DNA from: Pelodera strongyloides
Taxonomy: Eukaryota > Nematoda > Chromadorea > Rhabditida > Rhabditidae
DNA length: 64,000 bases
Assembly (NCBI GenBank): GCA_036852015.1
Contig: JAANDG010000126.1
Coordinates: forward strand, 186,001-250,000
Direction: 5' to 3'
Shown: one piece after another, positions 1 to 64,000 of the stretch
Layout: each line of letters opens with the position of its first letter
Position numbering within the stretch: the stretch's first letter is position 1
Notes under the pieces: generated by a model
Told to the model about the DNA's origin: nothing
Seen by the model: only the letters and a program-made list of their open reading frames with translations
The model's database searches: none
Made by a program: the position numbers and the translations under genes

Positions 1-570
1 GAACGAAGAACGCGGCACAATTATATACATTATGATCGCTGTGCTTACAGACACTTGCTTAGGATTATGTTTTTTGTCGGTCTTAATGTTAGGCATAATT
101 GTTACTAATTCTAGTTCACTTATGCAATTATGTCCTATTTAGGGACTTTAGACCCAATTTGTGCAGTGGAACAAGAAGTGCACGTAGTGATTGCGAATCG
201 GACACCGATGTATGGTAGGATTTTTAATAGTTTTTAAAGACCAGCCATATGGTTTATGACTGTGCGTAAAATGTAGTGGGTCATCAGCAAACCACGTGTC
301 ATACCGCTTTATTGTGTAGAACTTTTCATTGCATCCTGCCTTTTTTGGGGGAAATAAATGGTGCAGTATACATTTAGCGCGTTGCCAAAACACCTTCGCA
401 TGCCTCCTCGTTTGGCCAGAAAACAGAGGAACAATAGGAAAGAGAATGTGGTCCGAACTAATATTTATTTCTTACGCTTTTTTGCCATCTCTTCTCTAGT
501 ATTCTCTCAAAGCACTGACGTCGTGTTGAACTAACGCACCACAGTTAACGTGGATAACATTAGCCATGTG

Positions 571-752
571 TTAAAGCGAAATATAGACCGGTTTTTGAAA
601 CACATCGTGGCCAACTGTATTCTCACGTGCGTATGCTAATTTGCTCGAATTTAGCTCGATTTTTTATTCTAATTTATGTTCATTTGCCTAAGCTACATGA
701 GAATGCTGGAATACTCGATGTGTTTCAAAAACCGGCTTGTATTTCGCTTTAA
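571..752. mobile_element. TTAA MITE family 1, copy
   Basis: The family has direct TTAA at both ends and termini AGCGAAATACCGGCCGG inward, then GTTTTTGAAACGCATCG. The total is about 175-180 bp, with an AT-rich core carrying GCTCGATTTTTTATTC. No transposase. This copy: TTAA at 571-574 and 749-752. It ends 15 bp before the candidate exon at 768. Confidence 0.85.
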
Positions 753-767
753 CGTGCAATTATTCAG

Positions 768-832
768 TGTGAAATGGCTCCCCCAGAAGAAAGTCCACGG
801 GATGGATCGGCAGTGTCTGCCTGCTCGACGAG
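768..832 (+). CDS. possible exon, frame uncertain
   Basis: A good acceptor (AATTATTCAG) and donor (AG|GTGAGT) bound 65 bp. Two frames are open, one giving EESPRDGSAVSACST and the other KWLPQKKVHGMDRQCLPAR. Neither joins the next candidate exon at 1636 in phase. A TTAA MITE ends 15 bp before this exon. Confidence 0.3.
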
Positions 833-1178
833 GTGAGTGAAACGCATTCTTCCCGCACCTATTTAATAATAGTTTATTGGTTCACCGAGTCGATAATTTC
901 CACATTGGCAAGCTCAAAAATAACATCTAGCAACTCAAGCTAAAAGGTACCCTAAGATGTGGTGCAGTAAAGACACCATCATACTAATAAGGGACCGTGT
1001 ACTAATAAGGGGCCGTGCATCTTCAGCTTAAGCATGGCAGATGTACCCTTATGCTGCACCCTACGAATTGCATAGATCATAGAATAAACCAAGGATTATT
1101 GAGATAGTATGGTTTGCTTAATTCTAACATGCTTACTGTAGATGCCTGGCTCACATAATAAACCCTTGCGCAGCATCG

Positions 1179-1270
1179 TATGCGCTACTTGCGCATAACT
1201 TTGCTACATGCGCTATTTACGCATACCTTCGCTATATGCGCTATTTACGCATACCTTCGCTATATGCGCA
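1179..1270. repeat. 28-bp tandem repeat, about 3.3 copies
   Basis: The unit contains ATGCGCTATTTACGCATAC followed by CTTCGCTAT. The later two units are almost identical and the first differs at a few sites. Each unit holds an internal inverted pair (TATGCG/CGCATA). Confidence 0.85.
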
Positions 1271-1635
1271 ACATTTCAGATCCATCCTACGTGACTATGG
1301 ACAGATGGTAATTGTGAAAGCGAGAGTGATTCTAAGCACTATGCCAGGCAATGGACAGGTATTGTGATATGCAAGGATTTTTGACTTGAAAGATTGCCCA
1401 TTTTTTGGGTTGTAATAAGAACACTAGCTGATAATAGCCAGCGGTTGCGTTGCACACGTCGGGCACAAAAAGATGTATCCGGCAGAAGCATGGCACACAT
1501 GTGGTGCACATGGAAATATGTCGAAAGCTGCACCAGACACGCAACGTGTGAGCCAGAAATGGGCCACTATTATTGTGCATTTTTGGCGCATACATGGTAC
1601 CGTCCTTGGACTGTACTTCATGCTAATTAATTTAG

Positions 1636-1736
1636 AAATGGGTGGAGAGTGTGTCCACGGAAATCAGCAACGCTAAGACAATGTCCGAGATAGTGATCCT
1701 TCTGCTCAGACACAAAAAGTTGGACCTACCGGAGGG
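1636..1736 (+). CDS. probable internal exon of unknown gene
   Basis: Flanked by acceptor TAATTTAG and donor GAGGG|GTGAGA. Only one frame is open: KWVESVSTEISNAK, then TMSEIVILLLRHKKLDLPEG, a helical, coding-like sequence. It leaves two bases, whereas the exon at 2566 starts in phase 0. So either an exon is missing between them or they belong to different transcripts. A TTAA MITE starts 16 bp after the donor. Confidence 0.4.
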
Positions 1737-1752
1737 GTGAGATTCAATTTAA

Positions 1753-1919
1753 TTAAAGAGAAATGCCGGCAGGTCTTTGAAACACATCGAGTAGACCAGA
1801 ATTCTTATGCAGTTTATGCAACTGCACTTAAATTAGAATAAAAAATCGAGCGGAATTCTAGCAAATTAGCATAAATAAGTACGAATTCGTTTCAAAAACC
1901 GGCTTGTATTTTGCATTAA
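1753..1919. mobile_element. TTAA MITE family 1, copy
   Basis: TTAA at 1753-1756 and 1916-1919, inverted termini diverged, core in reverse orientation. Starts 16 bp after the donor at 1736. Confidence 0.8.
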
Positions 1920-2565
1920 TGTCAGGATTTTAGTCTTTTTCCAAGAATATAACAAATGCAGAATGTCAAATCTCAATGCCAATCTGTTCACGTTTATATG
2001 TTAGCTTTTTTCATCCTCGGATGCGCACCTTTTGGTGTATAAATTAATAAATAAATGTCTAATAAAGAACGTACATTTGGCGCTGACTTATCTATAGATG
2101 ACGAACAGTGCGAACTTGCAAAGCATTCAAATTCATCTAGTAACATTTACCGCATTTAGTGTGTACAAATTCCGTCTTTTTGTTGCGGATGACAAATATG
2201 GCAATCCACAAGAGGTAACAAACACACTGTCATTGACAGTTGTCATTTTGTGAAATTAAGAAATAAATATTGCGGCTTTTAACAAATATGACGACACGCA
2301 CACTAGTTGCACCACAAGGATTCTAATTTTAGATAGTTTACCTATGTATACCTATGCAATATTTCCGTGGTAAGGTAAACGGTCACCTAAACTCACCAAA
2401 AGGTTTCACATTGTTATTCTATGTATACCTATATTGTTTACCTATTATGTATACCTATTTACCTATGACTAAGAACTCCTGAAAAAGGTAGCCCGAAAAG
2501 GTGTCGGCCCGTCAACGACCCCCACACGGGACCCTAATTGTATGCAAATTTTATTTGAATTTCAG

Positions 2566-2980
2566 CTCCTCTACTCCAAGTTCAAGGAGTCTCCATTATG
2601 CAACGTCTACAGTGGACGTTCCAATCTTCGTTCGCATAAAATGATCATCGATCTCACGAGAAAGACTGTCGGGGGTGTGATGCCAAAAGGGTGAGCTCTT
2701 TTTTAAAGGGAAACACCGGCCGGTTTTTGAAACGTATCGTGGGCAACTGGTTTCTTATGTATTTATGTTAATTTGCTCGAATTTAGCTCGATTTTTTATT
2801 CTAATTCATGAGGCAAGTGCATAATACTTGGAAGTGCAGTTATTATGTATGCCTTTTATTAGGTATGTGAACATTGTAAAATCATTAAAATTGTTCCCTT
2901 TCAGATGCAAGCCGTGGCGTTCATTCGTCCGCTCGGAGGAATGTAGCTTTTCTATGGAAGCTCACGTCGAATCTGTTTAA
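2566..2980 (+). CDS. 3' end of an unidentified gene with Cys/His (finger-like) spacing
   Basis: Two exons join in phase: 2566-2690 (acceptor TTTGAATTTCAG, donor GG|GTGAGC) and 2905-2980 (acceptor CCCTTTCAG, TAA at 2978-2980). They encode a C-terminus containing PLCNVYSGRSNLRSHK, then CKPWRSF and EECSFSMEAHVES. The spacing recalls degenerate C2H2 fingers, but I do not recognise the gene. A MITE begins 12 bp after the first donor. Other frames stop in one of the two exons, which supports this reading. Confidence 0.5.
2703..2815. mobile_element. TTAA MITE family 1, 5' half only
   Basis: The left end and core are present (TTAA 2703-2706) but the right terminus is lost. It begins 12 bp after the donor at 2690. 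Confidence 0.7.
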
Positions 2981-3688
2981 ATATTGGCTCATGTTAAGCC
3001 TAAGTTAAGACCATATAGTGATCAAGTTTAGGTAGTGATTATGAGTTATTTACCTATCCGTCGACTCTAGTTCATAAGAGAGTTTGTTAGATCGCGTGTA
3101 TTGGATAGCTCTGTTGAAGGCAAAATTCACTACTAAAACTTGATCTACCATGACGAGTTAAGCCCCTGGTTTCCTTTTCGTTTTTGCCGTTAAGACAACA
3201 TGCAAAAATCAATGTACTTGGTGATTTCAGTACCCGTTACTCTACCGATAGATAGATATTTATTAACAAAAGACCTCCAAGTTTTCTTTAGAAAATTAAC
3301 ACCCCCACTGTATGTGATGAAATAAACGAGTCGATGTGGATGTTGGTTTTTTTCGTGAAATTCTTTTTATATGTGGAAAAAAGTTATCTTGCTTATGGTA
3401 AAGTTATATAAATCATCAAAGTCAGAAATAATAAATACTATTCGGAAGTAATTTAAAGATCTCTCAAGAGTACGACGAGACTGTTTCGTGAAGTCGCCGC
3501 AAGTGACGATCCTAATTTCATGACTAGGGTTTGTAGGTAGCGCGCCAGGCACGACTCCAATTAGCGCGCTTGTGGCGCTGCCCTTGTCCGCCATCGGTAC
3601 GCGGCAAGATTTCAGAGTTTCATCAGTCACAGCTAGGCAAAAAATGTTTATTTCTCAATATATACAATTGTATCGTACATGTAGTAAC

Positions 3689-6600
3689 TCAGTAGTTTGT
3701 GCATCGTTGTGGTTTGACGTGTTCCAAAAGTTTGTTGAGTCGTTCAACCGTTAGCTTGTAGACCTGAAAAGAATTAGAATAAATAATTTTTGTGACGTCA
3801 TATGAAATGGCACCCACTGGATGATTTTCGACCCGAAATAAAAACGCAGGCAGATGTTTATTCATTATTTTATGGTAGTTTGTAGTTCGTAGTAGCTCAT
3901 GGTTGTTTCGCGATTTTCTTCCACAATCATGAATTAAAATGAAAAGATTTATATTCTCCGTTTAAAACCTATGAACACAAATACTTACCTGTTCATTCTT
4001 CCTGTACGTGACCAGTTTTCCATCAACAATTTTTTCCTTTTCGAATATCTGAAAATTTACAAATAAATCAATAATTACTCAACCGAGCCTGAAGAGGTCG
4101 ACTAATTTGTCGACGGTATTCCGACTACAACTGCTTGAGCACACGGGTCGATATTTGTTTGCTACGACACATCAAGCAATTGCACCAGGTGAAAGTCACT
4201 AAACACGTATTTTGCAAATTTTGCTTATTTGGTCATAAATTTCGTGCAAATTTTTTTCTCTGGAAATTTAGCAGATATTATGAAATGTGGACTTTTCACT
4301 AATTAGACCAAAAGAATTTCAATTTTTGGTCCAGGACCAAAATCAGGGTGAAAACTGAAAAAAAGGCTCTCGGATCAAACCCAAACTATGTTAGCGCTAT
4401 CGCGCTAACAAAGTAATCAAAGAATATCTTATTATATAAATCTTATTATAAAGAGGAAGAGTTTGTCACGGGTTTGTTTTTATGTGCACAACGAAAGCTG
4501 TTCATAAAGAAGATTCCTCCAGTCGGAGAAGAGCCCATAGGGCTCTTCGAACGGCTGGTCTATGATAATTGATACCTCCGGACACCACTTTCTATTGAAT
4601 GATTCGATGGCTTGCGCTGTGGTCAGTTTCCCCTTTGTTGAATCGTAGGGATCTCCAACATGGCTGTCTCCATAGCCGTATCTGAACATGGAATAGTTTC
4701 CCGAAAACTTTAGAATACTTTTAAAAGGACTGTCACCCCTGAAGTCTAAGACAATACGCAATCTGCTAAAAATTATGTGTTTGAGTTAGAACTAATAAGT
4801 AGATATTTTTAATCTTTCTTGTAACTTGTAACTCACTTGTAAAGTTTCTCTTGGATCTCTTTGAGATGGTTTTCATTCTGAAGAAAGTAACTTTGTCACA
4901 AATATTATAATCCACATATCCTCAAGGTCTACTTTGCTTTCGTGAATCGCAAAGCGCCCATGAGTGTGAATAGTGCATCGCCTATCACTGATGTAACGAT
5001 CACCATTCTCTTGTCGCTATCGTTTTGCCTTCTGATTTTCTACCTTATTAAAGCGAACTACCTTAAAGAAAATTTTTTGAAACGCATCGTGGACAACTGA
5101 ATTTTTACGTATTTATGCTAGTAAATTGCTAGAATTCAGCTCGATTTTTTATTCTAATTTATGCTCATTTGCTGATTTGCATAATCTGCATAAGAGTTGA
5201 CTCAAAGAACTCAAAGGAGTTCTGAGGTGAAGATAGCTGTTTGGTTTTCACTATTTCTTTTTCTATGGAATAATGCTGCCGTCTTTATGATCCACTAGTA
5301 TGACCATGTTCGTTCTTTGATGTTTTGAGTGTTTAGACAAAAGTCGAATAATCTGCCGCTACCGATATTGATCAACGGAGCTCACCTTGCTGTCCCAGTT
5401 GAGCACGACCTCCTCCATTTCTTTCTTGGTGAGACTCGTCTTCCAAACGTTCTTGAATGCTCCGAGACTGTCGTAAAGTGTTTTCCAATCATAGTATCCG
5501 TTTATGTCCACTTTATAACTGACGCTGTTCTCGTGGTGAGCTTAAAGGATCGCAGTCACTACAAAATCGTCGTTTTTCTTCGAGTTTACTTGTATTTAGT
5601 AAAGAAAGGAGACAAATACTTTACCAAAACCGAATAATTTGAATTCCAACTCAGGGAGTGAACAAGTAGAAAAGTAGTTCTACTTAACTACAGCAGGATC
5701 ACGAAACGTGTTAATACAGCTGCTTCCCGATCGGGAATATTCAAATTATTTCGGCAAATATCTGCATATTATATCTTTACATATAGTGCAAGGGTCTGCA
5801 GGCATATCACTACACGTTTCATAATCCCGCGGTAGTTAAGTAGAACTACTTTTCTACTTGTTCACTCCCTGAGTTGGAATTCAAATTATTCGGTTTTGGT
5901 AAAGTATTTTTCTTTATTCTTTACTAAATTCAAGTAAACTCGAAGCAAAATGATGATTTTGGAGTGACTGCGATCCTTTAAGTTGTTGAAATTTGAAGAC
6001 ACTTAGTACTAGTGGAAAAGAAGGAAACTCCGTCCAAACTGTGCAAACGCTCGTTTAAAAAATTAACTCACCAATAATATTCTGAGGAGCGACGTGCCAT
6101 TTGGTTTTGAGGTACGAGATCAACTTTTGAAGGCCTTCAACCTAAAATATTCGTTTTTATTTGCAAAAATGTCATAAGTATCATATGGTAGTCTTCTAAC
6201 ATCCTCTCTATCATGGTGTTTTTTTAATAGTATTCTCGCTATCATAGATTTGATAGTACACAAGCGTGAGTAATGGGTACGGTGCCAAGTGCCAACTAAC
6301 ATATGTGTTACTCGACTCGAGCCTCGCAATCCCTATTAATAATTTAAAAAAATCTTCGTTGCTCACCTGTGCCTTAGGAAGCGCGGTTTCTCCAGTGTTG
6401 ACTACTTCAATACCGACTGAACGCCCGTTTGTATCGGAAGATTTGGGATCCACACAGCTGGAAGAAGTTCACGTTTCACAATTTGTAGATCATAAAATAA
6501 TGTTTATCTTGCATCAACCACTGGCTGAAATATGCGGTGAATCTGTGAGTTTGTGCTTCCGCAAATTTTTGGGCACAGTCGCGGAGGAACGAAAATTTAA

Positions 6601-7419
6601 CGCAGTTTTTCCCCGTGTATTGTGCCGGACTTGAACCTTTTATCAAGATTGATATTGTATTGTATTCACTTGTTCCAGCTGCGTATGTCTAGTATTGTTT
6701 CCAATAAACAACAAATTTGTAACCTACCCATCGCCTCTCCACCACCCTGTGCCTGCGTGCCATGCTCTGTAGTAGTCATTTACCATACGATAGGCGGTAC
6801 CATCAACGTCCACTGTAATTATACCATTATCAAATAATAAATTAATAACTGTCCTTGCAGAACTAGGTCAACATAAAATCCACAAATCACATCAACTGAT
6901 TATATGTCGTGAAGTCAATTTTCTCCCGTGTAAACTTTTTTTTTAGTTACGTTTATTAGACGTTTTGGTGCTCAATTCTAAAGCATTATTGTCGAAGCTG
7001 AAACTCGAAATACAGTGGCCGGTCTCACAATATTTAGCGCAGTGGTAGTTTACAGGCGTCTCCTGATTAGCATGCTTTCTCGACCTTCTCTCGCAGCGCA
7101 GGAGACCTCCGGCCTGTAACCTACCCCCGCGTTAACTTTTGTGGTACGGCCTCTGCAATGGAATTTTACAAAATGTTGGCACAGGCACAGTTTTATCGCA
7201 GATACTGAAGCATTCACTGCACTGTGCTGGAAAAAACTTACAAATATATTGTACAGACAGTTTTCGTGCCAGTAGTACAGTAACTGTTTCCTTTAGCGTT
7301 TTGGTTACGGTATGATGGACGACAATTATACTTCGATCACGGATATTGGTCAACGTCGTGTCTTTCTCCATATCGTAGTGTAAGTAGTCGACTATTTTGA
7401 ATGAAGGTTTGAACTCACC
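3689..7419 (-). CDS. AmiD/AmpD-type N-acetylmuramoyl-L-alanine amidase, spliced, first exon not found
   Basis: Predicted zinc enzyme that cuts the MurNAc-L-Ala bond of peptidoglycan. Minus-strand exons in order: 7419-7242, 6812-6728, 6457-6367, 6141-6072, 5540-5386, 4877-4837, 4765 to about 4493, 4048-3989, 3763-3689 (TGA). The first seven join in phase (about 297 residues). Counting from 7419: zinc His H35 in VVHHT, then SVQYILVDVDGTAYRM, AWHAG at 76-80, SVGIEVVNTG at 101-110, second zinc His H143, catalytic Lys K151, zinc Asp D153. The H-to-D distance of 10 equals AmpD H154-D164. A C-terminal part with YGY (236-238) and AIESFNRKWCPE (259-270) resembles the bacterial AmiD tail (YGY...AFQRHFRP) rather than animal PGRPs. 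The join from exon 7 to the two 3' exons (FEKEKIVDGKLVTYRKNE; VYKLTVERLNKLLEHV) is out of phase, so a tiny exon or a frameshift is possible. No signal-peptide exon was found. An AATAAA lies near 3647 on this strand. The catalytic residues are intact. Confidence 0.87.
5048..5200. mobile_element. TTAA MITE family 1, degraded copy
   Basis: TTAA at 5048-5051, GAAACGCATCGTGGACAACTG and core recognisable; the right terminus is eroded. It lies in the intron between amidase exons 5 and 6. Confidence 0.7.
5542..5981. mobile_element. palindromic TTAA element, inserted at an amidase splice acceptor
   Basis: TTAA at 5542-5545 and 5978-5981 flank inverted arms of about 170 bp beginning AGGATCGCAGTCACT. 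The arms contain CAACTCAGGGAGTGAACAAG and AGTAGTTCTACTTAACTAC. On the minus strand the right-hand TTAA is followed directly by G and then amidase exon 5, so the TTAAG of the target duplication serves as the acceptor. Confidence 0.85.
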
Positions 7420-7463
7420 CTGCAAATAGGTACGGTATTTACAATAACTGGCAGAACTTAGTA

Positions 7464-7808
7464 TTAAAAATACATGCCGGCTTGTGAAACACATCGAGTA
7501 CACGAGTATTCTTATGTAGCTTATGCAAATGAACATAAATTAAAAAAAAATCGAGCTCAATTCAAGCAAACTGCATAGTGCGTAAGAATTCAGTTGTCCA
7601 CGATGCGTTTCAAAAACCGGCCGGTATTTCGCTTTTACCTGCCGGTTTTTGAAAAGCATCGTGGGCAACTGAATTTTTATGTATTTATGCGAAGTGGGGT
7701 CTAAATTAGGGTCTATTTTTTGTGCTAAATTGTGCTCATTTGCATATGACGCATAAGATTGTTGGTGTACTCGATGCGTTTCAAAAACCGGCCGGTATTT
7801 CGCTTTAA
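7464..7808. mobile_element. two TTAA MITE family 1 copies in tandem
   Basis: One copy spans about 7464-7636 and a second, in opposite core orientation, about 7637-7808 (TTAA 7805-7808). The two share a junction with terminus GCCGGTTTTTGAAA. It starts 45 bp upstream of amidase exon 1 as recognised. Confidence 0.8.
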
Positions 7809-8038
7809 GACGTGAGTGATGTGCCGCGTTTGCGCCAGGATTACTCCCAAGGTTCCTTTTATACAATATTCGCGGGGTAGGGTCACCTGCTCACCAAAAA
7901 GCTTCACATTGTTATTCTATCAAAAGCTTAAATATTTTCTCGGGTGCAAAATTTCCACTACATTCACAATCCCTTATTTCGTTTCATGCCAGACTTCAGT
8001 CTTGTAACACTCAAACGTTCAGTCAGCTGGGTTTGTTT

Positions 8039-8178
8039 TAGATAAGGTAACGGCTGGATGGATGTTTCTAGTCTGACCCCGAGCAGAAATCATTGTAGTA
8101 ATTAAATTCCGACGTTATCTATGAATTTGCGTCACATACTTTGAGGGTTTACAGTATTCCAACGAAATCACTGATAAG
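8039..8178 (-). promoter_or_regulatory. two GATA sites upstream of the amidase
   Basis: TAGATAAGG around 8039-8047 and CTGATAAGG at 8171-8179 lie 0.6-0.8 kb upstream of the first recognised amidase exon. A TATAAAAG box reads on the minus strand at 7857-7864. This fits a promoter between the saposin stop and the amidase, but the first amidase exon has not been found, so the link is tentative. Confidence 0.3.
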
Positions 8179-8833
8179 GCATCGGTGACTACCGTGATTA
8201 AGAAAAATGGCAACAAAAATCATGGTTTGCAGGTTTGCACGCAGAGCCTTGTGAAGATGCTTTTGTGAAGAACTTTGCCCAAAACACGTCAAAGGGTGGT
8301 GAATTAATTGCCGCTCACAAACAATCACTGAACAGCCCGAACACATCAGAATACGCTGCACAGCGAAAATATCAAAACTATGTCTAGTAGTAAGCTATAA
8401 CTATGGAATCGATGCTGTATAGTAGTAGTCGTGCGTTGCAGCTATGTATAGCTACTGCCAGTTTATGCAGGTTTCACGTAATGTAGCGAGAATTTCGAGT
8501 AAAAGAATTCGGACATATTGGGAATAGAGATGGCTTTATTGATTCTCCGACTCAACCAAAACAACGCGAAACAACAAAGGTCTTATGATTTGACTCGCTA
8601 CCGGCTTGTTTGCCACGTGTGCGCCAGGAGCGCGCTATCATTGTAAGCCCCGTGGCGTGCTCGTGTCACATAAGCAAACCACCGATATTTTCTACAGTTG
8701 ACGTCTGTGTTTGTCTATTTTGATAGACTCAGACAGTTTCTGCCTTTGGTCTATCAAAATAATGGCTGTTACATAAGTGCTCTCATACCTCTCATACTTA
8801 TTGTTAGGTAATAGGTACTATGGAGTAGATTTA

Positions 8834-10781
8834 TTACATTAGGTAATAAGGCTCTCCTACCGATACATCGCAGAAACCCATATCAGCGCACGTTGTTCCA
8901 ATATGCATTCCCGGCGCTGGGTCGTTTGCGTCATCATATATCTTACCGAAATTATATCTGTAAAATACAATATATTCTCATGTGACATATTCCATATACC
9001 CGAAAATATTTGCCAGCGCGCCAAAACCAAGAGCTGCGCCCACATTTGCCGAGAATTTCTAATTGCTTGTAATGTTCTCAAAAGTTTGGTTTAGGCTAGA
9101 GTTTGAGTGGCTCCTCACACAAAAAAATACACGTACAAAATACTTTATAGTAAATAATTAACCGTAATCCCCACATACCTCGCAAGAAGTTGCAAAAATT
9201 CTTGAGCATCGTTTGCATATTGCTTGAAAGTTGATTCGGTTTTCGTTTTCGCCTGTTCGTACGGTATGCCTGGTAAAAAATTGTTTCCCGCACAGAATGT
9301 AACATTATTTGCACATACAGTTTCAAAAACACATGACATACCGCTTTAAATGAAAATGCCTATGCCGCACACTAAAGCGAAATACCGCCCGGTTTTTGAA
9401 ACGCATCGTGATCGTGCACAGCTGAATTCTTACGTATTTATGCAAAGTTGCTCGAAATTAACTCGATTTTTTATTCTAATTTATGTTCATTTGCAAAAGA
9501 TGCATACGAATGCTGGTGTACTCGATGCGTTTCAAAAACCGGCCGGTACTTCGCTTTAAGAGGATTAAAAGTCGCTTTCAATTTTCGTACCCTTTATCGA
9601 ATCCACATACTGCGCGATTTTGTGACAAATTGTGCACTCATTAACGGCGTTTACCTAAACGGAATAGAAAGTACAGATGGTATGTATGATGTATGCTCTG
9701 ACCTGATAACAATATATATCACTGTGAATAAAGCAGCAATTCGTAGGTGTGCGGTTCGGCCGATCTACCTGACGCCGTACGCAAAGAGCAAAAAAATAAA
9801 TTTTTCTTGGGGTGAACGCTCCCAACCCGACACTATTTCGAAAGACCGAAAAATTGGTATAGTAAAAATTGTGTCACCATATCTATTTGGTTATTTGTGA
9901 TAGAAATGCGAATACTACCGTAAGAAACCCTTTGCGTAGCTGCATAACACTGCCAGGAAGTCCAGAAAGAATTTTTATTAATTAACACTTTAAAGGATCG
10001 CAGTCAAATTCGTCTTTTTTATTCGCTTTTCATTAAATATTCAAATATGTGAAGAAAAATACGGTTCCAGCACCAAAGTACAGCAAAACGAACTCAGGGA
10101 GAGAAATCACTGCGTATGAGTTTTACTTACCGTAGTTTATAATTGCCCGTACAGCAGTTCATAATCATAATAAACACCCTGCAGTGATAAACCACACGCC
10201 GGTGTAACACTGCAAGCTGTTCACTCTCCAAGTACCCCTGGCAATTGCATATATGCACCGGCGAAGGTCATTTACCGAAACCCATTTTCATTGATTTCTC
10301 TCCCTGAGTTCGCTTTTATGTGGCTTTTTACTGGCTGCATATTGTTTTATGAATCTTCTTGCATTTAATAAAAATCGAATAAAAAAGTTGAATTTGTAGT
10401 GACTGCGTCCCTTTAATGTATATGAAATTTGCATAGTTCCGATTATACAAACCATATTTTGTTTGCCAAAATGTGAAACATATGAATAATCAACTTACTT
10501 TAAAGTGGTATAATAGGCAGTTTTTGAAGCGTGTTTTGGACTCTGCATTCCTATGTATTTATTCTACGTGAGCTCTAGTTTTTGTGCTAATCATACTCGT
10601 TTGCACATGATGCGTAGGAATGCAGTACTGGAAAATCCGTTTCAAAAACCGGATGTTATACCACTGTATGTTAATAGGCGACCACACAAGACCAATTTTA
10701 AAATAACTTTAAAAATTCAGCTTCTGAACCTACACAAACGAGTGTCGATATAAGAAACGCGAAGAAAATTTTCGTCATCAT
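8834..10781 (-). CDS. secreted saposin-like protein (SPP/caenopore type)
   Basis: Small secreted membrane-active protein; family members kill or digest bacteria in the worm gut. Minus-strand exons: 10781-10734 (signal peptide MMTKIFFAFLISTLVC), 9654-9591 (VNECTICHKIAQYVDSIK), 9269-9179 (ENRINFQAICKRCSRIFAT), 9058-9000 (KFSANVGAALGFGALANIF), 8957-8834 (NFGKIYDD, then TTCADMGFC, TAA). The six saposin cysteines fall as C-x2-C in exon 2, AIC and TSC in exon 3, TTC and GFC in exon 5, about 128 residues in all. Phases agree except exon 2 to exon 3, which is off by one base: exon 2 leaves one base and exon 3 needs two. Thus a mini-exon, a different donor or a frameshift (young pseudogene) must be considered. 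Intron 1 holds a 427-bp palindromic element and a second MITE; intron 2 holds a TTAA MITE. It lies upstream of the amidase on the same strand. Confidence 0.78.
9320..9349. mobile_element. end of a TTAA MITE family 2 copy
   Basis: Family 2 termini read TTAAAGCGGTAT inward with ACGTGGTTTTGAAA. Only one end is clear here (TTAA 9346-9349), lying just inside saposin intron 2. Confidence 0.6.
9372..9559. mobile_element. TTAA MITE family 1 in saposin intron 2
   Basis: Both termini well kept (TTAA 9556-9559; CTAA at the left). The right end is 31 bp from the donor of saposin exon 2, close to the place where the reading phase fails. Confidence 0.85.
9990..10416. mobile_element. second copy of the palindromic AGGATCGCAGTCA TTAA element
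   Basis: TTAA at 9990-9993 and 10413-10416. Same termini as the 5542-5981 element and the same arm motif (CTCAGGGAGAG / CTCTCCCTGAG), about 427 bp, more diverged. It lies inside saposin intron 1. Confidence 0.8.
10500..10674. mobile_element. TTAA MITE family 2 (diverged)
   Basis: TTAAAGTGGTATAA at the left, GTTATACCACTG near the right, TTAA at 10500-10503 and 10671-10674, with the core pattern shared with family 1. Lies in saposin intron 1. Confidence 0.7.
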
Positions 10782-10837
10782 AACACGGAGTGAAGATCGC
10801 GTGCCGCAGATCTGTACCCTTCTGATATACTCTGATC

Positions 10838-10910
10838 TGATAACAATTAAAGAAGAGATAAGAAGGAAAGACCGAAAAGTGAAATATTTCCACGTTGTAT
10901 TTAGCTTATC
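10838..10910 (-). promoter_or_regulatory. cluster of three GATA sites upstream of the saposin gene
   Basis: TGATAA (10838-10843), AGATAAG (10856-10862) and CTTATC (10905-10910) lie 57-130 bp upstream of the saposin ATG (10781). In Caenorhabditis, TGATAA-type sites bind intestinal GATA factors such as ELT-2, which drive many gut digestive and antimicrobial genes. The sites are seen in the sequence; intestinal control is inferred. Confidence 0.5.
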
Positions 10911-13678
10911 TGCAAAATAATATAAACGTAAACAACAGTGTAGTTACACTACGTATTTCAAAGTAGACAGTGGAATTTTAACAAGATGAATTTTGACTTG
11001 CATATATTCTTCTCAGGAACAAGTTTACGTGTACGTAATTAATTAATTATTATTATTATTCTAATTTATAATACACGGTTAACTACAACGTGATGGTGCG
11101 GAGAACAAAAACCATTTCTCTCCCAAGCGCGCTGATCCTGAGCATCCTTTTAAGAAATGTATGGCACTGAGTCAAGTGTCAAGTTTTCGTTTATACGCCT
11201 ACCATTCGTTGTTCCAGGGAATCCGTTTCTCATAACACTCAAAACTAGTTAAGGAGGAGTTGGTAATCTAAAAACCCGATGAGTTACCGTAATGAAATGG
11301 CTTCCTCGAACATTACTTTTTCCCAATTGATGAGAAAACAACCATGAGTTTTGCTCTTGTTTTTAATTTTCATATTTTTTGTTCCAAGGCTGAAGAAAGA
11401 GAGCTTGCGTGCGGGCGCAGGGCGGGCGAATAGCGGGCCAGGAGGAACGGACCCGGGGGCAAATCATCGCCTGCGGTGTTCTGTGTTCACAAACGTAGTC
11501 TTTGCTCGAACATGAGGGGATCTAATTACATGTTTAGACGAAAGAAACAGAAATCATGAGTCAGTGTTTTCGATAAGAAAGTCGAAAAAAAAACAATAAA
11601 AAGGAAGAAAACAGAACCTTCACGAATGCTCTAAATGATCGAGAACACTTCGAAATCACCGTTGTTGTGTTCTTCTACTCGGGAAACACATCACCATGTA
11701 TTACCATGATATTTTAATGTTTCAGTACTAATATGGGCTCTGAACCTAACACGCGCATTGCGGTTTTGCAGGAGTACCATGCGGGAAACTATGAGCATAC
11801 CTAGATATCGGAAAAATTCGAGCGCACACCACGCGGGAAAGTCTGCGTACTAACTCTGACCAGGCGCGTACGTCTGCGCGCACACCCAAAACGCGCGGGA
11901 AATGCCCTCAGAACGTAGTAGCATCGAGATACATTGATGGTGTGCGAAACTATATTTGTACCCTAAATAAGTCTGGCACTATGAAGTGGTTTGAATAAGG
12001 ACTAAAAGGAAGTTAGTGCAGTTAATGCAGCAACACACCAACAAGGGATTGCCAGCATAATATTTATTTCCATATTAAATAGAACATTTCCCCTCGTTTT
12101 CTATGTATTTCCCTCAAAAAATGACCACATCTCGAGAGAGCGGGTGGCTCGGTTGGCCTGGTCACATTGTCACATGCTTTCTGTGTATATGCTCGGGGTT
12201 TTTCTTTTTCTTTTTCGTTCTTTTCTTCGTTTTCTGGGCCTCTGGCCACATGCCAGAGGGCCCATTCTCGAGGCCATTCCGAACGGGCAAAAGGCCGTTC
12301 CGCAGAGTTTTTTTTATCAATACATCCAGCTGACAGGCTTTAGTATCCAAGCTTTAGTAACGCTTGACCAAGTAATGTCGTGCATTATATGATCAAACAA
12401 CTGATGTTAGGGAAGAGTAGTGAATGCAACATATAGCGGACCTCGGGTCGAAGCTGATAAAAAAAGATCATTGGTATGTATTTCCATATAAATCCTAGGA
12501 AATAAGTATAATTGGGAATAAATATTTATGATCTTGGCGATAATGTAAAATGTGAAATCATAAAACTCAATTCCGAATAACCGAGCAAGGTGCTAGTTTT
12601 CAAATATGCAGGAACCACCCAAGCAAGGGGTATCTTTGAGCTTTGAGTGTTAGCCGTGTAAGACTATGTTCTGTTCGAACCGAAAATTTTGTATTACCGT
12701 ACTTATTATGATCATCCAATTTTTTATGGTTTGTTTGGACATCACACTTCTCGGGAGAGCGATTTTAGTGCTAACTACGGTATCTCTTTCCTCGGCGTTG
12801 GAATTTCTAATTTGTGCTGAAAATCTACTTTTTTTCGCGTGGACTCGAGCTTTCTCTTTGTTTCTGTTTATCTTTACCTTCTTCTCATAATTCTGCAAGT
12901 ATGGTTACATCAAAGAGAACAATTGTTTTAAGTTTTAAGCGTATTCAGAAACGTACAGTGTGTATCAAAAGGATTTAATCATACGCAACTATTTTCGGCC
13001 TCGCTTTTTGCCCCATAATACAGTTGTTTTTTTGCTACTATAGGTGTACATGTATTATGTTTCTAATTTGATTATTAAATTCGTATAGTGTTCCACCTTG
13101 TTGCACTATTTTTGTGCATGGGAGTGTTGTATATGTATGTTACAGAGAGGGAAAAAGAGGAGGGAGAGAGGGAGCTAGAGAGAGAAAGAGAGAGGGAGCT
13201 AGAGGGAGAAAATAGAGAGAGAGGGACTAGGGGCTCATGGATGTGAGGCGTTTTTCGTATAGTGGTTTTTCTATCTGGGAAGGCTGCTCAGTACGCACAG
13301 CTCCACTATACAAAAGAAGGCCCCGGACATGTGTACTAAAGACCGCCTTTGGAATGAAAAAGGGCATTTTTTAGGAAGAGAGAGAGAGAAAAGAGAGAGA
13401 GAGACAGAGAGAGAGAGGGGAAATCTAGAAAAATAGTTGTATACTATGTATACATCTATATTCATAGTAAAATTTCTAATAATACACCGGAGTTCGCGGC
13501 CACATGACCACTTCCGGACAAGAAAAAAGAGCGCATTGAAGGGCAAGGCTATAGTGTTATGATTGCGATAATTAAACTTCATTCATTGGTTATTTATTAT
13601 ACAGCCATACATACGTCGTATCTCCGAACCACAACAACTACATATATCTCCCTAACAATGTGCGATCAAGATGTACCG
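10911..13678. other. gene-free stretch
   Basis: No exon with usable splice sites and family resemblance. It contains CpG-rich short runs near 11810-11910, a CT/GGCC-rich block at 12130-12310 and (GA)n at 13141-13230 and 13376-13421. A hydrophobic ORF at 12666-12890 is T-rich and not convincing. Confidence 0.5.
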
Positions 13679-13858
13679 TTAAAGCGAAATACCGGCCGGT
13701 TTTGAAACGTATCGAGAACACCAGCATGATTTTGCAGCTTATGCAAATAAACATAAATTATAATAAAAATCGAGCTAAATTCGAGTAAATTCGCATAAAT
13801 ACGTAAGAATTCAGTTGTCCGCGATGCGTTTCAAAAACCGGCCGGTATTTCGCTTTAA
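13679..13858. mobile_element. TTAA MITE family 1, near-intact copy
   Basis: TTAA at 13679-13682 and 13855-13858, full-length inverted termini AGCGAAATACCGGCCGG. One of the best preserved copies. Confidence 0.9.
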
Positions 13859-14354
13859 AACTACGACTGTAGTGAAGCGCGTTTTCTAAGAGTTCCTCGT
13901 TCTCCATATAGTTTTTTAGCTCTAGGTTTTATCTCTCCCCGTCATTCAAATTGCACAATAGTGTTGACTAGGTATAGGTAAGTTGCTTCATTTCGAAAGC
14001 ACATGATTAGCATTCATATTTTCCCCTAAACTACATATAGCATATGTTGTTATTTTCTTTTAGTTATTCTGAATTTATGTTTTGTTCCGCCATAAAAGCG
14101 AAGAAAATAGAAATTGCGCAAACACCCTATTTGGATGAATTTTTTTATTTTCAATCAGGTGGGGTAAACAGTCAACAAAATACGGATGAACGTTGGTCTT
14201 TGCTGATAAATATGCGAAGTAAACTACTAAATTAGATAGAAAGTAGGACATACGACGTATATGTACCGTTGAATGATGTCCAGTCCCTATGTCCCTACTG
14301 TTATACATTATTTCTGGAATACACTATCCCTTAGGGTTCTCGCCAGGTTTTCGC

Positions 14355-14415
14355 CGGGTGACAGATTCGAGCCAGATCATCGTTGCGATACATATTGGTG
14401 CCAGGGCACCACCCG
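14355..14415 (-). repeat. weak tRNA-like sequence
   Basis: The ends CGGGTG and CACCCG pair like an acceptor stem on the minus strand, and GGCTCGAATC resembles a B box. At 61 bases it is too short for a normal tRNA. Probably a decayed tRNA-derived repeat. Confidence 0.25.
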
Positions 14416-15239
14416 TTATCAGAACACATTATTCGCAACGCTAGACAATGAATGTTATATATTTATATTTCAAATTATATTACCTATGTAAGAAGCGCTC
14501 GAGGCCTTTTTGACATATTTTTCACATCAATGTAACATGAAAACTGTAACGTTAAAATCCAAATGATCCTTACCTCATTTTTAGTAAGACTTTATCTCAA
14601 AGCCTAAATTTTACCCAGTGACCCCGATATATCATCCTCCGAGCCGAGCTATCGCAAATGTAGAATACAAGTACGTCTTCTATAAATATTGAAGTTGCAT
14701 TGTCAACAAAATAACATTCTAATTTGTAAATATATTTGTAATCCTGACTAATGTGTATATTATGGTTATTTTCTGCGTTCTGCTTTTCTTTATCTTGTTA
14801 TTCTGCACTGCTTTACTCGAGATGTATATCCCTCTATTTTCCGATGATAGTCACGTACAGCTGTATATATTTGTGTGTTGGTTTGTCCGTTACGCCTGAT
14901 TCCTTAGTTGCTTTTTTGTTTTGCTCCGTGTTCCCGACACAACTGCCTAACACATCAACAACAACGTGTACAGCAGAGAGAAATAACATTTATTTTTGTT
15001 GACGGCTGCCAAGGACTATTTTTGGGCATGGGACCCTGGGCCTGAGACCCTGGGCCATGTACACACAGTAAACAAGGAAAACAAAATAACATAGCATATA
15101 AAAGGGAGATGTGGCAAGGCAAGGGACTGAAAAATAACAACTTTAGGAATTAACTATAAAAATGGATCAGTTCCGTTGTGGGTATTTCCGCTACTAAATG
15201 TTATGTGTATTAGGAATATGTATTTGGGATATGTATATA

Positions 15240-15490
15240 ATTGTAAGTTACTATTGATTACCACGCCACCGGTCACTGGTTCGATCCCGGGCCGGAACCC
15301 CCTCACCCCACCAAAGGTGTAAAAGTTGGTAGCTGGGTAAAACCAGCAGAGATAAATCGACTTCCCGAGCAGATTGGCCACCGGGAAGTTTAAATGGCCA
15401 GTATGTTCAGCCTCTGAGCTGGACCCCGGTGCACCGTTTCCGCGGATTCGGTTGATATAACCCGGTTCACTTTATCTTTATCTTTTAGTG
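15240..15490 (+). mobile_element. tRNA-derived SINE-like element
   Basis: A Pol III B box, GGTTCGATCCC, lies near 15268-15279. It is followed by about 170 bp of unrelated body and ends in a short-repeat tail (ctttat units, about 15466-15485). No clear A box is seen, so the 5' end may be truncated. B box plus body plus simple-repeat tail is the usual SINE layout. Confidence 0.5.
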
Positions 15491-16222
15491 ATTACACCAA
15501 CAGATTCACCCAAAGTTTGCTAGAGAACTTACCAGTTAATACCGTTGACAGACAATGGAAAATATTATTTAGGCATGTGCAACAATTCCTAGCTTGTGAA
15601 TTATCTGTCGCAGGCTCGACAGCCCTAATCTGGTCGTGCCTTTCTAATGGCCATTACTCATTTACAAAAACTTCATATGATGATGATAATAATAAATGTT
15701 TATTTTATCAACGAATCGTAGGTTCAAAGAAGTCAATTTAGTTGCTATAAGCTCGCAAACCAAAAGGTAACCTAAGATGTTGGTGTACCGTGTACCAAGA
15801 TATAAATTTTCGTAAGAAGGCATAAATGCCTTCAGTTTTCTACATACATAATCATCAATTTAAAATGGCCGACCTATTCAGCACTATATCCGTTAATACA
15901 TATGTCTGAATTTCCATTTCTTCGGGTCTGGGACATGTCCCACTCCCAGCAGCTCCCATTTTTCTCCCGGGAAAAAAGTCCCGGGGCCTCTGCACGACCT
16001 CCCAGCGTCTCCAAGATGCACACTCTATTTCGTTGCTTCGTCGTCTGATCTTCTTGCTATCCAACAATCTCTCGTCCAATATCATTTCGAGCTTATGTAT
16101 TAGAAAGACAATAACATAGCAATACGGAAGGTGTGTAATCTCCCCACGGAAAGCTATTCTTGATTCTTCAATTATTTTGGATCATTCTTTATATTATTCG
16201 TTAAGATAATATTCTGTGTCAA

Positions 16223-16254
<32 letters not shown>

Positions 16255-16364
16255 GTAAATAAGGTTGTATCTTTATTAACCGAGACTTATTGTTTTGTGT
16301 TTTCTGTCACTTGCGATTTTCTTCCATGACCCACAACGTTAATTGCTATGAACCTACGTTCTCA

Positions 16365-16415
16365 GGCGCGCAGCGCGGAAATGCGTAACCTCGTCGCAAT
16401 TCCGCGCTGCGCGCC
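16365..16415. repeat. perfect GC-rich hairpin
   Basis: GGCGCGCAGCGCGGAA (16365-16380) is followed 19 bases later by its exact reverse complement (16400-16415). Pairing extends outward imperfectly to TTCTCAG/ TCAGAGAA. Function unknown. Confidence 0.8.
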
Positions 16416-17298
16416 TGACGATCAGAGAACCTCAACAGGCCAGCTCTCGTGATCATCATCATTTTCAATATATTCTGATTCGACAGTAGAATATACGCAT
16501 AGATTTTGATGCAATAACAAGAATATACGCTAATTTTCTGCAAAAGTCCATGCGTAGTCGAAAGTGCATCAATTTCTTTCTAGCATCTTAGAATGCAGAT
16601 GTTGAATCTCCCTTCTCGAAATGTCATGTACTGAGGACTGAGGAAAACGTACGAACGAAAACTACGAACGATATAAACGCCAATACAATGTCATACATAA
16701 TGACTACGATGCAAATGATTCTCATGCAACCTCATGCCATCTTCACGTTAAAAAAGGGTCTGCGGCTGCTGCGCCACAAGTGCGCCAATTGTGTGCAATT
16801 GTCGTTTGAATCACCTTCGGCATACTTTTAGGAGGCAGATGTGCCAAAAGTGTGACAATTGAAGTTACGAACAACGGGTGGAGCCTGTGTTCGCGACCTC
16901 GCTGTTGCGCTTGTGCCTCGCGGCTTCTGTGCCTCTAAAGCTCGCGTTGAGACCCTAGGATTCTAAAAGGACACGAATTAATCGGCGGCGTTGGCTTCCT
17001 CAAAAAAAAAAGCTTTTGAAAAAGTTTCATATTTTTCCTTTGTAGTTGATTGTTAGAAGATTACAGAATTTTAGATTTCAAATGAGAGAATTTCAATATC
17101 CTACATCCCTACTTGGACACTACTCTAAATAGAAATCGCGTCCCCCACACATTTTTTTCCATACTCGCGTAGTTTATTCTATTCGAAAAAGCATGCTCTG
17201 CGCCAAAAAGGGGAGTGTACGCATAATATTCCACTAGTGTGTGCAGTATTATATTATGTCCAATGTAGTTCTGCTTGGTTTGTTGAGTATATGGAAAG

Positions 17299-17405
17299 AT
17301 AGAGAGAGAGAGAAAGAGAGAGAGAGACTGAGAGAGAGAGAAAGAGAGAGAGTGAGAGAGAGAGTGTGAGAGGTAGAGAGATAGAGAGAGAGAAATAGAT
17401 AGAAT
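17299..17405. repeat. (GA)n tract
   Basis: Imperfect GA/GAGAGT repeat of about 107 bp on the plus strand. Confidence 0.9.
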
Positions 17406-17789
17406 AAGAAATAGATAGAATATATAGAACTTATAAGCAAAGAACTAGAGAACCATATTTAATAAAACGTATTATTGCTTGCAAAATAAAAGCAGGATCT
17501 TGAGCAATGAAGTATATGATTACTGTAAGCCGTATACCGTGCTGAAGTCTCTCTTCCCCCCCCCCTCTCTCCATTTCCCTCTAACTCTCCCCAGTTTCCA
17601 CCAGTTTCTCAGTTTCGGTTGTTTCGCTATGTCGTCATTGTGTTTCTGCTGTTTGTTGGCCACCGTAGGAGTGTTGCCTAGAGAGACTCCCGCCGGGGCA
17701 GCTGTTAGTTACATTTTCCTTCAACAAAGCGCATGAAAATAATGTATTCACACGGAAAACCCGAAGCTCTATAAGTAGATAACCAGAGG

Positions 17790-17971
17790 TTAAAGCGAAA
17801 TACTGACCGGTTTTTGATACACATCTTGGACAGCTGAATTCTTACGTATTTATGCAAAGTTGCTCGAATTTAGCTCGATTTTTTATTCTAATTTATGTTC
17901 ATTTGCATAAGATGCATGAGAATGCTGGTGTACTAGATGTGTTTCAAAAACCGGCCGGTATTTCTCTTTAA
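17790..17971. mobile_element. TTAA MITE family 1, near-intact copy
   Basis: TTAA at 17790-17793 and 17968-17971. Both termini and the core are clear. Confidence 0.9.
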
Positions 17972-20729
17972 GCTTATTAATTTTCAAGTTGGATCATCAC
18001 CTCGACACCAGTAGTTCAATGTTAGGTCGCTCAGACACCACTAATAGTATGTAACCTTCCAATTTGTGTTCAAACATTATTTTCTGATATTGTTCACAAG
18101 TGCTCGCTTGCATTGTTCTCATGAAAAGTATGTAAAATAGCAGTATTCAAATAGGTATTCAGTGATTTCGTCTGGCATCTGACCCCCCTAGGCTAGGCAA
18201 TAATATACTTCAGATTTCTTCGCCATCTTTTCCACTCCAAAATGTACATAAACTCTTTTCCCAGTGTTATTCCATGGACCTCTATATTATTGTTGGCAAC
18301 GTGTCCATTTGTGTATATGTATATACATATATACATATGGGTCTTTTTGGCCTCGCTCTTTCTGGCCAAGGCCTCCCGGTGTGCGGCTAGGCTTTCGCGT
18401 TTTTTTGCATGCTTTTCTTTTGCACGCTCTCTCGCGGCACCGCGACGTCGAGAATCTCTCCTTTCTCCCACACACTCTCTCAACTTCTGTCTGGATTTCG
18501 TCGGCCAATATCATGGAATCTTTCGTACTTGCTCCTTTTTTTATTTTTCTTTTTTTTCTCTCCCCTCCTACTCTCTCTATCTCTCTCTCTTTCCCTCTTT
18601 CCTTTTCTCTTTTTTTTCAAGAGCCAACGCGCAAGGCTCGTCTTCAGCGGTGGGCTTGACCAGTCAGAATCCCCACTATATCCTTAGATTCTTAGGTAAG
18701 AAACTTATTTTATCGGCTTTCGTTTCGCTTATGATTATGGAAGTATCGAATCACATACAATATCCTTCATAAGCCACAAACAAGACCTCCAGGGTATTGT
18801 TTAAGGTGCAAATCTTACTGTAGCCGTAGGACTTAGAACCAGTCACAGTTTAAATAGTGACACAAACTCAAAATGCTGTTATTTAGCTCGTTGATTGTGA
18901 CGAACTAAGCAGCTAATCACCTCCTTTTAACTAATAAAATTTTTTTTTTGTACTCGTACTTTGATTCTATTAAGGCGAGCCTGCCTACAACTATATCATT
19001 GCTCATTCTATTTGTTGTATTCTTGCTTTCCTGATTATATAATCGAATGCATTTCAGGTATTTCGTGAAGTGAAACCCAATCCCCCAATCATGGCGAAGT
19101 ACGGTAATATTCCAAAACATAGTCAAACGATTTACCATATATGTTTCTCCTAATTTCGTGTCTACTTCTCCTGTTTTCTGTTATCTCTCACCAATTTCTC
19201 TCACCACGTCCCAGACCTTAGCTTAGACATTAGTCGAAAGTCTAAACTTACCCTGTGGTCATCCTGTCTGTTTCTCTCATTTTCCCTTATCTCTCACCCT
19301 TTTCTGAATTTCCGACTATACATCTATCTTCACCTCTCGGCCCGTCGTGTCCATAACTCAGCGCTCCCGGTGGCAGCTAATTTGTGCATGTTTCCTACGA
19401 AGGTTAGGCGCCGACGAGAGATCGTGTTCCTGGAGAGAGCGCAGCAGTTTCGTATAGCTTGTTCGTTGTGCACAGCTTTTTTCGACCTAAAGAAAGAAGC
19501 ATGTTTCGGGCCCTCGTGGGCCCACCGATAGAGTGCAGCGGTAGATGAGAGCGCAGAGTGTCTAGGCAATGACCAGTGGCCAGACAGATAGCACACTATA
19601 CAACCTTTTCTCTCTCCCTCTCCCTCTCTACACAACCTCTCTCTCCGCTCTTGGTCTACCTGTCTACGTCTCCCTCTCTCCCTCTATTTCGTTTTCGTAT
19701 CTGTCTAGAAGGGGCATTTGGTGTCTGTCCAAGAAACCCTGAAACTTTCCCACCATAGCCGAGTCCGTAAATTCCCAGACGAAAAGAAACCCACGGCAAA
19801 GATAAGCTGATAGAGATACAGCAGAATAAAATAACTGTTTTTAAAGGGTCACCGTCACCAGGGTCACTCCAAAATATTTGTCGTGTTCATGTTTTAGAAA
19901 ACATTCTCCATCACTGATAAAAGTCGTTCATTTAGCCATAAGCTAGGGGAACAGTATCATAAATCATAAGTGTACAATTATCTTTCAAAAGAGTTAGTTA
20001 TGAAAAGTAAAGGAGACAATACACAAATCTTGGAAACCCATTTAGAAACTGTTCCTGTATCCGGTGGACCTTAGATCCTTAGGCGCTAGATTCGTCAGAT
20101 ATATAGTTTGAGTTCACGACTGTATCCGCCTTTAGAGTAAATCTATGCGATCGTCTCTTATTTTTTTGTGAATCGCTGGCTGAAACTTAGGGAACTAATA
20201 TATGTTGCACTATATTAATTTCACATACTAATTGTAATCCTGATCACGGACTACATGCTCGGCGGCTAAATATATCTTTCGTATATACTTTTGTGTTCTT
20301 TTCTCTTTCTCTTTGTGCATGTGGCCCAGCGTTCGCCCTATTCGTAGGTCCGCGGGCAGCGTTTTTTCAAGTTCATTTTTAACCGGCATCGTAATGCAAT
20401 GCTGCAAGAGCAACTCTCTCTCTCTCTCCATCTCTCTCGCACTCTTTCTCCTTCTTATCTCTCACCCTCCTTTTCTCCCTCCCTGTCTCTATCACCTCTC
20501 TCTCTCTCCCTCTCTCCCTCCCTAGGCATGTATATATGCTATATCGTGAATATGTGCATTCTCGCAAAAAAGCTTCAGCTAGAGAGTCGGGTATAGAATT
20601 TCAAGGGGTCCATTGTGGGGAGGCTAGAATGCGCCCCACCTGTTAAACAAAACATCATAGTTGATTTTTTTTTGTGACGATGTAATGCTCACCAACTCTC
20701 TCTCTCTCTCTCTATCTCTCTCTCACTAC

Positions 20730-20766
<37 letters not shown>

Positions 20767-21163
20767 TTTATCCTCCTATCTTACCTCTAATATGTAGCGA
20801 CATATTGTGCAACGAAGCCGAATTATGCATTTCTCGTACTATTTTCTTGCAACATGCCGCAGCTCGATTGGCCGGCATGTGTTTCCAAAACCACGTGTTA
20901 TAACGCTTGAAAACAGAAATTAATCTTATTGCGTTCTTTCTGTTTATTTTTGTCTGATGTGTACTCGTGTTTGTTCTTGTGAAAAATAAATATTTTACGT
21001 TTTTCTGTGTTGTGTTGCATGCAAGTTGTCGTGTCGTAGCAGTGCTAATGCAAGTCCAAGTAGCTGAAACCCTAAAAAGTTTGCTATTATTTATATATTT
21101 TAAGTCAAAGTAACGCAAAAACCATTGCATAGAAAGCCTCACTTATTCAACTTACAACGTGAA
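17972..21163. other. gene-free stretch rich in CT tracts
   Basis: (CT)n/(TC)n blocks at about 18540-18620, 19600-19690, 20411-20524 and 20695-20780, with CpG/GGCC-rich sequence beside them (18340-18480, 19325-19580). A truncated family 2 MITE end lies at 20882-20909. Open frames here are low-complexity Ser/Leu translations of CT repeats. Confidence 0.55.
20695..20780. repeat. (CT)n microsatellite
   Basis: Nearly pure CT dinucleotides with few interruptions over about 75 bp. Confidence 0.9.
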
Positions 21164-21404
21164 AATTGGCGGCGTGCAAGCGGCAATGTTACGGCGTGCA
21201 TGCGGCGTGGAAAAAAGTTGCACGCCGTTGGGTTCTGGGGTGCAAGTGGCCCGCCATAACGTTGCCGCTTGTACGCCGTGAAGCAGAAAGGTTGCCGCTT
21301 GCACGCCGCTCACGCTATTTCCATTCCGCGTACATTTTTGCACGCCAAGTCTTTGCAAAATGGACTTTGCACGCCGAAAGGTTACCGTGCAAGCCAACTT
21401 TCGT
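21164..21404. repeat. inverted repeat with GCCGCTTGCACGCCG motifs
   Basis: GGCGTGCAAGCGGCAA near 21170-21186 reappears inverted near 21262-21277 (TTGCCGCTTGTACGCC) and again near 21293-21307. CpG-rich against an AT-rich background. Possibly a non-autonomous element; the ends are not defined. Confidence 0.6.
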
Positions 21405-21721
21405 CAGTGTATAGGTCAGCTACCTGGCTGACAGTTAGGTATCTAAACACCTAAAAAAAACTTGAGTAAAATGTTTGGTTTTTTCTTTTCATTTCATTTT
21501 TTTTACTCCACTTTTTGTGTGTGTTTTCTGGGTAAAAGTGCACGTTTTTGTTACAATTGCATGGGAAAACTCCTCTTTTCGCGCTAGTTTTGTCAAAAAA
21601 GTCGCTTATTATTTCTATTTTACCTGTTTTGAAAAGAACTTTCATTTTTGACAACCACGTTGTTTCGATCTAGTATAAAGTAGAGTAGTTCACTAGCCGT
21701 AGGTGAGTTCATTCTAATAAC

Positions 21722-22084
21722 TTAAAGGGATCAGCTCACCTTAAATTGTGTCTGTTTTTTTTGTTTCTTTATATTATATAAGGGATAATAAAAATTTGGA
21801 ATAGAAAAAGTAGTGTTCAATTTCAATACTCACGAAGATATTGGGTGATAAAGTGGTGGATTGATCGGGCCGAAATGCAAAAAGGGCAATTATCCTATAC
21901 AAACAAGGCAGGACAATTGCCCTTTTTGCATTTCGGCCCGATCAATCCACCACTTTATCACCCAATATCTTCGTTAGTATTGAAATTGAACACTACTTTT
22001 TCTATTCCAAATTTTTATTATCCCTTATAGAAAATAAAGAAACAAAAAAAACAGACACAATTTAAGTTGAGCTGATCCCTTTAA
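21722..22084. mobile_element. 355-bp near-perfect palindrome flanked by TTAA
   Basis: TTAA at 21722-21725 and 22081-22084. The arms begin AGGGATCAGCTCA and run almost without mismatch to a loop of about 20 bp around 21895-21915. The very low arm divergence suggests recent insertion. No coding capacity. Confidence 0.9.
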
Positions 22085-25000
22085 ACAGAAAGTAAAGTGT
22101 GTCAAAAGTTTGTCTTCAAAAATTGGACCGAGTTTGATGAGCTGAAAAACCCCAAATATGCAACTCATGACCTAGTTTTTAAAATGAGAAACATACTAAC
22201 ACTTGTTTTGATGGAAATCTTTATGTTTAGAAAAGCATCTGATGCAATGACCCTTGGTCAAAAGATGTGATCATTTTTTGTTGAATAAACCTTGCAACAT
22301 CAACATTGCAAGATGACACACGGGCTGACTAATATTCGCATAAAGCACTAATGTCTTTTGGCATAGACATAGACAGACGCAGTGCGATTTCCAAGTTTGA
22401 GCAGTTTATATTTTTTCAATTATTTGGTCGGCAAACCCTCTGTTTATTTTATTACATTCTACAAAATATTACAAATTCCAAATCTTAATTTATAAGAGGG
22501 ACACGAAAATTCTTTATAACGAACCAACGCTCAATTTTTTTTTATTTAAACTGGGCAACTCTTTCCCATGAATTATATGCAAATTGTTGTGCCCGTATAT
22601 ATGAGGCTATGAGGAGGGTGAATATTCTAAATAGCACACACCACACATCTTGCTTGGCAGCTGTCCAGGATACTTTCAAGAACCACGTGCCATACCGCTT
22701 TAAATCTTTTACAAGTAACAAATTCTCTTTGGTCTGTTATTTTCGTTTCCAGTCTGATCGATTTCCAATGGAACACGCACAAAACAGACTCCCAATTTAG
22801 ACCTTTTTTTCTCTTTTCGTTTTCTGTATGTCGAATGTTAGTACGTGCTTGTGGTTTCAACATTTATCCCATATCGATATAGGGAATATATATTGTGTTT
22901 TTTGTTCACATACACATCTTCCTTTTATATTATACAAGGTTCTGTGACGAAAAAAATAGCTAATTTCAATCGTAAGTTTGCTGCCTAACATGACAGATAC
23001 TCTGAACCTATTTTCTATAACTGTTATGTATGTATATAGCCGATTTATTTTCTTAGCAATCATTACGTATGCGCGTACGGAACTTCCGCACACACCTTAC
23101 CAGGATGTTTACGTACCGTATACGTATACGTTGATGGAAATAAATGTTGCACTTTTCACTAGTGTTGTTTGATAATTAAACTATTTCCTACCTGTCGCTA
23201 GGAAAGTTCGACATCTTTATTTGAAAACTGGTTTAACTAGAAAATTTCTCTCGTGTGCATTTCCCTTGAAAATCCAATTAGTGTTTTGACCATGGTTTAT
23301 CGCGAATTTCAAAAAGAAACATATAGTTACCCGTCCCGATTCTAACAGTTGCCGCAACTACCCGAAAAGGTCAAATTAGCTCGAATTCAAATTAGCCGCA
23401 ACTGACCAACGATACTTTTTGAGTTGATTTGCTATTTTTCACAGTAGGAAGTAGGAATATTATTTTGATCCAGAAAACCTTTAGTGAGTCTGACGCTATA
23501 GCCTGACGCTAATAGACTGAATAGACCACTAGTTTCATATTTTGCAATGTGAGCTGTGAAGGGGTTGATATTAACGTAATAATAATTTTGGACTACAGAC
23601 AACAAGCTATATCTGATATGATAGTATGACAGGTTGAAACGTTGAAGTTCATGTTTCCGTGAACCTTCAACATTTTTTCCGTCTGGAAATAGCCAAACGT
23701 TCAAAATTGACTATGGTATATATATAATATAATAATATATATTTTATTATAGCACAATCTCGCTACTTCTTGTTTTCCGATAACTTCCAAAAAAATATTC
23801 CGAAAGAGGTCAAGGTAAAATGACATGAGATTCCACGAGATCGAGCGCGGGATGGAACTACCTTTGAAGAGAAGGAGAAAGAGAGAGAGAGAGAGAGAGT
23901 AAGAGAGAAAAGAGAGATAAAAAGAGAAATGAAAATACCCTGAGCTAGGCAGACCGAAAGCGAATTCTACTGAAAGCCACAATCTCACGAATCGGTTAAA
24001 CTACTAGAACGAGCTAACGCCAACAACTGTGATACTCCCCCAGTTTCTGAGTCAGAATCTGGCCTCTAGATCATTAGAAAATGTAACTGACCGTTACGTC
24101 GCAGGCGCTGAAAAATGCTTATCCTAACGAATAATCCTATTGCACGTTACTGCACTATGCATGTTCCATGGGTACCAGTGTCAAGTTTACTTTTAAGTTT
24201 TTGTACGACTTCAATGTCAGATTTAGCATCCCTGACCTATGTTAGGTATTTGTGTGCTCTCGACCAGTAGCTCCCTTACTTGGCCGGTCACATGCCAACT
24301 TTCGAGAACTGCCGAGCACTCACGGTCAACCGAGTATCCAGAGTATCCATACTCTCGTCACCTCCACTCTCCAGTCTATCTTATTTTCTCTCAACTCTAT
24401 CTCTCCCTTCCTCTCCTTTCTCACTCCATCCATGTCTTCTTTCTGTCTCTCCATCTTCCTATCTATCTCTGATTCTATTCTCTCCGTCACTGAACATGTC
24501 CGACGTCTTCAACAAGGTGTCTGAGTCCCCGTTTAATTGTCTGCGTCTCTCCGTCCACTTGCGTTATTCCACACTATTTCCACTGGCTAGTTTCAAGATT
24601 CTCTTCAACTTCCACACTCCCTCGTTGTCCGTCCAATGGCCAGCAACAACACAGCACAAACTTGCACTTTTCCTATATTATGTTCGTGTTCTGTTCGGGT
24701 GGGCAATGGTCGCTGTGGCCGTTTTCCCAAAGGCAATACTTGTTTTGAAATAACTCTCTGACAAGCGGAGGAAGTTGCGTCTGCTCTGTCACAGTCTTTT
24801 CTCTCTAAAAAAGGTTCGCATAGGTAGCTAGTCCTTAGTCCCTAGTCCCTAAGACTTCTGATGACCATTCTCTTCATTATCCGTTCTACTTGCATTTGTG
24901 TGCATGTATTGTTTCGAAAAAGATATACCTAAAATAGAAAGTAGTGACTTCTAGCACAGAAGTCTCAAAATTCGAAGATCCATTTTCTAAATTGTTCGTG

Positions 25001-25262
25001 TCCATCGCTTATAGACAGTTAGCAGTCTATGATTTTTTTGTGAACGGCAATGTGTAGTCTGCATTCTGCAATAATTAAAAGTCGCTGCGTTACCTCCACT
25101 TCAGAAAACCATCCTCTCAAAGAAGCTGTTCAGTTTCATTTGGTTACCGTATAATATTAGTTTGTTTTTTTGACATGGTTTCACGGTGATCACTGCTTTC
25201 TGCTTATGATTCTATGCATTTACTAGTGGTTTACTTGTTTCTTCATCAAGCATATAACTAAC
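22085..25262. other. gene-free stretch
   Basis: Contains a family 2 MITE end at 22676-22703, (GA)n at 23878-23925 and a CT-rich block at 24240-24620. No exon with motif or phase support. Confidence 0.5.
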
Positions 25263-25434
25263 TTAAAGCGAAATGCCGGCCGGTTTTTGAAACGCATCGT
25301 GACCAACTAAATTCTTACCTATTCATGCTAATTTGCTCGAATTTAGCTCGATTTTTTATTCAAATTTATATACATTTGCATAAACTGCCTAAGAATGCTG
25401 TTGTGTTTCAAATACCGGCCGGTTTTCGCTTTAA
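25263..25434. mobile_element. TTAA MITE family 1, copy
   Basis: TTAA at 25263-25266 and 25431-25434. A small deletion lies in the right arm. Confidence 0.85.
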
Positions 25435-25977
25435 GTAAACAACAATTATACGGTTGGCTTCGATTACCTCAATTACAGTATATTCATTTTTCCAGCTCCC
25501 CCATATATGCTTCGCTGCTTATAATGTGTATATATGTATAACTGTCAGCGAAAGTCCAGTAGAACCCGTTTTTTTTTGGGTGTGCTATAGCTCGGCGGAC
25601 TAGTGAAAGCTTTTGCTATGTTCATGCATTTCTCTTTTTCTCTCTTCAAAAAGAGGGAGAGATGGAGGGAGAGAGAGGCAGATATAAACGTGGAGAGAGC
25701 TAGAGACGTAGGAAGTTAGAGAGGGAGAGAGGGAGGAGATACGAGGGATAGTCATCAGCGTGGCAGCATAAGCCGTAAGCATAAGCGAAAGGTTGTTATA
25801 AAACCTGGGCAAGTGAGAGCACGACAGAAAACTGGATGCGCCAAATGGCTCACACTATTCGTTTGGAATAAACACAACATTAATGCAACACGGCAACATT
25901 TACTTTCGATTCCGAACGTAGAGTTTCTGCGGGGATGAGCAAACTTCCTGCGGCGATGAGAAGTTCCTCTTAGGGTT

Positions 25978-26115
25978 CCCTTAAGCTTCCCTTAGGCTTC
26001 CCTTAGGCTTCCCTTACCCTTAGGCTTCCCTTAGGCTTCATTTACCCTTAGGCTTCCCTGAGGCTTCCCTTAACCTTAGGCTTCCCTTAGGCTTCATTGT
26101 CTCTTAGGCTTCATT
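25978..26115. repeat. 12-bp tandem repeat with TTAGGC core
   Basis: Repeats of CTTAGGCTTCCC and variants (some lengthened with ACCCTTAGG). The core equals the nematode telomere unit with an inserted spacer, so this may be a degenerate interstitial telomeric array. Confidence 0.8.
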
Positions 26116-28548
26116 GTCCCATTCACAGGTCGAAAGCATCGTTTTCTAGAAAAAATGCGCGTTGGCAGCGGAACAAGGATCATTGCAATGAACGCACATA
26201 TGAATGATTTCTGGATGACCATGACGCCCATATAAAGCATTGGGATTTATCGGACTTGCTCTTGGCAATGCCCATAGTACATGGACTCCGATGGCCCGAC
26301 ATTGGTTACGGCAATTCCTGCATAATTTCCAAAAAAATGCCTTGAGCAGATCCATCGCATAGTCAGCGATTTCTCCCCTAAAGTCCATAAGTGAAAGCTC
26401 CCTGCTAGGGCTCTCTAGCTCGCAATTGAAAGGAAAATCCGCCGTCATTCACGCAAAAACTGGATCTTATATAATGGCTCTGCATTGCTATTACGTGGTT
26501 CTGAAAGGGATTGCGATGTGCGCGCGTAGCGCGCGTTTTCGCTTTTCTCTTCTTTTTTTTTTGGTTGCTGGCTACAACCGACCAATGGCTAGTAAATAGG
26601 GGATCTGCGTGGTGCGCGGAACAGGTTTGTGACCAGCGCGAAGCGCGCACCGTTCCGCGCGCCACTCTGCTGGGGACTGCTTTCGTTTCACTCACTTTTT
26701 TGTGTGAGTATTTTGGATATTGTGGAGTTGATTTGTCGGTTGTTGGCTGAGAAGACGAAGCTCTTCGACGCGCACCCATGAATCTTAGTGATTGTGCGGC
26801 GAGCGAGTATCCTACTACTCTGAGGGAACTTTATGCGTCCAAACTACCAAACCACCGTAGTCGCTTCAACTGAAGAAGTACAGTAATACCATCTCTAGTG
26901 CAAACGGACCACGACATACCATCAGAAATCAACGAACACATAGCACTCGTGCACACATCAAAAAGGCTCTTTGACTCGCAGGATGACGTGGTACTGTGCT
27001 AAATACCTTATATGCCTGTGAACCTGTGGAGACTACACAAATTAGTAATCCCTCTCATTTAGACAATGGTCCTTGATTCTTCTGGTTAGAACTGTAAACT
27101 TCCTTCCTTGCACATTTGCATATCCAAAGAGGAAGTGCAAGCTATTCCAGACCATGCACCGATCCACTTTCGTTAGTTCCTCGGCTCTATTTGGGGAAAC
27201 TTTCACCCAGCTTTCACTAGTCGGGGGATAGATGCTTATTTGAAAGAGCTGCCAGGGCGCGCTAGCCCGCACCCTCGCCGGCAAACCAGTTTCTGGGGGA
27301 GAAAGTGGCTGAATACTGTGGCAGCTTTCACTTAGCGCACTATAGCCTCTGGGCAGTCGTATAGTGAGAGTTGGTCAGTATGGCCCCGCCCACTTCAAGG
27401 TTGCATGCCCGCAGGCTCGCCTCCTAGCCTGCTCTCAGGACACCGGCTCCTACACTTTCACTGTTTCCTTGAAGGTTTCTGGATATTTCTGGATATGTTT
27501 TTGAACGATAAAAAGTCAGATGTGCATATTTTTTCGCGCAAGTTCTATGAGAGTGAACAGGCTTGCCATGTAAATGTATGTGATAAAAGGTTTACACTGG
27601 TAAAGGTATTTTGGAAGTATTGACGAATCTTCAGAAAGTTGCAAGAAATGATTATGTTCGCTGAACGATAGTGAATTTTAGGTGTTCCGAGGAGGTTGAG
27701 CAGGCATTTAGCAATCAATGATCACATGTTATGTCACTTTAAATTCCAAGTTGAAATATATTCTTCCGATTCTCCCACTTTCCGCACTTAATAAGAAAAC
27801 ACATTGTCACAATTCCTTTATTATTTCTATCTATTTTTCTTTTATTTACTGTTGGAATTTCAATCCTGTTCTGTGTCTTTTGCACTTTGTTTTTAACTTT
27901 GTTTTTGATCTGGCACTGGCTCTTTTGCAGAATTGTCCAGCATATTTGGGAATATTGAGCTTTTACCGAGATTGTTTTCGCTGATGTCGGCTAGTTTTAT
28001 GAGTGTAATTCCGTTGTTTCAAGTTCTTGATTTTGTTTTGTCGGAGTCGGGGAGTCAGTGGGCAGACGACATGCTGCCCTATGCCCAGCTGACCACAGGC
28101 TTTGTTATTTTGTTTTGTTACTTTTTCTATATCAATCTCACTTTCAAACTTTCAACTAGATGTTACTCTGTCGAAAAGGTGTCCCCAGAGATTATAAAGC
28201 ATATTTGTATAGGACACTTTTATATAATACGGATGTCCCAGATGATATAATGATCATGTCGCTTCTTCGGTACGTGCGCTTATAGCAACACCATTTTAAT
28301 TTTTTTAGGTTATTAGGGTAGGTGGAGTTTCAAATATATCCTGTGCCCCTTACCTATCCGTATCGTGTAAAGGTGTCTGTAGCTTGTGAATAGCCGAGAA
28401 CTGCATCCCTGATTTATCCTTGATTTATTAAACTTGCATTACAAGTGCTAGCTGTTTTTTTTCGCAAGTAATGAACTCAACTGTTTTCTCGCCGGCCCTT
28501 GATTATCATTTTGTTGGTTTCCACTGTAATTCGCGGCATAAACCGGCT
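26116..28548. other. gene-free stretch; one unassigned open frame
   Basis: A GC-rich inverted segment (CGCGCGTAGCGCGCG and CAGCGCGAAGCGCGCAC) lies at about 26518-26670. An open frame at 27933-28250 starts 4 bp after a possible acceptor (CTTTTGCAG) and encodes hydrophobic stretches, but no family is recognised and no second exon was found. Confidence 0.4.
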
Positions 28549-28682
28549 GAGGTCATATCCACCACTCCGATTCCCTCGGGGAAATATTCCCTGGGGACAG
28601 AAAAATAGCATTCTAATCAGAGACACGCAGAGAAAAAGACGGGGAATTCCCCATGGGAATTGAGTGGGGAATACGACCTCTG
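28549..28682. mobile_element. MITE with GAGGCCATATTCACCACTC termini, copy 1
   Basis: Inverted termini (GAGGTCATATCCACCACTC and GGGGAATACGACCTC) and an internal GACGGGGAATTCCCC block. It matches the element at 55300-55430 in opposite orientation. Confidence 0.8.
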
Positions 28683-28873
28683 GTCTATGAAGTTGTGTAT
28701 ATCGTCTCTTTTATATGTGCTCTGCTTTACATACCCCTCTCTTCAATCACCGTGCATATTCGTCAATTACTTATGTTTATTTCAGATATCGTATGTATGA
28801 TCACAAAGAATGAAGATTATGGTCGGGCGAGATGGACCACACTGCGCATTGCGATGATGAGTTGCACATTTTT

Positions 28874-29016
28874 TTAAAGCGATATGGAACCTGGTTTTGA
28901 AGCATATGCTGGACAACTTTATTTCTAGTATTTCAGGCACATTATGGAACATAATTTAAATAGAACACATATTTATCCAGGCATACCTTTTAAACCAACG
29001 TACCATATCGCTTTAG
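28874..29016. mobile_element. TTAA MITE family 2, copy
   Basis: TTAAAGCGATATGGAACCTGG at the left and CGTACCATATCGCTTTAG at the right, short core. Confidence 0.75.
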
Positions 29017-29099
29017 CTATCATATAGTTAGAACAGTAATCAAAGATCGGCTTCCTACATTGCATTTTTTGATCCAACTGTTGTCAGTAGGAAACAGAG

Positions 29100-29127
29100 G
29101 AGGATAAATGATTATAGGGAGAGAGAG

Positions 29128-29165
<38 letters not shown>

Positions 29166-29320
29166 GAGTGATAAGAGAGCCCTAAGAGAGAAATAGAAGT
29201 AAAGAGAAAACAAAAGAGAGAAAATAGGGACAAGAGAGAGAGAGAGAGAAAATAGGGACAAAGAGACAGAGAGAGAGAGCGAGAGTGAGAGAAAGAGAGA
29301 GAGATAGAGAGAGAGAGAAT
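29100..29320. repeat. (GA)n tract
   Basis: About 220 bp of GA-rich repeat on the plus strand, followed 165 bp later by a (CT)n tract at 29486-29626. The pair forms an inverted GA/CT arrangement able to form a long hairpin. Confidence 0.9.
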
Positions 29321-29481
29321 CTTATGACCCAAGCGGTCACTTCGGGCCCTTCATTTGTATGTGTGTTTGTGGGCCCAGGTTTCTCTCACTTTTTTTCCAC
29401 CCTTTCTGACCCTCCACGAGATGTGCTCAAAAAGCTTGCCAGTTGTTCTATTCACATTTCAGTAGGGCTCTCGGTTCATGG

Positions 29482-29485
<4 letters not shown>

Positions 29486-29523
<38 letters not shown>

Positions 29524-29626
29524 TCTAAGTTTTCTTTCTCTCTGGCTATCTCTCTCCAAGTTTTCTCTCTCTCTTTCTCTCATTCTCTCTCTCTCCCTCT
29601 CCCCTCCCTCTCTCTTTCTCACTGTC
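29486..29626. repeat. (CT)n tract
   Basis: CT-rich repeat of about 140 bp, partner to the upstream GA tract. Confidence 0.9.
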
Positions 29627-30221
29627 ACCTTACTCCGCTTATGTTTGACTTATTCGCCTGGGCAAGTCCGTTGACTTTTCTGCCATTTCGTGAATTTCTC
29701 AAATACGATAATCGATCAAAAAGATCGGTCATTCTATACAAGTTTGTGTGTTTTTCGTTTTTTATAATGGTCTATTCTGAATCTATTTAGTCCGACAGAG
29801 TTCGACAGACACATTTTCAACCTTATCATCATAAGCTCTACTTGATATGAAACAGTGTACAGTGTGGCTTGGGCCCTCTTTGGTTCCTTGTGGACCTGAG
29901 TCAGTTTTTCCTTTGTATTTTTGTTGTTAGAGTTGCCTATAACATTATTGTTGTAAGGTTTGTTTGCAAAGTATACAGGGCTCAACTCATTTGCATAGTT
30001 TAAAAGAATTTGTCCCTGCTGCTATAGTGCTATGTATATGCATCCTGCGTGCTCTCCCGGGCACTCTTTTTTGTGTTGGTTTTTGTTGCGTTCTCACTGT
30101 TGTAAAGTAAGGTGTCCTCTATTGAATGCTCAAGAAAAGATCATGACACTCTGCAGGTTAAAAAAAAATAAGAAACAATTTTGAGCTGCAACTGCAACTA
30201 TATTACCTCATTCATTTATCA

Positions 30222-30402
30222 TTAAGGCGGTATAACAGTCGGTTTTTGAAATGGATTTTGGGAAACTGCATTTCCATGCATCGTATGTAAATGAGCATGA
30301 CTAGAATAAAAAATCGAGCTCAATTCAAGCTCACTTAGCATAAATACATGGAGTGCAGTTGTCCATCATACGTTTAAAAAACCGGCAGTTATGTCGCTTT
30401 AA
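30222..30402. mobile_element. TTAA MITE intermediate between families 1 and 2
   Basis: TTAA at 30222-30225 and 30399-30402. Termini AAGGCGGTATAACAG (family 2-like) enclose the family 1 core (AAAAAATCGAGCTCAATT), linking the two families. Confidence 0.8.
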
Positions 30403-31321
30403 ACTCTAATGTAGCTTTCACATAATACAATTACCCGCAAATGTACAAAGACCTAGTCGAGGGCAACAGCATTTATTTCAGAAATAAGTTTTTCCATAAT
30501 AAAATTGTAAAAAAAACTAGCCTATGGCAACAGCCTTTATTTCAGAAATATAAGTTTGAAGCATTAACACAAGCAAATTTCTGAATCACCCCGTATTTTC
30601 TGTTGCTAGAACCTGCTTCGCTTGACCGTCTAAAATTCAAAATCGGACTGTGCTTTCGGAACAATTTGCCGTGTTTTATGTGCCCCACGCATGCTTCATA
30701 GCTCTAGCTGGTCATTTTTATGTTTTGATGTCCAGCCGATTTCCTGAAAACACTTTTTTTACTGACGTACTAATAAGTACCCTGATCACTGTTATTTTTT
30801 ATTATTAATCTAGTTGTAGAGAAAGTGAATGGTATGAAAAATTGTTCCTTTGGAAGGCTTTTGCTCGAAAACTCATATTTTTTGTTGCACCTTGGAACTT
30901 CGATATGGGCTCTCTATTTACATGATTTCTTGTTATTTTATCTGGCCTGTCAATTCATTCACCCAAACTGAATCTGAAGGATAATTTGTGCTATTATGGA
31001 GCGGTACTCGTGCGCACAGGGTGCCTCCAGGGCAGGCAGCGCTGCTACTCTTTGGCTCGCACAGAGCTAGCACAGGTTCTGGCTTTTGCCAATCCAGTTA
31101 TTCCACCGCCAACTTCACTTTCATTCACTTTTCCTGCCGAAAATAGCCACTTTCGCTGTTGAAGAGACAATTTAGAGCCAGAACTTCTTGTGGTGAATAT
31201 TGAAAGCGAAAACGTCAAAGATCTCGAACTTGTATAAGGCTCATGCAGAGATTTTCGAATTGGGGACAATTCCGATTTCGAGGGCCTGACCCTTTAATCT
31301 TATCTCAAACTACGTGCTATA

Positions 31322-31458
31322 TTAAAGTGGTATAATACGTGGTCTACGGAACATAACATGCACAAATTACCATGTACTATGCATGTACCCACGAATAAAT
31401 GACATAAGGGTGGAGAAACTTGTTTAAGCTTCACCAACCACGTACCATACCACTTTAA
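31322..31458. mobile_element. TTAA MITE family 2, short copy
   Basis: TTAA at 31322-31325 and 31455-31458. Termini AGTGGTATAATACGTGG and CCACGTACCATACCACT. Confidence 0.85.
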
Positions 31459-33259
31459 AGATATTCATCCTCTAGTTGCCTGCCTTGCGTACTCTCCCAT
31501 CCTGTGCTCTGCCCACGTCATCCACGTTCTTGGGCACTGGCTGTTGAGTGTGGTCGTCATTGCGTATTCGTCGATCCTTTTGCCAGGCGGTCGTCTCGGC
31601 GCCCACCTGGGCGGCCACACTCTCTAGACTACGGTAGGATCTGCGACCTCTTCATTTTATTTATCTCTCTCCGTCTGTCTTTCTCCGCCTCTCCACAATT
31701 TTCTTATCTCTCTGTTAGTCCGTCTGTCTTCGTCTCGCCCGACTTTTTTCACGGAATCCTGGGAGGCGGCCAGTTGTGCGACGCAATAGCGAAATAACAA
31801 GCGAGGTGTGGGAGACTCCCACTCGAGACGCAGAGAAAAATAGAGCGAGGGGTGATTTTTTGAGGGCAGATTTAGACAAAAATATAGAGAGAGATAGTAG
31901 CAAAGGAGAGAATCCGGTGATAATGGATTGATAGAGAAATGAAAGAGTTTATTTTATATTGCTGATGTCGTGCTACCTTTGGAATAGATCCAAGATGTCT
32001 GCAGGGAGCGTTGGGTTGGTAACTCGTAGTATTTTAACCTAACGACGACGGTATGAGTGAGACTGTAGCCGAAGTTATGACTTGACGACATGTAGTCGTA
32101 CATATCTAGTGGTTCTGTCTTTCCGTTGTATGCGATCTGTCCATCACAATATACTATAAGTTGCTTACCTTGAGCAATTGGCTACAGACGAATCGCAGTC
32201 TTACCAAAATAACTTTGCTTCTTTTTGAGTAGCTTGGTCACAGCGAGAGTGAGCCTTACAGCTAAACACTGCCGTACTGCTCAGCAAGACGCTACCTCTC
32301 TACCGTTGCGGTTTAAGTTGAGGTAGCGTGGTTCACTATCAGTTACTTCATTCCTACTCTCTAACTCTAAACCTTGTCTCGAGAGCCAAGCCTTCCCATA
32401 ACATAAAGCTCCCTCTCATTTTTGTTCTATTCTGTTTCTTTATCGGCTGTGTTGCGTCCGTCCGCTCTCGATTACAATAGACGTTTCAAAAGAGCGCGTT
32501 TTCGCTTGGACAGCTGGCTCAACAAACATCGTTTCAGTGACTGAGCGCGCCTGATTATTGTTCATGTTTGCGGACACGGTGCACTGTGACGTCACACGCG
32601 GTCGACGTGTGCGGAAACGGACTACGTGCTCCAGTGGACATAGAGATCATAAGCGCAGGGGAGAGAAGAGAGGGTGGGAGGGAGAGAGAGAAAGAGAGCT
32701 AGAGGGAGAGAAATAGAAAAAATAAAGAGAGAAAAAGGACCAACCTATTGTGACGCACCGGTGTCGCTGATATATGTTGCATAAATGCATAACACATTGT
32801 TTGTATTGAAAACGAATCATAACATTGCTATGCGTTGCTTTTTCGCCAGATTCCTGCCACGAGAAAACATCGAAATTCAAAAAGGTTTTCGTTTTTTTTG
32901 CACTAGCAACTTGATAGTATGTGTATGTACTCAAGAGACACCACTGATAAACTTGCCTACACGGTTTTGTTTGTGGCTGCTAAATTTAGAAACAAGTGCT
33001 ATAATTATTGACAATGGTCCGCATATACTCCTTTATTCTCTTTGTTTCAGGGCGGACACTGGTGGGGGTTTTGTGTGATTATTCTTTTTTTTGAGTTCTT
33101 TCTTTTTGAGATAAGATTTGATTACCGGACGTTTTGTTTGGCTTGAAAGCGTCACGCGTTATCAAAGAAATGCTGAGCTTGTAAGAACAATGAGGACAAT
33201 AACTGCCTTACATTGTCACAAGGGGTCAGTACCCAGTCTTAATTCTATTAATCGATATT
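31459..33259. other. gene-free stretch with CpG/CT block
   Basis: CT-rich and CpG-rich sequence at 31490-31760, TGACGTCA at 32587-32594 in a CpG-rich block (32455-32640), then a GA tract at 32660-32735. A short stem at 32289-32329 is noted elsewhere. No exon supported. Confidence 0.5.
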
Positions 33260-33425
33260 TTAAAGCGATTTTTCCGGTGGTATGCGTATAAACCCTCTGC
33301 TGAACAACCGCATCTACATGCATTAAATTCAAGTTGAGTACCACACAGGGTTAGGATTTGCACATAATGCATGAGAATGCAGTTGTCCAGTATTCGCATC
33401 TAAACCACGTGCAATATCACTTTAT
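33260..33425. mobile_element. TTAA MITE family 2, diverged copy
   Basis: TTAAAGCGATTTTTCCGG at the left and AACCACGTGCAATATCAC at the right; the right target site is TTAT. Confidence 0.65.
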
Positions 33426-34979
33426 TGGTAGTATATAAAAAACTCATTGCAATGTTGCATTATTACTGCACTGGCACTCTCTCTTATCGTATATGAACTT
33501 TCGTTAGCAAATGCACTTTTTCACAAATACTATGCTTTTTGCGAGTTATCAACACATTTTTTTTGTGTCTTTTAGCTGGGGCTGGGCATTACTTTCTCGG
33601 AAAAACGTACTATGTATACATTTTTACTGTATTTTGTGTGTAGCATTATATTATATCAATTTAGAATAATATTTCAATTCATAGATTAGAATATGAGACA
33701 AGATTTTATTATCGATAGCGGTCATCAATTAGCATATGAAAAATGAATGTGGAGTTCCGCCCAAAGAATTACTCAAAGTGAGCTTCGCCGATAGAATTGC
33801 AAGATAATTGTGTTTCGCGGCGTTCCCAAGCGATGCGCCGCTTTTACGCCGTTTGGGCGCCAACATTGCTCAGTGTTTCTAGCTTTTGGCCCTGACCACA
33901 TTACCTTAACTCTCGTCTCGCTTTTCATATGCATTGATCCAGCTGATTCATAAAATAGGTGCTTATTCAGAATGCTGAAACTATTATTTACCGACAATGT
34001 CTATTTACGCTATATATTGATGGGCCTAACCCTGCTATGATAGACCTCGAATGAGAGAATAAAAACACAACAAAAAAGCGAATACATCCAAAAATATGCG
34101 CCCAAAACCAGTTTTACTCACTCACACAGGTAATTTTTGGTGTGCCGCCACAACTTTCACTAAACCAATGTTAATGTATTCTGGTTGATTTGGGATGCAA
34201 ATCCCGTACAAGGGAATGCTTGGCTGTAATTTTGGTGTTACTAGAAATAGGGACGAGGGTTTTTACGCACTATGCGTATATTCTGAATAATGTCTATGCT
34301 AATGACCACGATATATATTAGTTAGGTGGGAAACTTATCCCGAAGAACAAAACAATCTACTTGACCACGCGATTCCCATGTGTTATATGCAAATTTAAGC
34401 CATTTAAGCCAAGCCTATATTTTGAATACACAAATGCACAAGTGAATTATGAGAATTCAGTTGTGTATTTGGATTTGCATTTGCAAACCACATACTAAAG
34501 AACAGATTTAAATCGCCCTCAAAATACTTACTCCGGTGATTTGATCAATAATTAGCATTAATTCATAGAGATATGTCATGGTGCTTATTCGTATATTTAA
34601 TGGGAAGATACGCTCTAGTAGTTGTACCTACTTTTTTTAGTTTGTACAAGCCTTCTCGTGGTCACTCTAGGGGAAGGTTTATGGCTGGTTTATAGCAACA
34701 ATGAATGGCAGGACCGCACGAAACACCAGTGCACTTTTTTGTCTACAAAATTTGAAAATGCCCGAACATGGCTGGTTTTACGCGGATTACGCAAGGCCTG
34801 TCCTGCAGGCCTTCTCTATTAATCTTTCCCTCTCTCTCTCTCTTCCTCCCTCTCTATTTTCCCTCTCTCTCTCTCCTCGATTTCCCTCCTATGAGTCGCA
34901 GAACTGGTCCTGTCCTTTCCACTGTGTTATGTTGATGTGTGTGTTTTCCATTTCTACCGCCGGGCTCACTAGCTTTCTC

Positions 34980-35022
<43 letters not shown>

Positions 35023-36050
35023 TTCTCTCTCCCTATATTTCTCTCTCTCTCTCTCTCTCAACGTGAACCTCAACCAGACCCATGGCAGTCCTGGCTGAAG
35101 CTTTTCCCTTTTATCCCGCTCAAGCTACGAGCGACGATTTCGCTTTCATTTTGCATGTTCACTTTTATTTTGTCTGTCCCTTGTCTGGGATTGTGCTCGT
35201 TCCCAGCGTGCTTCCTATTTTACAGAAAATGTTCACATATATTTTTTGTTTTATTCAAACTTTAGAAAAACACATTGCATGAGTACTTTAGCACATCAGC
35301 CTTACTGGAGAGTTGGACATGGGCCATAGTGGAAAATTAGAGAAAAGGCATAGTTCACCATCCCTCTGTTCTAGAAGAAGCTTGAAATTGACGTTGCTTT
35401 TTATTGTTGTTTTGAATGTTCTGAGTGGTCTTATTAGGCGCTTCATCATTTCATGCATACTTGAATGCTGTAGTAATTCCTGTGCGCTTCAATGTATAAT
35501 GTAAAGCGTATTCTTCTTCATTTTTCTGTAGTCTCGTGCATTACGTTTTACTGTAGTTTACAGTCCGCACGTTCTTTGAGTCTTCTGGTGCGGACGCGGA
35601 AAACCGGACTCTCTCAATGCCCATGCGCTTGCAATCTTTTGATGTCTGGTCACTCTTCTTCAGAATCTAGCTGCTGTCCTATGGCATGGTCACGGCGACC
35701 TTGCCGCAGACTTGACCGCGGATAAAAAACCAAGCGGTCCGCTTGCGCAAGCAAACGTTTTCCGCGCGCCTGCTACGTCACAAAGTGTGCAAACGGTTTT
35801 TTGACGTCACGGTTCTGTTCACCACTCGCGCGGGTTCGGACATGCACTTTTTGCGGGTCCGCGCCTTTTTCCGCGTCCGCCGTGTTTTTGCACTGGTCAG
35901 GGAGTGCGCGTGTGTGGTCCAGCACAGCAACATTGCATTTCTTCGTGTGCATCTTTGTGATTCATCAATTTTCATCAGCCTGGGCATAGCGTTTTTTGTG
36001 AACATTCCGTGATGATGTGCCTTTCTCCATACCTTCACTCGAGAACCATT
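33426..36050. other. gene-free stretch
   Basis: Contains a long CT array (34826-35061), a CpG-rich block with two cAMP-element-like motifs (ACGTCAC at 35774, TGACGTCA at 35802-35809) and a degraded family 2-like hairpin at about 34375-34505. Open frames are low complexity. Confidence 0.5.
34826..35061. repeat. interrupted (CT)n array
   Basis: Two CT-rich runs, the second (about 34976-35061) nearly pure, separated by ordinary sequence. Confidence 0.9.
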
Positions 36051-36228
36051 TTAAAGCGAAATACCGCCCGGTTTTTGAAACGCATCGTGTACAACTGAAT
36101 CCTACGTATTTATGCTAATTTGCTCGAATTTAGCTCGATTTTTTATTGTAATTATATTCATTTGCATAAGCTGCATAAGAATGCTGGTCTACTCGATGTG
36201 TTTCAAAAACCGGCTGCTATTTCGCTTT
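36051..36228. mobile_element. TTAA MITE family 1, right target site lost
   Basis: TTAA 36051-36054; the right terminus TATTTCGCTTTTC lacks TTAA. Confidence 0.85.
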
Positions 36229-37041
36229 TCTTATTAAGTTAAGACTCAGTTAAGGCTCACCATAAGCTCCCTCCGTATTTTATTGATTTGTCATTTATCC
36301 ATCGTCCTCTTATAGTTAGGTGTACATTGAACATTGTTGCAATGGGGTTTCCAAGTATCCCAAAAATGCAGTATAATTCGGTCAATACTACCGTATTTCT
36401 GCACGAAACCTGCATATATAATATGAAAAATTAAAAAAAAAAAACATTCTCGTGTAGTTCCAAAATACTGTAAATTTTCACCATACTTGGAAAACCCCAT
36501 AAATCCATAAAGCACTGCAATGTCAAAATATCACAACACTACATTTGCATTGATATTCATAATACAAATTCAACTGTTGTACATCCATTTGAGTTGTTCA
36601 TTGTGTCCGTATTCTTTTGACACAGAAGCTTGTCAATTGCGAAAATTTTCATTTTCTTGCATTTCACACGCGTGGGAGCGCGTCCGCTCGTGACGTCACA
36701 AGTGTCTACCGCGTGTGTTGGTCATTTTGTTTGTCCAGACGTTACGCAACGTTGCCGCAAGCGGAATCGTCTGTTTGCCTTGCCGCGTCGTCTGCGGAAG
36801 CGGGGCGGAGTCGAGCGGAATACAACGCGGACAGTGAGAGAGAAAGTGAGAGAGCGTCACATAGAGAGAGAGAGAATGAGATAGATATGAGGCAGCGAGG
36901 GTGGCCTAGCTTTAGTGAATGCTTAACATTCGTCGGCCGTGTGCTGTGTTGTTGCACTTGCGTGTTCCCATGCCACAGTACATGCGGATCGTATTTTCTG
37001 CGTATTTTGCATGCGATTCCTTTTGTTTTCATTCTGCACAG

Positions 37042-37217
37042 AGTTAACCAGTTAAATGAATAGTAGAATCTGCAATGTTAGGACCACTGGGGTGAAATTA
37101 TGCAAATATTGTTTGGAGCTACCAGCTACGGTATGATGTCGGCCTTACAATTGGAGATCGTTATTGATAGAGGTGGTCCTAACATTGTAGGTTGTGCTAT
37201 TCATTTAACTGGTTAAC
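37042..37217. mobile_element. inverted-repeat element with GTTAACCAGTTAAATGAATA ends
   Basis: Ends GTTAACCAGTTAAATGAATA and its inverse, followed inward by CAATGTTAGGACCAC / GTGGTCCTAACATTG. The loop is about 85 bp. Likely a separate MITE family. Confidence 0.8.
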
Positions 37218-38182
37218 CTTTTTATACCTTGTAATGTACCATAGACAATGCTCACTGTTGCCGATCTCTCATATTTTAGATAGGGAGCGAATGTTAGATT
37301 GTACGTGCTTTACCTTAGCTAACGGCTTATACCTTTGGGTTATTCACTCAATTGAACGGCCATTTCGTGCAATGATCCTCAAGCTTTGTAGAGGTTTTCC
37401 AATTTCCAAGTTTAAAATCATATTTCAAAACGTTGTAAATTCTTCGACCGGAATAATCAATACCAAACTAACAGACCTTGGTATCTGTAAATAAACTATT
37501 AACTGTATTAACTATGTCCCTTCATATGAAATATAGAATCTGACTATCTGAAAATCCGGCGAATTTACACTTACACGTAAGATTGGTAAGATTTCCTGCA
37601 CGTCAGCCCACAATATATTTCTCTATATTCAGCGAGGCTTCCCATTTGTGTTATTTCGTTTTTTTAGCATTTTTGTTCATATATGTATTTTCATTTTAAA
37701 GCAAACAAATCTTTTGTTTGCTTTTCATATTCGTTTTTTTTTCAATTGTTCTGCCGCGGAACCATTTCCTCTTTTGCAATATTTTCATTGTTTCAAACGC
37801 GGATGCGGCAAATCCACGTAGCAAATTTCTCTCTCCCTTCCTCTCTCTCAATCTCTTTGCTCTTCCTTTCTCATATCTCATCTCTCTCTCTCACTTTCCC
37901 CTTTCTCACTCACCCGCACTCTCTCATCTACCGTCTCACTGTCAGCGCGTCAATCACAGAAGCATGCGTAGAACTAGAGAAAGTCGTGACGTCGTCAGCT
38001 AACCGGTGGCTGCCCATTGGCCCGGTCTCTTAGCTCTTCTAAGGTCCGGTTCCGACGACCTGTTAGGAGAATCAACTTCTGACTTCTTTGCTGCCCTCGA
38101 CCTGTTCATGGCAGGAATTCTCCTGTCACTTTCCGCATTTCCACAGGTCGAAGATCTGAATGTGTGCTTGCATTTTATAATG

Positions 38183-38364
38183 TTAAAGCGAAATGCCGGC
38201 CGGTTTTTGAAACGCATCGAGTACACCAACATTCGTATGCAGATTATGCAAATGACAATAAATAAGAATAAAAAATCGAGCTAAATTCGAGAAAATTAGC
38301 ATAAATACGTAAGAATTCAGTTGTCCACGATGCGTTTCAAAAACTGGTCGGTATTTCGCTTTAA
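38183..38364. mobile_element. TTAA MITE family 1, near-intact copy
   Basis: TTAA at 38183-38186 and 38361-38364, core in reverse orientation. Confidence 0.9.
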
Positions 38365-38707
38365 CCTACGTACATAAGTCCATTTTTTTTTAATTTACCA
38401 TAGTGTATATAGAACATTCTCAAGGGTTCTGATGCTTCATGACCGTCTCACAATTATTGTGATAGCACTGAGAGTTTTCGTTTCCGGTATACATTTGTCC
38501 AAGGAATACATGCAAATTTTTGTTTGTTGCCAATTCACACATATTATAAAAGTGTTCTTATCGTTTCACTTTTAATCGTTGTCATTCTTCATTTATTTTT
38601 GTTCTTGCTACATTTCTCGTTTGTTTATTTGTTTTCTGCACGTCAATTCCACAGAGATAATGCATTGGTCACCATCACACTGACTTGGCGGGTTGTTTTC
38701 TAAATCT

Positions 38708-38891
38708 TTAAAGCGAAATACCGGTCGTTTGTTTGAAATGCATCGAGTACTTCAGCATTCTTATGCATCATATGCAAACGAACATAAATTAGAATAAAAT
38801 ATCGAGCTCAATTCGAGTAAATTAGCATAAATACGTAAGAATTCAGTTGTCCTCGATGTTTCAAAAACCGGCCGGTACTTCGGCACTTTAA
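38708..38891. mobile_element. TTAA MITE family 1, copy
   Basis: TTAA at 38708-38711 and 38888-38891, small insertion near the right end. Confidence 0.85.
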
Positions 38892-39489
38892 CTTTAAAGA
38901 CAAACAACTAAACTTCAATAGGAAAAAACAACCCAAACCTAACATAATTTTAGTGCTAAGCCTAAGCCATGGCGTACTTTCACTAACAGTATTTTCGATA
39001 TGTCGTAATTTCGTGGTAAGCTCCTACGACATCATATCCCCCGCTGGTTTCCTCCTTGAGTTAACGTTAAGCCATGGTTCTGTTTTTCCCGCATGCAAGT
39101 CATTTCTTCTGAAAAAATTCAGTTGTTTTCTATCTTTTCTCTATCTTTTATCACTCCTTGGCCTTTTTGTTTGTTGGTCAATTCTCAATCGCAGTTCCTT
39201 TTTTTTCGTTTTGCGTAGTCTCTCTTGAAATTAGATAGGTGGAAAGGGTCACATGGGTGTTAGACGTTGAGAACTCCTCGGACTAAGCTTTTCACGAAAG
39301 TTTATAAGACAACATCTTGTTCTTTCCTTACTGTAGATTACCTATATCCCATTTATGATGGAAACTATTCACAGTGGCGATCTTTACTACTTCGTCTAAC
39401 TAATTATAAATAATCAGATAACTCTCGTTCTGGTCCAGGCTCAGTTACCATTCACTTCTCAAAAATCGACAATCGACATCATTCGAATA

Positions 39490-39553
39490 AGTAGCGCAGT
39501 GGCAAAGCTCCCGGATCTCACCCAATAGGTGGCGGGTTCGATCCCGCTAGGCC
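39490..39553 (+). repeat. tRNA-like sequence (A and B boxes)
   Basis: TAGCGCAGTGG at 39492-39502 and GGTTCGATCCC at 39535-39545 are good A and B boxes at tRNA spacing. The acceptor stem does not pair well, so this is a tRNA pseudogene or SINE head rather than a working tRNA. Confidence 0.5.
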
Positions 39554-39663
39554 AGTGCACATTTTGCTCACAACTGAAATTACAGAAATTGACGATTCAA
39601 ATTTTGACGCTTTTGATTGCTTGCTGAAACATGTCGGTTGAAGAACCAAGAAAAACAGAGTTG

Positions 39664-39845
39664 TAAAAACGAAATATCTGCCGGTTTTTGAAACACACCG
39701 CGTACATCAAAATTTTTATGCAGCTTATGCAAATGAACATAAATTAGAATAAAAAAGTACGCTAAATTCGAGCAAATCAGCATGAATACGTAAGAATTCA
39801 GTTGTCGACGATGCGTTTCAACAACCGACCGGTATTTCGCTTTAA
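39664..39845. mobile_element. TTAA MITE family 1, copy
   Basis: Left terminus degraded (GTAAAAACGAAAT), right terminus intact with TTAA 39842-39845. Confidence 0.8.
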
Positions 39846-39918
39846 CGTTTTTCTCTGATAGTTTCTATTAGTTATTTTTCTATATTCACATTTCAATCTT
39901 GGTCGATTCTGCTAACCT

Positions 39919-40101
39919 TTAAAGCTGTGTGGCACGTGGTTTTGAAACATATGCTGGAAAACAAAAAGCGCGTCTCATTCTGTGTCCTTCAAGCTCGGAC
40001 TTACACGACACAAAATTCGCATACAACACATTTAAATGCATTCGCTCAGAATACGTTTCAACATTCAAAATGTTTCAAAACCACATGTCATACCGCTTTA
40101 A
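39919..40101. mobile_element. TTAA MITE family 2, reference-quality copy
   Basis: TTAA at 39919-39922 and 40098-40101. Termini AGCTGTGTGGCACGTGG and CCACATGTCATACCGCT. The interior is unlike family 1. Confidence 0.85.
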
Positions 40102-40839
40102 TCTCTTTCAGTTCAACAAGTCTCGCATAAAATTACAAGCTTCCTTCACCTAAGCCTCATGAAAATTCAAATTACTCCCAATTTACTCCTGCGGCATTCT
40201 GTTTGAGACGGTCTTTCGTTATAGTCTCTACTTCTGTATGCCTTATCAGCGGATCAACTGCTATCTCTCCACCACTCTGTCTTCTCTCACTCTCTCTCTT
40301 TATCTAACACATTCTTACTCTTCCAGTCAAGATCTCTTCATTTAGAGTACTGTCTCACCACAGTCGTTTTTACATATATTCTGATGTGACTAGCCTTCAG
40401 AAGTGTTGCAGAAAGATAACTAAACGATAAGTGAACCATTCTCTCTGTCTCTCTATGATCCTCTCTCTCTGACTCTCTCTCTGTGTCTCCTCTGCCTCTG
40501 CCTGGTCTGTCTCTCCTTCTCTCCCACCCTCTCTGTGCTAGTGTTTAGAAATAAAAAAGACAAAAGAAAATTAAAATCTGATCTGTCTAGTCAGAAAAGG
40601 CACAGCAGAATCAGATGACCGTGCAGAAGTGATTTCAGTTCAAACAAATTATTCAGAACCGTGTGCCTGCATAGGATGTGAACCTTTTAATATATACCCA
40701 GAACCAGTCGATTCTGATTTATTGATTTTGTAAATTTGCGGAATATTTATTGAAAGATTATGTAGCGAGCTTTCTTGTTTCTGATATTGATTTTATTCTG
40801 GCCGTCGGTGGTTTCGTCTTCGTTCCTTTGCAACCAGTA

Positions 40840-41015
40840 CACACAAAAAAAAACCGTCGTTGGCCCATCACGAAATGGTTTGTACCGAAAAAAAACATCT
40901 GTTGATTGGTTCGTGACCATTTGGTGACCTTATGGTGACAGTTTTCGATGAAACTTGGTCACAAGTTGGTCACGAATTGGGCACCAGATTGGCAGGCCCA
41001 CGAAAAAACCAAATG
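40840..41015. repeat. TTGGTGACC-rich repeat, copy 1
   Basis: Several close variants of CATTTGGTGACC, TTGGTCACAAG and their inverse, with TTTCCTGTGT at the right end. A related segment lies at 42830-42970 in bcl-11 intron 1. Ends and class unknown. Confidence 0.6.
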
Positions 41016-41147
41016 GGTTCACCCATTTCCTGTGTATACACATACACAGTAGCAGCCCTTGGTAATTCGTTCGATTGTTAGTTTTATTCATTTTATTTTG
41101 TGCATTTGTTACTTGAATACTTTCGCATCAAGTATTGTCCGGCTTGC

Positions 41148-41317
41148 GCACTTATACCGGCCCGTTTTTGCGTATACAACTGAATTCTTACGTATTTATT
41201 CAAAGTTGTTCGAATTTAGCTCGATTCTTTATTCTAATTTATGTCCATTTGCATAAGCTGCATAAGAATGCTGGTGTACGCGATGTGTTTCGAAAACCGG
41301 CCGGTATTTCGATTTAA
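41148..41317. mobile_element. TTAA MITE family 1, left end eroded
   Basis: Right terminus CCGGCCGGTATTTCGATTTAA intact; the left end begins within TACCGGCCCG. Confidence 0.8.
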
Positions 41318-42646
41318 AGTGCTAGTGTTTCATAATAGTCCAATTTACCTTATTTCCATATTGATCGATTTCCTATCGCTTTTGTCGTTTCGTTCGTAAT
41401 TTATGCAACTTTATTTTAGCTTACCGAATACCTTTTCAGAGTTAACAACCGTACCCGTCGTAAGTGTGAGAAGCTTGATTTGTTCAGCTTCGCGGTATTA
41501 CAAGTGAAGTATAACTCATGGAATAGCGAAGGCGCAGTAAGTATTTAAAAAGTTTTTTTAAAAAGAACAAATTAGCTAATGAATAAAATGATACCGTGCA
41601 TGACCTAATTATCTATTTTAATTATCTATTTTCTGTGATTAATATGTTAAAATAGAGCGGTAGGCTATAATAAATCGCAGCTTAACATGTATGGACGCCA
41701 CTGAGGTAACTTGGTATGACCACGTGAAAAGTGCAGGCAGCATACATTTGACAAAATTGGCATGCAAAATACGCGCAGTTTTATTGGCGCGCAATATTGA
41801 CAGCCGCGTGCACGCAGATTTCAAGGAATATGCCGCGGCACGTCGCCACATGCACGCCGTAACGGTGCCGCCTGCGTGTCAGCGAAACTATATTTTAACA
41901 ATAAGTTGCCTTCAGATTTACTTTCAGTGATCGGTATTTACCGTAGGATGAATTTAAAAAAAAAAGATAATTTTCCAATTTCAGAACCGATTTTTCGGCT
42001 ACCCGGTGAACCTTCATTCGTTATTCCCAGTGCTTTTCCTATCCCGGTGATTACTGTATATATATATATATATATATACTCAGCATATTATTCGCATATA
42101 TATTCAACCATATTTAATCACCCTACTATTATTCGTTTATTATTTTGTTGTGTGAAAATAATCAAAGAAATTGTGCGGACCGGATTGAAAAGTCCGCGCA
42201 ACGTAGTTTTCCGGTGAGATTTTATTATTTTTATTTTTATTTTTATTTCTTTATGTTAGACGTGGTGTGGTCTCAGTGAAAAGGCTTGTTTATAGACAAA
42301 CTGGTATTTAGCTTTTTACTAGATTATTTCGCTGACATGCGTAACTTGTACGGTTGTATTGTACCTTGTTGATGACAATGAATTATCAAAATGGATAGAG
42401 AGAGAAATATAGTAAATGTGATAGATAAAGGATAAGAATGATCATGTTATAATTATAACATGATGCCGCGTTTCGACCCCCGAGGTAGACTATTTTCAAC
42501 TAATTTTTCAACTACACTACAACTGTGGTACCTCACAACTTGGTACTAGTAGTTCCAAGATCTGTTGAGTATATTTGAGGCTAATAAACCAATTCCAGAA
42601 ACCTTTAGTACATAACCTGGGTCTTTTCACGTTCGTTTGTAAACCT

Positions 42647-42669
42647 GATTTATTTAGCTCTGGGTGTAA
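42647..42669 (+). other. splice or trans-splice acceptor just upstream of bcl-11 start
   Basis: A T-rich run ending TTATTTAG (cut after 42657) sits 12 bp before ATG 42670. In nematodes such a site could receive a spliced leader or join a non-coding 5' exon. An open stretch behind the acceptor at 41966-41975 (up to about 42050) could be such an upstream exon, but no phase can be tested. Confidence 0.4.
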
Positions 42670-52292
<9,623 letters not shown>

Positions 52293-52689
52293 CCCGCTCC
52301 ATAGACATTGGCAACGCTATAGATAATAGTTGGTTAGTATACGATAGAATCTCCATGTTGTGCTGGTGATGGTGTCATGTTATGTGGCTTTTTCGCATCT
52401 GTGTTCAAAAACGGAGTCAGAAGCGCAAGAGTGAAGAAACTCCGCAAAGCATTTTCTACATGTTCGAAATGCGAAATACGCTGTTTGCTGTTGAGCTGTG
52501 TAATTTCAACCATGCTAAACAACCAGATTTCCGGAAACAACCATTTTCGGCATATATTTTAATTGATGTTAGTGCCTCCTACATACGCTCCACTAAATGT
52601 GCGCACTGGTTTACAATCTACGGCCCTCATAGGCATGCCCAACTGACGATGTGATCTGTCTCCAATTCTAATATAAAATACTATTTCAG

Positions 52690-52722
52690 GAATCTGATAA
52701 TAGCGCATTCGTTGTCGTCTAA
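52690..52722 (+). CDS. bcl-11: possible alternative last exon of bcl-11
   Basis: Inside the last exon, AAG|GTCAGC at 52268/52269 can act as a donor. A strong acceptor CTATTTCAG lies at 52681-52689. Joining them keeps the frame after ...ARIKK and adds ESDNSAFVVV before TAA, giving 697 residues instead of 694. The acceptor is better than typical and the frame is right, but the donor is weak, and reading straight through to TGA at 52290-52292 is equally open. cDNA would decide; both ends may be used. Confidence 0.45.
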   Translation, partial: ESDNSAFVVV

Positions 52723-53400
52723 AAATGTTCCGAAGATATTCGAAACTCTACCGAAGTCCCTGCAGTACCTCTAGCGTCGCGTGCTGTGGTCCATGATGCG
52801 TGCGTGTCCAAAGTCCAAACTCACTACGTCACCAATCTTTCAGACAAGTTTTAGTCCTCGTTCTTTCTACCATATTATCGCTTATTATATATTAGTCTCA
52901 TTTGTTGGTTACTTTACATTATATGTATTCTTGGTGGAGAAAAGGTTTGCAAGCACTAATTTATTCTCAAAACGTTCGGCGCGAACATACACGTTGCTTT
53001 AAGCTTGCTGGCCTACTGTAATATTGATGGCCTAGTCTTCGGTATGCTAATTGATGCTAATTGCCTGCCATAATTGCTAATTACGCCTACGGTAACTAGG
53101 CCATCAGTACTTTTCGGTATTTTGCTTTTCTGCTGTTTATTATCTTTTTTGCTTCGGTACAAATATGCCCGCTGCCCTAGATTCGATAAAATATACCCTA
53201 GTGATTAATTCTTCTTTCCGATATAACACAAGTAGATGAACCAAGTTGCCTTAGCCCGAGTGTCCAATCTGAGATAATAAGTTCGTAAATCATAAATATT
53301 TAAATATTATAAATGTTATTACCGTACTCTTTCATTGATAGACAAATGTGTTGTAGTAAGTCTTTCTTTTGCCGTGTAGGGCGCGACAGTTATTCCGGAC
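52723..53400. other. bcl-11 3' flank
   Basis: No coding exon seen. A hairpin element at 53023-53108 has ends TTGATGGCCTAGT / ACTAGGCCATCA. No clear AATAAA close to either stop codon was noticed. Confidence 0.45.
53023..53108. repeat. small inverted-repeat element
   Basis: TTGATGGCCTAGT and its inverse enclose GCTAATTGATGCTAATTGCC-like AT-rich sequence. Confidence 0.7.
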
Positions 53401-53430
53401 TTAGGCTTAGGCCTAGGCTTAGGCTTAGGC
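53401..53430. repeat. interstitial telomere repeat (TTAGGC)5
   Basis: Five units of the nematode telomere repeat, one altered to CTAGGC. Confidence 0.9.
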
Positions 53431-53937
53431 TTCCGGAAAACTATTGGCCCTACACTTTTTATTGTATATACATACCATTGCGTATCTTTAAGTAGTTCTG
53501 AAATAGATTGAAGCCAGCGTAGAATATCCGCTATATATCGAATAGTTTTGGTTTACCTTTGACCAGATGCGCGTAAGTTGTAGTTTGTTGTTTGTAGTTT
53601 AGTCACGTACTTCGGTCCTTCAGTCTCGTTTTACAGTATAGTCATGTGATACCCTCCACTCTTTCGCCCCTCTCATTTCCACGCTATCTTTCGCAACCCT
53701 GTTAGGATGACGCGCTATTTTCTTATTATCGATTACCATAATAATTTATCGATTTATCGATTATCGAATATTGTAAAAAATCGATAACTCAGGAATTTAG
53801 CGTGATCATCTTGCATGTAAATATATTAATACGCCGTTTTTTTGTAGTGCAACAGTCCCCTATAGAAGAACCGTTTGGCAATTAATACTTGCATTAGAAT
53901 AGTTTAATGACCTGGCAATTTTTTCACCAGACCTAAT

Positions 53938-54012
53938 TAATATTTTCGGTGATATATTCCCCAGCTTAATTGCTTGCATTTTGTAATTATTAATATATCG
54001 CCGAAAATAATA
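53938..54012. repeat. hairpin with TATTTTCGGYGATATAT arms
   Basis: AATATTTTCGGTGATATAT and its near-inverse surround about 35 bp. A second imperfect palindrome (ATGCTAATTATCAT arms) follows at 54066-54157. Confidence 0.7.
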
Positions 54013-54452
54013 GCCCGTCCTCTACGACGGACATAATTATCAGTGTAATCTTATTCCCGCTAGTGACTATGCTGAAGAACGTGAAAGGTAATATGCTAAT
54101 TATCATCTGGAGATTAATCATGATAATTAGCCTATTCCATACACTTTTCAGTATACAGTAGCTAGTAATGGCTTGTTTTATGGTGTATACCCGTTTGTCT
54201 TTCTACCCAAGTCTCGCTAGATTTCTGCCTCATTTTGCACCGCCCATTGCTGTTTTGGTATCGATTTATCGATTGATTTATTGATTTTTGCTTAATATCG
54301 GTACGATCCAAGCAATGTGGCGTAGGGGGGCGTCTGGTGTAATATAAGACCTCATCATGCTCGGACGAATTTCAGAATTATTATGATTATCATTATGTTT
54401 AGAACTTTCATGGTTATAATCCGCTAGCGGTTTCTTAGTTATCGTGTAGGTT

Positions 54453-54608
54453 TATAGGGTTTGCAAGTATGCCGAAAAATTTGTCTTGGAAAAATGAGAC
54501 TTGGAACGATTTTATAATTTCTCATGTTATATATTCATTCTTAGTTCCAAAGTACGGTACCTCGTGTACATACTTGCAAGGAATTGTTGCATACTTGCAA
54601 ACCCCATA
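54453..54608. mobile_element. MITE with GGGTTTGCAAGTATGC termini
   Basis: TATAGGGTTTGCAAGTATGC at the left and GCATACTTGCAAACCCCATA at the right, about 156 bp. Confidence 0.8.
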
Positions 54609-54751
54609 AGTGGGCAAGCGTTCAACTGTGCGTTTACTTCAAATTAGTACTTATTTAGTAGTTGAGCGCTTGCTGAAAACATATGTAGTTTTTTTGTAGC
54701 ACGTATTATGGGCATACTGGGAGAGAGAATGAGCTCGGAGTAAGGTAATTG

Positions 54752-54795
54752 TTAGGCTTAGGCTTAGGCTTAGGCTTAGGCTTAGGCTTAGGCTT
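54752..54795. repeat. interstitial telomere repeat (TTAGGC)7
   Basis: Just over seven perfect TTAGGC units, the longest array in the window. Confidence 0.95.
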
Positions 54796-55299
54796 ACTCC
54801 CCAATCCCTCTATTCCCAAAATATGTCCACTTTCTATGTCCATTTGTCGATATCGTCTCGATTCGATTGCGTGAATTACCCCCGGTGAAGATGTACAAAG
54901 TTCTTTTTTTTTATTACTTTAGCTACTTTTAGTTTACAGTTTGTATGTTTGTAGTCACGGTACATTGCCTAGTGTTCTAGATAAATTCCGGTGTTCCGCT
55001 AGAAATAACTATACCAGTGAGTGCCCAGGTTTTTCTCCCGTCTCACCCAGTTTATTTCTCTTTGTTACTGGTATCTATCGATTAGTTTGTAGTCTGTTCG
55101 CGTAGCCTAACGTAGTCTTTCGATTAGTGTTTAGTACTTGTGCGTAGTGTTTTTCTATTATTTTTTTTTCGTGTTTTCTCAGTTTGATGTCCTGCCGTTT
55201 GTAAGTACACTCCCTAATTGTATGCACGGGAACGCATATTTTAATTTTCAGAATTTTTGTATTTTGGCAATTAGCCCAATTGTGACTGTAGTACTTTCT

Positions 55300-55430
55300 G
55301 AGGCCATATTCACCACTCAATTCCCCATGGGGAATTCCCCGTCTTTTTCTCTGCGTGTCTCACTTTAGAGTGTTATTTTCTGTCCTCAGGGAATATTTCC
55401 CCGAGGGAATCGGAGTGGTGAATATGGCCT
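55300..55430. mobile_element. MITE with GAGGCCATATTCACCACTC termini, copy 2
   Basis: Left GAGGCCATATTCACCACTC and right GAGTGGTGAATATGGCCTC are exact inverses. The interior (GGGGAATTCCCCGTC, GGGAATATTTCCCCGAGGG) matches the copy at 28549-28682 reversed. Confidence 0.85.
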
Positions 55431-55737
55431 CTGGACTCCCCTAATCTTAGAAGGCAACATGTTATACTGAAATTTGTCTCGTTTGCATGATGAGTGTTTT
55501 CGTATATTATGCTATTAACCGTATGTTTTACTATTATAATCGTATTATTATTATTCTCCACCGATGCGCATTAACCCCCCACACACACCCGATTAATAAA
55601 CATATATACTCATGTGTTGTGGTATTGGTTTTGAACATGAAAATTGTAAAGCAGGGATTGGTACGGAAGTCAAAGGTTTTTACTATTGCTATGCAAAATG
55701 CAATACAGTTTAAAATACAAAGCGAAAGTTTTATTTA

Positions 55738-55901
55738 TTAAAGCAGTACTGTACCTACTTTGGGAAATTTGCATATGATACGCTTTTCCTATGTGTCCTA
55801 TGTAAATTTGGTGCCGTAAGCTTCGGACGGGCACCAAATTTTTACACGGGATACATAGGATATGTGTATCATATGCAAATTTCCAGTAGATACTGCTTTA
55901 A
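55738..55901. mobile_element. TTAA hairpin MITE family 3, copy 1
   Basis: TTAA at 55738-55741 and 55898-55901. Arms AGCAGTACTGTACCTACTTT...; nearly palindromic throughout with a GTAAGCTTCGGAC loop. Same family as 63409-63591. Confidence 0.85.
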
Positions 55902-56658
55902 ACTACCCCTGAGTATTCGACCCTGTCGGATAGTATCTATTCTATTTGCCTAGGGTATTGGTGAATGGTGACTAGTTGGTCACACAAGGGAATGTCACTG
56001 GGTCAGTGTTGAGATATCAAGATAGACATAGTCAGTTCATTTTGTTGAGTTTTTAATTATGATATTAGCAGTGAAAATTTGCAAAGATTAACCCTATGAG
56101 CAGTTATGAGAGAAAGAGTACATCCCGGCGGTGTTCGAATGAGTCAGATCTATCCATGTGCCGCGCAGTTATGGCGCCGTGCGAGAGTGTTGGACTGAAA
56201 ACGCCGTTGCTCGTTTTCGGTTCATAGCTTCATTCAGCATACGCATTTTTTTGTCTCGCATAAGTGTTGTATCGTGTATAGTCGAATAAAACCCCGAGTT
56301 TAGAAAGTATCCTGAAAACACACTATTTCCATCTTCAGTGAAAAAATGTATGAATTATGAAAAACACTATTTCGATGCTGCCCCTGCTTATTCTCTTCCC
56401 AATCTATAGCTCAACATCGGATAAAACAATCAATCTCCATATAATAGAATTCGCGAAGCAATGCTCCGACCAGAGCTATGTTATAAAATTTTTACGAGCC
56501 AATATCATGCGTTGGAGGGCGCATTTTGCTTTCATATTGTCTATTTAATGAGAAGGAACAGATGTGTGGAGAAAATACGGAATATATTTTTAAATTTCCA
56601 GGCTTTTGCTCAGCTGTGTTATTGGCGCTAACCATCACTTCAGAGTAGTAGAACAATT

Positions 56659-56826
56659 GTAAAGCGGATTAACACGTGGTTTTTGTAATGTTGACTGCTG
56701 TATTCTCATCCAAAAAAATTCAATTCGTTCCGGAAGTGCCTGGAAGGGCACAATAAGTTGCATATGATGCACAGAGATGCAGTTTACCAGAATACTCTTC
56801 GCAAACCACGTGTCATACCGCTTTAA
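56659..56826. mobile_element. TTAA MITE family 2, copy
   Basis: Left TGTAAAGCGGATTAACACGTGG, right CCACGTGTCATACCGCTTTAA (TTAA 56823-56826). Confidence 0.75.
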
Positions 56827-57752
56827 AGGAACCGTTTTTTATAAGGATCCTCCGCCTACATCTTCGCATAATGTCGAAGACTAATTAGTTTCCGCTTCGG
56901 CGTCTCATTTCCTCCTTTTATGCAATATCAGGTCAGACGAGATGCTGTAAAGAGAAAAAAAACAGAGATACACCGCTGGCAGTTTGCCAATTTTTGCCGC
57001 GTTAGCTTTTCTATCGTGAACGTAGGTATTTCATAATCCCACATGTGATCCCATGCAGTAGTATATGAATTGATAATAACTCCAATTATTTTTATTTTTT
57101 GACTAATTTACATTCATAACATATCATAACCAACTATGCAACGAACATTAATAATGTTGTTAATTTCATAGAACTATTAGTCAGCTTACACTTACGTGCC
57201 AACTGAAAGCGCATGTGTATTAATTAATATAGTATGCAGATATCGTGCTAAACGATCTTAACATCCTACATGCACTCGATTAAGCATTCTCACTTTCATA
57301 AAGAAACGTTTTTCTGTTCGTCCAGGTCCAAAAGTTGAACGTTGCATGAGTGTCAATGGAGCATCAAACAAAATGTTTCACTGCGCGACTAAATCAAATT
57401 TCAACTTCGCGTGCGATTCTTTTGTTACTCGAATTTTACGATGAACCACCACTTTTTTTATTTGAAATGCAAGGTTACGTGAAAGAAAGCTTTATGTTCT
57501 CTTTTGAATTTTATCCGTAGATCCACTGCGTTTGACGTGTGTGAAACAGTCGACATCTCCTCTACCCGGAGAGAAACTTGTGTGCTTCTTTTCCTACGTT
57601 TTACTATCCAAAATTATTCGTTCGCGCTGCGAAAACATGGCGCACGTATGGCACACTTTAGGATGGTGTCGTAGCTACTGCGTAGATGTGCCAGCTTACA
57701 GTGTAAACGTATAGTTTTTGTCCTACGCTTGCGAAAAAATATTCGTGGTGTA

Positions 57753-58206
57753 AGCATTTGAACATATGGACAATATATACACAAAGATACCTGAATTGCC
57801 CTTATAGTCAAAATTTATGGACAATTGTGCAGAACTAGGCTTCTGCACCATTAATTACCTATGTTTTATACTAATTTTACCATTAAATAGATATTTTACT
57901 AACTATAATATTATGTATACTTTTTGTCATGGACAGATGTATCAAATTCAACGCTATAAATTAGTTTCAATATCCATTCAATTTCCCACAAATAAATTAT
58001 TTGTTATTATTCGCCGATTACATCACAGATTTCACATTATCAGCTGATATTGGGCTCCGCCCATTCGTGCGTGCTTAAATAGCCTCTGCCATATGGAGTT
58101 TTATCCCAACCAATAAAGTGATTAGAAGGAGAAGTGACCGTGTTTACAACAATAGCATTTGAACTTATGGACAATATAAACACAAGATACCTGAATTGCC
58201 CTTATA
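57753..58206. repeat. pair of 53-bp direct repeats 400 bp apart
   Basis: GCATTTGAACATATGGACAA...CTGAATTGCCCTTATA at 57753-57805 and again, about 92% alike, at 58153-58206. They could be ends of an element or a local duplication; no coding sequence lies between. Confidence 0.7.
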
Positions 58207-58924
58207 TTATCCTAGTTGAATAAGCTCTGTTATCCGAAACATCCCTTGAAAGCTATTTCTTGTTTCCTCTTTAGCGTCTTAGAAGATTTGTGGCCTTCTA
58301 ATTACACACTCGCGAATCCGAGATTGCCTAGTAATTCCGGAGCTTTCGGCACTAAAATTTACGGGACCATTTTTGGTGTGCTTTGTTTACGTCTTTGGGC
58401 TCCTATGATTTCACTTCTCTTGATTGTTTAGCATAGAAGGTGATGTATGATTGTAAGAAATAACCACTTCTAAATAGTTAAGCTTTTAGTACAACCAATA
58501 CACCTAACAAAACTGCGCGACAGGACGCCTAATTAGCCTAGAAGAAAGAAAAAGAAAAGACTCTGCCGGGGAAAATATAGGTGCGTAAAAGGTTAACAAT
58601 AATTTTTTTTATTCACCGTATAGTTTAGACTTGAGTCGGGATTCTATAGAGTATACGTAGTAAATGTCCTATTTTATTTCGAGCAATGGCTTAAATACGA
58701 TTTGCATTTATGATTTGATGTTTATTCCGCGAACCGTTCATCCTCGAAGATCTACTTTTTATGTACCTACCAGTCGGCTACCGCCGCCTGAGGCGTCTTT
58801 CCAATATTCGCTGATGGTCGCTATGTTTCACTGGGCTATATCTATAAGTAGAAGCAACTATTTCTCGCAAGAATAGTTACCTGGGGATAGAACTTAGTTT
58901 TGGTTCGCCCATTTTAGGACGATG

Positions 58925-59850
58925 ACTATATTCCTCCTAAATTGCCTGTAAATCGTTGGGCTAATATAGCGTCCAAAAAATTTCCGAAACCGAAAAGCAG
59001 CGGAATAAGCGCGTGGCTGATACGCCGCAATGTTTCGCTGGGATATATAAGTTATAAGCAAACATTTACACAAAGGAAATGGTTTTCATGTTTGTTATTT
59101 TTCCTTTTGAAACCTACACCGATATCAAACACGGGGATAGATCTTAGTTTCTGTTGACTGTATTCCTCCTAAATTGTCTGCAACTTGTTCTACTCTAGGA
59201 CCGAAAAAAATTGCCGAAGCCTACTAAAAGCAGCTTAATATCGCGTGGCTGATACGCCGCAATGTTTCGCTGGGCTATATAAGTTAGGAAGAAACATTTG
59301 TCTGCAAAGAGACTCCAGTGTCTCATTTTTCCTTTTGAAACCCATACCAATATTAAACACGGGTTATAACTTAGTTTCTGTTGACTATATTACTCCTAAA
59401 CTGTCTGCAACTTGCTGGACTCTATAATATCGAAAAATTCCAAATCCTAAAAGCAGCTTAATATCGCGTGGCTGATACGCCGCAATGTTTCGATGGGCTA
59501 TATAAGTTAGAAGCAAACATTTGTCCGAAGGAAATAGTTTCACTTTTGTTATTTTCCTTTTGAAACCTACACCAATATCAAACATGGGGGTAGAACTTAG
59601 TTTCTGTTGACTATATTTCTCCTAAATTGTCTGCAACTTGCTGGTCTCTATAAGTCTAAAATTGCCAAAGCCTAAAAGCAGCGGAATAAGTGACCGCTAT
59701 GTATTTTACTTTTTGAAACCTATACGAATGTTAAACATGGGATCGAACATAGTTTTAGTGTGCCCTTTATATAACTGGTGAACGTATTCCTCCTAAACTG
59801 TCTGCAAATCGTTAGACTCTATAAAGCAGAAAAAAATCCCAAATCCTAAA
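58925..59850. repeat. satellite, about 228-bp unit, 4-5 copies
   Basis: Marker segments recur near 58931, 59162, 59392, 59617 and 59787: TCCTCCTAAATTGTCTGC, CGTGGCTGATACGCCGCAAT, GTTTCGCTGGGCTATATAAG and TTCCTTTTGAAACC. The last unit is shortened. The segment at 58765-58880 shares the CGCCGCCTGAGGCG and GGGCTATAT motifs and may be a founding copy. Confidence 0.85.
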
Positions 59851-61373
59851 AAAATTGTCACAGATCTTTTCCTTAACTGTATTAAACGAAAGAATGTCGT
59901 CGAACGTTACAGGTGATACGTGTATTATCCATACTAAAGCAAAAACTACGCGAAATTAAGAAATTCTGTTGAATTTTCTTTCGTTCGACCGAAACATCGC
60001 TCAAGATTGGACGCTCGTTTCATGGGAAATAAGGGAAATGTGCAGAGAATTACTCAATGCTTTGTTGCAAAATATGTCGACTAAATCTTTGTAAAATGAG
60101 TAAATGAAAAATTAGACTACGAAGTGATTACAAAAAAAGTATTTCATAAAAAGTTGTCAAGATTGTGATTTGGTATTTGGTAGTTCTTTGAGTTGTGAGT
60201 GTTCTTTGTTTCCTAAAATGAGCTGCGCGCCACCGCGCCCGAACGATACACCACACATATTCCACATAGGCAGCCTTTTTTGGACGTTTGTGAGGGGGGC
60301 GCTCGGGAAGTGAGATGGCTCAGTGCACGGGAACGTGAACTACTGAACCAATCCTACAACCTGAGCGTAACGCACATCATCCAAACGTACACTCAAACAA
60401 ACGCACAAACAAACAAAAAAAGCTCCCAACTTTATATAATAAGATATTATATTCCCCCCCCCCCCATAATGGATCCTATTTCAAACATACTTTTTTTATT
60501 TTACGGCCTAACCTTTGACTCCGACACATCATTTTCTGCGCTGCATTGTATCACTTTTAAAATCTAGTTATTCAAAGTTCAATTCTTCTCAAGGGAATAT
60601 CTTCGTGCAAATTTGGATAAATAAAAAACGACTTTCTTGAAAAAAAATGGGTAGAAGGTGTAGGATTGTTTACTCTTCAGTGAGACTATTTTATTCTACC
60701 GTTGCAAAGTTTTCGCATTATGATGCGTGATGCGTATGACCTCACGATGCGCGGCGGAAAAAAAGGTGGGCCTTACCTACGCCGCGCACCCAATTTTTTC
60801 AACGCGACATTTTCGCGCCACATTTTTGCCGCGCACCACAGCACGCGGTTTCTTGTGACGACTTCAACAGACATTCAGTTGGAAATTCTGTTGTCGCTTA
60901 TTTTTGAGAAATAACTAACTAGAAAACAAATGATGTATTCTCATTCGACATAGAAACAATGGCGACGTTTGTTTTTAATGACCATAGTAATCCATCATTA
61001 GACGAGCAAAGATTAACGTTTGAAAGGCAGCCTTCATTTTTATTTTATTATTTACGTCAACTTCTTTTTAATTACCCTAATTATCTGTCCAATAATCAAA
61101 CGATAAGTTAAACTTTATAACGAAATTCCTTGAAAAAATCGAACTAAATTGAGAAAAACGTAAACTAGTAAAATAACTTCGTAATTGGTCGTGCCAATGC
61201 TTCTACTAGTAAAATCAAATTGTATTTTGCCCACCCATGAAGCTCACGGCAGCTGATTAACAAAACATAATTATTGTTTTAAAAAAAATGGGAAAGCACA
61301 ACATATGACCATGATATGGATATGGGAACTCTTTATCCTACAATAGCTATTTCAGTGACTAGTGACCCAAATA
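59851..61373. other. gene-free stretch
   Basis: A 12-13 base C run lies at about 60452-60464 after TATATAATAAGATATTAT. A possible A box without B box is at 60312-60322. AT-rich sequence, no exon supported. Confidence 0.45.
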
Positions 61374-61554
61374 TTAAAGCGAAATACCGGCCGGTTTTGA
61401 AACGCATCGTGGACAGCTGAATTCTTACGTACATATGGAAAGTTACTCGAATTTGGCTCGATATTTTATTCTAATTTATGTTCTTTTGCATAAGCTGTAT
61501 AAGAATGCTGGTGTACTCGATGTGCTCCAAAAACCGGCCACTATTTCGCTTTAA
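61374..61554. mobile_element. TTAA MITE family 1, near-intact copy
   Basis: TTAA at 61374-61377 and 61551-61554, both termini clear. Confidence 0.9.
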
Positions 61555-61834
61555 AGGTATCTCTTATCATGAGGCCTTACCAAATTGATTATCAGCTTCA
61601 CACTGTTTTCTCCCGGATTTTTCTCTTTGATCAAAAGATTAATTTGCCGTGAATCAACAGTTTATTTGAGGCTTTTTCAAGAACAGCTGCTATTGAATCT
61701 TTCCTGTTCCTTGTCTAGTTCTGATTGAAAATAAACTCTTAAAAGCTATGATATTTTATTTTTATAATGTTGTAAATATTGGATTGCCTCTTGACGCTCC
61801 ATCTCCATGTCTCAATAAGCAAACGCAAAACAAT

Positions 61835-61906
61835 GGGCTCAGCCGGGGATTGAACCCGGGACCTCTCGCACCCAAAGCGAGAATCATACCACTAGACCAC
61901 TAAGCC
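61835..61906 (-). tRNA. tRNA-Pro (anticodon TGG)
   Basis: A 72-base cloverleaf on the minus strand. Acceptor GGCTTAG pairs with CTGAGCC (one G-T pair), the discriminator base is C, the D arm contains TGGTCTAGTGGTA (A box), the anticodon loop is CTTTGGGT with TGG, and the T arm contains GGTTCAATCCC (B box). A T-run follows within about 12 bases as a Pol III stop. No intron. It looks intact and functional. Confidence 0.95.
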
Positions 61907-62143
61907 ATGCGTTCCATTTGACTAAAGCAAAATAAATTGTCATGTAGAGTCTTCTCGCCATCTGTTTCTTTTGCTTACGTTTTGTTCAGGTTTCCGAACT
62001 TGTAGCTTTGTTAAAGTGTTATCCTTTATTCAGTGTTATAACCGTTATGTCTAAATATTTCCCATAGATACTCCCACGACCAGTTTCATCTTTTTTTACC
62101 GAAATATGCTTGAGTTTTATATTGAACTGCACTTGAACATCAT

Positions 62144-62292
62144 TAGCCCGTATTCTCGGGTCGACGGAAACGTTTCGTTTGGGAAATCCTTTGTATGCAA
62201 ATTTCTCGACTATCTAGACTAGCTGGAGGAAAAATTTGCATACGAATGAGCTCCCAAACGGAACATTTCCGTCGACCCGAGAATACGGGCTA
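62144..62292. mobile_element. hairpin MITE with TAGCCCGTATTCTCGGGTCG ends
   Basis: Ends TAGCCCGTATTCTCGGGTCG and exact inverse, continuing inward as ACGGAAACGTTTCG / CGGAACATTTCCGT and TGCAAATTT. TA at both ends suggests a Tc1/mariner-type target site. Confidence 0.85.
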
Positions 62293-62516
62293 TTGTGGAA
62301 AACCAAAATCTTAGAAGGAATGTTTCTTATTGACCATTTCTTTGCCGAAGAGGAAGCGTCGAGAAGTGCACAAAATCATTTATGCTAAAATGGAGGAATC
62401 TGAAAGTTTCTTCCAAAGGGCGCAGTTTAGTAACAAGTTTGACACGTTTCTTCTTGACGGTCTATTTTCGCATACGCGGTCAAATTTCCACAGTGGAACG
62501 CTTAATGCTGGTTATA

Positions 62517-62662
62517 TGTGACACCCTCCCCGTGCCCTCAGCATCCCCGTGACACTCCCAGCATCCCTGTGACACCCTCAGCACCCCGTGAAACCCTTAG
62601 CATTTCCGTGACACTCCCAACATCCGCGTGACACACTCAGCACTTCAGCACCCCCGTGACAG
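62517..62662. repeat. minisatellite, unit about 21-24 bp
   Basis: Variants of CCCGTGACACTCCCAGCAT repeated six to seven times, C-rich on the plus strand. Confidence 0.85.
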
Positions 62663-63181
62663 ACTCTTGCTTGCGAGGCCACATCTCCCAGTTTGTGCAG
62701 GATTATAACCGTTGTCGATTCTTAACATTTTCCACAAATATTCATACGATCAGTTTCATCTTTTTTTTAATGCCGCCCGAGCGGCGGGTTAGAAGTTAGA
62801 AATACGAATTTCGAAAACCATTCTTCCTTTGAAATACATATAATAAATACTCACATTCATTCCCACGGGAACAACTAACGATAACGGCTTTAACGCTCTT
62901 TGTGCTCAATACTATAAATATGTTAACGATTTTCCTCAAAAACTTCGCCAAGTTTTTGGGTGCTGGGTCTCAGAAAAGCAGTAAGTATGAAATTTGCAAG
63001 GAACGCCACACTACATGATTTTTCTATAGTAAGAATTTTATAGTAATAATCATATTCCGGTTCGTTTCGCTCGTACAGTTTTACACATTAGTGATAATTA
63101 AACGTAACAGTTTACGTGCAAGCGGTATGCTCTCACTATCAATCGGTTTGCACGCAGCAAAGACTTGGCGCAAATATTTCG

Positions 63182-63250
63182 CGCGGCGTCGGGATCGAAC
63201 TGTTAAGATCGGTGATAAAACTGTGAGCCGCGACTGCGCCCTGTCTTCGA
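63182..63250 (-). repeat. tRNA-like sequence
   Basis: Minus-strand GGGCGCAGTCG (63231-63241) and AGTTCGATCCC (63191-63201) form A/B-box-like sites at tRNA spacing, with GC-rich ends. No confident cloverleaf. Confidence 0.4.
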
Positions 63251-63408
63251 CATGTATGGTACTCATATCATTGCTCCCGTGAGAACCTGGCAAATGTCTG
63301 GCGATGGCTGAGAGAGGTATGGGCGCACCAAGTTTTGTGTCGCCATGCACCATCAAAGTTTCGCGTAGACAATCGTATATGCATGCCTCCACGTTGCCAA
63401 ATCATTTG

Positions 63409-63591
63409 TTAAAGCCGTATTGTACTTACTTTGGGAAATTTGCGTATGTTATGCATTTCGTATGTATGCTATGCAAAGTGTGTGTGTGCGTGTGTGTGCC
63501 CGTCCGGCAAGCTTCGGGCACGCACTTTACGCAGGATGCATAAGAAATACGCATCATATGCATTTCCCAAAATAGGTACAATACGGCTTAA
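63409..63591. mobile_element. TTAA hairpin MITE family 3, copy 2
   Basis: TTAA at 63409-63412 and 63588-63591, arms AGCCGTATTGTACTTACTTT... and inverse, loop with GCAAGCTTCGGGC. Contains a short (TG)n stretch. Confidence 0.85.
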
Positions 63592-63883
63592 ACTTTTTCG
63601 CGCCGCTTGCACTTCGATTTGAGTTTCTATGCGTCTTGGCGTTCCTTCAAATTTCCATCCGCTTGTCGTCTTATTGCGCGAATCTCACCCTAGTTTATCA
63701 ACTTGTTATTGATTAATTTTATCACTAATTAATTATGTTTGACTCAATTTTATGCAGCGTAAGTCAGTTGCGCTTCTAATAATTTTAATTATATAGTTGC
63801 CCGATATTTTCATGAAAAGAAAATAACGCCTAATAAGTTTGGTCTTTGATTTGGCAGACGAACTTTCTGTTTTCGACATTAAG

Positions 63884-64000
63884 CCGGGACTCTAAGCCAT
63901 CTTTTGAAGTGTCCATTCTGTGGGAAACAGGCAACAAAAAGTCTGGGACATCTAAAATCGACGCGACATGTTTGTCGAATATTCTCGAAGTGTTTTCATC
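63884..64000 (+). CDS. possible zinc-finger exon cut by the window edge
   Basis: After an AG at 63882-63883 one frame stays open to the edge and encodes LLKCPFCGKQATKSLGHL followed by KSTRHVC, a Cys/His pattern. A second acceptor, TTTGGCAG at 63850-63857, opens another frame over the same bases with no known motif. Sequence beyond 64000 is needed. Confidence 0.3.

What the first reader, a model, noticed from the sequence alone, without database searches (positions are those of the whole stretch)
3689..7419. Bacterial AmiD-type peptidoglycan amidase in a nematode chromosome
The spliced product carries the full AmpD/AmiD catalytic set (HHT, WHAG, GIEVVN, His then Lys and Asp at +8 and +10) and an AmiD-like C-terminal module (YGY...AIESFNRKWCPE). 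Animal PGRPs end differently, and to my knowledge Caenorhabditis elegans lacks PGRPs. Nine exons with worm-type splice sites argue against contamination. The likely story is horizontal transfer from bacteria, then intron gain and use in gut defence or digestion. This is inference; I cannot search databases here.
Basis: partly seen in the sequence, partly recalled or inferred. Interest (0 to 1): 0.88.

Follow-up and report, generated by a model that had tools for sequence, protein, structure and literature searches.

The report
Worm saposin fused to bacterial amidase
A nematode gene, with relatives in Mesorhabditis worms, encodes an amidase domain of a bacterial peptidoglycan-cutting type behind a predicted signal peptide and a predicted saposin-like domain; the amidase was likely acquired from bacteria and would help a worm that likely has no peptidoglycan recognition proteins to break bacterial cell walls.

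The parts
10734..10781 (-). exon 1: start codon and predicted signal peptide (MMTKIFFAFLISTLVC)
   Evidence: donor GTAGGT; the aligner chose a donor 6 bases earlier, same frame
9591..9654 (-). exon 2: end of signal peptide and first cysteine pair (CTIC) of the saposin-like domain
9179..9269 (-). exon 3: saposin-like domain, middle
8861..8957 (-). exon 4: saposin-like domain, end (TTCADMGFC)
7242..7419 (-). exon 5: Amidase_2 start, first zinc ligand H135 (VVHHT)
6728..6812 (-). exon 6: Amidase_2 (RAWHAG)
6367..6457 (-). exon 7: Amidase_2, E205 (GIEVVN)
6072..6141 (-). exon 8: Amidase_2
5386..5540 (-). exon 9: H243, K251, D253 (zinc ligands and catalytic lysine by analogy with AmpD/AmiD)
4837..4877 (-). 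exon 10: between amidase and AmiD-like tail
4576..4681 (-). exon 11: AmiD-like tail (YGYGD...AIESFNRKWCPE)
3989..4048 (-). exon 12: AmiD-like tail
3689..3763 (-). exon 13: end of tail (RCTNY) and stop codon
5541..5982 (.). inverted-repeat element in intron 8 that abuts the 3' splice site of exon 9
   Evidence: arms 171 nt, 92% complementary

Best explanation
The window holds a predicted 13-exon nematode gene whose product joins a predicted signal peptide and a predicted saposin-like domain to a zinc amidase domain of bacterial AmiD type that was likely acquired from bacteria, and it would be secreted to cut the cell walls of bacteria the worm meets or eats. Shown: the exon structure is open and in phase, the amidase domain and its five zinc/catalytic positions are kept, the genome is a nematode's, and the family has at least three copies here and five proteins in two Mesorhabditis species. 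Predicted: the saposin fold and secretion. Inferred: a bacterial amiD-like gene entered an ancestor of these worms, gained introns, was joined to a host saposin-like domain, and was duplicated. Inferred mechanism: the saposin-like domain docks on or disturbs bacterial membrane lipid, and the amidase cleaves the bond between N-acetylmuramic acid and L-alanine in peptidoglycan; acyloxyacyl hydrolase, in which a saposin domain is fused to an enzyme that acts on bacterial lipopolysaccharide, is the nearest analogue (general knowledge).
Confidence: 0.66

Rival explanations
1. Same gene, but its work is to dampen or digest: it degrades free peptidoglycan fragments or food bacteria already broken by lysozymes, and the saposin-like domain only anchors or sorts the protein, so it kills nothing by itself.
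For: Catalytic PGRPs can down-regulate responses by hydrolysing peptidoglycan (PMC7308585, passage); aphid AmiD is tied to symbiont wall metabolism (PMC9116674, passages); the inner cysteine pair of nemapores is missing.
Against: Predicted secretion, duplication of the gene and a membrane-active type of fold would suit attack on whole cells; none of this is a test.
Confidence: 0.2
2. The N-terminal 78 residues are a helical pro-domain or a domain of another fold that only resembles saposin, so the protein is a plain transferred amidase with a secretion signal.
For: No Pfam SapB match over cut-off, hhalign probability 2%, four of six cysteines, no saposin among the 50 rows of the second model.
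Against: Saposins C and A were the only entries outside the amidase/PGRP fold in the first list, 76 of 78 residues at 1.8 A; cysteine spacing within one residue of saposin C.
Confidence: 0.15
3. The amidase is an aberrant animal PGRP, inherited vertically and converged on AmiD.
For: A 75-row tree did not reject nematode+PGRP (p-AU 0.164); both share one fold.
Against: Nematode+PGRP rejected with phage anchors (p-AU 0.009); Lys +8/Asp +10 absent from 3 of 3 PGRPs; AmiD tail present; no PGRP in sequence searches of the PDB at E<=1; a review lists no PGRPs in Nematoda (PMC7308585, passages).
Confidence: 0.05
4. Assembly contamination or a chimeric contig.
For: None found.
Against: 12 introns, two further copies on contigs of 435 and 176 kb with the same exon boundaries, an intron element found at many places in the genome, Mesorhabditis relatives.
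Confidence: 0.01

Closest known systems
Escherichia coli AmiD (3d2y, 2bh7) and Pseudomonas AmpDh2/AmpDh3
   Different: Bacterial, no saposin-like domain; about 20-30% identical to the P0001 model. The nematode family has a GDGC stretch (C189) that is a gap in 13 of 13 bacterial rows, and a C-terminal Cys (C383) that only 1 of these 13 rows (P0018) matches
Aphid amiD (Acyrthosiphon pisum) and Diaphorina citri amiD
   Same: AmiD-type gene in an animal nucleus, held to be of bacterial origin; the aphid one has the AmiD tail (PMC2829048 and PMC9116674, passages). PMC2829048 also mentions an AmiD/AmpD-like gene in the placozoan Trichoplax
   Different: Insect; raised in symbiont-bearing cells; apparent rickettsial origin; two exons in the aphid; the passages I saw mention no saposin-like domain
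Acyloxyacyl hydrolase (5w78 and others)
   Same: Saposin domain fused to an enzyme that acts on a bacterial envelope component (recall); listed among saposin relatives
   Different: Acts on lipopolysaccharide acyl chains, not an amidase
Nemapores / caenopores (C. elegans SPP proteins)
   Same: Signal peptide plus saposin-fold domain, nematode antimicrobials; spp-5 knock-down lowers killing of ingested E. coli (PMC10506718, passages)
   Different: Six cysteines and no other domain; here four cysteines and a fused enzyme. That survey left out sequences with additional domains

Membership tests
AmiD/AmpD-type Amidase_2 amidases | Pfam Amidase_2 match over the curated cut-off | tested here: met
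   77.7 bits against 26
AmiD/AmpD-type Amidase_2 amidases | zinc ligands His, His, Asp with Glu and Lys (+8) of the AmpD pattern | tested here: met
   H135, E205, H243, K251, D253 in the window protein; His/+8 Lys/+10 Asp in 7 of 7 nematode tree rows, not in P0005. Zinc triad from PMC2829048 (passage); roles of Glu and Lys recalled
AmiD/AmpD-type Amidase_2 amidases | C-terminal tail that marks AmiD off from AmpD (PMC2829048) | tested here: met
   In the P0001 model AmiD aligns over 218 residues up to residue 378, AmpD only up to 267
AmiD/AmpD-type Amidase_2 amidases | nested among bacterial AmiD rows in a tree | tested here: inconclusive
   80/81 support; other placements not rejected
AmiD/AmpD-type Amidase_2 amidases | cleaves the MurNAc-L-Ala bond | not testable with these tools
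   needs protein
Animal PGRP | groups with PGRPs in a tree | tested here: inconclusive
   rejected with phage anchors, p-AU 0.009; not rejected without them, p-AU 0.164
Animal PGRP | PGRP-type residues after the second zinc His (no Lys +8/Asp +10) | tested here: not met
   3 of 3 PGRPs have Ser +8 and Gly +10; 7 of 7 nematode tree rows have Lys and Asp
Saposin-like proteins / nemapores | saposin fold | tested here: met
Saposin-like proteins / nemapores | six cysteines in three disulphides | tested here: not met
   four cysteines at the places of the two outer pairs
Saposin-like proteins / nemapores | Pfam SapB_1/SapB_2 over cut-off | tested here: not met
   best SapB_1 12.4 bits against 25.2, in the C52 copy

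The most novel reading that the evidence does not exclude
A lineage of nematodes built a two-stage bacteriolytic enzyme by fusing its own membrane-active saposin-like domain to a peptidoglycan amidase taken from bacteria: one part breaches the bacterial membrane, the other cuts the wall, in animals that lack PGRPs.
Probability: 0.38. Interest if true: 0.86.

Novelty: new variant of a known kind. Interest (0 to 1): 0.7.

Why it matters
Nematodes live on and among bacteria yet are listed as having no PGRPs (PMC7308585). A duplicated, conserved gene family that pairs a bacterial wall-cutting enzyme with a membrane-active type of host fold would be a lineage-specific answer to that gap. It would show a transferred bacterial gene being domesticated by fusion to a host domain, not only by gaining introns and a signal peptide. 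It can be tested directly, because Mesorhabditis strains are held in culture (PMC7433073, passages).

Tried and rejected
Contamination: rejected on introns, further copies, a shared intron element and Mesorhabditis relatives. PGRP origin: disfavoured, but two tests did not reject it or a wider version of it, and a passage of PMC9533005 speaks as if a C. elegans PGRP orthologue might exist. Donor search: no donor could be named. The 75-row tree put the family beside planctomycete-like and unnamed rows on long branches, 95/94; the 56-row tree put it beside beta/gamma-proteobacteria plus Bacteroidota at 80/81; constrained trees with AmpD-like rows, with Bacteroidota or with P0046/P0007 all scored higher than the free search. 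I treat the placement as unresolved. Stand-alone relatives of the N-terminal domain: none at E<=10 among 58 candidates. PDB profile search with it: chance-level hits only, NKG2-D at best, E 0.011. hhalign against saposins C/D: probability 2%. Second structure model: no saposin among the 50 rows shown. Human PGLYRP1 fragment against the own genome: no match, which by itself shows nothing. Ten other window ORFs: no Pfam match over cut-off. The third and last protein search went to the N-terminal domain, so the species of the window was not pursued and is not identified.

Papers: ten searches (open-licence PMC papers only) listed no report of a nematode AmiD or of a saposin-amidase fusion; I saw listings, and passages of seven papers (PMC9116674, PMC9100927, PMC2829048, PMC7433073, PMC10506718, PMC7308585, PMC9533005), no whole text.

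Rows dropped: of the bacterial proteins P0006-P0122, 108 under 400 residues were used; 198 sequences in all were thinned to 127 by identity. The three trees used 113, 75 and 52 of these 127, the last with four phage rows added. C291, cut by its contig end, was left out of the last tree; P0005, which lacks the exon with His/Lys/Asp, was left out of all trees.

Full report
What is in the sequence. The minus strand from 10781 to 3689 carries a gene whose modelled coding sequence is 1161 bases in 13 exons; 12 of 12 introns are GT-AG, 155 to 1441 bases long, and the translation is 386 residues without an inner stop. My own spliced aligner, run with a profile of four Mesorhabditis proteins, scored 896.7 here and 83.6 to 111.1 on 14 control stretches. 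It corrected two points of my first model: an extra exon at 9654-9591 and a later start of exon 11 (4681).

The genome. It is 159.9 Mb in 1171 contigs. The nematode SL1 leader (sequence recalled) is found at 634 places with up to two mismatches, the reversed control pattern at none. Rfam SL1 rings at 32 places, all under the gathering score (50 of 35,727 candidates scored). So it is a nematode. The species is not identified.

Relatives. A search of 5.8 billion proteins found 45 at E<=0.001: five proteins of Mesorhabditis belari and M. spiculigera (41-49% identical over 96% of the first-version query), and 40 others, named as bacterial or without an organism name, that match 28-68% of it. This does not show absence from other nematodes. 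The own genome has at least two more copies, on C52 (complete) and C291 (cut by the contig end), found with two different queries. Their exons match those of the window copy in order and, apart from small insertions or deletions, in length. Codon positions 1, 2 and 3 differ at 0.40, 0.27 and 0.66 between window and C52 copies, the pattern of a protein under purifying selection.

Origin. Three trees keep the nematode rows as one clade, 100/99 to 100/100. The 75-row tree did not reject nematode+PGRP (p-AU 0.164) or nematode+Bacteroidota (0.198). When I added four phage amidases, which PGRPs resemble, PGRPs joined the phages (100/99.9), nematode+PGRP was rejected (p-AU 0.009; this grouping also breaks the PGRP-phage tie), and the family lay among bacterial AmiD-type rows, beside beta/gamma-proteobacteria and Bacteroidota at 80/81. 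Wider or other groupings, nematode+PGRP+phage (0.386), +AmpD-like (0.49), +Bacteroidota (0.756) and +P0046/P0007 (0.824), are not rejected, and the last three score higher than the free tree. So the trees alone show a long, isolated branch. The bacterial-origin reading rests on this plus the zinc pattern, the tail, the lack of listed eukaryotic relatives outside Mesorhabditis, and the listed absence of PGRPs from nematodes (PMC7308585, passages).

Known background. Aphids and a psyllid carry amiD genes held to be of bacterial origin; the aphid one has the AmiD tail and is raised in symbiont-bearing cells (PMC2829048, PMC9116674, passages). Nemapores are signal peptide plus saposin domains with six cysteines, and knock-down of spp-5 lowers killing of ingested E. 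coli; the same survey left out sequences with additional domains (PMC10506718, passages), so a protein like this one would have been passed over. Ten paper searches (listed under Tried and rejected) showed no nematode AmiD and no saposin-amidase fusion.

How it likely works. Inference: the protein is secreted, the saposin-like domain brings it to bacterial lipid or loosens the membrane, and the amidase strips stem peptides from peptidoglycan. Six cysteines are invariant in the seven rows, four in the saposin-like domain plus C189 and C383, which would fit life outside the cell. Killing, digestion of food bacteria and removal of free fragments cannot be told apart here.

Noticed in passing
window 5541-5982: An inverted-repeat element (arms 171 nt, 92% complementary) sits in intron 8 and abuts the 3' splice site of exon 9. 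One arm has 75 listed matches in the genome, its own two included (lower bound; 40 of 1060 candidates scored), mostly 88-99% identical, so it may be young.
   Followed up: partly
window 7468-7800, 9373-9558, 10005-10396, 10501-10668: Further inverted repeats in introns 4, 2 and 1; several share a core near CGATGCGTTTCAAAAACCGG.
   Followed up: no
G000 C26:44000-55000 (L110, L113-L116): Cluster of small saposin-like genes: a CxxC exon with a signal-peptide-like start and a last exon ending in IC-x5-C.
   Followed up: partly
G000 C26:1200-12400 and C857: Arrays of SL1-like RNA genes; C26 copies carry the exact SL1 leader about every 600 bases.
   Followed up: no
P0005 (M. belari): Near-copy of P0002 on a contig of the same length (867484) that lacks the exon with the second zinc His, Lys and Asp: an inactive duplicate, a splice form or an annotation gap.
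   Followed up: no
window 17000-50000: Many TC/GA simple repeats that read as Ser-Leu runs in open frames; likely not genes.
   Followed up: no
window 47100-47360: Open frame with a zinc-finger-like CHACRRRCSDIWNLLKHCYADHGLRIC stretch, no Pfam match over cut-off.
   Followed up: partly
C52 and C291 copies, 3' end: These two copies run 10 and 13 residues past the CTNY end of the window copy.
   Followed up: no
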